From Cliona cf. orientalis (taxonomy: Eukaryota > Porifera > Demospongiae > Clionaida > Clionaidae), in NCBI GenBank assembly GCA_963930775.1, contig OZ005696.1, forward strand, positions 1,302,001-1,366,000: a DNA stretch of 64,000 bases, read 5' to 3'. Of this stretch, positions 1 through 64,000 are shown one piece after another. A program made the position numbers and the translations under genes. How positions within the stretch are numbered: position 1 is the stretch's first letter; every line of letters begins with the position of its first letter. The notes beneath the pieces were generated by a model that searched no databases, had not been told where the DNA came from, and saw only the letters and a list, made by a program, of their open reading frames with translations.

Positions 1-741
1 ATGTAACTACATGTACAAGTCTGCATAAAAGGTAGATCTGCCCCTAAGGTAATCAGCGTGGATATTGTATTATTTTGTCTGTCTCACAAACAAGACAGAG
101 AGAGCGAACGAATAATATCATTATGGAAGGCAAAACTTTTCAATGTGTCTGCACGTGCCATCATCTCATATTAGAGTATACATTAGCAGGTAGAAAAGCA
201 ACATACGTACTGCTACATGTATATTATATACTTCATAACCTTCCTATAGTATTACTGTAAATACATGCAGACATACCTTATATAGCAATGTTCGTACATG
301 TAGTACTTCATTCACTCTCTGCTGTGCTATGCCTATTAGGGTATGTGTAGTCAAGTATGTGGGTATTGTGCTGTTATATTGTGTGTGTATGTGTGATAAA
401 TGTTCTGGGTGTATTGGCTGTGCGCTGGGACTAAATTGGTCTAACTGGATTGAGCGTCAGTCCAGATTAGGCAAGGACCAGGCTGCTGTTAGCCAAACCT
501 TCACGAACAACACCAGAATTTGATTTATCTCTAGTACAATCTTTATGTGCATTACCACTATACCCAATCCGCCTGTCTACATGTATTTGTAGTACATGCA
601 TGCGTATCAGTGGTAGTAGAATCTTCTATCGCTAGTGTGATTATGACTAGCATATAGTAGTTAATTGTAGTAAGCCTCTCTCCCTCTTCCCTCCCCCTCT
701 TGACTAGTTTTGTGTTTTTATAATCTTTCCTTCCTGCACAG
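1..741. other. Upstream intronic or intergenic DNA of SHOC2
   Basis: No convincing exon is seen. A short open frame at 329-523 shows no leucine-rich repeat and is not supported. The stretch ends in a pyrimidine-rich acceptor for the first visible SHOC2 exon. It is probably intron, because SHOC2 must continue upstream. Confidence 0.6.
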
Positions 742-3700
742 ACTCTGACTACTCTCATCTTCCGTGAGAACAAGATCAGTGAGATTCCTGCAGAGATAGG
801 AGAACTCACTCAGCTGACTGCCCTCGACCTTTCACATAACAACCTACAGGACCTCCCAGAAGGTATGCCTGGTGTACGATGTTACATACACATGCACGGA
901 TCACAACAGAAAGATGTGTGTGTGTTTTTTGTTTTTTTTTTAAGTTTCCCCTTCGGGTTTACCATCATTGTGGCTATATACGAGGGCCTGGAGATAGCCA
1001 GAGGCTAGTTTGAACCAGGTCCCCTGGGACCAATGACTTTATATCGGATGCAGTGAAAACGCCTCCTCATTTTCTGGGGTAGAGCTGAGTAGACTCAAGG
1101 GAAAGGGAGAGAGAGGGGAGAGGGGGAAGGAGAGAGAGAGAGAGAGAGGGAGAGAGAGAGGGAGAGAGAGAGGGAGAGAAGCAGCAGCAGCAGCAGAGGT
1201 GGGGAGGGGGTGTACTGTTTGCATGGTGAGACATCCTTACTGGGCCTCATACTGAAGCTGCTGTGTGCTTTTGAAACAGACATTTCATGACAACACTTAC
1301 CCCCAACATCCCCCCCCCTCCCTTCTCCCTCCCCCTCCCCCTGCCTATTTGCATCATTTTCCACCACATCAATCGTATCCTTATTTACTACATGACCACA
1401 CTCAATTACCCCTTGCCCCCATATTTGTCGTGATGTAATTATCATAGCTTCCAAAACATGCGTCCTCCCAGTACCTCCCTCCCTGTCTAGGCAGGCACTG
1501 GGGCCAATTTGGCCATGATGTAATTGTGACGTAATTGAAAGCGCAGTTGAGTTATTGAGGTGGATTGGATATAATTTCAGGTATCTGGTGGTTACCATTA
1601 ATGCTTTAGAAATAGCTTTTGATAAACTGTGATTGCATAAGATCGTTTGGATGGGACTGTCAGTTTACTGGTAATAATTATTTCTTGCCTACAGAGATTG
1701 GCAACTGTACTCAGCTAGTGTTCCTGGAGCTTCAGCACAATGAGCTACAGCAGCTACCAGAGTCAGTGGGCAACTGCAAGAACCTAAGAAGACTAGGACT
1801 GAGGTGAGAATTGATCGTGCTCTCTCTCTCTTCTCTCTCCCTCCCCCCTCCTCTCCCGCTCTATTCTCTTCGCCTCCCCTTCATTGAAGCACACATTCTG
1901 GTGTGTGGTGATTTACCCCCACTGACTGTGGTAGACTAGTGGTGGGGGCTCCAGTCTTTATCTGGTTTGTAATGGCCCATTCATCTTTTCATCAAGCATA
2001 AATTTATCTCCCCATAAATCCCACAAATCCCATCAGTGGCCCACTCCAGCTGGTTTGTGGTCTAAGCCGCACTTCTGTGGTGTAATAATCGTATTCTACC
2101 AGTGAGCCATATTATAATAATATGCCTCTTATAAATTTCAAGTTCAGTACCAATATTATTGTATTTTGATGGTAATAGGAATTAGAACTAGTGTGTGTAT
2201 GTCTGTATGTATGTATCCCTATTACCTGACCAAATCCTATTTCTGCAGGTACAACAAGCTTCCGCAGCTTCCCAGCAGCTTGTGCGAGTGCACACAACTC
2301 GAGGAAATCTCACTGGAGAGCAACTCACTTCAAAGTCTACCTGTAAGTTCAGAGATGGGGAGAGAGTGAGAGAGGGGGGAGGGAGGGAGGGAGAGTAACT
2401 CACTTCAAAGTCTACCCGTAAGTTCAGAGATAGGGAGAGAGGGGGAGGGAGGGAGGGAGAGCAACTCACTTTAAAGTCTACCTGTAAGTTCAGATGGGGA
2501 GAGAGGGAGGGAGGGGGAGAGAGAGAGAGAAACCCAGTTATACAGTTATTAGCAGCTGGCTTGCTCGAATGTCAACAGGAATGCTGTTCCATTAGATTGG
2601 CTCTCTTAGTGTGGTATGCATTCACATTGTGTTGAGTGAGTGAGTGACGCTCTTTATGGGGAATTTGTACCGTGAACTAAAATCCCTCGCACAGGTGCAC
2701 ACTTTAGCTAAAGTCACTTACTCTAGGTGTACGTGAATGTTATAATATTATATTTACGCCAGACCTACCAACCACTGAAGGAAATATTTTGTCTGGATGC
2801 ATTTAGTACTTTCCCCCCTTTGGATGCTATAAATTGCAATAACTGATTCGTCCACGTAGCATGTACATGATGCAAGTGAGCTAGCGGTATAATACATAGG
2901 TGAACCGTAAATAATCATGTATGGACATGTAATGCCAAGATATCCTGAAATTGCATGCACTCAGATGGTATAATATTATTAGTTTGGGGATATACTTAGA
3001 TATTTGGGAGGGGAGGGCAGGGATTGATCCCCCTCCTTTGAAATTTCTGAAGTGTAACATACCTATAGCTCTAGAAATAGTACTAATTTACATGTATATA
3101 CACATGTACTGGAGCATGTCCGATTGTGAACCCGCAGTTGATAGTACTGTATTAATCCATCTTGATTTGCTTATTAATTTTATTGACTTTGTCTGCAGGA
3201 GAAACTGTATGGCTCAATCACCAAGATCACGTCCATCCAGCTCGGTAGAAACGCATTCAACAGCTTCCCAATACTAGAGGCTGCCCATCTACAACACATA
3301 AATGTAAGCACTATGATGTCATCATGATGTAATCCATTCACTTTCCCATTTGTAATCACATAGTCACTGAGCATGGAGCACAATAGCGTCACAAAGATCC
3401 CACTGGGGATTTTCTCACAAGCCCCTGACCTAACGAGTGTCAATCTCAACGTCAACCAAATTGCAACTCTGCCTCTTGGTGAGCCAAAATAATTAGCATA
3501 CCTGTGGTGGACAGCTATACCCTTATTTGCACGTGTACGAGGAGTATGGGTTATTTTACACACCCCACACTTGTAGATTTTGGTAACTGGGTGACCCTGA
3601 CTGAGCTGAATCTGGGGACCAACCAGCTCACCTCAATTCCTGAGGATATACAGGAACTCACAAGACTAGAGGTGCTCATACTCTCCAATAATGCCATCAG

Positions 3701-4620
3701 GGTGAGCTCTATTTGGAAGAAGTAGACCACTTTGTGTGATATTTTATCTATTCTATCTTTCCTTACCTCTTTCCTCTCTCTCTCTCTCCCTCCCCTCCCT
3801 CTTTCTCTCCCACTTATCTCTATTCCTCCCATACAATGCCATACACAGACCCTTCCAAAGGGAATTGCCGCTCTTCGTAGCCTCAGAGTGCTGGATCTAG
3901 AAGGCAACAAGCTAGAGTACCTAGCCACGGAGATCAGCTACCTCAGAGAGCTACAAAAGCTCAACGTTCAATCAAACAGAATCACTCATCTGCCAAGAGG
4001 ACTAGGGTGGGTGTCTGGTCTGTCTTACACAGTCAGTACAGCTGCATTTCTGAGCTATCTGGAGTGCCTTTGTTAATTTTATCGCTAATTGTTGGGGGAT
4101 TATCACTGCATTGTTATGCTTGTAGGTTGCTAGTGAACCTTCAACACTTGAGTGCGGGTGAGAACAACCTTTTGGAGATCCCGGCTGAAATAGGTACGCT
4201 ACTGAATTAGTAAGAATGAAAGTATTTTCAGTTAGAGGTATGTAATTACTGTAGTCCAGTTTCACTCGTCATAATTATACCTCAATTCTGCATTATGTAA
4301 TATTACCAACTGTCGTGCAGAAATGACCAAATTGTTTCAAATGGTATTGTTTAGGTACTTTGGAGAATCTTGAAGAGCTCTATCTGAACGACAACCCAAA
4401 CCTTCAATCATTACCGTACGAGCTAGCGCTGTGCAAGAGGCTTGCCCTGATGAGCGTGGAGGGCTGTCCCCTCGGCAGACTCCCTCCCCACGTCGTAGAC
4501 GGTGGACCGTCTGCCATCATACAGGTACTGAGAATGCCAGGTTTCATATGGTATAGGATCGTCAAGATAATCGATGTACCACTCTCTCCCTGTCTGTCCC
4601 CTTTCTCTCCCTCCCTCCCT

Positions 4621-4696
<76 letters not shown>

Positions 4697-4737
4697 AGCA
4701 TCTGAAATATCAAGGACCATACCGTAGCTTACGGTGA
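742..4737 (+). CDS. SHOC2: SHOC2, leucine-rich repeat scaffold (3' part, 10 exons)
   Basis: Exons read as 742-862, 1695-1803, 2249-2342, 3199-3303, 3364-3478, 3577-3701, 3849-4006, 4126-4193, 4355-4524 and 4699-4737, all phase-compatible, giving 367 residues plus stop. The product is a run of about 23-residue leucine-rich repeats. Strong family marks are MEHNS near exon 5, [34 protein letters not shown], and the end GGPSAIIQ followed by QGPYR, which is how SHOC2 terminates in animals. Family knowledge: SHOC2 bridges MRAS-GTP and PP1 catalytic subunit to dephosphorylate RAF, activating ERK signalling. The first exon seen corresponds to the middle of the repeat array, so the N-terminal RVxF-containing region and early repeats lie upstream, outside the window. 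The last exon is only 39 nt and follows a long CT tract. Reading past 4524 without splicing gives a meaningless proline/serine/leucine tail. Confidence 0.93.
2321..2500 (+). repeat. Three tandem copies of an exon end plus 5' splice site
   Basis: The end of SHOC2 exon 3 with its donor (CTACCT|GTAAGTTCAG) is repeated twice more downstream, each copy followed by a GA/GGA purine tract. Donor GT positions are 2343, 2418 and 2484. Copies differ by single substitutions (CCT/CCC, ACTTC/ACTTT). Only the first donor gives the family-consistent protein. Confidence 0.85.
4625..4693 (+). repeat. (CT)n microsatellite at a splice acceptor
   Basis: An uninterrupted CT run of about 66 nt follows a CCCT-rich stretch and directly precedes the CAATAG acceptor of the last SHOC2 exon, so it serves as its polypyrimidine tract. 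Confidence 0.95.
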
Positions 4738-5455
4738 TCATATTATAGCGCCAGTGTTATTGGGTTTTCTATAATGCAACGACAGACTATTTTTTGTATA
4801 GTGGTTTATGAAAGAGAAAAAAAACGTTTTCCACAAGTTCAATTTTAGTATACAAGAGTGCATTTAGCGGTTAATTATTATTATCAATACTGTATAAATA
4901 ATGTGTACATAACATTAATAATTATTATTCTGTTCTATTGTTTTTGCATAGGAATGTTTAGTGGTTCAATTTTTTTGTTTGTGCATTATTGAATCATCTC
5001 TCACTCTCTTTTTTTTTTCTTTTGTTTGCGTGAAATTTGTGTACATTTCACTTAATGTAAATTATTATATTATTTGGTACTATCATTAATGTATACAAGC
5101 GAAGCTCAGAAGGTGCATAATTATTACAGGGAGGATGCAGTGCTGCGGATTTTTGAGCATCGATTTTGCTTTATTAGCATATGCAAATTAGGAGTATTAT
5201 TAGGATTTTTTTAGCTTTCCACTGCACTCCCATAAAGTACAGTGTTTTCCATGATTATATCAGGATTTGGAGTACGTTCCTTAGGATTTATTGTCATAAG
5301 ATTATGGCACCCCCGAGGATGGGGATAATAATTAGTTTTCCGTTATCTTTACCGCACATTAAAGGTAAAGATCGTCAATAGCCACAAGCGCCAGGAAATG
5401 GTCGTCAAAATCACAGTTGGTAGATAACACATTGATCATACACATAATAGGGTAT
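4738..5455. other. Convergent 3' ends of SHOC2 and RPL32
   Basis: AT-rich sequence between two convergent stop codons, with no supported open reading frame. It should carry both 3' UTRs and polyadenylation signals; I could not fix either cleavage site. Confidence 0.5.
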
Positions 5456-6143
5456 CTACTCGTTCTCCTGGCTACGCACTCTAGCGTTGGGGTTGAGGAC
5501 CTTGATGTCCAACTGTTGTGCTCTCTCGATGATGTCTTTACGCTTTCTCGAAGACACATTGTGAGCTATCTCTGCAGCATAGCGACGATTGGACATCATC
5601 AGCACTTCCAGCTCCTACAGCAACCAAAAAAAAAAAAAAAAGCCATGTTCACAATCAATGCCCATCACTAGCATAATAATCATAAAAAATTTTTTTACCT
5701 ATTACTAAATTAATAGGTGGTAGCACAGCCAACAGATCCTTAGCTACGAAAACTAGCCTAGGGGTATACTATAGGGTCTATGCACGTATCATTACCTTGA
5801 TATTGTTGACGACAAACTTGAAGAAGCCATCTGGCAGGAGATTTCTGGTCTTTCTGTTGGAGCCATAGCCAATGCTAGGCATCAAATAGAGACCTTTGAA
5901 CCTACGACGCACACGGTTGTCAATACCCTTTGGCTTGCGCCAGTTACACTGCAGTGTGTGTGTGTGTGTGTGTGTGGAAGTACATATAGATCTAATTTAA
6001 ATAATGACTAATATTATCAAATTGCATTACATTTACTTTTCTGAAGGTCTTACCTTGACCTTCTTGTACCTATCAGACTGATGTCTGATGAACTTCTTTG
6101 TTCGCTTCTTGACAACTGGCACGGATCTTAAAGGCTTCGGCAT
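5456..6143 (-). CDS. RPL32: 60S ribosomal protein L32 (eL32), complete, 3 exons
   Basis: Coding exons on the minus strand are 6143-6054, 5948-5796 and 5614-5456, giving 133 residues (human protein 135). Recognisable blocks are [63 protein letters not shown] and NPNARVRS, the signature eL32 sequence, so identity is very secure. It is a structural component of the large ribosomal subunit in the cytoplasm. The start MPKPLRS is the only ATG giving a family-length N-terminus. Intron 1 carries a short TG dinucleotide run next to the acceptor. The gene is divergently arranged with the adenylate-kinase-like gene at 6469. Confidence 0.97.
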
Positions 6144-6468
6144 CCTCCCTACAAGATAAAATGATAATATAATATAGATTTTAGCCCCCTGAGAGACACA
6201 CACAGTTTATCATGTAGAGGATTAAAGAGGATACTTTTCTCCTTGGCCTACTATACGGACACCATGCAGATAGGAAAAGGGCGAAAACCACGTGGTCGCG
6301 TAGACTTAGTCACGTGCCAATAGGATTAATCACGTGATAATCTGCGTTTCTATGGCGATTTTTGCATGCGCGCGCAAGCTGCAGCTGCATGCATCAGTGA
6401 TTCCATTGCTGCATCTTTTGTCACTTTCTCAACTATTATTTGCGAAAATTTGCTAAGAATTTCTCATA
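6144..6468. promoter_or_regulatory. Bidirectional promoter RPL32 / adenylate-kinase-like gene
   Basis: A 325-bp divergent interval contains three CACGTG E-boxes at 6289-6294, 6311-6316 and 6331-6336, spaced about two helical turns apart, and a GC-rich GCATGCGCGCGC stretch near 6364-6376. Dense CACGTG sites are typical targets of bHLH-zip (Myc/Max, USF) factors, which control ribosomal protein genes in animals; that role is inference here. Confidence 0.6.
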
Positions 6469-9400
6469 ATGGGTTGTGGTGCAAGCAAAAGTGGAGCTGG
6501 TGAGGCAGATAAGACTACAAAAGATGATAATAGCAGAGCAGCAAAGGGCACAAGGAAACAATCAATTTTTGAGTATATTCCAGAAATCAAAGTCACATCT
6601 GGAGATGCAGTGAAATTAACCGAGCAGCTTCCAAGAGTAATCTTCATTTTCGGTATGGAGAAATCCTTGCAAAAACATTCTAGATTTCTCCCTAGTAGAC
6701 TATAGTTTACTTTAAAATTTGCAATGGGATTTACAAACTCAATGCATGTGTAAACAATTAGCTATAATATTATTTTCTCTACTGCTACCTGCATGTCATA
6801 TCATGTGTGTACACATTTAAGTCTATATACTATTTATGTAGTCCATACCAGATTCTATGCCTCATCTATGATTCTCAGTGACTATCCACGGTATAGGTGG
6901 TCCAGGGTCAGGTAAAGGTCGTACAGTGGCTAATCTTCAATCGATGTTTGGTATGAAGTTGATCTCCACGGAGTCCATTGTACTCAAGAATCTGCCAAAG
7001 AAACTCCAACATGTCATGGCCATTGAATCTACAGATGTAAGATGCATAAGTATCGCACTATAAAATCATAATTAATGCGCCTGGCACATGACTTGCATTA
7101 ATTATAGAAACTACACTAGCTGATTCTTGCCCGGCAATAATATCACATTTAGAAAATTTTGTGTGATATTGTCTCCAGGAAATGGCAGAGCTTGTAAAAA
7201 AGGAGCCAAATCATGTTCCGCTGGAGTGGGTATTGAGGTTTATTCAGCACACTATGGAATCCGACCCCAACCAAACATACATTGTGGATATCGTACCCAA
7301 CCTAAAGTGGCTCATCAGGAACGAGTTCCTCATCAAAGAATGCAGCCAAGAAATGTCAAAATTTGAGGAGAAAGTATGTAATTTTTGCTTCGTAAAAATT
7401 ATTAGCTCTAACTGTTAGTAAGCTATAAATATCGAGACTCTTGGTTGGGTAATAGACACTAATCCGCATAGCAAGTACGCTCGTTCTTGTTACACCAACT
7501 CTGGCAGAATAGAATGATAATAATTTTGAAATATAAGCTTTACATGTACACATACACCTATACACATGCAAATACACACTCACAGCATCCAATCTCATTT
7601 GCCATCTACCTTTCTCTATCAGAGGACAATCTCGACAAGACACTGGACTACTCCCACCATAACACCACCATGCCCCAAGGAGCCAAAGTCAATGATGAGG
7701 CTGACAATAGCCGGGCAAAGGTTATTAGATAAATATATCTGATATTATTGAAGTGCTATTATTGGGAAGTTGTAGCAATTAAACTTATGGTTTGATGCAG
7801 GAAGTGATAATTAGATGATCGATTTGGGTACTTTTCACTCTCCCCCTCCCTCTCCCTCTCTCCCTCTCTCCCCCCTCTCACTTTCTCATAGGCAGAGGAA
7901 TATGTCGGGAGTAGGTGGGGGGGGGGGGGGGGGGCACAAGTAACCATGTATAGAATCATAGTCCATAAAGCTACCCTTAATTTTTAATCACTCATTCTTT
8001 TATAATAATGTGACCTGGTCCAGGGTTTTGCCTGACTTACCAAGATACCAGAATCAAATAATAATGGCAGTCATAGTATTGACAGCATGTGTTTGCATGA
8101 CTTCAGTGGCTCTGGAAGTGGGGGGGGGGGGGGGGGGGGGGGGGGGGACACGTGCCCCTGGTGCCCCTCCTGCTTCCGCCACCTATGTTTCTCCCCCTCT
8201 CCCTCCCTCTTTCCCTCCTTCAATAACATTCCTCTCCCCTACATACAGTATCGTTTCAAGATGCAAGAGAAAGCAGTCCAGCCATTCCTGGACTACTTTC
8301 GTGACACCAAGCGCCTTGTGACAGTGGATGTGTCCAGTGGTGCAATGGAGCATATATGGGATAAAATACATGACATTCTACACTCTATGAGTCTGGTGGC
8401 ATGGAGACCAGTGGAGAGTGTGCTAATCTTTGCCATGGGTGCGTAATTGATGCTTGTTAATATAATGTTCTAGCAGATAATTTGTAAATATTTCCGGTGT
8501 GAATAAGTGACGTATACACATTCATATCCTCAAAGTATACAGACTACATCAGGAGTTGAACTTTGAAACTCAAAAAGGATTTTTTTTATACATCATGGAG
8601 TTGGCTGATCAATCGAAAAGTAGCTAACTAGCTTGACTTTTTTTGCTAGTATGCTGACTTTCTTCTTGAGCTTGCCAGCTTGGGGATAAATAATTAATCA
8701 AGTTAGCTTAGCAGCACTATAGCTAGTAGATCACTGTGTCCAGTATCAGCCACAACAATGTTGGAATGATAACACTACAGCTCTACCACAAAACCTGCCC
8801 ACACTTCCTCCAGGCCCTCAAATCGCTTGTGGGAGAATACTCCACTATGTACATTTCCTCCCCCCTCCTCCAGCTCCTTGCCTGCAGGGCCCAAGTGGAC
8901 AATGCCTGAGTTATATATTGGTGAAGCTTTTCAAACCTCCAAGTTACAGGAGCAATGCTGCATGGAGAATAATGAAATGCTATTGTATCTGATACAGGAT
9001 TCACCTGTATGATTAGCTAAGTCTTATCTAGCACAATCAGTTTGAAAATGAAGTTAACCACATGCACTACTGTTTACTATTACATCACTACAGAGGGCTT
9101 AAAAGTTGGCAATGTTGATCTATCTCAATTCGATATGACTGTCATTGTGCTAAAGGACATCACCACTGATACCAGTGCCAGTGTAGAGACGCTGCTAGAG
9201 GTGCTGAGTAAGCATATTGACACACTGGCTGATGCGTCACACTATTTTGTCATCGACCCTACTGATACAACAATCATGTCGGCAAACATCAATGGGGTAT
9301 GATAAAAATGCAGAGATATGCAAAAAAGTTAAAGCACATAGCTATTGATTAAAAATGTCTCCTACAGTTCAACAAGAAAGAGATTGTATTCTCAGATGTG

Positions 9401-9936
9401 AGAGACCATGACGAAGGCTGTGTCAATAAATTCAGCAAGAGGTAGGGTGATCTTGCATGCATAATAATTATTGATGAGGTTTTTTTAGGTACTATGCCAT
9501 TCTGGTCAACCAGCACAAAAGAATATCTGGAAAACACTAGAAAGGGCTTGGCCTAATTGGGAGAGGGGGGCAGTGCAAATTATGGGCCTGGCCAATCCGT
9601 TTAACTTAATTTGTAGCTACCACCTCTTTCCATGCTAAATCCACATCATGCATGTTAACTAGTGTAAATGGATCTATAGCAGTGGATGCCCAGCCACCTG
9701 CTCATACAACCAAACTCTTACAATAAGCATAGTTTATGTGACCACAGTTTTATGATTATGGGATTATATTTTTTGACTTGCTCAGGCTTAACTCATTGAT
9801 AGGAGGAGAGAAGCCATACTTTAAGGCAGTTTGCTCCAGTGAAGACGAGACCCTTCTCTTCCCAGCGCCAACCGATGACCACTTCTGCCAGCAAATGGCA
9901 CTGTGCATGGCAGAGAAACATCCATCTAAGCGATGA
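6469..9936 (+). CDS. Adenylate-kinase-like P-loop protein, myristoylated, degenerate active site
   Basis: Eight phase-consistent exons: 6469-6652, 6879-7036, 7179-7373, 7625-7720, 8249-8438, 9094-9296, 9368-9441, 9786-9936; 416 residues. The N-terminus MGCGASK fits an N-myristoylation plus cysteine palmitoylation signal, so membrane attachment is likely. A P-loop GGPGSGKG lies at about residues 69-76. Later segments align with the adenylate kinase fold: YIVDIVPN sits where kinases have the DG[FY]PR strand, and QPFLDYF...VTVDVSSGAMEHIWDKI matches the C-terminal helix and strand of the core. The family's DGxPR motif is replaced by DIVPN, and the LID-type RxDD region is poorly kept, so nucleotide binding is plausible but normal phosphotransfer is doubtful. 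The last 150 or so residues are not recognised. Exon 4 is the least certain junction. Confidence 0.75.
7917..7934 (+). repeat. Poly-G run (18 nt) in intron
   Basis: Homopolymer G run in the intron between exons 4 and 5 of the adenylate-kinase-like gene, preceded by CT-rich sequence. Confidence 0.9.
8120..8147 (+). repeat. Poly-G run (28 nt) in intron
   Basis: Twenty-eight consecutive G residues in the same intron, 101 nt before exon 5. Frames crossing it encode polyglycine but are intronic. Confidence 0.9.
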
Positions 9937-11052
9937 CACGCCTACTCATGCAAATCTAAACAATTTCATGTGATGGTGACATAATCTGTCATCACAACTG
10001 TACTACATATGAGCAAACTCATCATTATCAAGCTCTATACTATCAAAAGGAGGAGCATGCATGGCCTATCACTAGCAATTTAACACCTCATGAATCTGTT
10101 CACAAATAATAATAATAATAATATATGTAATATTATTAATATTGATCTTGCATGCAATGTCTAATAAAAGATTTATACAGAGGGGCTTCAAATTGTAGAC
10201 TTCTGCCAAGTTTGTGGTTGGGTTGAGGGTCACAGTTAAGGGCTTCCACACCCCAAAGGGAGGGCATAACTATTATGCAGTATATTATAATAGCCAGACA
10301 GTGGTTTGTAGTGACATTAGCAGTCTGCCCACCATTTTGGTGTAACTAAGATTTGAATTTTGACAGATGCCTATAGCTAGTAGTTACGTGCTCTTTTCTA
10401 TTAAAACTATACCCTCCTTTTAATTAGGAAATGTCAAATTGCAACTGTGCTATAACAACCTATAACCTGGATTAATAAGACCCCTATAATGCGGGCACCT
10501 CCTTTAATCAGCTACACACTAATTTAATAATGTAAAGTGCTAGCTTTCCCAAAGGCGTCTGGAATAAAAAAAATGTAATATCTCATGCATGCATGGATCA
10601 ATTGATCGTACATAACCAAGCCACAGTGAGCTAGTACACGTGTGCATCATGCATGCATGACTCTAGTCTATAGCATGATAATATATGCACAATACTCATG
10701 GAGGCCACAGAAGTGATCAATCAATGCAAGTGCTGGTTACTCTGTTGTGTTTAAAACATTTGTGGTCAGAAAGGTACACAATGAACATACAAAAATGAAC
10801 ACAAACTACTAATTAGTAATGAGTTACATAACAATTCTTCAAGATAATAACTTTCTGAATAATAAGCGTACATTTAAATCGACCAAACTGAAAGATCGTG
10901 CGATAATATGTACAGTCTTAGTCATTGTGATGATCACGTGATACAAATTTCCAATTAGCAGTGGTGAAGTGAGGGGCAGGGGACAAAATAACAAAAATTA
11001 CTGTGTGTACAGCATTAATAATAATATTATTACTATAGTTATTATAAGACTG
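9937..11052. other. Intergenic, convergent 3' flanks
   Basis: AT-rich sequence between the convergent adenylate-kinase-like and RING2 genes, with no open frame worth naming. AATAAA occurs near 10160 (AATAAAAG) and could be the polyadenylation signal of the upstream gene. Confidence 0.5.
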
Positions 11053-14000
11053 CTATGATGATGAGCTTGAGGGGAGAGAGTCATCGACAGCTGCGTAGAG
11101 CTTCAGCTTGTCTCCTGTCCAGTACTGCAAGGAAATGGAAATTAAAAGCTACCATTTTTATTGATAATTTTTATACGTAGCACACACACACATACATCGT
11201 ATACGTGCGCTCATGTAGTCGTGAATATCTGCTAAAACGCACGATTTACTGCGGATGAGTTTAATGGTTCATATCATAATACTCCGTAAAAAATTATGGG
11301 TACTGTGAAAAAAGTATTATTTTCCTAATTACACTGCATGCATAGTGTGAAATTTTCCTGCCAGCTCAAACCAAAGAATTATGTTTATATGCTCGTGTCA
11401 AATTTTTGCTTACAGTGTCTGTGATTTGCTTGAGTGAAGACCCACTGGGTAGGCCGACGTATTCGTCACTGCTACCCATTTGTATGTAGAGGCTGTGCTT
11501 CTTTTCATCTGGGCCAGTATCACTATCGTCAAAATTCAGAGCACGAACAGCAGATTCTGTGTGTGTGGGGGGGGTGGGGGGGGGGGGGGGTGGGTGTATG
11601 AGAAAAGGAGGGAGGGAAGGAGAGAGAGAGAATTATTATGGACCTACCATACAATCTGTACGTAACTAAACAACCATTTTCTGTCCACTAACCACAATGC
11701 GTACAGCTCCACACTCTAACTAGGTTACGCGTTGCCCACTACGGAGTGCTCATAATTGGACATACTCTCTGGCCAATTACTACAGCAAGCACATACAGCA
11801 CACCTGCAAAAATCACTATAATATTATATAATTTATATATCACTCACTCTTGGGGGTATCAGAGTCCAACTGTGAGCTAACAGTGAGATACTTGACCAGA
11901 TGAGCAACCGTGCAGAGTTTTGAGGTGACAAGGGTTCGTATGGCCTCCCCCTCCATCGAGGGGTCGTTGGGGTGCGGCCAGATTTGCAGTTCCACTTCTT
12001 CGCTATCGACATCGCTAGGAGCTTGCTCTGGAGGTGGGGTGGCTGTGGACATATATTATACACAGATTATATATAACAACAGAGTATAGACTCTGGGCAT
12101 ATTACATGTGATGCATTACGAACAATTTAATACCCAAATATCTCAAAACAGGAATTTTGTGAAATTTTTAGAATCTCCATCATTATAAAATCATCCAAAA
12201 ATTGCAAAACAGAAGTATATACCCGCAAGGATTAAACCTCTTAATTTTGTAGTCTAATTGCATAAAGCACTATATCTGCAAACTGTGATGACCATAAAAA
12301 TATCACACTGTGTTACAGCTAAGAAAATATTTTTCACGCTTAAAATACATTCAGGAATCCTAGCTACTCTTGCAAGATTTTGCTCATGATAGCATATTTT
12401 TATTAAGATAGACACAATGCAATAGACTGCATGTCATTATATATTAACATACCTTCTTCTGTCTTTACTCTCTTTGCCTCGGGCGATTCACTCTCAGTGG
12501 GCGGGGTTTCAACGGCCTTCCTCTTCCTACGAGGGATCGGTAGCGACCTCCGTGACTGCTGTTGTTTCTCCTGTGAGGGGGCAGTGGAAATTTATTTGGG
12601 GGGTGGGGGGAGCAGCTTTTAAGAGGTACAAAATAGTAGCAAATTTTTTTAAGGAGTCCAAATTTTTGTGGAAAGGAAATGTTGGTTTGATATAATAGGC
12701 ACTTTAATTTCACAAATTGAATTTCTGAGGTTTGGCAACTACCTGCAGAAACCACGAAATTGGACTCCCCAAAGTATTGCTATATCATGGATTGAAATAG
12801 AATAGCATCTTCACTATGATATCGGGAGGAGCCTGATATTATAAAAGTAAAAATTAAATACTGGTGGGAATTAAATTTGGCAGTTGAGTCCCCAAAATTA
12901 ACTGCCCTTGCAAGAATTACTGCCATACTGCAATTTGGCAGTCAAACTTAATGGCCAAACTGCAAAAATTGATTCTATACCAAATTGTCCAGTTACACAG
13001 TAGACTATGTATGCCATCTAACATGCATAGGATGTCTATCATCTAGCACACCCTGAGGGGCAGTAGCGACTTACCTGCTGAGCATTCAGTTCCTCCCTGT
13101 TGGGGTAGATCTATTTCACATGTGTGAGTGTGTGTGTGCACATGTGGTATAGTACATAATAATAATAATAATAGTACTTGGACAATACAAATGTACACAT
13201 GCATTATACAGATGCATATGCATACAAGGATATGGAGTATACCTATATACAAGCATCAGAGAGGGAAAGCAGATTAATTAATATAATATCCTGGTATATA
13301 TCATACTGTATAGCCGGAAATATTGGCAGGAATTAAATTTGGCGGTTGGGCCCAAAATCGCTATTGCAAGAATATTGGCGGATTTAAATTTGGCGGTTCG
13401 GTACAGGATTGCCATACGTATAATAATATTTATATGCGAGTAGGAAATTTTGGCGGATTTTAATATTACAACCGCCAAACCGGCAAATTTAGTTCCCCGC
13501 CAAATTTTCTGGCTATACGATATAGACGACTATGCTAGACATAAAGCTGACTAAAACCACAGCACTAACCACATTAGCTAGCAATATGCAGTAGCCCTCC
13601 AGCTCGTAGGCTATACAACAACTATTGCGCGTGTGGATTCAGTCATGCAACATTCTCGCATTGATTACACCACAAGCTGCCTAGAATTTGCCAAAGTGTG
13701 GGCAGTTTGGATCAAAACATGAAACTGAAAATGTATCATTGGTACAATGTACGCTAAGGGAAAGAAGTTGCAATGAAGTAAACTACATGTACTAGACCAG
13801 TCCCAATCGAGGCCCATTCCAAGAATTCCCAAGGCCCATTCCAAAAAAAGTTGCATTTTTCAGCATGCAACATTGAATTTTGAAGCGCTATATAGAAATG
13901 GGCCAGGGGACGTGACTATATACTACTAAACATGAGATAACTGATTATTGTTATTATTTTCTTACCTTTGCGATCAGTGCGTCGAAATTGGGGTCTGGTC

Positions 14001-17000
14001 TCAATGATCTCTTGGAGACGAGCTTTTTGCGACAGGTTGGACACTCCTTATTGCTGCGATACAACACATACATAATTCATAATTACATATTATTGTACAA
14101 GTGGTTATGTATCAATAATTTTATACACTAGTTTACAGTTTAGAAGAGCAAACCAATAAATATCAGATCTCCATTAAGGAAGTAGACGCTTAAGAACTGG
14201 CTAACCTACATGACATTGGCCATAGCTCATAGCTACAATTATACTTGCAGAGAGCTACCGTAGATCCAAAATTAATGCCATAATATTATTATTATACAAA
14301 GTCATAAGAACCAATCCAGCTAGGTGATGAATGTTGTAACTATGCGGCTACCATTAAATTTGCTACCCACACAGTACAGGTATGCTGCTGAACACGGTCG
14401 TGCAGGGGGAATTGAATTAGTAGTCTGCACAGGATAAATTAACTCTATACCACAAATTAGTGCATGTTAATTATTTTCTCCCTGCCCTGGCCTAATGATT
14501 ACAGGGGCAGGGGAGTAAATTATCTCCAGCTGCCTCATTCACAATACACTGTTGTACTAGCTATGATAATTACATGCAGCTGCACATTCATGCACATAGT
14601 GTGTTATGTTTGAATAGGTAATAGAAGTGTTCAGCAGAGTACTTCACTTACAGAAGTGATTTTATCTACACTACAATGGACGTGCATTATCCACGCATTT
14701 TTGTTTTGTGTGCGTCTGGTGCATGTTGTGTGTGTGTAGCCATTGCACACTTCATGACTCACCCGCTTCGCAATGCAGTAATGATGCACTCCTGACAAAA
14801 CCGATGCAAGCACTGCAAGAGAGGGAGAAGGAGGGAGGGAGGGAGGGAGGGAGAGAGATTATTTCAATTGTATAAATATCGTGGAATTTTGAGATTTCAC
14901 AACTATTTCCACTCCCAAAAGCATGTACATATTACAGTAGCTATCAGGGAAGGCAATCTGTATATCATAACTGCAGAAGAGACTAATAATTTTATACTGC
15001 AGTATAGATCCCAAATGTGCGAAAATTGCCGAACTTGCAATTTCACATGCAAATATGCGACAAAACATGCCGACATCTTTTCCACGAGACCGACATGCAC
15101 ATTTACTGCACTGAGACATGATAACACAGCATGCACAGATCGATGGACACTCCACATATTGCAAAAAAATAGGTGTACGTACTAGAAAAGATTATCGCAA
15201 TGCTTGCGTATACTGAGACTGATGGTTGGATGCCATGGATGTAGCTAACTAAGCAGAATCTGCCATACTATCGATATATGCACACCATGCAGCTACTGTA
15301 CGACTAACGTTATAACATACATGCAATATGAGCATATAAAATAATCGTATGTGTAGAGAGAGAGGAAACCCTTTAGTGGCAGGAATCACTCCCTACCCAT
15401 GATGTGAAACTTGGCTCCAAGTTGGGCGTAGCATAAACATGCACTGACCTGATGTGAGGGGTAGTTTCTCGTAACTATGCAGCTATACAGCTACATAATA
15501 GCTATAGCTACCAGCCCTTCTGCGATCAAGTCCGAGGCCGTAGCATAGTAATTTAGCTTCTTTCCCAGACCCCGCCCCACCTTTTCAATGTTGTGCGCTG
15601 AAAATTGTGCAACTTGAGAGAAGGCTAGTAACTGCCTGGGGAGATGAACGTGCAGAAAGGGCCTGAAGATAAAACTATAGCAGCGAAAAAGGAAACAGTG
15701 ATTTTACGATCCTTTGGAACAGCTAGCTACACGGGCTCAAAACTGCATTCTGATTGGTCAGTGACTGTCACATGATCTTCAGCTGCACCACAAGAGAACC
15801 AAAGATGTCTCAGTCACTGTATAGTTTATTTGCAACTGTCACACAAAAGGAAGTGTGCACATAAACCGACGTGTAACAGGAGCTGCAGTTTGAAGTCTTG
15901 TAGCTAACATTTTGCATCGTCAGCAGATATTTGCACACAGATAGTCATAGCTACAACCGCCAAAAAATGCTAGCACATGCATTGTCTTCCACCAGTGAAA
16001 ATAGTGTGCAGTGTTGAAATATTTAGGTAACGTAGACTACAATAATATTATTACGGATGGCATTAGTGAACCAAAACATTAATCGGATCACTAAATACAC
16101 ATGGCAACTCTCTCTCTCCACTTCATCGATGAATTGATGCAGCGATGCAAAGAAGACGACACTAGACCAACTTTTGTGCATTATCGTGCACCACAGAGTG
16201 AGCAAAATTCTCTCCTCAGTTCACCTGGAGTTTCTAGTATCACACGATTCGGGAAAAGCTCCTCTTTAAATACCATTTTGTTGTACTGTTGATATTCATA
16301 TAGTGTATTAACTACTCTAGCACACAATAAATACACATTGAAAATCTACTTACGTACAGTATGATGTAATGTGCATCATATAATAATAATGTATACGTAT
16401 ATAGCTAGCTACACATGCATTATTCAACAAGACAGATTACAATGGTACACACTTTAACCCCTTGTATTCATGCAGATCTCGTATTGAAAAGATCGTCCGA
16501 AATGTGCTTACCTCTTTCGTAGTTTGGGCATTTCGCATTAGATCCAGGCAGATGGGGCACATCAGTTCGCTGTGCAGCGCTCGTGGTGATATTGCAATCT
16601 TGGTTGTGTCGGATACCATCTCATGCGGCTTGCGATGGAGCTCATAGAGACTCAGTTCTACAGTAGAAGATAGTAGACTCCAATCAGGGCGAGCTACACG
16701 CTAGAATGTGGCCCTAGTTGGATCCAGCAACGCTACTTTATTTAGTTATCGCTGACTGAAGCTAAATATGGGGTGGGTGACTATGTGTCACAGTACTATA
16801 GCTATGGTAGAAAAGGTAGGTAGTAGTATTCCATGCAGATTTTTATCCCTTTATTTCCGCTCTAAACCGTTCACGAACGCTGTTGCTGATATTTTCCACT
16901 CACACAAAGCCGATATCACGCCTTCTCGCAGCCGTCGGCGATCTGAGAAACGGCTAGGAAAATGCCATGAATAACGCTATCAGTATGCACACATATCGGA

Positions 17001-17214
17001 ATGCGGCAGTAAAAATCCGTACCCAGTTGCAACAAAAGGCTCCTTTTCACATCGAACGCGTCCAAAGCTACCTCCTTACGCGTGTGAGGGCTCCGTGGCG
17101 CTGTCCCACCCCGCGATGATCTGGTGGAAGCTTACCCTCCTACGGCTGCATGCACTAGTCCGTCAACGCACCCCAGGTATGAGACGATCCCGATTGTGAA
17201 CTTGTGCCCGACAT
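11053..17214 (-). CDS. RNF2: RING1/RING2 E3 ubiquitin ligase of Polycomb PRC1, complete, 9 exons
   Basis: Minus-strand exons: 17214-17172, 16657-16512, 14812-14763, 14053-13966, 13110-13075, 12570-12453, 12042-11848, 11556-11414, 11124-11053; 296 residues. After a short serine-rich start, [11 protein letters not shown] and [18 protein letters not shown] lead into a C3HC4 RING finger ([17 protein letters not shown]), followed by [19 protein letters not shown], which is almost identical across animal RING1/RING2. The C-terminal RAWUL domain begins at [11 protein letters not shown] and ends with [11 protein letters not shown]. The linker is shorter than in the 336-residue human protein and contains a basic KRKAVE stretch, a probable nuclear signal. 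The family monoubiquitinates histone H2A as the catalytic core of PRC1 with a PCGF partner. The 14-codon first exon was found by the phase-1 TGG|G junction and its match to the vertebrate N-terminus. Confidence 0.94.
13308..13518. mobile_element. Inverted-repeat miniature element in RNF2 intron
   Basis: About 210 bp with imperfect 45-bp inverted ends (TATAGCCGGAAATATTGGC at the left, the reverse complement of TTTTCTGGCTATA at the right) and repeated TTTGGCGGTT blocks inside. A degraded relative with the same TTTGGCAGTT words lies at about 12850-12975. No coding capacity. Confidence 0.6.
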
Positions 17215-17566
17215 TTTCCCGTCAGTTTTCTACAGACGATGTGTAGAATGCAGTGCACTACGAAATCGGCTCGCAGACTCCTTCTTTCTTGTCTCCAGTG
17301 GGCACTAAAGCAACCGACTCCAAGGGCAAATCTCTTCACGTCTCAGATTTTCATGTAGCAGTGCACATTGCACTGCCCAGTAAAATGAAATCGCCGACCG
17401 TATATCCAGGTTATTAGAGAAATCACTTCCGCAGTTGCGCGCGCATGTGCATATAAATTACATGATATGACGTGGTATCATGTGCAAATTAACTATTGGA
17501 GAACATTATGGCAAATATTATCAAGAGAATAATAACATTATTACTACAGAACTTTTATCTGTAAAA
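17215..17566. promoter_or_regulatory. RNF2 upstream region / Beclin 3' flank
   Basis: This 352-bp gap separates the RNF2 start from the Beclin stop, both genes pointing the same way. It is richer in CpG than the surrounding introns (for example GCGCGCATGTGC near 17440), as expected for a promoter. No open frame is supported. Confidence 0.45.
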
Positions 17567-19003
17567 TTAGTCTACGGGAGGCTGCATGCTATTTGCAGCG
17601 ACCCAAGTCAGTGCCCATCGCAAGTTTGTCAGCACAAATTTCAACGCCTTGGTCCAGCGCTCTGGAGTGTTAAATTGTGTCTTGACTGAATAGAATTCCT
17701 TTGCGGGATCACCGATCTTATCTTTGTCGATCTTGTACGGTAGCATGAAATGTGGCTTGCTGTTGTTCTCGATGTGATATTTGAGCTGGTTTAAACAGTC
17801 GAGAAAAGCAATCATCGCCAAGTCGAATTTCGTATCGGTGAAGATGCGAAATGAAGCACTGCTGTACAACGGCAGAATCTTTTTCTTCCCATCGAGGGGC
17901 TCAATAAATGACTGATTTCCGTAAGGTACCAGTTTGAAGCGCTCGAACGTCACACCAGAATGTCGAGCTAGCGTGCTGAGGAGAAAAGCAGTCTGCCCCC
18001 ATGCCGCGTTGATTTCCGTCCAATCAACCTGCACGGTTTGTAGTCGACCGAGACGCAGACCGTTTATCGTACCAAAGTGGCCATTGTGCCAGATATGGAA
18101 AGCACTGTTCAGTATGTTGGTCTTCTTGAGTCGATTCAGCTGCTCTGTTGTGTAGTGTAGCTGATACTGGAGACTCTTCTGTTCGTCCTTGAAATGCAGC
18201 ATTTTCTGCTGATGTTCGTTAAAGTCTCTCCAATACACCTCCTCCTCTTCCTTCAATCTTTTTTCACGTTCTCTCTGCTCCTCCATCTGACGAGCTATGA
18301 GCTTTCGATTTTCCTCAGTTTTGAGGAGTTTTGCTCGCAACAACTCTTCCTCTTTCTGCAGTTTCTCCAGCTCTACATCGAGCTCGGATTCTCCCGCCTC
18401 ATACTCTTGCACCTCTCGCTCCAGGCTAGAGGACATCTTCTCGTAGTGATGTTTCGCTTCTTCCATCTGCGTGATCTGACGATCGTACGAGTCGAGAATT
18501 GCCTCAGGACACTCGGCGCAGAGTGGATGATCAACGTCGGTGTGTTGTGAAAGCATCTTGAAAGTTTCGACTGCAATCTGCACCTGCTTGAACGTCGCAT
18601 TATTTTTCTTATCGGGTCGCAAGCTGCCGTAAATAACGGAGACGGTTTCTCGGCTCGACTGATGACTGAGCCTTCTTCGGTTCACAAGGGGCGAGCTACG
18701 TTCACGCCTGACGGGGGCCAGATCTTGTGCGTCAAAATCCCCCGAGGCCGGGTTATCGTTGGACTTTTCATCCGCCTTTTCCTCAGATCCCCCTGCGTCT
18801 TCTTCCTTCTTTTTTATACTTTCGTCGACGACTTCCGAGTGTTCAGCACCCAACTTCTGTTCGACCTCGTCAGTAACCTCCACCAGGCTTCGCGGATTTA
18901 GCGATTTGTTCAGTTTTATCGGCTGAGCACATTTCTGACACACAAAAGCAACGTGCGTGGTAGTTTTCTCCGATTTCCCACCACCAACAACAGACATCGA
19001 CAT
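17567..19003 (-). CDS. BECN1: Beclin-1 (autophagy, PI3K-III complex), single exon
   Basis: One uninterrupted frame of 478 residues from MSMSVVGGGK. An N-terminal FVCQKC with a later LCAEC forms the CxxC pairs seen in Beclin. Residues from roughly 175 to 300 are a long charged coiled coil. The C-terminal evolutionarily conserved domain is unmistakable: FHIWHNGHFGTINGLRLGRL, VDWTEINAAWGQTAFLL, and the end LRWALTWVAANS. Beclin (Atg6/Vps30) is a core subunit of the VPS34 lipid kinase complexes that start autophagosome formation and endosomal sorting. The frame stays open upstream to 19246, but that extension runs into the opposite-strand snRNP gene and lacks Beclin similarity, so 19003 is preferred. 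Complete absence of introns stands out in this intron-dense window. Confidence 0.95.
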   Translation of the reverse strand: MSMSVVGGGKSEKTTTHVAFVCQKCAQPIKLNKSLNPRSLVEVTDEVEQKLGAEHSEVVDESIKKKEEDAGGSEEKADEKSNDNPASGDFDAQDLAPVRRERSSPLVNRRRLSHQSSRETVSVIYGSLRPDKKNNATFKQVQIAVETFKMLSQHTDVDHPLCAECPEAILDSYDRQITQMEEAKHHYEKMSSSLEREVQEYEAGESELDVELEKLQKEEELLRAKLLKTEENRKLIARQMEEQREREKRLKEEEEVYWRDFNEHQQKMLHFKDEQKSLQYQLHYTTEQLNRLKKTNILNSAFHIWHNGHFGTINGLRLGRLQTVQVDWTEINAAWGQTAFLLSTLARHSGVTFERFKLVPYGNQSFIEPLDGKKKILPLYSSASFRIFTDTKFDLAMIAFLDCLNQLKYHIENNSKPHFMLPYKIDKDKIGDPAKEFYSVKTQFNTPERWTKALKFVLTNLRWALTWVAANSMQPPVD

Positions 19004-19171
19004 CTTGCTCAGTTCGTTCGCTGGGTTGATGACGTAATGTAGCCTACTCCGCGCGCGCGTGATGATGAACATCAAGTGGGCGGGGCTGAAGTTTGTGCGC
19101 GCATGCGCAACGTTAGAGGAACGTGCAGAGATCAGTATAGTGCTAGTGGCCGTATTACAAAGCAAGAAAGC
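19004..19171. promoter_or_regulatory. Bidirectional promoter BECN1 / U1A-type snRNP gene
   Basis: 168 bp between divergent start codons, with a GCGCGCGCGTGATG stretch and a palindromic TGCGCGCATGCGCA at 19096-19109 that resembles an NRF-1 site. No TATA box stands out. Confidence 0.6.
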
Positions 19172-20647
19172 ATGGAGTATCCTCCAAATCAAACGGTGTA
19201 CATTAACAACCTCAATGAAAAAGTGAAGAAAGAAGGTAAATTTCATCGTATAAATATTTTAATAGCTGCATGATTCAAATTATGTGTGTATACAATTTGT
19301 CGTACGAGTAAAGAAATCAATGCTTTTTTTTTTTACCTGTCACACCTCGTTTTTTTTTGTATTTCCTATAGAGCTAAAGAAGTCGCTGTACGCCATCTTC
19401 TCCCAGTTTGGCCCTATATTGGATATTGTTGCTCTAAAGACGCTAAAGATGAGAGGACAAGCTTTTGTCGTGTTTCAAGATATCGCCAGTGCCACAAATG
19501 CCCTGAGATCCATGCAGGGATTTCCATTCTATGACAAGCCTATGGTATGCATTTGTGTAGTTTAGTGTGCAGAAGATCTGCACAATTTTAGAAATCTTCC
19601 TGTTCTGTCTGGAACTTGTGTGATGGTTGGTGTGCTTTAATTAGGATATATCCTCCCACCCTTGTGTTCCCATAAAGATGTATTGTATGTGTGCGTACAT
19701 AATTATGTTGTTGATTGTTGTATGGTGTGGGGCGACCGCAGTACTGGACTGCATTGCACAGCCTCCCTTTCTTTTTCTCCCCCTCCCTATCTAGCGCATT
19801 GCCTACTGCAAGACCAAGTCGGACGCCGTTGCCAAGGCTGATGGCACCTTTGTAGAGAGAAAGAAGAAAAAGACAGAGGAAGGTGTGCTTTAATTGGAAT
19901 ACCATGCACTTTTGTAGGGCGTGTATCAACTACATTTTGATTTAGCAATTCAGATTCATGCCTTGAACCTGAATTTTATCCTTTCTCTCCCTCCCCCCTC
20001 TCTCCGTGTGCAGTTGCTAAGCCAAAGAAGAGTAGGGCCCAATCTGGTGGATCCGGTAAGCCTTGACCAGGTTTCATGCTTGTACACGTGCATCCTGATT
20101 ATAGTACTCCACTCGTCTGTATTTATTATGCTCTTCCTCCTCATAATATACTCGTGCATGTCCACCCGCAGCTCCTGGTGGAGCGCCGACTGGCCGTGAG
20201 CCACCGAACAAGATCCTCTTCCTGACCAATCTCCCTGAGGAGACTAACGATATGATGTTGACAATGCTATTCCAACAGTAAGTGCAGTCCATTCGTCGTA
20301 TAATAATAATAATAATATAGTAGTAATATGGCCAAGACCCCTAACAGGTGCTGATCCAGAAATTGCTACCCTTATACAGGGTGGCTAGTGGACCTCTTAA
20401 AAATCTTTTATGCACAAAACCACTAGTGAAGCCACCCCTCTGAATCAGCTCCTGTGTATCTATAGTGATCCACTTCTTCTCTTCTAGGTTTCCAGGGTTC
20501 AAGGAAGTTCGTTTGGTTCCTGGTCGCAGCGATATTGCGTTTGTTGAGTTTGAGACGGACGCACAAGCGACAGAGGCAAAGAGCTCTCTCGGAGGATTCA
20601 AGATCACACCCACACACGCCATGAAGATCGCCTATGCCAAGAAATAG
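19172..20647 (+). CDS. SNRPA: U1A/U2B''-type snRNP protein (SNF), complete, 6 exons
   Basis: Exons 19172-19235, 19372-19544, 19795-19882, 20014-20055, 20172-20277 and 20488-20647 give 210 residues. Two RRM domains are visible. The first has the RNP2 motif [20 protein letters not shown] and an RNP1 of MRGQAFVVF. The second starts at [18 protein letters not shown] and ends with IAFVEF and the family end MKIAYAKK. A short basic linker (RKKKKKTEE) joins them. Length matches the single SNF protein of invertebrates (about 216) and U2B'' (225) better than U1A (282), so it may serve both U1 and U2 snRNPs. It binds the U1 stem-loop II and U2 stem-loop IV in the nucleus. Intron 5 holds a small hairpin element. 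Confidence 0.93.
20347..20456. mobile_element. Small foldback element in snRNP intron 5
   Basis: About 110 bp that folds on itself: CAGGTGCTGATCCAGA at the left pairs with TCTGAATCAGCTCCTG at the right, and GGTGGCTAGTGG pairs with CCACTAGTGAAGCCACC inside. It fills most of the intron between exons 5 and 6. No coding potential. Confidence 0.55.
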
Positions 20648-21080
20648 AAGACTTGTCTACTGGTTGATAGTCTCATTTTATCTTACTTTTTTCCTTTTCT
20701 TATTAGTACACATACTGTTCAATGTGCATACCAATGCATACATAATATAATAATATATAATGTACAAACCTTTGCTATCCTTGATAGTTGGACTACGATA
20801 ATACATTCGTCTGACTGGCTCTCCCTCAACGATTTGCCTGGATTATACACTAGTGCCAACAACAACAGAATTAAAGAGAAATTACAATAAAAAAAACAAG
20901 CTTCAAAAATACATACACACCAAAAGGCAAGCATTTGGAGTACATTTTTCTGTGCACAAAACAATAATATAGCACACACATAGTTATATATAATCAGAGA
21001 GCACGTACAGAGCATTATATATAACCTTGTAATAGTTATAATTATTATGTGTCACCTATATACTGTGTAGCTAACATGCT
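20648..21080. other. Convergent 3' flanks of snRNP gene and VPS26
   Basis: AT-rich, low-complexity sequence between convergent stop codons. No supported exon or repeat. Confidence 0.5.
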
Positions 21081-23707
<2,627 letters not shown>

Positions 23708-24053
23708 TGTCTTGGAGTGTTGCTAGAGGGTTCTTTTTGCAGGGTATATAGGGGCGATCGATCGATCACTCGTTGAAAAGAAAAATCTGAATATTCAATT
23801 CGCTTTTTTAGAAAAGGGGTGGGGCTATGAATCCAATGCGGACCCAAATCGTGAAATAGAACTCGAGCAATAATAATATATGCGCATGCGTATTCGCATT
23901 CGCATTGGTACATGGCGGATAATCTGTTGTTTTGACAAAAGACAGCACACAGTACAAACAAAAATCAAAGCTAATCAATTTAAAAAAGGCACCACACACT
24001 GTGTATGTGTGTGTCATGTGCATGGTGCACGACTTGCAAATAATTAATAAAAG
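23708..24053. promoter_or_regulatory. VPS26 upstream region / RhoGAP 3' flank
   Basis: Contains TGCGCATGCG at 23881-23890, about 175 bp upstream of the VPS26 ATG, matching the NRF-1-like palindrome seen at other promoters here, followed by a TTCGCATTCGCATTGG run. The distal part is the 3' UTR of the RhoGAP gene. Confidence 0.5.
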
Positions 24054-25893
24054 CTAGTCGACCTCAGGGATGAAGTCTGGATGTTCTATGACTCTAGTCA
24101 TGACTAGTTGCCATCCGAGCTGTTTGCTAGAGTCTGCTAGGTCTATTAGTGGCGGTCTCATCAGTGTGGGCCAGAACACGATGGCCAGGTTGCTGGCAGT
24201 CATCTTGTTGATGTCCTGGTGTTGGTGAACCACGTGGAGGTGCTTGATTAGGTACTTGAGAGTCTTGAGGTTGGGACGTGGCACGGAACCTAGGATCTCG
24301 TGGATTCTCGTCCGCTGTGAGTCTGCGTCTAATGCTGTATAGAGAGAGCGAGAGAGAAAGAATTAAATAATGTTATTTAGCACTTTCCTAATATCATGAA
24401 GTACAAAACACCCCCCCCCCCCCCATCCCACAATACCTACATTACCATAGAGTTATAACAAATACTGTGATCCAATTGGTCACTCAGAGGCCCGAGGCTG
24501 TAGCATCCCGAGCAAAGTGAAGTAAAATAGTGGACCTTCAACTGACCAATCAGATTTCTGACCTACAATACCTACATTACCATAATAATATAGTTGTAAC
24601 AAATACTGTGATCCGATTGGTCACTCAGAGGCCCGAGGCTGTAGCATCCCGAGCAAAGTGAAGTAAAATAGTGGACCTTCAACTGACCAATTGGATCACA
24701 GTATTTGTTACAACTATATTATGGTAATGTAGGTATTGTAAGGTATTATAAGGTATTGTAAGAGTCAGGAATCTGATTGGTCAGTTGGAGGTCCACTATT
24801 TCACTTTGCTTGGGATGCTACAGCCTCGGGCCTCTGAGTGACCAATCAGATCACAGTATTTGTTACAATTATATGGTAATGTAGATCTTGTATGGATAAA
24901 ATAATTATTATCTATAGACTCACAGTTAATAACGAGGACTTTAGCGGCGATGTCATCTGAAATGAGTGGATCTGGGAGGAGTTTGAAGAACGCCTTGAGA
25001 GTGCTACTGATGGCCGCTTCACAGTAGCCCAAGCTGTTGATATCAAGGTTGTGATCTGCAGCAGAGAATAATTCAAGCATTAATTTTTACAATGTTAACT
25101 TTACGACAACTTTGATGAATAGGGGCCTCCCCACTTCAGGACTAAATTCAGAAACCAGCCATACATGGTATATATGGACAACTAAGTGAATAGGGGCCTC
25201 CCCACTTCATTATTACACGATAGTTCAAATGTGGATGGAAGCCCTTACGTTCATCCATTCTTATATATCTATGTTGGTAATAGCTGAACTGTACTAGAGC
25301 ACCATGCAAATCACATGTACATGTACATGTACATGTTACATGTACCTACCTTCATCGTACTTCTCCTGCAACGACATGATGTCTTCCTTCTTTCCAGACA
25401 CTCTGTAGATGCCCTCTGTTGTCAGCCCCTTCTCCTCGATGATCTGCACACACTTCTTCACCAGCAGTGGTACTCCATCACTCTCCACCACAGAGTCAAG
25501 AGGGGAGCCAAAGTATCGCGATCGCTCCTCTTTCTGCAGAACAAGGTACATGTATATGTAGTATAGTCAATGGTTCAAAAAATTAAGCTTCTAAGCTTTC
25601 TATCAAATGGCTGAGAGCAGGGCTGGGGATGAGGCTACAAGCATGCGGTCTTGATAATAGCTAAATGCTAAGTCATGCTGGATACCTACATGTATAACCA
25701 TGAATGCATTTGGCATAATACATGTTATGATAAACAGCTAGACTAACCTTTCCCTTCTTTCCTTTCCTCTCTCTCCGTCGTTTCTTGTCCTCCTGTTGCC
25801 GTCTTCTATCTGCCTCTTTCTGAGCTTTCTTTTGAAGCTTCTCAAGAAGTTTCTGCTGCTGTTTGATGATCTTGAGCTCCCGAGGGGTGAGAG

Positions 25894-25933
<40 letters not shown>

Positions 25934-28900
25934 TGAATCAGTAAACAGCTCATATCCATGATAACTTTTATACAACATTGGAAAATAGAAAAGCTTGCAA
26001 AAAAAACTGCAACTGAGAAATTTTGGACCATACTTACTGTTGAAGACTGCAGTCCAGGAGGAGTGGGAGCCAGCTGCCTCTGAGGGGGCTCTGGGGACAT
26101 CAGTGTACCGTCCCTCGCTTTCCCCGTCCCCGTAGGTGACGTAATGACCCCGCCAGGTCCCGGGAGTCCGGGTACAAAGGTCGAAGGAGCAATATCCGAC
26201 GTGCGAATACTCTTGACAACATTCTCCAGCGTGTCGTAGGCAGACTCTTCTACTTCGTTCTGGGGTGTTGATTCCGGCGGCAACGCTGCAATCTTGTTCA
26301 CCACGTTATAGATGTCTTCTATTCCACTCATAGTTGAGCTACGCATCGATAATCGACTGATCTGCAGAGTGCGGTGTGGTATGGTACATGTATATACAGA
26401 AGTGAGAACATGAGCCAATGCATAGATATATATACGAGTGCTCAATCTAAATTTAGAAGCGTTACGTACACAATAATATAACGTAATACTAGGAAGAATT
26501 TTGAGCAATCATTGTTGATTTTGTTGGATGAGTTATGTAAGATAATGAGAATATCAGTCAGTACAGAACTACAGCTCAGGAGATCTACATGCAACAGGAC
26601 GCCATAAGGCAGTTGTGTATGGCCATGCGCTCAATGTATTGGTCCAATGTGCGTCTACCAATCAAATCACTGCCGCAAAACAGGACACAAACACTATCGT
26701 GTTTATACAACACTTCAGAGTGGGGTATATACCCATTTTTAATTATTGTGTTTTTACGATAGGGGGAGGGGAGAGGAGAATAAAAGAGTATTTTAAGGAG
26801 AGACTAAACAATTACTGGGGTGCATCTACCGAACCCTTTGGTGGACCAAATCCAGAGATGTGTTGTATGCAAATACGATAGCTACTGACTGCTATACAAG
26901 CGATATCAGCCACCACCAGCCGGAAGGACGCTGCCAATGATAATTGTATCAAGCGATAACAATAATTGTTTGCACGTGGACGCAGCTATACACATAGGTA
27001 TTTCCCTGCAGTAAAATCTAAGCAGACAAAAGTGACATTTTAATCAGCTGCTAATGGGAGGGAGGGAGAGGGGGGGGGGGGGAGAGAGGAAGATAGTATA
27101 TTATTCAAGTGATGACAATCCAGGTAACACTTCGAGAATATTTCCTGAGTGGAGAACATTTCCCACCCATAATTTTCAGCTTTAATTTGCTGATAGTTAA
27201 GATAAATTTTTGCCAAGAGAGTGAGTGCACCAACGTACCGATGAGTATATCTTCTGGTGGTCTGAGATGCTGACGGGGCCTGAAGTATCATCCAGATCAT
27301 CGTCACTCTGAAACAGCTCATCGTCGTTATCCTCCATGTCCGACCAGCTGTAGTTGCGAGCAGGAAGGGGTGGGGGCTCCTCCTCAAGACCCATCTCACT
27401 AGAGGGGGGCGGAGAGAACAGTGCAAGTAATTACCGTGTATAAATAATTATTATGCATATTATGACACCATGGCATTCATTTGTACATTATGTGTATCAC
27501 AAATACACGTAAATATACCGTAATACAATGCATGGAAAAATTTTTCAATTGTTGAAAATGTGCGTTTTTCTGGTAAAGGTCATCAATTGCTCCATATATA
27601 AACGTTCTGAGACTTTATAAATGCTAATTTTTTGCGTTAAATTGGATCATGCATTGTATTCGATTAACTACGGTATGTTACAATTGTTGAACAAAAATTA
27701 GCCACGTACCATGCATCCTTAAATTACACAGTAAGATTTTCCCCACCAGATCCCCCCACCCCCCCCCCCCCCCCCCATCCCCCACCCAGACACACAAGTA
27801 CCTTGGTGAGTATCTCCTTTCTGGTAGTGACGGTGCCTCCTCACCACCTTCGTCAGATTCCCTTCTCGTCGGGACTAGGGGCGGGGCTCCGTGACCGTTA
27901 GACATGGGGGGACCACGGAAGTCTTTCGGTAGACTCGACGTGCGGTCATCGTACTGTAAGATAGAAATTTAGACTCAAATCACAGAGCTCATATACATGT
28001 ATACATGTATACATGTACATGTACATGTACATGTAGCTAGCTGCATAGCACCAAGATGCAGTTAATAATCCCACATTTCAAGATCGATCTCTATGTATCA
28101 TGTCATCAATGGATTGTGAAGTAGGCCGCCAAAAATTAATGCTAAATTAATTTCTATGGAGCTACCAAGTCGACAAGAGGCATCTTAGAGCACATGCATC
28201 ATGCAACCAAAGATGCACAGTACCGTACTTAATCTAATACAACGCATGGAAAGAAAATAATTTCTATTTTGAAAAACGTGTTTTCTGGTAAAGGTCGTCA
28301 ATCGCTCCATATATAAACATTATGAGAATTCATAAAATGCTAATTTATTGCGTTAAATTGGATCATGCGTTGTATTCGAATAACTACGGTATAACTGCTT
28401 AATGAGATACAAAAATTTATTTAATTGTTGCAGAATCTATAGGTAAATTTCACTTACTGGTTCAGGAGATGTGAGAGAAGTTTTGGCCCTCCTTCCTCCG
28501 GTAGACATACTCCTGCTGCTCCTCACCTCCATGTCAGGAAGGAGAGAGTGACCACCAAGGGAACGGTCAGTGTCAAATGATCTAGTGCGGTACTTGGACA
28601 GAGATGATGGAGACGCTATAGAAGACAAATTTAAAATATAATAATAATATGATAGTAGATATACTGTCGATTCAAATTTTTGCAATCTTGCAACAAACTT
28701 TCGCCTCTCCCTCTCCTCCCCACTTTCTATCCCTCCCTCCCTCCCTTTCATCCTCTCTCTCTCCCTGCCTCCCTATCTCTCTCTCTCTCTCTCTTCCACT
28801 CACCCTGTCCTTGTGGTGATGGCGTCTGTCTTCCTCGCGGCTTTGGAGCAATTGGAGGTGGAGGCTTCTTACTCTTCCTGTCGGGGACGCTGTACAGCGC

Positions 28901-30531
28901 TCCCTGATCGGGCGGAGTCACTACCCTTTTAGGAGGTGGGTGTGGCTTCTCTCTCAGAGCCGGCTTTGGTTGTGTCGTCTTCTGCACAGTAGCGTACATA
29001 TCCGCAGCCACATCACCGGTAGTAGTAGTGACGTTGTTAGCTGCTTGCTTCTGTGGCTGATGCGTCTGATTGTGGTGGTGCGCACGTAAAGGTACCTTGT
29101 TGGCCCTACTAAACTGGACCTGGTTGTTGAGCACATTGTCTGCAGAGGCGTGTCGCTTGTGGCCATATCTGGTAGGCTTTTGCACCGAAGAGTAGAGGGG
29201 TCCACCATTGGGCTGTTGGTGCTCCTCCGATCCACTGACGATTTTTTGCTGAGTCAGCAAGGGGGACTGGGACGACATCGGAGGGGGCGTACGAGCCACC
29301 ATTTTTGGACTGGGGGAGGATTTTCCACGAGGTGCTGCTGATCTTTCGACGGGCTCCCCAGTAGTAGCGGTGGGGGGAACGGATGTCAATTTTGAGTCTC
29401 TCCGAGGGGGGATCTTTGGAGGGGCCTTAGTGGGTTTGGGGTGTGGCTTTTTCCTTTGGACCTTGCTAGTAATATCGACTGTGGCATACATTTGTTCAGG
29501 GTCACCATTTCCACGCTCATCAACTGTTGCGTACGCTTCTATGGGGGGATTTACACCATGCCCTCGTTCGTCAACGGTAGCGTATGCCTCTATAGGGGGA
29601 TTTATACTATGCCCCCGATTGTCAACTGTAGCATATGCCTCTATGGGGGGATTTATACCATGCCCCCGTTCATCAACTGTAGCGTATGCCTCTATGGGGG
29701 GATTTACACCACGCCCCTGGTCATCAACGGTAGCATACGCCTCTATAGGCGTATCGGAATCCAACCCATCATCAGAATGATCATAAGGTAATAAATGATC
29801 ATAACCGCGGCTATCTTGTGTGTCCAACAAACGATCATAACCACCCCCTTTGCCATTCAACGACCTTCTCTTGTCCGTCCGTTTCTGGACCGTAGCGTAC
29901 ATGGCATCCTCCACCTCCTCTTCTTCAATTTCCTTTGGTTCCCCTCGACCTGGGAGGCCTGGGGGGATCCCATTCACGGCCCCTGCTGCTGCCACCATCC
30001 CCACAGGATGATGGTCTGCCCTCCGAGGAACAGGCGGTGGGGACATACTCGGACTTTTTCCTCGTTCCCCCCTCGCCCCCCTAGCCGGTGATGGCAGGGG
30101 CTGCCCCTGAGGTTGAGGTACAACGCTAACCATCATATCGGGAGAGAGAGGAGTCCGCACTGCGTCCTGAACGCTAGCGTAATCGCCCTCCAGGGCACTC
30201 TCGTTTCGTAAGATGTCCTCCAGACTGAGAGTCTTCTTGGAGTCTAGCTTCTCCGGTGTGTTGCTGCTGTAGCGCAGGGTGTGGTGCTGGGGAGAGAAGA
30301 AAGTTGCAGCAGGCGTGCCGGCCACCTTGCTGAGCCTCTGACGTTCGAGTGTGGCTTGTTTCTTCTGTTTCATGCCCTTCAAGAGCTCAATGGGATCGGA
30401 GTAGGCACCGTCATCATCATTAGTGGGAGCAGCCTGGAGAGGGGAAGGTGAAGATACATGTATGTACTTATTAACAGCAAATAGTTTGCGGCTACAATTA
30501 TTTATCGTGAATCAGTATCATGAACACACAG

Positions 30532-30593
<62 letters not shown>

Positions 30594-33500
30594 GGAGGGA
30601 GGGAGGGAGGTGGTACATTATTCTTTTACATACACAATCTTGGCCGACAACCAATACATAGTCACATAATATTAATCCTTGATGAGAGAGAGACAGAGTG
30701 AGAGAGAAAGAGAGAGAGAGCTATACTACTCACCTTGGTAGCCTTGGACCTTGAAGGAGGGCGTGGCAGTGTCCCCCCTTGCACGGGACCATCGATCATG
30801 GCGTTCGAGTCGACCACCTTGTCAAGAAAAGCACCAATGGAGTGTCTCGATTGAGAGAGAGAAGGGGGCGGGGCCGGGAGGAGAACGGGTTCAGAGGACA
30901 GAAACGAAGGTCTAATTAGAGGAAGGAAAGAAAAAAAGAATTTTAAACACAGATGCACTCGTGAATAAAGTACTACAGCTATAGTATTGTACGTGACATG
31001 GTAATACACAGATACTAGGTATAGTATGAATACAGGGTGAACATTGGGGTGACAAATTGTTACAAACGAGTATCTGTTTGCAGCATCAGGTGTGACAAAT
31101 ATCTGATACCAAGGTACACAATAATCATCATCATAGCTACAGCCATCCCATCTCCTGTACACCGACAATGTGATGGACACAGCGACTCTCGTCAGCACTA
31201 TGCAATTTGCTGACAGTAATAATAAAATTATAACTACAAGGCATGCAGACGTGCAAAAGACAGCATATACATGTACATGTACATGTATACTGAAACACCA
31301 TTACAACTCTAGATAATACATGTAATTATCTCTAGACAATAATAACTATTATGATTTGAGCACTGAACCATCGTGATAACTTACTTGCATATCGATTAAC
31401 TATAGTAATAATGTACTATCACCTACACTCTTGCCTACACTCAAGCAATAGCAAGTTTAAAAGCAACTACATGGTTAGACGCAATTCTTCAGCTCAAATT
31501 TATAATCTACTGACGCCGTGATAGATAGATAGATAGATAGAGAGGATATTTTCACCAAACTCCTACTCTTCCTTCAGTCAGATTTATACAACATAGGCCC
31601 ACAGTAGCAGCAACACAGCGCAGGTTATGCCTTTAAAAATATCACAGATACATACAAAGGTACACTCGACAGTGGTAAACTTTCAACAAATCCAATAATA
31701 ATTGCTAAAATTGCTTTCAAATCATAGGTGAAGTCTTAGACTCACTACACTATTGATCCGCATGTAGTTACAAGGATATGCATCAGTTGTCAAATCCATC
31801 ATCATTCTACCTTCAAGATATACTTACTCAAACCTCAAGAGCAGGAAACTTTCAACATGCCTACACTGACTGATACATGTACCTTTGCTGGAAATTTATA
31901 GTCATCGGAAAATATAATAACATTTACATCTGTAGAAAGTTTCTGCTATGCACAGGTGAGAGTATGAAAACTTAACATCAACAGTGCATATTTCTTATAC
32001 AATACGGGGAATGCTATAGGAAATTACAATGTATGCCCCTACATGTACACAGGAAGATGTTGTTAGAGCATCTGTAGCTTGTGACGCATGACTGTCAGAA
32101 CTATGGTCAAAACTGTTGCACAAAGCAAAATTAAAACCAAACATGTGATGAAAAAACCCCTAATATGGTAATAGTACACAGAACTACAGACTAGTACCAG
32201 AAGTCCAGAACACAGCAAAAAAAGTTGAGACCATGCCCTGGCATGAAGAGCACATGGTACACAGGATGCTTATAAGTGTACATGTCCCCCCATATCATCA
32301 CCATCATCACTATGGCTCTGTATCATCATCACGACTATATGCATACGGAGGTGACGTCAATCACCACAGAAATATGCCACAATCATAAGCTAAGCCAAAA
32401 GTCAACATGCCATGCACAGAGGACGGATTCACGACAATATTTTACGGTTTTCACAGGTTGTGGGGGTTTTACCATAAATGGAAGAAATCCTAAGCTGCGA
32501 GCATCTCCACTCTACTAGCTAGCTACATGTACTTGGAATCTGGCTAAAACGGTCACCTACGGGCCAAAAATCAGAGCCTGCAATAATTATAGAGACGGCT
32601 GCTTTAAATACTAATTTTAAAGAGGCATATTATTACAATAATGTACGGAATTTGCCACTTATGACCATGCAGATCACACTCTAATAAAATTAATAAAAAG
32701 TGTCAATTCACAGAAATTATTAAATTATTTCACCTGTCAGGGAGTCTTCTTGCCTGCTTCCTGCCGTGGAGTTGCTGCCGTATCTCCTCGGGGATCTCCT
32801 GGGCGTTGTACGATGTGAAGCGACTGAACCAACACTTGTACAAGAAGTCTGAGCAGAAGTTCACTGAAAAATGAAAATTTTGATGTTAGATTTACTTAAG
32901 AGATTTACTGGGGTTTGTGCGTAAGCAACTGACACAAATGCCAGAAATTTTGTTGAAACTTTGTGTAAATAAACATGCCACCGGTCATCTAGTTCTCAAA
33001 GGCTGGCTCCTAAGGTTTAAAATTGGTAGTAGAAGGTAAACCTAATGTATGCATGTGTGCATGTACATGTATGTGTCCTTACTTGGCAATGCTTTTCCAT
33101 TGTTGTAGACAAAAACTGCATTTGACTCATTGGCCAGACTCCGCCCCTCCTCCAGTAGCTTGTTGTCATGTGATCCATCCATTGCCATGGCAACGATGAG
33201 CTTCGGTAGATTGGGTAGTTTTGGCAGGAGTGCCTTGGCTACAGCCAGTGAGGCTGGCCGCTGCGTCGAGTACACTAGGATTATACCAAGGCGAACAAAC
33301 GACAGAGTGTCCTTGAGATCTGCAAGATATAATTATTATAAACAATGAGCACATACATGTACATATAGGGGTCAGTTAGTGGATTTAGGAAGATGAAATG
33401 GGTGCCTAGCTGATAGAACCTTTTTTTGCAGAACTTAGCGCATGCACCCAAGAATTGCCCACAATTCTCATTTCATCACACTGTGAGCTACAGGTACAGT

Positions 33501-34477
33501 GTAACTAACGTTTGAGTTTCGATCTATACATGGAAGTACACATATAATATTATACTTACTGAGGGCGGAGTGAAAGGTCAGAGTGCATGTCCTGTGTTGT
33601 TTGTCGATGGCGCTTCTGTGGAAGAGCGCTGCAGTGGCGTCTCCTCCATCGTAGGCACTGACTAGCTGGTGGGCCAGCCAAGGGGAGAGGAGGGACTCCA
33701 CAGGGTATGGGTCATCACGCAGCGTGCACACGGCAATGCTACATGTAAGGGAGAGGGAGAGGGAGAGAACAAGAAGTGATTAATACAAAATCAATGGGCA
33801 AATCATCATAGCAACAAGTAGATGCAAGAAATTTCATACCATAGTACCCTTGGAACCGCTAGCAAAAGCAAAAAACGCTCACAAGCAATTAGTAGATAGT
33901 TTTGCTTGATTGTACAGCAGGAATGCAGGCATAAAGACAGATGGACAGATCTGTTCCCAGAACCAGCTAGGGTATTGGATATTTGCCAGGGGAGGAAAAA
34001 AGGGAAAAATCCACTTCAAATAAATATTTCCCCTTTAACCAAAAATGCCGCTAAAATTCAAACATATACATGTATATGTATATGACATTGCGTTAGGTCC
34101 GTGACAGGACTCGATTCAGCAATTCGAGGATTTCCTATACACTAGCCAAATTAGCCATTTGCCACTGCATCCTTCACTTTGGCTACTTAAAGGGAAAAAA
34201 TTCGACTCACTTGAGACCCCTTGGGTTGTTTAGTCTCAGCTCTGAGTTGAGGTACTCGTCGATGTGCGCCACGCCGTTCATGAGAGAGAGAATCAACTGG
34301 TGGATGACCGTTGTGACGACCAGTCTCTTGGGCTGAGGGGTTGGACGCTCCATCATACACACACACTGCACCATGTTGGCCAGACGCTTGGCTCCCTGGT
34401 GCAAGGGACTCTGAGGACTGTCGGGTTTGATGTCTGACTCAGCAGCTGGAGATAAGGGAGAGAGAGAGGGAGGGAGG

Positions 34478-34521
<44 letters not shown>

Positions 34522-37500
34522 AGAGAGAGAAGGGATTACACACAGATCAAAAGGCACAAAGCAGTACACCTAACTGAATTATAAGAGTAGACTCTTGGTA
34601 CAATGGATGCATGTACGAATTAACAACTTTCACCACTTGACTTACATGCATCGAGAGCGAGAATGATCAGGGGCATCCCCCGGTAAGGTGGCATCGTGTC
34701 CGAGTGGGGGATCCAGAATCTCTCCAGCACCTTCTCCAACCAACCTAGACATTCCATTGTGTTCACCACGGCAACGGCACCTACACACAAACAATACCAC
34801 AAACATAACATTGTACATCTACTCTGGATGCCCAGTCCTTGAGATCGAACTAGCAGTGGTAGGTTATAAGAAGGTTTTCCCATACGTACCTTGAGGGGAG
34901 AAGCTTTCGTTGGTCATTGTTTCAACGTCCTCTCCAATGAACAGGCTCATCTCGAGCTGGTAGGTACGGTCGTCAACCTGACACGTTCCACCACCGCTGA
35001 GGTGATTCTGAGGGAGAGAGGATTGAGTCATTATGGTACACGTAGGTGAACAACTGAATAGCATAAGGTAAATGAACCAGTTATGAAACAGTGAGTTATA
35101 AACTGACTTTTAGGTGAAACTAGATCTAATTAGCTCTTTGTTTCATAACTGGTACATATTTCATAACTGGCTCACTTCCCTTACTTCATAATTAAGACAG
35201 CTGCATGCATTCAAAACGTTGAGTGAATATTAGTTTTGCATGCATACATGTACATTATACATTGTACTTTTAAGGTAGGGTAGTCAATGTGTTGACATAA
35301 CACACCAGTGATGCAACGCTGCATTAGCATTACGCTTATTAATTATATTAAATATTCGTGAGCTCACCATGAAGTCACTCCTGAGAGTGATGGCATTGTC
35401 CTGGGTCCGGGCCAGAATGGACAGATTGAAAAGCTGATCCTTGGGGTCCAGTACCCACTTCAGCGAGTCCTCCGCCTTAGGTACGAAGTCAGGAGGCTTC
35501 AGTCTCCCTCGGTTGAGCGTACCCTCGGCTAAGAGGCTCCGAAGGTTGTCCGCAAGGTGGCTCTTCCCATAAATGCTCCTCTCCGGGAGTTGGAGTCCGC
35601 CAATGTGCTTCAAGATCTGACTGTGACGGATACCGGGCCTCTTGTCCAGACGCTTGTAGCACTCGTGGTCCTATGATGTATTGATTACATCATCATTGTA
35701 TCATGCATTAAGCGGGGAGAGGCTAGACATGCACAAACAATTTAAGATATCTAAGATTATTGCCTTGTCCTCAGGCCCATGTACATCCTTCATCAAGCAC
35801 TACATCAACTACATCAAAGCATTCCACTAGTCCCACATCAAAGGCTATCTCTCACACATCAAAGCTACTCTCATGTGGCCTCACCTTGAGCTCCTCTGAT
35901 ACTCTAGTGATCATTTCCGCCTCGCTGATGTTCGGATCGAAGATGTCGTGGCGTTCCAGCAACAACTCCTCCAGGTTGGCCAGGCACTCCTGCTCCACGC
36001 TGCCCATGTAGTCGTGGTAGATCTTGATTAACCGGTCTGACGGGACGTGTATGGCATCGCTGGCCACACCCAGATCACTCCATAACTGGTCCATATCAAC
36101 CCCTACATACATGTACATGTATGTGAGTGTGTGCAATGATTTGAAGCATATGTGAGCGTGTGATGAAATAAAACAAAATATAATGCCTACATGTTTTATG
36201 TAAATATGTGAATTCTGACCACCCACTTACACGTATAATAATGTATATACATTGTACATGTACATGTAGGGTATAATTATAACCACATGCAGACTGACTC
36301 TATAGCCACATAAATAGCAACATGAATCTCAACTACTACTGTATAAGCTGACGTAATCAAGGTGCAGAAAAGGACGGGACATCAGTCAGTTGGTCAGTCA
36401 TGGCCACACTTCCTGCACTCCAGAGGAAGAGAGAAATACCCAACTCAAACCAACAAAAACATGATCTCCTCCTCTAGAGGATATGAAATCTACACATACT
36501 TCTAAATAATCATCACATCACCTTCGATCTGTTCTTTATCATCCTAGATCATGCATCCTCTATATAATATTATATACTCAGGTCTTAAGGCATAAACATA
36601 GCCTATAGACTGTACTAGCTGAGCAATTCCACACTGTATCATTGTACACATGTACTTGCACATGCATACATGTATACATATACATGTACATGTACATGTA
36701 TTTGTTGGTAGTTGCTTAGCAACCAACGTTTTTATAGGCAATTTGCCGGCTATGAGAAGGGGTTGGGTCATCATAAAGTAGGCCAATGATGAACAGAGGT
36801 CAACTACCAACAAAATAGTTATCTGCCAGTAATTGGGGTGCATTCGACCATGCATCTCATGCACCCCAATTACTGGCAGATAACTATTATATACATCTAC
36901 AATGTTCTTGTATACATAGACGAAGATTACCATACATGTACATGTATATGCACATACACCTCTGTATACACTAGTCAAGGGAAATCACCATGCAACCTAC
37001 TTCACTGCAAATATCCATCGATATCAGCTGCCATATTGTGACAGTATGGTTTCTCAAGATGAGTCATGTGGCTGATAATTATTGTACTCTATAGAGTCAA
37101 ATGTAGGTGGAAGCTAGGTGGGTGGATTCTCTTACCAGGCTGAAGACCCACTGAGTGGTTAAGGGCTTCTTGGATCTTAGAGCATGCAGCTTCTTCCCTC
37201 AACTCTTTCAACACCTGGAGAGGGGAGGGAGAGAGGTAGAGAAAGAGAGAGAGGGGGGGGGAGGGAGGATGAGAAAAAACAACAAGCTTAATACCTTATA
37301 TGGTCAAGAAGGGGACACAATGATTTTATGATGTCTATCTTTGGTGGTTGCATTAGATCAGCCCTCCAGAGTTCAAGGAGTATTAGATTACAGTGCACTA
37401 TCTCCAGCCATGGCTGCTGACTCATCAAAATTACTACCCCACACAAACAGCCAAGCTCTACTCTGGCTTCACCAGACAAAACAAGCCATCTCTGATGCAA

Positions 37501-40500
37501 CCACAACATATAGTGAACATCTACTTGTACATATAAAAGCATATGAGGGAATAAGCCTTCAGTAGGAGTGTGTGCAGATTTGTATGATTGCTATCCTGGT
37601 CAATATCAAGGGTGTGTCTAGCCTAGGCAGGTGCAGTTGCTGGCTAGGTAGCGTCTAACTTCCTTCCAATAAAACAAAATAACATTGTAGCTCTACTCAA
37701 CTCACTACATCGATATGTTTCTGCAGTAAATCCTCAGCCCTGTCATCGTCCAGGATCTCAAAAGGCACGTGGTCGTTGTTCTCTCTGTTCAAGAATGCCA
37801 CGTCTTCTTTCCAATTCTTCACGTCCGAGAAGTACTTTGGAAACTTTGTGCTACAGTGGAGCGCCTCCTTGCAGGTCTTGAGTGTAGCACCGAGCTCGAG
37901 GTCCGACAGAATGGCTTCGAAAATGTGTGGCAACATCTCAATGTAGGCAGTTTCTTTTCTCTTGATGAGCTCTTGCTTGAGGTAGCGTAGCTTGGCTCTG
38001 ATAAGACGGTTTACGCGCTCCGTTCCACAAAGCTCCGTGAGAAGTTTAAACTCAACATGACTTTCGAGCATCTTGCGGGCATCATTTAGGGGCGTGTCAA
38101 AGTACGCTAGATTGTTATCAAGCACCTTTTGAAAGCTCTCCTCGTTGTTGTAAATTCTGTTGTCCAAGAGGCTCTTCGATTCGGCGTAAGGGACCATCTT
38201 CGAGCGAGGCTTTCTTGTGTCTACCAGGTGGGCCATGACCAAGAAGCAGAGCTCAACGTTGACTCCCTTCAGGGCACTCACTTCGACCGTTGGGATAGGC
38301 TTTTTGGCTTTTGAAACAATCTCGTTCACGATTGACACCGTGGTCTCATTCGCATGGTCAAACTTTGTCATCGCCACGACGATTGGCTTCTTTTTCGCCT
38401 CCAAGACATTCGATAACAAACGATCGAAAAACTCTTTCTGGGGATTTTGGGGGTCGCTAAAATCCGTAGAAACATCCACGCAAACGATGAATCCATCTAC
38501 TGTGAATTTGTCGGGAAACCTGCCAGCGTCGGCGTATTCTTCTGGGAGGGAGAGCTGGTCCGGTTCGATGTAGGTGGTCTTGCCGCTGCACTGCAGTTTC
38601 AACTGAGTCACTCGCTTGTGGTAGGGCTTCGTGTTCTGAAACGTCTTGAGGGTGGAGTCGTCCACAAACTCGGTGTGCTCAACAATCTGTAGATACATTG
38701 AAGACACACGTATTGTATAGTGAGGCTCTAATGCAGAAAAGTATATTCAATTCTCTAGTTAAGTGCACTATGCATTTGTTTGTTAGTCGCAAAATCTCCG
38801 TTCCAATCTAGGTAAATAGTGAAAGTAGACAGGAGGGCCATTTGTCAGTGCATAAACAGAGAGGGGAGGGCACCAGGGAGACAGATAGCCAGGGCTAATA
38901 AGAGACCCCCAGGTTATATCATCCATATAGTATCATACACAAGGATTGGTCCCCTGAGGCATTGAATAGTCACACATGAATGAGTAAGGAGGTGAGGTAA
39001 TCTATCCGTGCCCTTCCAGACTCCTAGAGAGAGGGGGGAAGAGGTTTAGAGCTGCTTTTTTTTAGTTTTTAGTTAGGCTAGCTACTACATGTACAGCTGG
39101 CCTCAGCTGAAGAGGAGGGGAAGCAATGTTTATTCAGGGTCGGGGATTGTTTAATGTGATGTCTTCCCATATAAAGCAAATGTGGTCAGAGGGAGAGCTA
39201 ATGGTGTGTGTGGCAGTAGGTAGCTGTGACCACACTGTCACTGTAGAAAGAGGCACACTTTTATCCCAACATGTGCTGCACATGGAAACAATAATTAAAA
39301 CTAGTACGTGCGTAACTGATTGAATTAATAGAATAATAGACTTGATTTGATTACAATATCCTGTCTTTCAATGCTACATCTGACGGTACACAACTCCACC
39401 CTTTCTTGGTTTTGTACATGTAGTTAAACCAAAAGCCACCCATACTGATATACACCATTACACTTGTACGTATGTACATGTATGTATTGGTCTGATTGGA
39501 GCTGTTTGTCCCATTATTGGGCCAATCGTTTGACTGATGAGCCAGATTAATAGGGCGAATACCAAGATATTAGCTTAACAAGGTAGAACTAATTGAAAAC
39601 TAACGGCAGGAAATAGTACATTAATTTACTCAAACATAATGAAGCTACCCCTTCAACACCCCCACCCCCCCTTCAGCTTTAATCTTTAAGCACGCAACAT
39701 CAGAGTATGCATGTTGTACACTTTAAGCACTTAAACCTATTAAGGGATTTAAGTATTTGTGGCATAGAGAATCGATAAACATTCAAATTTTGAGTAACAG
39801 CTAAAAAAAAAAACATCCTAAATATGCCACACATGCGTGTGTGTGGTATGTGTAGGGGAGCGCACATGCACGCACATGCATGCACTATGATCACATACAT
39901 GCATGTACATGTACATATACATGCATACTTTATAATTTGTACTATGCCCATCAATAATTGTTATTATGCACACACACAGAGCCAGATAAATGCACGTGTT
40001 TTCAAGCATATCAAAGTAAATTATTTGCGAAAAGCAACAACCAATGTTGGAACGCTTCATCAGTTTATTTGCACACCGAGAGATTCGCCTGAAATGCGTG
40101 ACGCTGTGCATGCGTTACTCAACGGTAGCTGTATGCAAATATTGGATTGTTTCTGAGTGTTATTGAACGTACATATGCACACTGTAAATATTGCTCCCTG
40201 CAAAATAATTTAGTCATTGTCGACGGACGAACACTCGTAAAGTGTGTTTGTGGAATGGCCACATGGAGCCACGACTGATAAACAAACACTCCAGACAGAC
40301 AAAAGCCAATAAAACAAGCAATGCGGAGGTAACAAAACAGCTACTATTCCCAGGTCTCAGTGGAAGATGTGTTTTTAAAACTTAGCTCTTCAGGATTGAC
40401 AAACTGTCCTTCCATTGATCTACAGTGTATCTCTTATGCTATAACAAATCCCAAGCTCTATCCATCTCTCTCCTACTACATCAACAGGACATCAAAAAAG

Positions 40501-40672
40501 CATTAAGTGTTGTGGAGTACCACTGCTGGACTACAAACACTAACAGATATATAGACTCCAAATAATCACTAATTCAGTTACAGTAGTGCTGCTATGCTTC
40601 ACGTTTTTCACTTTTTTATATTGTATAATATGTACATATACTAAGAATTGAAGTATTCAACTTTTTGTGCAG

Positions 40673-40710
<38 letters not shown>

Positions 40711-42449
40711 TGGGTGGCTAGACGTGCATTTGGTCAATGTGTCTATGAGTAGCAGATGAGGTATGCATAATGCTTCCGTGCATAATGTCCTTAAATGGAC
40801 TCCATAGGCACTAATATAGCATATGATATGAACACCTACCCAAACCACATGATCAAGTACTCAAGTACTAGGCATCACACGTACATGTTTATGGTACTGG
40901 CATTCAAAATAAATTGCCTCTATACTACAATACAGCTCAACTACACTGGAACAATACTAGAGCAAAGTGCTTGTTTTCGACAATGCCGAGGTCAATTACA
41001 TGTACGAGCAAACCACAGTTTAGTCTGCCGTCATTAGACATTACAATTACCCATAAACCATTTCTACATTAGACTGATGGACGATGGGTTACTAATTCTA
41101 CTCAAGGCTGATGGATGCGTGCAGATCAAGCTATACACCAATTTTTATATTATTTACACTTTGTGACAGTAAGGGATTTGATATTGATAGCTGCGAGCTA
41201 GATCGTGTTACACCAATCAGGCATTATTTCTCTCAATGAAAAATAATTCATCATTATCTAGCTCGCAGCTATCAATGTCGTGACGAACACCCAATCAAGA
41301 AGTTTGCTGAAACGTTCTCTATCAGTAAGGGATTTGTAGATTGAGAAAACGGAATGCTTTTCACATTTTCAGGATGGAGAGACAGCACATGGATACTTAC
41401 AAAAATGGAGTGTTTTTTCATAATTGGAAGCTGTAGGCTTTCAGTTCAGATTACTCCCTCACTAATTAATCAATCGCACACACATGTGCATGTACACACG
41501 TGCATGATTGTACAATGAGATCGTGCATGCAACAGGGTGTGTGGCACTGTGAGGTTTTTGAATTACTGCCTAATTTGATGTAAATCTGATCCCAGATGAA
41601 GACATTCTGGCCCTTTTGGAGCGCCAGCGGCGGCAACAATCAAAAGGTCATAGGTCACAGAATATCTCAAAGCATAAACCATTGTAATTGGATTCATCCA
41701 ATGACACTCTTCCCAGGTACATGTACATCAATATAGAATTTGGTAACTCGTTAGACAATGCTGCTACACACCATAATTAAATATTCAGGAGCTAATTATT
41801 CGTGTAGCAGAATATCTTTTTCATACAAGTATGCACCCTAGGGACATCTTAGATGGCCTAATCATTGAAGGAGTCATGTGTAGCTATATTCTCATTTCAG
41901 GGGTATTTTATATATCTATAGAGTCAGGACCAAGCACAGGATGTCTACTGGATTCAGTTTGCACAGCAATCACACAAACATACAGTGCTACTGTCTTCTA
42001 CATGGCATTCTATAATAGTACTACAATGACAAGGGGCTTCCTATGTATACATACTTCCCTTGGCAAAATATAATTTTAAATTCGAGATAAACTCGTGCAA
42101 ACAAACATTAATTTAACTAAAATTAATTTGGGGGAGGGGGGCATTCCTACATGTACGTACACATGTATACTGTAGCTCTCACCTGAAATTTCACCGTTTG
42201 TCCATCATCCATGCCTGCCGATTTCTCCCCCCAGTAGAGAAAATGAGTATTATTGATTACATTGCTGCCAAACTCGGAGAGATTCAGCACGGAGTTGTGC
42301 TGGAGACGGAGGTCGTCTTGGTTGGGGCGGATGAACCGGTTGCAGAGGACAGACTTGCCGGCCCCTTGACCCGAGAGACCCTGGAAACTGGAGGAGGTGA
42401 GGCCGCAAACGACCACGTGGATTACAGGGACCTTCCCCTTTCCCGCCAT
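24054..42449 (-). CDS. ARHGAP35: p190-type RhoGAP (ARHGAP35/ARHGAP5), complete, 21 coding exons
   Basis: Minus-strand exons: 42449-42183, 38686-37706, 37214-37136, 36102-35885, 35670-35368, 35007-34890, 34780-34646, 34445-34211, 33738-33560, 33319-33083, 32863-32734, 30911-30734, 30433-28804, 28615-28458, 27953-27802, 27398-27239, 26361-26038, 25894-25748, 25533-25350, 25055-24924, 24334-24054. Phases all agree; about 2,075 residues against about 1,500 in vertebrates. Order: N-terminal GTPase-like domain (GQGAGKSVLCNRF, IVEHTEFVDD, KKPIVVAMTKFD), FF-domain region, pseudoGTPase regions (LGIILVYSTQRPAS), a long disordered tyrosine/proline region, a polybasic stretch, then the RhoGAP domain with arginine finger GIYRVSG near residue 1921, AFFKLLPDPLI and NLAIVFWPTLMRP. 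It should switch off RhoA downstream of Src, integrins and RasGAP. The extra length is mainly exon 13 (543 codons). Confidence 0.93.
24431..24890. repeat. Composite direct and inverted repeat cluster in RhoGAP intron
   Basis: An approximately 85-bp unit (starting TGTGATCC, containing AGAGGCCCGAGGCTGTAGCA, ending ACTGACCAAT) occurs in direct orientation at 24466-24550 and 24608-24692 and inverted at about 24775-24855. A second inverted block (ACCTACATTACCAT ... TGTAACAAATACTGTGATCC) pairs about 24568-24617 with 24692-24740. The whole forms a large foldback between exons 20 and 21. Confidence 0.8.
25897..25930 (-). repeat. (GA)n tract at RhoGAP exon 18 acceptor
   Basis: A GA run that reads CT on the sense strand and directly abuts the acceptor of exon 18, forming its polypyrimidine tract. 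Confidence 0.9.
27516..27675. mobile_element. TACCGTA-ended miniature element, copy 1
   Basis: 160 bp starting TACCGTAATACAATGCATG and ending with CATGCATTGTATTCGATTAA then CTACGGTA, the imperfect inverse. The interior shares GGTAAAGGTCATCAATTGCT and CCATATATAAAC with copy 2. No coding capacity. Termini suggest a TA-target (Tc1/mariner-type) non-autonomous element; class is inference. Confidence 0.7.
28221..28391. mobile_element. TACCGTA-ended miniature element, copy 2
   Basis: 171 bp, same family and same orientation as 27516-27675, with about 28-bp inverted ends (TACCGTACTTAATCTAATAC at the left, GTATTCGAATAACTACGGTA at the right). It sits in the neighbouring RhoGAP intron. Confidence 0.7.
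29475..29760 (-). repeat. 51-bp coding repeat array (YATV tyrosine motifs) in RhoGAP exon 13
   Basis: Five tandem units of 17 residues, consensus EAYATVDERGHGINPPI, followed by a sixth QMYATVD. The wider exon also has YASV, two MYATVQ, LYSSVQ and LYSVP sites, plus proline-rich SH3-type sites such as PPPVPRR, KIPPRR and PPPPIAPKP. The units differ by a few substitutions at both DNA and protein level. Confidence 0.9.
30534..30611 (-). repeat. (GA)n / (GGGA)n tract in RhoGAP intron 12
   Basis: About 55 nt of GA followed by GAGG/GGGA repeats in the intron between exons 12 and 13. It reads CT on the sense strand. Confidence 0.9.
34462..34520 (-). repeat. (GA)n tract next to RhoGAP exon 8 acceptor
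   Basis: GAGGGA/GA repeat 17 nt from the exon 8 acceptor; CT-rich on the sense strand. Confidence 0.9.
35066..35184. repeat. Foldback repeat (AACCAGTTATGAAAC) in RhoGAP intron 5
   Basis: GAACCAGTTATGAAACA at the left faces TGTTTCATAACTGG and a second TTTCATAACTGGCTCAC at the right, so the 25-bp ends are inverted copies. Probably a miniature element remnant. Confidence 0.5.
36815..36887. repeat. Perfect 29-bp-arm hairpin in RhoGAP intron 3
   Basis: Arms 36815-36843 and 36859-36887 (ATAGTTATCTGCCAGTAATT... and its exact complement) are separated by 15 nt. No mismatch was seen across the arms. Confidence 0.9.
41183..41276. repeat. 21-bp inverted repeat in RhoGAP intron 1
   Basis: ATTGATAGCTGCGAGCTAGA and its complement pair 41183-41203 with 41256-41276. 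The pair is flanked by direct copies of CAGTAAGGGATTTG at 41167-41180 and 41323-41336, suggesting an inserted foldback unit. Confidence 0.7.
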
Positions 42450-45400
42450 CACGTCACGTCACGAGGGGGCCCTAACTGTGAAGGAAGGAGGAAGAGAGGG
42501 GTGTGTACGTGAGTGAAGCGAGGGTTAAATATTATATTATTGTAAGTATAGCCAAGAGATGAGAGTATACAGAGGGAAGAAAGGGGAAAGGGAGAAAAAG
42601 AAAATGACTGAGGAGAGAGGGGGAGAAAGAGAAGGGAGAGAGAGAGACAGAGTATACACATATTGAGACTCACAACGGCAGCCCTTACATATGCTATTGT
42701 GTATTCTACATGCTACGAACATGTAAACGACAAGTTGAACGCAAATACATTTAACAAATTATCACCACCAACACCAATCAAGAACAACATGCCTTCTTGC
42801 TTCCACACCACACAGACTCCAAACCAACAAGAAAGACTAGCTGCAACGTTTACCGAGTCACAACCAAGACTACTCTTGTCCATGGCCGGTAAATGGTTAT
42901 TTTAGCTGAAGCCCTACAGTTACTACGCAAACGTCACAGCTACTTTAGAACCACTTTACGAAATCTTTCTCATCCAGACACATCACTGCCACCCCTGCCC
43001 TAATGTCACACACACACACTCTTTTTATTAGAGACACCCATGAAAAGAGGAAATCCCTCTTAATTAGGATACTGCATGCAAGGAATGTTTGTCTCAAATG
43101 AGAGCCCGTCTTAACTTCTTCAGCATGGTCCCAGCTACATGTACATAGAAAAGTGTGTAAAAAATCCCTGAAACGACGATGCCACCTTTTTTAATCAGGA
43201 CATGCAAAGGGGCCCTCAATGCAGTGGAACTGTATTATATTCTTATCTTTCTCATGCCCACCATTATGGGCAGCCGTTTGTGTCAAAATTCCTCATTGGC
43301 AGGCAAAGTCTGGGGATTTACAAAACTTGTGAACGTACATTTACGTAAATCACAGTGGAAATTTGATGTGAATCACAGAAGTATCACAATATCGAGAGCA
43401 TATTGACAGGCTCCACTGTACACACATACAAGTGATTGGTAAGCTAGGCCATAAGCATAACTAAAGCCATTGAACAGAACTGCTCAATAGTAGACGACAA
43501 CTAGTGTCAAGTGCTTCGGTGAATTGGAGCAATTTGTGGGCCCTGCTTCTAATTAAGTAGCGACCAAAAACAGCAAATTCATTACCTACCACACACCTCC
43601 CTCCCTCCAATCCCCTCCCCTCCCCTCCCAATGGGGGATGTTTGCATCAGCAATTAACGGCTCAATTTGAGCATGAATAAAGTGTGAACTTCCATCGTCA
43701 CCAAGTGTCGAACAAAAAAATTATTATGGGCCAACTTTCTTATAGTACAGAAGCGCCGGCCAGGTATACAGTAGGAAGGTATGGCAAATCAGTGTGATGC
43801 CATGTGGCCGGGGTCATAGTACAGAGGTAGCTGAGAGGGGAAATTAAAACGTTTGATCTAGGGGAATATGGGCATTAAATATCCGATAGCACCCCAGGGC
43901 AATGTCTGAACCATTCGTACCCCTAAATAGCATGTAGCAATCAATCTCGATACAATACCTGGCATACTTCAAAAAATTGAATATTTCTATTTTAAGGGGT
44001 ACTGTCAAAACAGAACAAGAATGGGATATAGGTATATACATGTACACATCATAATATTATTTACACTACGTACATGTACATGCATGTACATGAACAATGT
44101 CATGATGTCGTTGCAAGCTGGCTTCACGCGGTGGGTGTGCATGTGGGAGGACCAGCTGATATCACTATACTCATAAATTAACCCTCGGCATGTATTGTCA
44201 TACAATTAAACCTACATCATAGTATAGTACATGTACAGGTAGGGGCCATGCGCCACTTATGTGCCATTAGGCAAGGCAGTGTGCTTTAATTCATATGAAT
44301 TCCGCGCTCTAAATAGATACCACTCAACAGTAGCTACACAAAATGAACAAACCAAAATAAACTGAACGGATGCAGGGATATGGGGGATCGATACACACAC
44401 ACTCGCGCTTATAAGTCACTGTTTAGTGCAGCCTCATACTCACAACACAGTACAACTCACATGTACAGTATGCATATTCACAATACACAGCACAGCTCAA
44501 GAAACGGTTTAACACAAGAAGCACACACCTGGGTGTCACACTAGATAAGAGGAGGTGTTGAGAGCTACACACATGCGACTGGTGCAGTGGTGGGAGGTAG
44601 TAAAAAAGACATACATGTACATGTACACATGACAATGTGATACATAGCTACTATAGCCCTGAAGGAGGCAAGAGTTTATTTTTTTTAAAGGCGATCCAGT
44701 TGTTTTAGTTGATAATTTTCACAAACTTGGCTCCAGTCTGTGCAGTGCAGTGCATGCAAATTGTAGGGAGGGAGGAAGCTATGCAGTTTTAGAATAAAAT
44801 GTCTCTCAGCTGGTATGCATAAAGCAGTAGTGGTGGTATTGGTGAAGAATTTCAAGTGACATGCATACTTAAAATACTAGCAAGGTGAATAAACACAACG
44901 TAGGGAGGAACAGTAAGGTGAAGGGATGTCTCATGAATATTAGGTTGCCTCCTCTCTCTCTCTTTCTTTGTCTCTCTCCCCCTCCCTCCCCCTCTCTTTC
45001 TCACTCACACACTAGTCTACACTGATATAAACCATTGCAACACTATACAAACTCTCTCACCACAGCCACTATGTTGTCAAATATTCTTAGCTAGGACTTT
45101 ACCAGCGAAACAACAAAAGAGACACATAATTTGTTGCCTACCTTGCCGTGAGTTGATAGTGAGAGCAGGAGAGACACTTTCACAGTCGCCAAACTTCTGA
45201 AATTACTTCGCTGACTGCAAATAGAAAAAAAAACTTGCTGACTCGTGGGCTTTCACAGCTTGTTTGTTTGTGTGCACTTCACTAGAGAAGGCGAGCTGAG
45301 CTGACTGAAGCGATGAGCGCGGGATACGCAGATTAACAAGCCATGAATATTGTTAACTGTGATTTAATTGGATGGGCATTAAATAGAGATTACTATCCCG

Positions 45401-45494
45401 GAAGTATCTGATTTGAGCATGCGCGATTGACCCGCACCGTAAGCGGGGGGCGTGGCCTATAGACGGTCAATCCACATCAAATCTGAACGCCGAG
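42450..45494. other. RhoGAP 5' UTR/first intron and divergent promoter with SLC35F copy 1
   Basis: No coding exon is supported. The first RhoGAP coding exon appears to start at 42475 after a CTTCCTTCACAG acceptor on the minus strand, so a non-coding exon should lie upstream. A plausible donor on the minus strand is ACGGCAAG|GTAGGC at about 45148, placing the promoter near 45200-45450, shared with the plus-strand transporter gene. A GAGCATGCGCG motif lies at about 45416. The rest is intron-like sequence with GA tracts (42555-42655) and many TACATGTA words. Confidence 0.5.
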
Positions 45495-48454
45495 ATGGGG
45501 GGATCGGACCACAATCTGCAAATCCAGCAGAAGAACTTTCACCAGGGGATCGAAGAGTCGCTTGAAGAATCGACAAGGCGCAGAGCTTGTCGCTGCAGGT
45601 TGGACGGCTCTGTGATAAAACTCATCGGCGCCACTTTGTGTATTGCAGGAGCAATAGCAACATGTACGTGGCTCATCTAAAAATAACTTTTATATATTAT
45701 GTTGTGTGTATATTAAAGTTTGAAGCTCCGGTGAATTATCACTGAGACGTAGACATGACATAGATGCTACTAGATGATCATGTTTATCCGTCAATGTCGT
45801 GTAGAATATCACGCGATTTCGCCGCACAGGTGCACGTTTATGATGATTGTGGTAGCACACATTCCTGTTCATAAACATCCCAAATGTGTAGGTGGGTACA
45901 TACTACATGAAAAATCAGCCTATTTGGCAAATATATACAGCATCTCTGGCGGTAGTCTCAGATAGCCAGTGTATACTACAGCCTGTATATGTACTTTTGG
46001 GAAGGCACTATTGCCCTAGGAAAAGTTGGAAAGCGTTGAATAATGAAAGTACATGATAATTATGTGGTTATGCCAAATGGCATAATATATGCGCAAAACC
46101 ATAGACAGTGCTTATCGTTGAAGATCACATGATTAAATTTGTGCATGATGAAATGAATACCCCTATGCTGATTATAAATAACTGCAATTATTCACAGGGA
46201 TTGCACTGGCTGAGAAACTCCAAGGACTTGGTGAAAAGTACCCAAAATTCTACTTTCTGACCTACTGGGTTCACTCCTTCTATTCAGTCTTGTATCTAGC
46301 GTGGAAGTTTTGGAGGTAAATAAATTATGCTAAAGTATGCATTGAATGAGTAGATAAACATTTTCCTCCCAGTATGTTATATTGGTATGCGGCTTGTGTT
46401 TTGTAATTACAAGTGCACGACCCATTGGCTTACATTTTGAGTAATTAGAGTCTGATGATTATGATCTTACGTACATAATTTAATACTCTTACTAAAGATT
46501 ATTCCCTGGAAGTCTGTCCTGCAACAAAGCTGGTGATGGTAAGCTGGACTGGAGCTTTAAGTACGTTATCCATGTAGCCTCACCCCCAGGCCAGCACACC
46601 AATCAGATCAGTGCACCTAGGGACGAGGTTATATTAATATTATAATAATTATCCATGCATACTTCATTAAAATCACTTTACATTGGCGGAACGAAATGAG
46701 TCCAGGCATAATAATAGTAGGTTGTTACCCTGTGAAATAAAAATAATAGAATGCCTAAAATTTGACCTTTCATGCAAGCTCTCCATGAGCAGGTGGTCTA
46801 TTGTCCATGGCAACTATAGCCTGGTATACAGCAACCTATGATAATAATATTCGTTATTACATGTATGACAATTTCCATTCTATATAGGCGTATGGTCATT
46901 GTGAGTGGTGGTTTATCCATAGTGGCGTTCATATCAGCATATACGTGGTATCTCTCACTACCAAAAACGTCGTGAGTTTATAAATCCTAGCTAGTAGCTA
47001 CAATGATTGTGCATCTAGCTACATAATAATTATCTTTGGAAATGTTTTGTAAACCCCTGCAGTATTCCTGCCAACACTGCCATCTACCAGTCAGCTGCTG
47101 CTTTCGTTTTCATCATCTCTGTTCCACTGCTGAAGGAGAGGGTTACCCTCGTCAAGGTAAGCTGTAGTGCTGAGAAACTGATGAAATTAATCAAGAACCA
47201 TGCCATTCTCCATTTTCTGCATGCAGGTTTTGTGTGTGCTCATGTCAGTAGGCGGAGTCACACTCGTGTCGTTCTATTCCAACGCGGATAAGGATTGCCA
47301 GGGTCCCTCACAGAATCATAACCACACCCAGACGAGCAATGATAGCTACCACAGCACTCTGGATCATATGGTCTCTCATTTGAATCCCAAGGGAGTGACC
47401 TGTAACACTGAACCAAGTACACCTCTTGGATACGTTGTAAGATCTCTCTCTCCCCTCCTCCCCTCACTCTCTCCGAGGCTTATTGTATCATTTTCCCCGT
47501 CCCCCTCCCTTCTCATGCCCTTCAATATGCACTCCCACGTTGCATATTAGGTGGATGAATCGATTGTCAATGTTATGCTAAATTAATCATGCAGAGTGTC
47601 GTAGTGAGTGTCATAACTTATGCCATGCTTGAGACCGGCTTCAAGAAGTTTGCCACTGCCAAGGACGACCCAGCAGCTCTGTGCAATGGAGTCAGGCTGG
47701 TCGGCTACTATGGCGTTCACACACTCCTCTGGATGTGGCCTCCACTCATCCTCCTCCACTACACAAAGATTGAGGTATTCGAGCTGCCCTCTGTGGAGTT
47801 GCTGAAGCTGATGGTACTCAATGCTTTTCTGGATGTTGGATTCAACGGTTTTCTCTTTGTCGGCATATCTCTGTCTTCACCGCTCTTTGTATCGTGAGTA
47901 TATTATATTAAATCATAGCTTCATTATCGAATCTAGTCTGTGATGGAGATTTGGTATTGGTATAATATATACAGCGCCATCCGAAAGCCAATGTTATCTA
48001 AAGCTAAACTATGCTCAGTGATGCTATTTGAGTACCCAATTTTGCCTTCCACCTACCAAGGTCTATATGCATTTGAGTACAGGGCTTACAATTATTATTA
48101 AACTGTGGAAATTATCATCTTGTATAATATTATTATTGTTGTTATAGGGTTGGCACTATACTAGGGATACCAACATCGGTCATAGTGGACTGGATGGTGC
48201 AGAAATACCTCCTCCCGTGGCAGGCGTTCATTGGCATTGGGCTGATTATCCTGGGGTTTGCTGGGTTCGCATTTGCCGAGTTTCTGGCCGCCTGGAGGGA
48301 GCAGAAACACAAGAAAGAAAAGGAACGTCGGCGAAAATTGTTACTGTCTGCATCATCGAATTCTGGAGAATCATGTGACTCCAGCCCTTTGTTGCCAAGC
48401 AACAGTTCAGAGAAGAGAACTCTGAGGAAGATAATCATCAAACATTTAATTTGA
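45495..48454 (+). CDS. SLC35F-like drug/metabolite transporter, copy 1, complete, 8 exons
   Basis: Exons 45495-45663, 46198-46315, 46498-46560, 46888-46971, 47063-47156, 47227-47436, 47595-47893 and 48148-48454; 447 residues. About ten hydrophobic segments fit the EamA/DMT fold: VIKLIGATLCIAGAIATC, FLTYWVHSFYSVLYLAW, MVIVSGGLSIVAFISAYTWY, an SAAAFVFIISVPLLKERVTL block typical of SLC35F proteins, VLCVLMSVGGVTLVSFYS, and VGTILGIPTSVIVDW followed by FIGIGLIILGFAGFAF. A hydrophilic loop of about 50 residues with NHT/NDS glycosylation-type sites lies between the two halves. The tail is basic and then carries a serine-rich SPLLPS stretch resembling a dileucine endosomal sorting signal. SLC35F3 and F4 are reported thiamine transporters; substrate here is unknown. 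The start gives matching N-termini in both copies. Confidence 0.85.
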
Positions 48455-48720
48455 GCAAAATAATATTTAAGTTTGTCCATTCAATGTATTTTGCACTCAT
48501 TTTTATTTATGATGATCAATGCACTGCATTCCAAGAAACAAATTAATTTTGTTAGTGTGTATTATTGACAACAGTATTATCAAGAGTATATAATACTCTC
48601 TTCCTATTATAATATTATACTCTTGGTATTATATAGCTGGTGACTGTAGCAATTTAGTGGAGTGTGATAGGAAGTGGGCGTGGTTGAAATGTAAGCTACA
48701 TGTAGGCCGAAGGTGATCAA
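48455..48720. other. 3' flank of SLC35F copy 1
   Basis: AT-rich 3' UTR and spacer, including an imperfect palindrome around 48570-48630 (AAGAGTATATAATACTC ... ATTATACTCTTGG). No exon. Confidence 0.5.
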
Positions 48721-49148
48721 GATCTACCCTAGTCTATCAAGCTAGACCCCTTTTTCGCCCGACGACCTTTACCTACTCTCTCCACACGCGAAAAAGGGTC
48801 TAGCAAAGGTCAGGTTTAATCAAATTTTGTCTGGCCAATCAGATTCAGCTTTTGAAATTCATGCAAGCAATTTATGCGTGGGTGTAGAGTAGCAATTGGC
48901 AAAAACAGGCACTAGACCAGGCCTACTATGCTTTTAGTGTTTTTAGAGCTTACTTTCAAACATAATAACATCAGACTGGGCCATCTGCTGCTGTTCTCTT
49001 GCTTTTGAGCCAAGCGCGCACTCGTATGGCTTCACCTAATGAATTGCATTCCAACACTGACCTTTGCTAGACCCTTTTTCGCGTGTGGAGAGAGTAGGTA
49101 AAGGTCGTCGGGCGAAAAAGGGTCTAGCTTGATAGACTAGATCTACCC
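48721..49148. mobile_element. Mutator-like miniature element with 9-bp target duplication
   Basis: Element 48730-49139 is flanked by direct GATCTACCC copies at 48721-48729 and 49140-49148. Its terminal inverted repeats are about 84 bp (left 48730-48813, right 49057-49139), starting TAGTCTATCAAGCTAGACCC, with one base of indel. Each arm also holds its own smaller inverted pair (GCTAGACCC...TTTTTCGC and GCGAAAAAGGGTCTAGC). A 9-bp duplication and long terminal repeats are the hallmark of MULEs. The 240-bp interior shows no transposase. Confidence 0.8.
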
Positions 49149-49180
49149 ACGATCTAATAGGGGTTGTTGAGATAATAGAT

Positions 49181-52105
49181 ATGGGCGAATCAGACCACAA
49201 CTTGCAAATCCAGAAGAACTTTTACCAGGCGATCGAGGAGCCGCCTGAAGAATCGACAAGACGGAGAGGCTGTCGCTGCAGGTTGGACGGCTCCGTGATA
49301 AAACTCATCGGCGCCACTCTGTGTATTGCAGGAGCAATAGCAACATGTACGCTACGAGTAACTCGTAAACATCCTGTAGTAAGCTACTGGTACATTACCC
49401 CCTCAAATCAGCCTGACATGTACGGCACTATTTGTGAGGATAATTGATTGAAGGTCCAATTTGAAGTTGAGGCAGGCATAAATAAATTAAATTCCAGTAG
49501 AATAACAATGTCATGTGATCTGTGGCACTATTTTCAGTATAAATGAACAGTGCCATGACTGGCATTTCAAGTGTAGAAAGAATGCAGTGATACGTACCGT
49601 TCATTCCAGTGTATCAAGGCGTGTTCTGTAGCTAATGGACTAAGAATGCAATGCCTATATAGGCAAAGCTCCCAAGGCCTAGCATTTGCAAAACATCGAT
49701 ATCATCATAATACTATTATCATGGATTGTATATTAGCTACTACTTTAATAATAGAGTCTACTGACTCGATCATAGTGCTTGTCTGGCTGCAAGGCCTATG
49801 CCATGGTTCATGTACCTATAGGAATCATTGAAAAGTAAACTTTGCCAGGAGTTTGAAAGGGCTGAATATAATGAAGCCACGTACTGTGTGGTTAGCTTTC
49901 CCAACTCCATGTACTATACACTAGCCACAAATAGTCATTTGAAAGATCACATGATTTAATTCCATGTGAGAGATGAATATTTTTGACATTAATTTTTCTG
50001 TGTCTTATACTGATACTGTCCATTCACAGGGATTGCGTTGGCTGAGAAACTCCAGGGACTCAGTGAAAAGTACCCAAAGTTCTACTTTCTGACCTACTGG
50101 ATTCACTCCTTCTATTCAGTCTTGTATCTAGCATGGAAATTTTGGAGGTACAATTAAACCCTGACAATAGTATTATAATGAATTGAGTAATTACAGGTTA
50201 TTCCCTGGAAAATTCTCCTGCAATGAAACTGGTGATGGCAAACTGGAGTGGAGCTTCCTGTATGTAACAGTATAATACATTATCCATATCCTGATAAAAA
50301 ACCCAAAACATTAATTATTGCGTGGTTATTAATTATTTCCTTCAGACGCATGGTGATTGTGAGTGGCGGTTTGTCTCTGCTGGGATTCATCTCTGCCTAC
50401 GCTTGGTACCTCTCTCTACCAAGAACTCCGTAAGGACTTATGATAATATCGTGACATGTGCATGATCACTTCCTTATACTGATCATGTGGTACTTCTATG
50501 CACGGCTTTACCCTAGTATATCAAATTTCAAACCACCTGTGCATGGCATAGAATTGTGTGTACATAATATTGTATAATAATTATGTTATGGTATTGCAGA
50601 TTACAGCGGGGATGTTAATAATATTATTGTACATGTACTCCATTCGTTGATTATTGTTAGTGGTTAGGCAGTTTTATTATAGTACAGCTATTGCATCCAT
50701 ACAATGGCACAATCATTATTATTACTGTGTGCCCGGGTTGCTTCAATAGAATTCCTGCCAACACTGCCATCTACCAGTCTGCTGCTGCTTTCGTTTTCGT
50801 CATCTCTGTTCCACTGCTCAGAGAAAGGGTTACCCTGATCAAGGTATGTAAGAACTTACTGTTTTACCAGGAGCATAATGTTATTATGATCCTGTGAGAT
50901 ACATGTACTATCGTATGAGCTTAAAATTCATGATAAACAATGAAAATTATTGCAGGTTTTGTGTGTGCTACTATCAGTAGGCGGAGTGACACTCGTATCA
51001 TTCTATTCCAACTCGGAAAATAATTGCTCATCGGCTCAAAATCATACCCAAAACCACACCCACATCAACAATGCTAGTGACATATCGGGTCACATTGTCT
51101 CTCACTTGAATCCCAAAGGAGTGACCTGTAGTCCTGAAAAAAGTACACCTCTTGGATACATTGTAAGGGGCTCTCTCTCTCTCTCTCTAGATCTGCATAT
51201 TTACTATGAAACACTAGAAATTAAGTGGGATCACTCATTCCACATTAATTTTTATTTCTGCAGTATCTAGTGATGAGTGTCGTAACATATGCTCTACTGG
51301 AAACTTGTTTCAAGAAGTTTGCCACTATCAAGGACGACCCAGCAGCTCTGTGCAATGGAGTCAGACTGGTTGGCTACTATGGCGTTCACACACTCCTCTG
51401 GATGTGGCCTCCACTCATCCTCCTCCACTACACGAAGATTGAGGTATTCGAGCTGCCCTCTGTGGAGATGCTGAAGCTGATGGTCCTCAATGGTTTTCTG
51501 GATGTTGGATTCAACGGTTGCCTCTTTGTTGGTATAGCTCTCTCATCTCCGCTCTTCATGACGTGAGTTTAGTATGAATTAAACGAGAAATCTAAACAAA
51601 CCAAATCACTTAAGAAATTTATTCCATTTTGCATTAATTTTTAGCATTTAAAGTACTGTGGCATGCATGCTTCAATTTTTATCATGCTAACTTGACGACC
51701 TTGTACCAATTAACGGCATTTTATTGATTGGTACAGGGTCGTCAATATCACTGCCTTGTTTGCCCAAGTGCTTTTACTCTGTATTTACATTTACATAGGG
51801 TTGGCACTATATTGGCAATACCGGCATCAGTCATAGTGGACTGGATGGTGCAGAAATACCTCCTCCCGTGGCAAGCGTTCATCGGCATTGGGCTCATCAT
51901 CCTGGGGTTTATGGGATTCGCCTTCGCCGAGTTTCTGGCTGCCTGGAGGGAGCAGAAACACGAGAAACTAAAGGAACATCAGCGAAAATTGTTACTGTCT
52001 GCATCGTCAAGATCTGGAGAATCATGTGACTCCAGCCCCTTGTTGCTAAGCAACAGGTCGGAAAAGAGAACTTTGAGAAAGATGGTCATTAAATATTTGA
52101 TTTGA
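49181..52105 (+). CDS. SLC35F-like transporter, copy 2, complete, 8 exons
   Basis: Exons 49181-49346, 50030-50147, 50197-50259, 50346-50429, 50750-50843, 50956-51162, 51264-51562 and 51799-52105; 445 residues. Exon number, lengths and phases match copy 1 almost exactly (two exons each 3 nt shorter), and the protein is closely similar throughout, so the pair is a recent tandem duplication. Differences concentrate in the hydrophilic loop (ENNCSSAQNHTQNHT against DKDCQGPSQNHNHTQ). The start codon is only 32 bp downstream of the Mutator-like element, which may therefore supply promoter or 5' UTR sequence. Transport role as for copy 1, inferred from family only. Confidence 0.85.
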
Positions 52106-53249
52106 GGTTACACAGTTCTAAGTATTAGTGTTGTAGTTGGAATCATTATTTTTTTTTGCATTCTGTACTAAATATTATTGATTTCTCTGATCATGTGTGC
52201 AATCATAGAGGTCGTCAGCTAGTGCGCATGCGCATAATGGGATCACTCATTCCACATTAATTTTTATTTCTGCAGTATCTAGTGATGAGTGTCGTAACAT
52301 ATGCTCTACTGGAAACTTGTTTCAAGAAGTTTGCCACTATCAAGGACGACCCAGCAGCTCTGTGCAATGGAGTCAGACTGGTTGGCTACTATGGCGTTCA
52401 CACACTCCTCTGGATGTGGCCTCCACTCATCCTCCTCCACTACACGAAGATTGAGGTATTCGAGCTGCCCTCTGTGGAGATGCTGAAGCTGATGGTCCTC
52501 AATGGTTTTCTGGATGTTGGATTCAACGGTTGCCTCTTTGTTGGTATAGCTCTCTCATCTCCGCTCTTCATGACGTGAGTTTAGTATGAATTAAACGAGA
52601 AATCTAAACAAACCAAATCACTTAAGAAATTTATTCCATTTTGCATTAATTTTTAGCATTTAAAGTACTGTGGCATGCATGCTTCAATTTTTATCATGCT
52701 AACTTGACGACCTTGTACCAATTAACGGCATTTTATTGATTGGTACAGGGTCGTCAATATCACTGCCTTGTTTGCCCAAGTGCTTTTACTCTGTATTTAC
52801 ATTTACATAGGGTTGGCACTATATTGGCAATACCGGCATCAGTCATAGTGGACTGGATGGTGCAGAAATACCTCCTCCCGTGGCAAGCGTTCATCGGCAT
52901 TGGGCTCATCATCCTGGGGTTTATGGGATTCGCCTTCGCCGAGTTTCTGGCTGCCTGGAGGGAGCAGAAACACGAGAAACTAAAGGAACATCAGCGAAAA
53001 TTGTTACTGTCTGCATCGTCAAGATCTGGAGAATCATGTGACTCCAGCCCCTTGTTGCTAAGCAACAGGTCGGAAAAGAGAACTTTGAGAAAGATGGTCA
53101 TTAAATATTTGATTTGAGGTTACACAGTTCTAAGTATTAGTGTTGTAGTTGGAATCATTATTTTTTTTTGCATTCTGTACTAAATATTATTGATTTCTCT
53201 GATCATGTGTGCAATCATAGAGGTCGTCAGCTAGTGCGCATGCGCATAA
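51226..53249 (+). repeat. 1,012-bp direct tandem duplication (two units)
   Basis: Units 51226-52237 and 52238-53249 appear identical along their whole length. TGGG occurs at both unit starts and again at 53250-53253, a 4-bp microhomology at the junctions. Each unit spans the end of intron 6, exons 7 and 8, the 3' UTR and the TGCGCATGCGCA motif of the next promoter. Confidence 0.95.
52276..53117 (+). pseudogene. Orphan duplicated exons 7 and 8 of SLC35F copy 2
   Basis: Exon 7 copy 52276-52574 and exon 8 copy 52811-53117 match 51264-51562 and 51799-52105 base for base as far as I can read, with acceptor and donor intact. There are no upstream exons 1-6, so this is a gene fragment unless the upstream gene splices past its own exons 7-8 into this pair, which would yield the same protein with a different 3' end. 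Confidence 0.85.
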
Positions 53250-53583
53250 TGGGCGCGGGCAGCACACCCTGTATCTGTACCCGGAAGTGCCTCAAAATGT
53301 GCTGGCTCAGCAAAGTTTCGTTCCGCTACTCATCGATCCACGATTGACCGACCTTTCAACATCCTAAAAGCCTTCCCCTTCTGATCTGGTGTACGATACA
53401 TGGTGTTTGTATGTGCAGGTGTGCAGACGTAACTACTACTAATCCTTTGCGTGTACTCTGGCGGTGTCCTGTGTGAAGACTGATAGCGGGCGGAACTGAA
53501 AAGGACAACCCATCCCAGTTGGTTTTAATACGCAAGAGAGACTCATATTTTCATCGATCGTCAGATATCAACCATCGTCGATC
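53250..53583 (+). promoter_or_regulatory. MOB3 upstream region
   Basis: Begins within the duplication junction. A TGCGCATGCGCA palindrome at 53235-53246 and GGGCGCGGGC follow directly, about 340 bp before the MOB3 ATG. The motif is also present at 52223-52234 in the first unit, so the duplication copied a promoter element. Confidence 0.55.
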
Positions 53584-58838
<5,255 letters not shown>

Positions 58839-59503
58839 TACTGCTAGATAGAGAGGAATGGATAATATGTTATAGATACACGTACCCTGACCCTCTATAT
58901 CACCTCTTCACTTAGAATACTGCATGTGTATCGTCGTATAAAGCAACTCTTGTTGACAAGTTTATGTGATGGAAATCTATAGCAGCTATTAAAAATTATT
59001 ATGTACATGTACATGTATACAGAAATTATTGTCTTATTTTATGTATATAAATAACGTATTATCTTATATCAAGGGCTTATTGATACCAAATCTGAATGCA
59101 CATGGTACCATGGTACCATGGTACGGGGATGATGGTGGTAATGGTCGTCAAATCACCCAGTTAATTGCTCGTTGCCCCGCCCAACTCCACCCCTCTGTCC
59201 GTGCCAACGTTACCTCAGCTCAAGTTGTAGATCTTGCGGGTGATTACTGTACGTAAGTAGAGGACGTACAGTTCGACAAGTGAGCTAGCTACCTACAGAT
59301 CAATGAATATAGCAGTATGTACTATAAATTATATTATGTTTTTTTATATATAACAGATTTCAGCTCGTGACTGGTGATAAATGCTGAACTGACAATTTCC
59401 GAGTCAATTTCGTTGCAATTACTCAGGGAGAGCAAGCCACAATTTGTTTTTACTTTTGCAAAATCATCTCCAGTAGTGGCCTGCTATCTTTTATTTTTCA
59501 TCA
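58839..59503 (+). promoter_or_regulatory. Upstream region and probable 5' UTR intron of the kinase-MOB gene
   Basis: A donor CTGTAC|GTAAGT at about 59252 and an acceptor ATATAACAG at about 59356 would remove a short intron in the 5' UTR. A triple GGTACCAT repeat lies at 59102-59125. No supported coding exon is present, and the kinase ATG at 59504 begins the family-like sequence. Confidence 0.45.
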
Positions 59504-61343
59504 ATGGCTGCAAGAGCTACCTTTGCTGGCTTGGATCCTTACAAATTGAGTGGAAATGAAGTTCGAGTGACAGATCGAGAGCTGGGACATGGCTCCTACG
59601 CCACTGTACTAGAACTGGAGTACATGGGACTGAAATGTGCTGGCAAGAAGATCCATGAAATGCTACTAAGGCAGGGAGATGACACGTACGCTGTTTGTAG
59701 ATTTGAAGAAGAATGCTGTCTACTTAGTCAAGTGCGCCACCCTAATATTGTCCAGTTTCTGGGAGTCTGTTTCAAAGATGGTTTACACGCTCCCATCCTA
59801 GTCATGGAGTATCTCCCCGCAAATCTCACTACATGCATTGAGCAATACGGCATTCTACCAAAGAATATCACCTATTCCATCCTTCACGACGTGGCTCTAG
59901 GCTTATGCTACCTCCACAGCCAAACTCCTCCCATCATTCACCGAGACCTCTCTTCCAACAATGTCCTTCTCACCTCCAGCATGACTGCCAAAATCTCTGA
60001 CCTCGGTGTAGCCAGGATCCTCAATTTGACCCCTCTACAGGTCAGCCACATGACACAGACTCCTGGCACCCCTGCCTACATGCCACCAGAGGTTATGGTA
60101 GCCAACCCCAAATACAACACAAGTGTTGATACGTTCTCCTATGGCATCATGATGATACACGCATTCAGTGGTATGTGGCCAGAGCCACAAATTGGACCAA
60201 ACCGTACCGAGCCCGATGGTAGACTGATTCCAGTTTCGGAAGCCGAGAGACGTGAGGAGTTTCTTCAAGCCATTGGAAACGATCACCCTGTGATGGACCT
60301 CATTCTCAATTGTATCAATAATCACCCACAGGCAAGAACTCAAGCCAGCGAGATCACGGAGCGACTTTCAGGCATGGTATTGCAGTTTCCTGCTTCCTTT
60401 GTCAACAGGCTCGATATGCTGAGACATATTGAAGCTGTCGACAGCGAGAAACAAACTTTGAGGGAAGAAGTTGAGCGACTGAATGCAGAAGTCGAAGAAA
60501 GCAGGGAGGTAGTTTCGAGTTTGAGGGCACACGAGGAGAAACTGTTTGATCACATGGAGGAAGAGAAGAGAGGGCTGAGAGAAGAAGTAGCTATACTGTG
60601 TACTGAGAATAGCAGATTAAGAGCTAGTGAGCACGAGAGAGTGGCTGCAGAAGTATCGAGGCTGGCAGAAGAGGGAGAAAGACAGAAAAATGAGGAGATA
60701 ACGAAGCTCATTCAGAACCACAAAACTGAGATTAGTTTGATGAGCATGGAGCACTCTAGTAAAGTCAGACAGTTGCAGTTAGAGCTAAGAGAACTAAAGG
60801 CTCAGCTTTCCAAATATGTCAGTAACAAACCGAACTCTGAAGTGCACTTGAAGATAGGAGTCAATGATACCAAGTTGATGCAAGAGGCTGAGGTATGCTG
60901 TAAGACAGGCAATGACATGTGAAGGCCACCTAGTCTACATGTGCTGTGCTCACGTGTGCAAATAGTGTGGCAGGAATGTTATTGTTATGAATTGCCATAT
61001 GCTCTAAGATTAAATATAGGAAGACAATATAACTCGCAGCTGCGTACGTTTGAGTCTTTCTACAGACTAAGTACGTAGTTTGACTTCAGATAATACATGT
61101 CCTCCCATCTCCATGTTTGGCATGCAGGCAGCTTTGTAATGACTCGTTTACACGGTTGATAATGTGCTGTATCTCTTTCAACAGGTATTCCACACATACC
61201 ACCCAGATTCACAGCTACAAGAACTCCTCAAGAGAAATAAAGTATGTTTACTTCATCTAAAAAGTATTGCATGACTTTGATCACTATAATAATTATGCTA
61301 CTAATGTTGTGTTTATCATATACTCCCCCTCTTCCTCCTCCCC

Positions 61344-61401
<58 letters not shown>

Positions 61402-62376
61402 TTCTCCCTCCCTCCCTATCCCTCCCCCCCCCCCCCCCCACAGCATCGTGTAATGACATGTGAAGATGCAAGAACACTGAGGCAGGTTGTGGAGCTACCG
61501 GAAGGTGTCAGACGTGAAAGCTGGGTAGCGTTAAATTTAATGGATTTCTACGGCAGAATTAGTGTCATTTATGAGACTGTACGTCACGCTTGCACTGATG
61601 CTAGCTGTCCTAAGATGACTGGAGGACCCAAATTTGTGTATCGGTGGAGCGATGAAAAGCATCTAAAGCCTCAAAATGTGTCCGCACCACAGGTATTAAT
61701 TGAAGATTAGTTTAATGATAGAAGGGGTACTAGCATTAGTATTGCTGCTATTCCGGATCCAGTACGTTGCCAAGCTGATGAGATGGACCGAGGATCACAT
61801 GAAAAATGAACAGCTCTTCCCCAGGAAGGCTGGTAAGTATATACATTACTGCACTCTATATAGCTATACCAAATCTGTTTTTTGTTGTGTGCTATGATGT
61901 GATATTATGTTTACAATTTGGGACAAAGTCCAGATTATCTCTCCTATCAAGTAAACACAATTATGCTTAATAATTCTAGGTGTGCTATCATCAGAAACAT
62001 GTATGCCAGTGTACAAGAAGATCCTGACTAGACTCTATCGTGTCTTCGTCCACCTCTATGTGATTCACTTTGATGCATTTCTAGAGATAAAACAGGTAAA
62101 GGAATTCCTAGTCTTATCTGCGTACACTGTATTCTATAGATTAACATCCTTCTCTAGGAGACTAATCTCAATTCCTGCTACATTCATTTCTACTATTTTG
62201 TGAGGGAGTTTGACATTGTAGCTTCAAAAGAGTTTGAGCCGCTGGTAAGTCAATAGCTACTGTTAACTTGAGATCAAGTCTTCTTTATTATTGAATTTCA
62301 CTCTCAATACCACACGATTGCACATCTGCAGCTAGACCTCAATTTTCAACTCATTGAGAAAAGAAAACTTCAATAA
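59504..62376 (+). CDS. Predicted fusion: TKL-like protein kinase + coiled coil + MOB domain
   Basis: Exon 1 (59504-60892, 463 codons) encodes a kinase with glycine loop GHGSYATV (28-35), lysine K48, catalytic HRDLSSNN (146-153), a DLG in place of DFG (166-168) and PPE (194-196), then a charged coiled coil at about 310-440. It ends in phase 0 at GAG|GTATGC. Further exons 61185-61241, 61444-61692, 61763-61832, 61980-62095, 62158-62244 and 62332-62376 encode a MOB domain ([52 protein letters not shown]) with both Cys and both His zinc ligands. Each MOB exon matches MOB3 next door in position and phase, and the last shares LNFQ. Total about 670 residues. No separate MOB start exon exists. An unspliced kinase-only form would stop at 60922. 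The kinase resembles large poriferan TKL-like families. Fusion is predicted from junctions, not proven. Confidence 0.72.
61346..61399 (+). repeat. (CT)n tract before kinase-MOB exon 3
   Basis: A CT run followed by a C run and CCCACAG, forming the acceptor region of the third exon. Confidence 0.9.
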
Positions 62377-62789
62377 AATTTAATCACTCACAGAATCAGC
62401 TAGATTCAGTATCACTTGCTCATTCCTGCTTTCGCTGCAAATCTTGACATTTTTGTACGTCAGTATCATGAGTGCCCTGGTAAAGATCGTCGACTCAATT
62501 GCTGTACTAGTCTCGTCCCCAGACCCCACCCTCGAGCGGGGATTTGGAACTGGGTACGAGACTAAAACCGCACGGAGTGGGGCTGGGAATTCCGGAACGA
62601 GACCACACCAAAGCGCATGCGCATGGTATACGTACGTGATGCGGGGGGGGTACACGTCACGAGATCGAGATCGCTTCAAAATCGACAAGACTAAGCTTTG
62701 TATCAGTGTGATCTCAACTTAGTACTGTGAAGTAAGACGTTGGGAGACGTATGTAAGTGATTTGAAACAAAATTATACCTTTGTATGAC
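62377..62789. other. Intergenic spacer after the kinase-MOB gene
   Basis: No exon is supported. It includes a GCGCATGCGC palindrome at 62613-62622 and a GGGGGGG run at 62643-62650. An AGTCTCGTCCCCAGACCCC stretch near 62509 with ACGAGACT near 62555 looks like the inverted ends of a small element. Confidence 0.4.
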
Positions 62790-63244
62790 TACCGTAAAAG
62801 TTCTAATTACAGCGCCACTCTAATTTAAGCGCCACTTGGCATTGTATCATATTTTTTCTGTTCTAAATATAGCGCCAACCTCCAATCAGAAATATTAAAA
62901 CTGGCGCTTATAATTAGAACGTCGTAACGGTCACTGCTTCGGGATTACTGTGCTCCCGCTGTGTTGCTAGTGCTTCTCCGACTGTAGGAGTCCAAATAGC
63001 TTGGTATACATGAAAGGCACGTACCACAGCATAAAAGCTGACTTCAAAATCACCCGGCATATCTGTAACCGGTAAGTACAGGTACGGCGCGGTTCTAAGC
63101 ACAGCTAGCTCGTTCTAATTAGTAAGCGCCGCCCTAATCTAAGCGCCACTGGCTACTTAACGCAATTTTTTACGTTCTAATATAAGCGCCACACGAAGGT
63201 TAGAATTATTTTTTTTTGGCGCTGTAATTAGAACTTTTACGGTA
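62790..63244. mobile_element. TACCGTA-ended miniature element, 455 bp
   Basis: Terminal inverted repeats of about 27 bp: TACCGTAAAAGTTCTAATTA at the left, TAATTAGAACTTTTACGGTA at the right. The inside holds further copies of AAGCGCCAC and TTCTAAT in both directions, so the element is a nest of inverted repeats. No transposase frame. Confidence 0.85.
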
Positions 63245-63261
63245 ATCATTTAATATCTGTA

Positions 63262-63756
63262 TACCGTACTCGCTCTAATTATCCGAACGGCCAAAAATAA
63301 TTATTAATATCGCCGTTCGGTGTCAGAGAGAAAGTAAATAAATTCGGGCAATGGTTTGTTCGAGAGTAAATAGAACGGATCCGGTGCAAATGGAGAAGCA
63401 CTGTTATAGCGACAAAGAAACAGCAGTCGATGTCCAACTATAGGTTTATCGTTGTCAGCTCTAGAGTTCTCAGTATCACTGTGTTCTCAGGAGCGATCGT
63501 AAAATGATTGCCGTCTGTGTCTGTGTTACCTTTCCGCTCTTATATGCTGTCCAAGATGTGGTAGCCACACTCTTCGATGAACGTGGAAGAGTTGTCTCGA
63601 GCTCCTGCCATGCCATACCGCGTGGCCGTTCGGTTGATTTAGAGCGGATGAGAAAACTTGAAATTCAATATGTTCGACGAATTAGGAAGGAAATAAATTA
63701 CTTAAACTTGCCGTTCAGGCTATTAGAATGTTCGAATAATTAGAGCGAGTACGGTA
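63262..63756. mobile_element. TACCGTA-ended element, 495 bp, with internal open frame
   Basis: Inverted ends TACCGTACTCGCTCTAATTA and TAATTAGAGCGAGTACGGTA, extending about 27 bp with one mismatch. It lies 17 bp after the 455-bp element and shares its first seven bases. An open frame at 63504-63743 (79 codons) runs into the right terminal repeat. It is basic in its second half (MRKLEIQYVRRIRKEINYL) and matches nothing I recognise. Confidence 0.8.
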
Positions 63757-64000
63757 ATGTTCTCGCGAGCCTGACGTTTCTGCAGCATTCTTTCCCGATA
63801 TCAGGGTGTATGACTCTATAACTATCATGAATGTGCCAGAAGTATAAAATATTATTGTATGGTAGCGATTTCGCGACTATATTTAGTAATTTCCCAGCGC
63901 AACATTTTAGATCTTTCACCAAATTTGCGTTGAAACCGTGGACACTCCCAGCGCTCCAATCACCGCGATATCAGTAAGCTTGCTAGTGGTAGCCATAATG

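Follow-up and report, generated by a model that had tools for sequence, protein, structure and literature searches.

The window analysed here, which is the whole stretch of 64,000 nucleotides from the sponge Cliona cf. orientalis (contig OZ005696.1, positions 1302001-1366000), very probably contains a single gene whose product of about 670 residues joins a TKL-like kinase, a long coiled coil and a MOB domain, in that order (Table 1). MOB proteins are small separate adaptors that normally act as stand-alone partners of kinases. The kinase-MOB architecture put forward in the original prediction is supported in that the position of the splice donor that ends the kinase exon is conserved, MOB sequences occur on contigs equal in size to those that carry related kinases, and the exon structure agrees with that of the kinase family. 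We infer the join of 60892 to 61185 from the sequence, and a splice junction between these two positions is the clear prediction of such a fusion. Among the matches listed in a literature search, no MOB-kinase fusion appeared in the titles and abstract openings, which does not by itself establish its absence from print, and the terms fusion, fused, kinase domain, additional domain, domain architecture and multidomain do not occur in the main-text portion of PMC2684140.

Table 1. Features of the proposed kinase-MOB gene and of the MOB gene upstream of it
Feature	Coordinates	Strand	Remarks
Upstream MOB3-like gene, 7 exons	53584-58838	+	probable parent of the MOB half
Upstream MOB exons 1-3	53584-53664, 54261-54326, 55576-55815	+	
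Upstream MOB exons 4-7	55981-56050, 57046-57161, 57458-57544, 58794-58838	+	
Proposed fusion exon 1, TKL-like kinase and coiled coil	59504-60892	+	463 codons
Splice donor GTATGC after GAG, phase 0	60893-60898	+	V codon in 8/8 relatives, less conservation beyond it; matrix score among the top 2.1% of GT sites
Read-through tail VCCKTGNDM and stop	60893-60922	+	used solely upon intron retention
Proposed kinase-MOB intron, 292 bases	60893-61184	+	ATTAAA hexamer at 61009
Proposed fusion exon 2, homologue of MOB exon 2, 19 codons	61185-61241	+	acceptor tctctttcaacag
Proposed fusion exon 3, MOB core, predicted zinc cysteines	61444-61692	+	82-88% identical to three proteins elsewhere
Proposed fusion exon 4	61763-61832	+	exon joining, Pfam
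Proposed fusion exon 5, predicted zinc histidines, putative phosphate-binding residues	61980-62095	+	Pfam, MOB1A alignment
Proposed fusion exon 6	62158-62244	+	exon joining, Pfam
Proposed fusion exon 7	62332-62376	+	stop TAA overlaps AATAAA at 62372; exon joining

Exons of the two halves and the upstream MOB copy

As predicted originally, the kinase and the coiled coil are encoded by a single exon that ends in phase 0 at GAG/GTATGC, which was confirmed by the open reading frame, by Pfam and by the reading of the donor. The kinase ORF in the list for the window (59504-60922, intronless, 472 amino acids) matched the Pkinase (132 bits) and PK_Tyr_Ser-Thr (122 bits) profiles over residues 24-288, and its predicted kinase motifs GHGSYATV for the Gly loop, CAGKK for the VAIK lysine, HRDLSSNN for HRD and DLG, the last replacing DFG, are identical in the eight nearest relatives (P0001-P0008). 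The solved structures nearest to the kinase were TNNI3K (E 3e-25) and CTR1 (4e-24), followed by WNK, with STK24 of the STE20 group at a lower rank (6e-19), in a ranking by sequence and not by a kinome tree. Judged in this way, the kinase appears to be of neither the STE20 nor the NDR type and to lie outside the Hippo core. In the AlphaFold2 model of kinase and coil, which had a mean pLDDT of 53.2 and a poor kinase part and was used solely for the helix, residues 298-439 of the exon form one helix that is confidently predicted at about 311-430. The coil suggests dimer formation.

The six downstream exons have GT donors, AG acceptors and a frame that remains open through to the stop, and when joined they scored 189.6 bits against the PF03637 profile (cut-off 27). 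According to PMC7761452, the zinc ligands of human MOB1A are C79, C84, H161 and H166, and in an alignment read by hand these correspond to C69, C74, H150 and H155 of the MOB part. The expectation that these exons copy MOB exons 2-7 with the same phases and four predicted zinc ligands thus held in the MOB1A alignment and in the comparison with the upstream MOB3-like gene, which probably gave rise to the MOB half by tandem duplication. Exons 4-7 are equal in length in both copies (70, 116, 87 and 45 bases), exon 2 has 66 bases upstream and 57 in the fused copy, exon 3 has 240 and 249, respectively, and the phases of upstream exons 2-7 agree with those of the six fused exons. The short last exon is also alike in length, with a 14-residue peptide in one copy and LDLNFQLIEKRKLQ in the other. 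Like class III, MOB3-like proteins, the fused copy retains the zinc ligands, and it agrees with the upstream gene in its exon phases and in the length of most exons, but it is without exon 1 and without a 10-residue segment. Over 207 aligned codons the two copies share 51% identity; pN is 0.302 and pS 0.806 (dS being saturated), and the lower pN is compatible with protein constraint in at least one MOB copy and probably in both. The upstream copy shows 62% identity to human MOB3A and 55% to residues 30-211 of MOB1A, and the fused copy is equidistant from MOB3A (43%) and MOB1A (42%).

A perfect tandem duplication was observed elsewhere in the window, where positions 51226-52241 are repeated at 52238-53253 (1016 bases, period 1012). 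It lies in the apparent last exons of a gene that by eye is transporter-like, and it represents either a recent event or an assembly artefact.

Only exon 1 is absent from the second MOB copy, and the kinase-coiled coil exon occupies its place. When a remnant of MOB exon 1 was sought in 58839-61184, no significant one was found at the DNA level (the best of nine matches had an E of 1.4), and the exon 1 peptide gave no match in the same interval. The 55 other ATG-to-GT first-exon candidates in 58840-61165 reached a donor score of 3.9 at best, which is below the score of the kinase donor (6.4) and below those of the MOB donors (5.0-12.2). The claim that no alternative first exon accompanies this MOB copy is therefore in agreement with both searches. 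Exon 1 of the upstream MOB gene ends in phase 0 and could be joined in frame to the second MOB half, the kinase then being nested in a long intron. However, such splicing would skip six good exons and would leave the conserved donor of the kinase without an acceptor of its own, and we consider it very improbable.

Conservation of the exon end and MOB sequences on other contigs

A protein search with the kinase yielded 4038 relatives at E<=0.001 among 7996 scored candidates, and among the best 120 of these the nearest were P0001-P0008, which show 76-95% identity over 98-99% of the query. In these eight kinases the sequence is kept up to QEAE (QE-E in P0006), the residues at the exon end, and is mostly divergent beyond it. 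Across all pairs of the nine kinases, the last 60 columns of the exon had 1502 identical cells out of 2032, and the columns beyond had 134 out of 406, with the shared V counted. A valine codon (GTN) is present at the donor position in all eight relatives, and C or S follows it in seven of them, as expected from reading through GTATGY or GTRAGY donors. The tails past the donor have 4 to 33 residues in the relatives and nine in the window, and they are mostly unlike the tail of the window; since P0003 and P0005 have tails of equal length that are alike at 27 of 33 residues, nearly as similar as the exon itself, the drop in identity past the donor is not seen in every pair.

The strength of the donor was evaluated with a matrix built from 11 donors of the two MOB genes and 22 paralogue donors, the latter chosen by motif and three of them being repeats of the same loci. 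The score of the kinase donor was matched or bettered by 2.1% of the 3685 GT sites on the plus strand of the window; it falls within the range of the MOB donors, which are themselves in the matrix, and is weaker than those of the paralogue kinases (10.8-14.9). The ATTAAA hexamer inside the kinase-MOB intron could yield a truncated kinase isoform, and together with the weaker donor it makes such an isoform conceivable alongside the fusion.

A search with MOB exon 3, whose 88-residue query restricted the candidates to proteins of about 48-154 residues, produced three candidates and three matches (P0121-P0123), in all of which both zinc cysteines are present. Their contigs measure 353005, 459279 and 5270 bases, which are the sizes of the contigs of P0006, P0008 and P0005, respectively. 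The linkage of kinase and MOB was judged here by equal contig sizes and not by contig names, order or strand, but two six-digit sizes shared with two of the eight nearest kinases make a chance agreement very unlikely. On the 5270-base contig both halves would fall within 5.3 kb. The other five relatives (P0001-P0004 and P0007) gave no MOB match. Their contigs are short, at 2154 to 8504 bases, and the calling of ORFs in the protein database that supplied the eight kinases may miss small exons. A region search for a spliced kinase protein carrying this MOB returned none at E<=0.001 among 327 candidates of 367-1169 amino acids, in a database that for the kinase family seems to consist of unspliced assembly ORFs. 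Orthologous DNA was sought with the window kinase in viral contigs (two pattern matches) and with P0006 in genome contigs (20), and no relative was confirmed among these matches.

A tree was built from 70 rows, namely the window kinase, 40 proteins drawn from the 120 listed and 29 of the 30 own-genome paralogue loci; in it, the window kinase and P0001-P0008 formed one clade with support of 100/95, in which P0005 and P0008 branch first. In the genome from which the window comes (216.8 Mb in 149 contigs), the next best of the 90 scored matches after the window kinase was 79% identical and covered residues 1-343; with no match near the window kinase, P0005, P0006 and P0008 do not come from this assembly. 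By this sequence comparison, the kinase-MOB arrangement seems to predate the divergence of these lineages. With its 95% identity, P0001 may represent an allele from the species of the window. Absence of the fusion from relatives had been named at the outset as an argument against it, and so far the relatives favour the fusion, since both halves seem to be present on three further contigs.

The data were also considered in terms of two neighbouring genes, that is, a kinase ending at 60922 and a MOB gene that has an unseen first exon or starts at a methionine in exon 3. The stop of the kinase ORF 30 bases beyond the donor and the ATTAAA hexamer at 61009 would fit such an arrangement. So would the methionine, which precedes CEDARTLRQVV in all four sequences of the fused-MOB lineage and not in the upstream copy; it could be an internal start for a MOB-only protein, although in P0122 and P0123 it stands as the called start. 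Moreover, chimeric gene models are a known artefact and a source of false architectures (PMC3927609). Nevertheless, the nine-residue tail is poorly kept among the relatives, in contrast to the conserved sequence that ends in GAG, none of the first-exon candidates has a donor to match those of the MOB genes, no significant exon 1 remnant was found, and a downstream exon is usual in the kinase family. The linkage on other contigs and the conserved exon end likewise speak against a chimeric gene model at this locus, and the two-gene explanation appears improbable to us.

Finally, a kinase exon might have been placed before a dead MOB copy by an assembly error or a chance insertion, and the 1016-base duplication at 51226-53253, a possible assembly artefact, would fit this reading. 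Against this, both halves recur three times on equal-sized contigs, the reading frame stays open across the joined exons, and the two MOB copies have a pN much lower than their pS; such an origin is extremely improbable.

The kinase-coiled coil-Kelch family

The window kinase belongs to a very large family with Kelch as its usual partner, which the original prediction had not seen. In the own genome 1340 candidate stretches were found for this family, of which the 90 mentioned above were scored, and many of these 90 are clustered on one contig, for instance at C4:10.3-10.8 Mb. The paralogues keep kinase and coil in one exon, and in many of them a phase-0 donor ends the coil, mostly as CAG/GTGAGT; motif reading located this donor at 19 of the 30 distinct loci. 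At 22 of the 30 loci the kinase is followed on its strand by a Kelch exon, which was seen at 19 within the first flanks and at three of six after longer flanks were taken. Kelch was not found in the longer flanks of L021, L024 and L027, and five more loci were examined in the first flanks only. We infer that the Kelch exons of the family are spliced to the kinases.

In the window, tblastn with one family Kelch exon gave no match at E<=0.001. Conversely, MOB gave no match in the 30 paralogue kinase loci, and the MOB loci that were fetched from other parts of the genome had no kinase of the family in their 1.5 kb flanks (10 of 15 own-genome MOB matches were fetched, three of these in the window). 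The proposed fusion thus resembles the kinase-coiled coil-Kelch family in its kinase, which is 68-82% identical in the kinase part compared at the fetched loci, and in its coil, single exon and phase-0 donor, whereas its C-terminal module is MOB and not Kelch.

A conserved Kelch-to-MOB swap at the same intron position is the simplest reading of the sequence data. The kinase-coiled coil exon of a Kelch family member would have come to stand before a tandem copy of the MOB3-like gene, its phase-0 donor would have become joined to the acceptor of MOB exon 2, likewise in phase 0, and MOB would thereby have replaced Kelch as the C-terminal module. If this is true, the fusion would show how a large kinase family gains partners by the exchange of exon modules at a fixed intron phase.

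Two further arrangements were observed in the own genome. At L049 (C4:10427800-10431300, minus strand), about 1-2 kb downstream of L027, there are ORFs that by eye resemble SH2 and a tyrosine kinase, and they could represent either a second partner swap or a mere neighbour. At L013 and L014, the catalytic-loop motif of the TKL-like kinase is preceded at about 1.7 kb, in the same orientation, by a version of the tyrosine kinase type, HRDLAARN.

Predicted function of the kinase-MOB protein

The basic residues of MOB1A that bind phosphate are K153, R154 and R157 (PMC5461540), and at these positions the alignment made by hand places T, R and R in the MOB part, as in the upstream MOB copy. Human MOB3 proteins are reported to bind an MST1 phosphopeptide with a Kd of 2-3 micromolar (PMC5461540), and class III MOBs associate with Hippo-type kinases, with no stable binding of NDR kinases (PMC7096357). 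The link to NDR/LATS kinases drawn in the original prediction has become less likely, because the upstream MOB copy is nearer to MOB3A than to MOB1A and class III MOBs behave as described in PMC7096357. The self-scaffolded Hippo-like module suggested in that prediction is a hypothetical possibility. Likewise, the MOB3-MST1 binding and the class III behaviour favour the docking of a phosphorylated partner over the direct activation of an NDR kinase.

The coiled coil would then bring two chains together as a dimer, and the MOB domain, with its predicted zinc site and with basic residues kept at two of the three phosphate-binding positions, would dock a phosphorylated partner beside the kinase. 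The docked segment might be a phospho-threonine of the protein itself or of a STE20 kinase, and such docking would parallel a possible docking of substrates by Kelch in the parent family. We put forward this role in dimerization and phospho-docking tentatively, at somewhat less than even confidence. As in the MOB1-MST1/2-LATS system of the Hippo pathway, a MOB and a kinase would be brought together, and phosphopeptide docking would be the common principle (PMC5461540); in contrast, MOB acts there in trans on AGC/STE20 kinases, and here it would be attached to a TKL-like kinase. A conserved covalent link of MOB to a kinase other than the STE20 and NDR types would offer a natural setting in which to see how tethering affects MOB-dependent signalling.

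The threonine of the linker (NDTK) was considered as a docking site for MOB and was rejected, as it is not conserved (A in P0002 and I in P0005). A phospho-switch within one chain, in which the coiled coil dimerises the kinase, the kinase phosphorylates a STE20 partner or the linker of its own chain, and MOB binds the product in cis or across the dimer, seems unlikely; if true, it would be one product of a large modular kinase family whose C-terminal domains are exchanged at a single phase-0 intron, and it would condense a two-protein interaction of the Hippo type into one self-scaffolding signalling protein.
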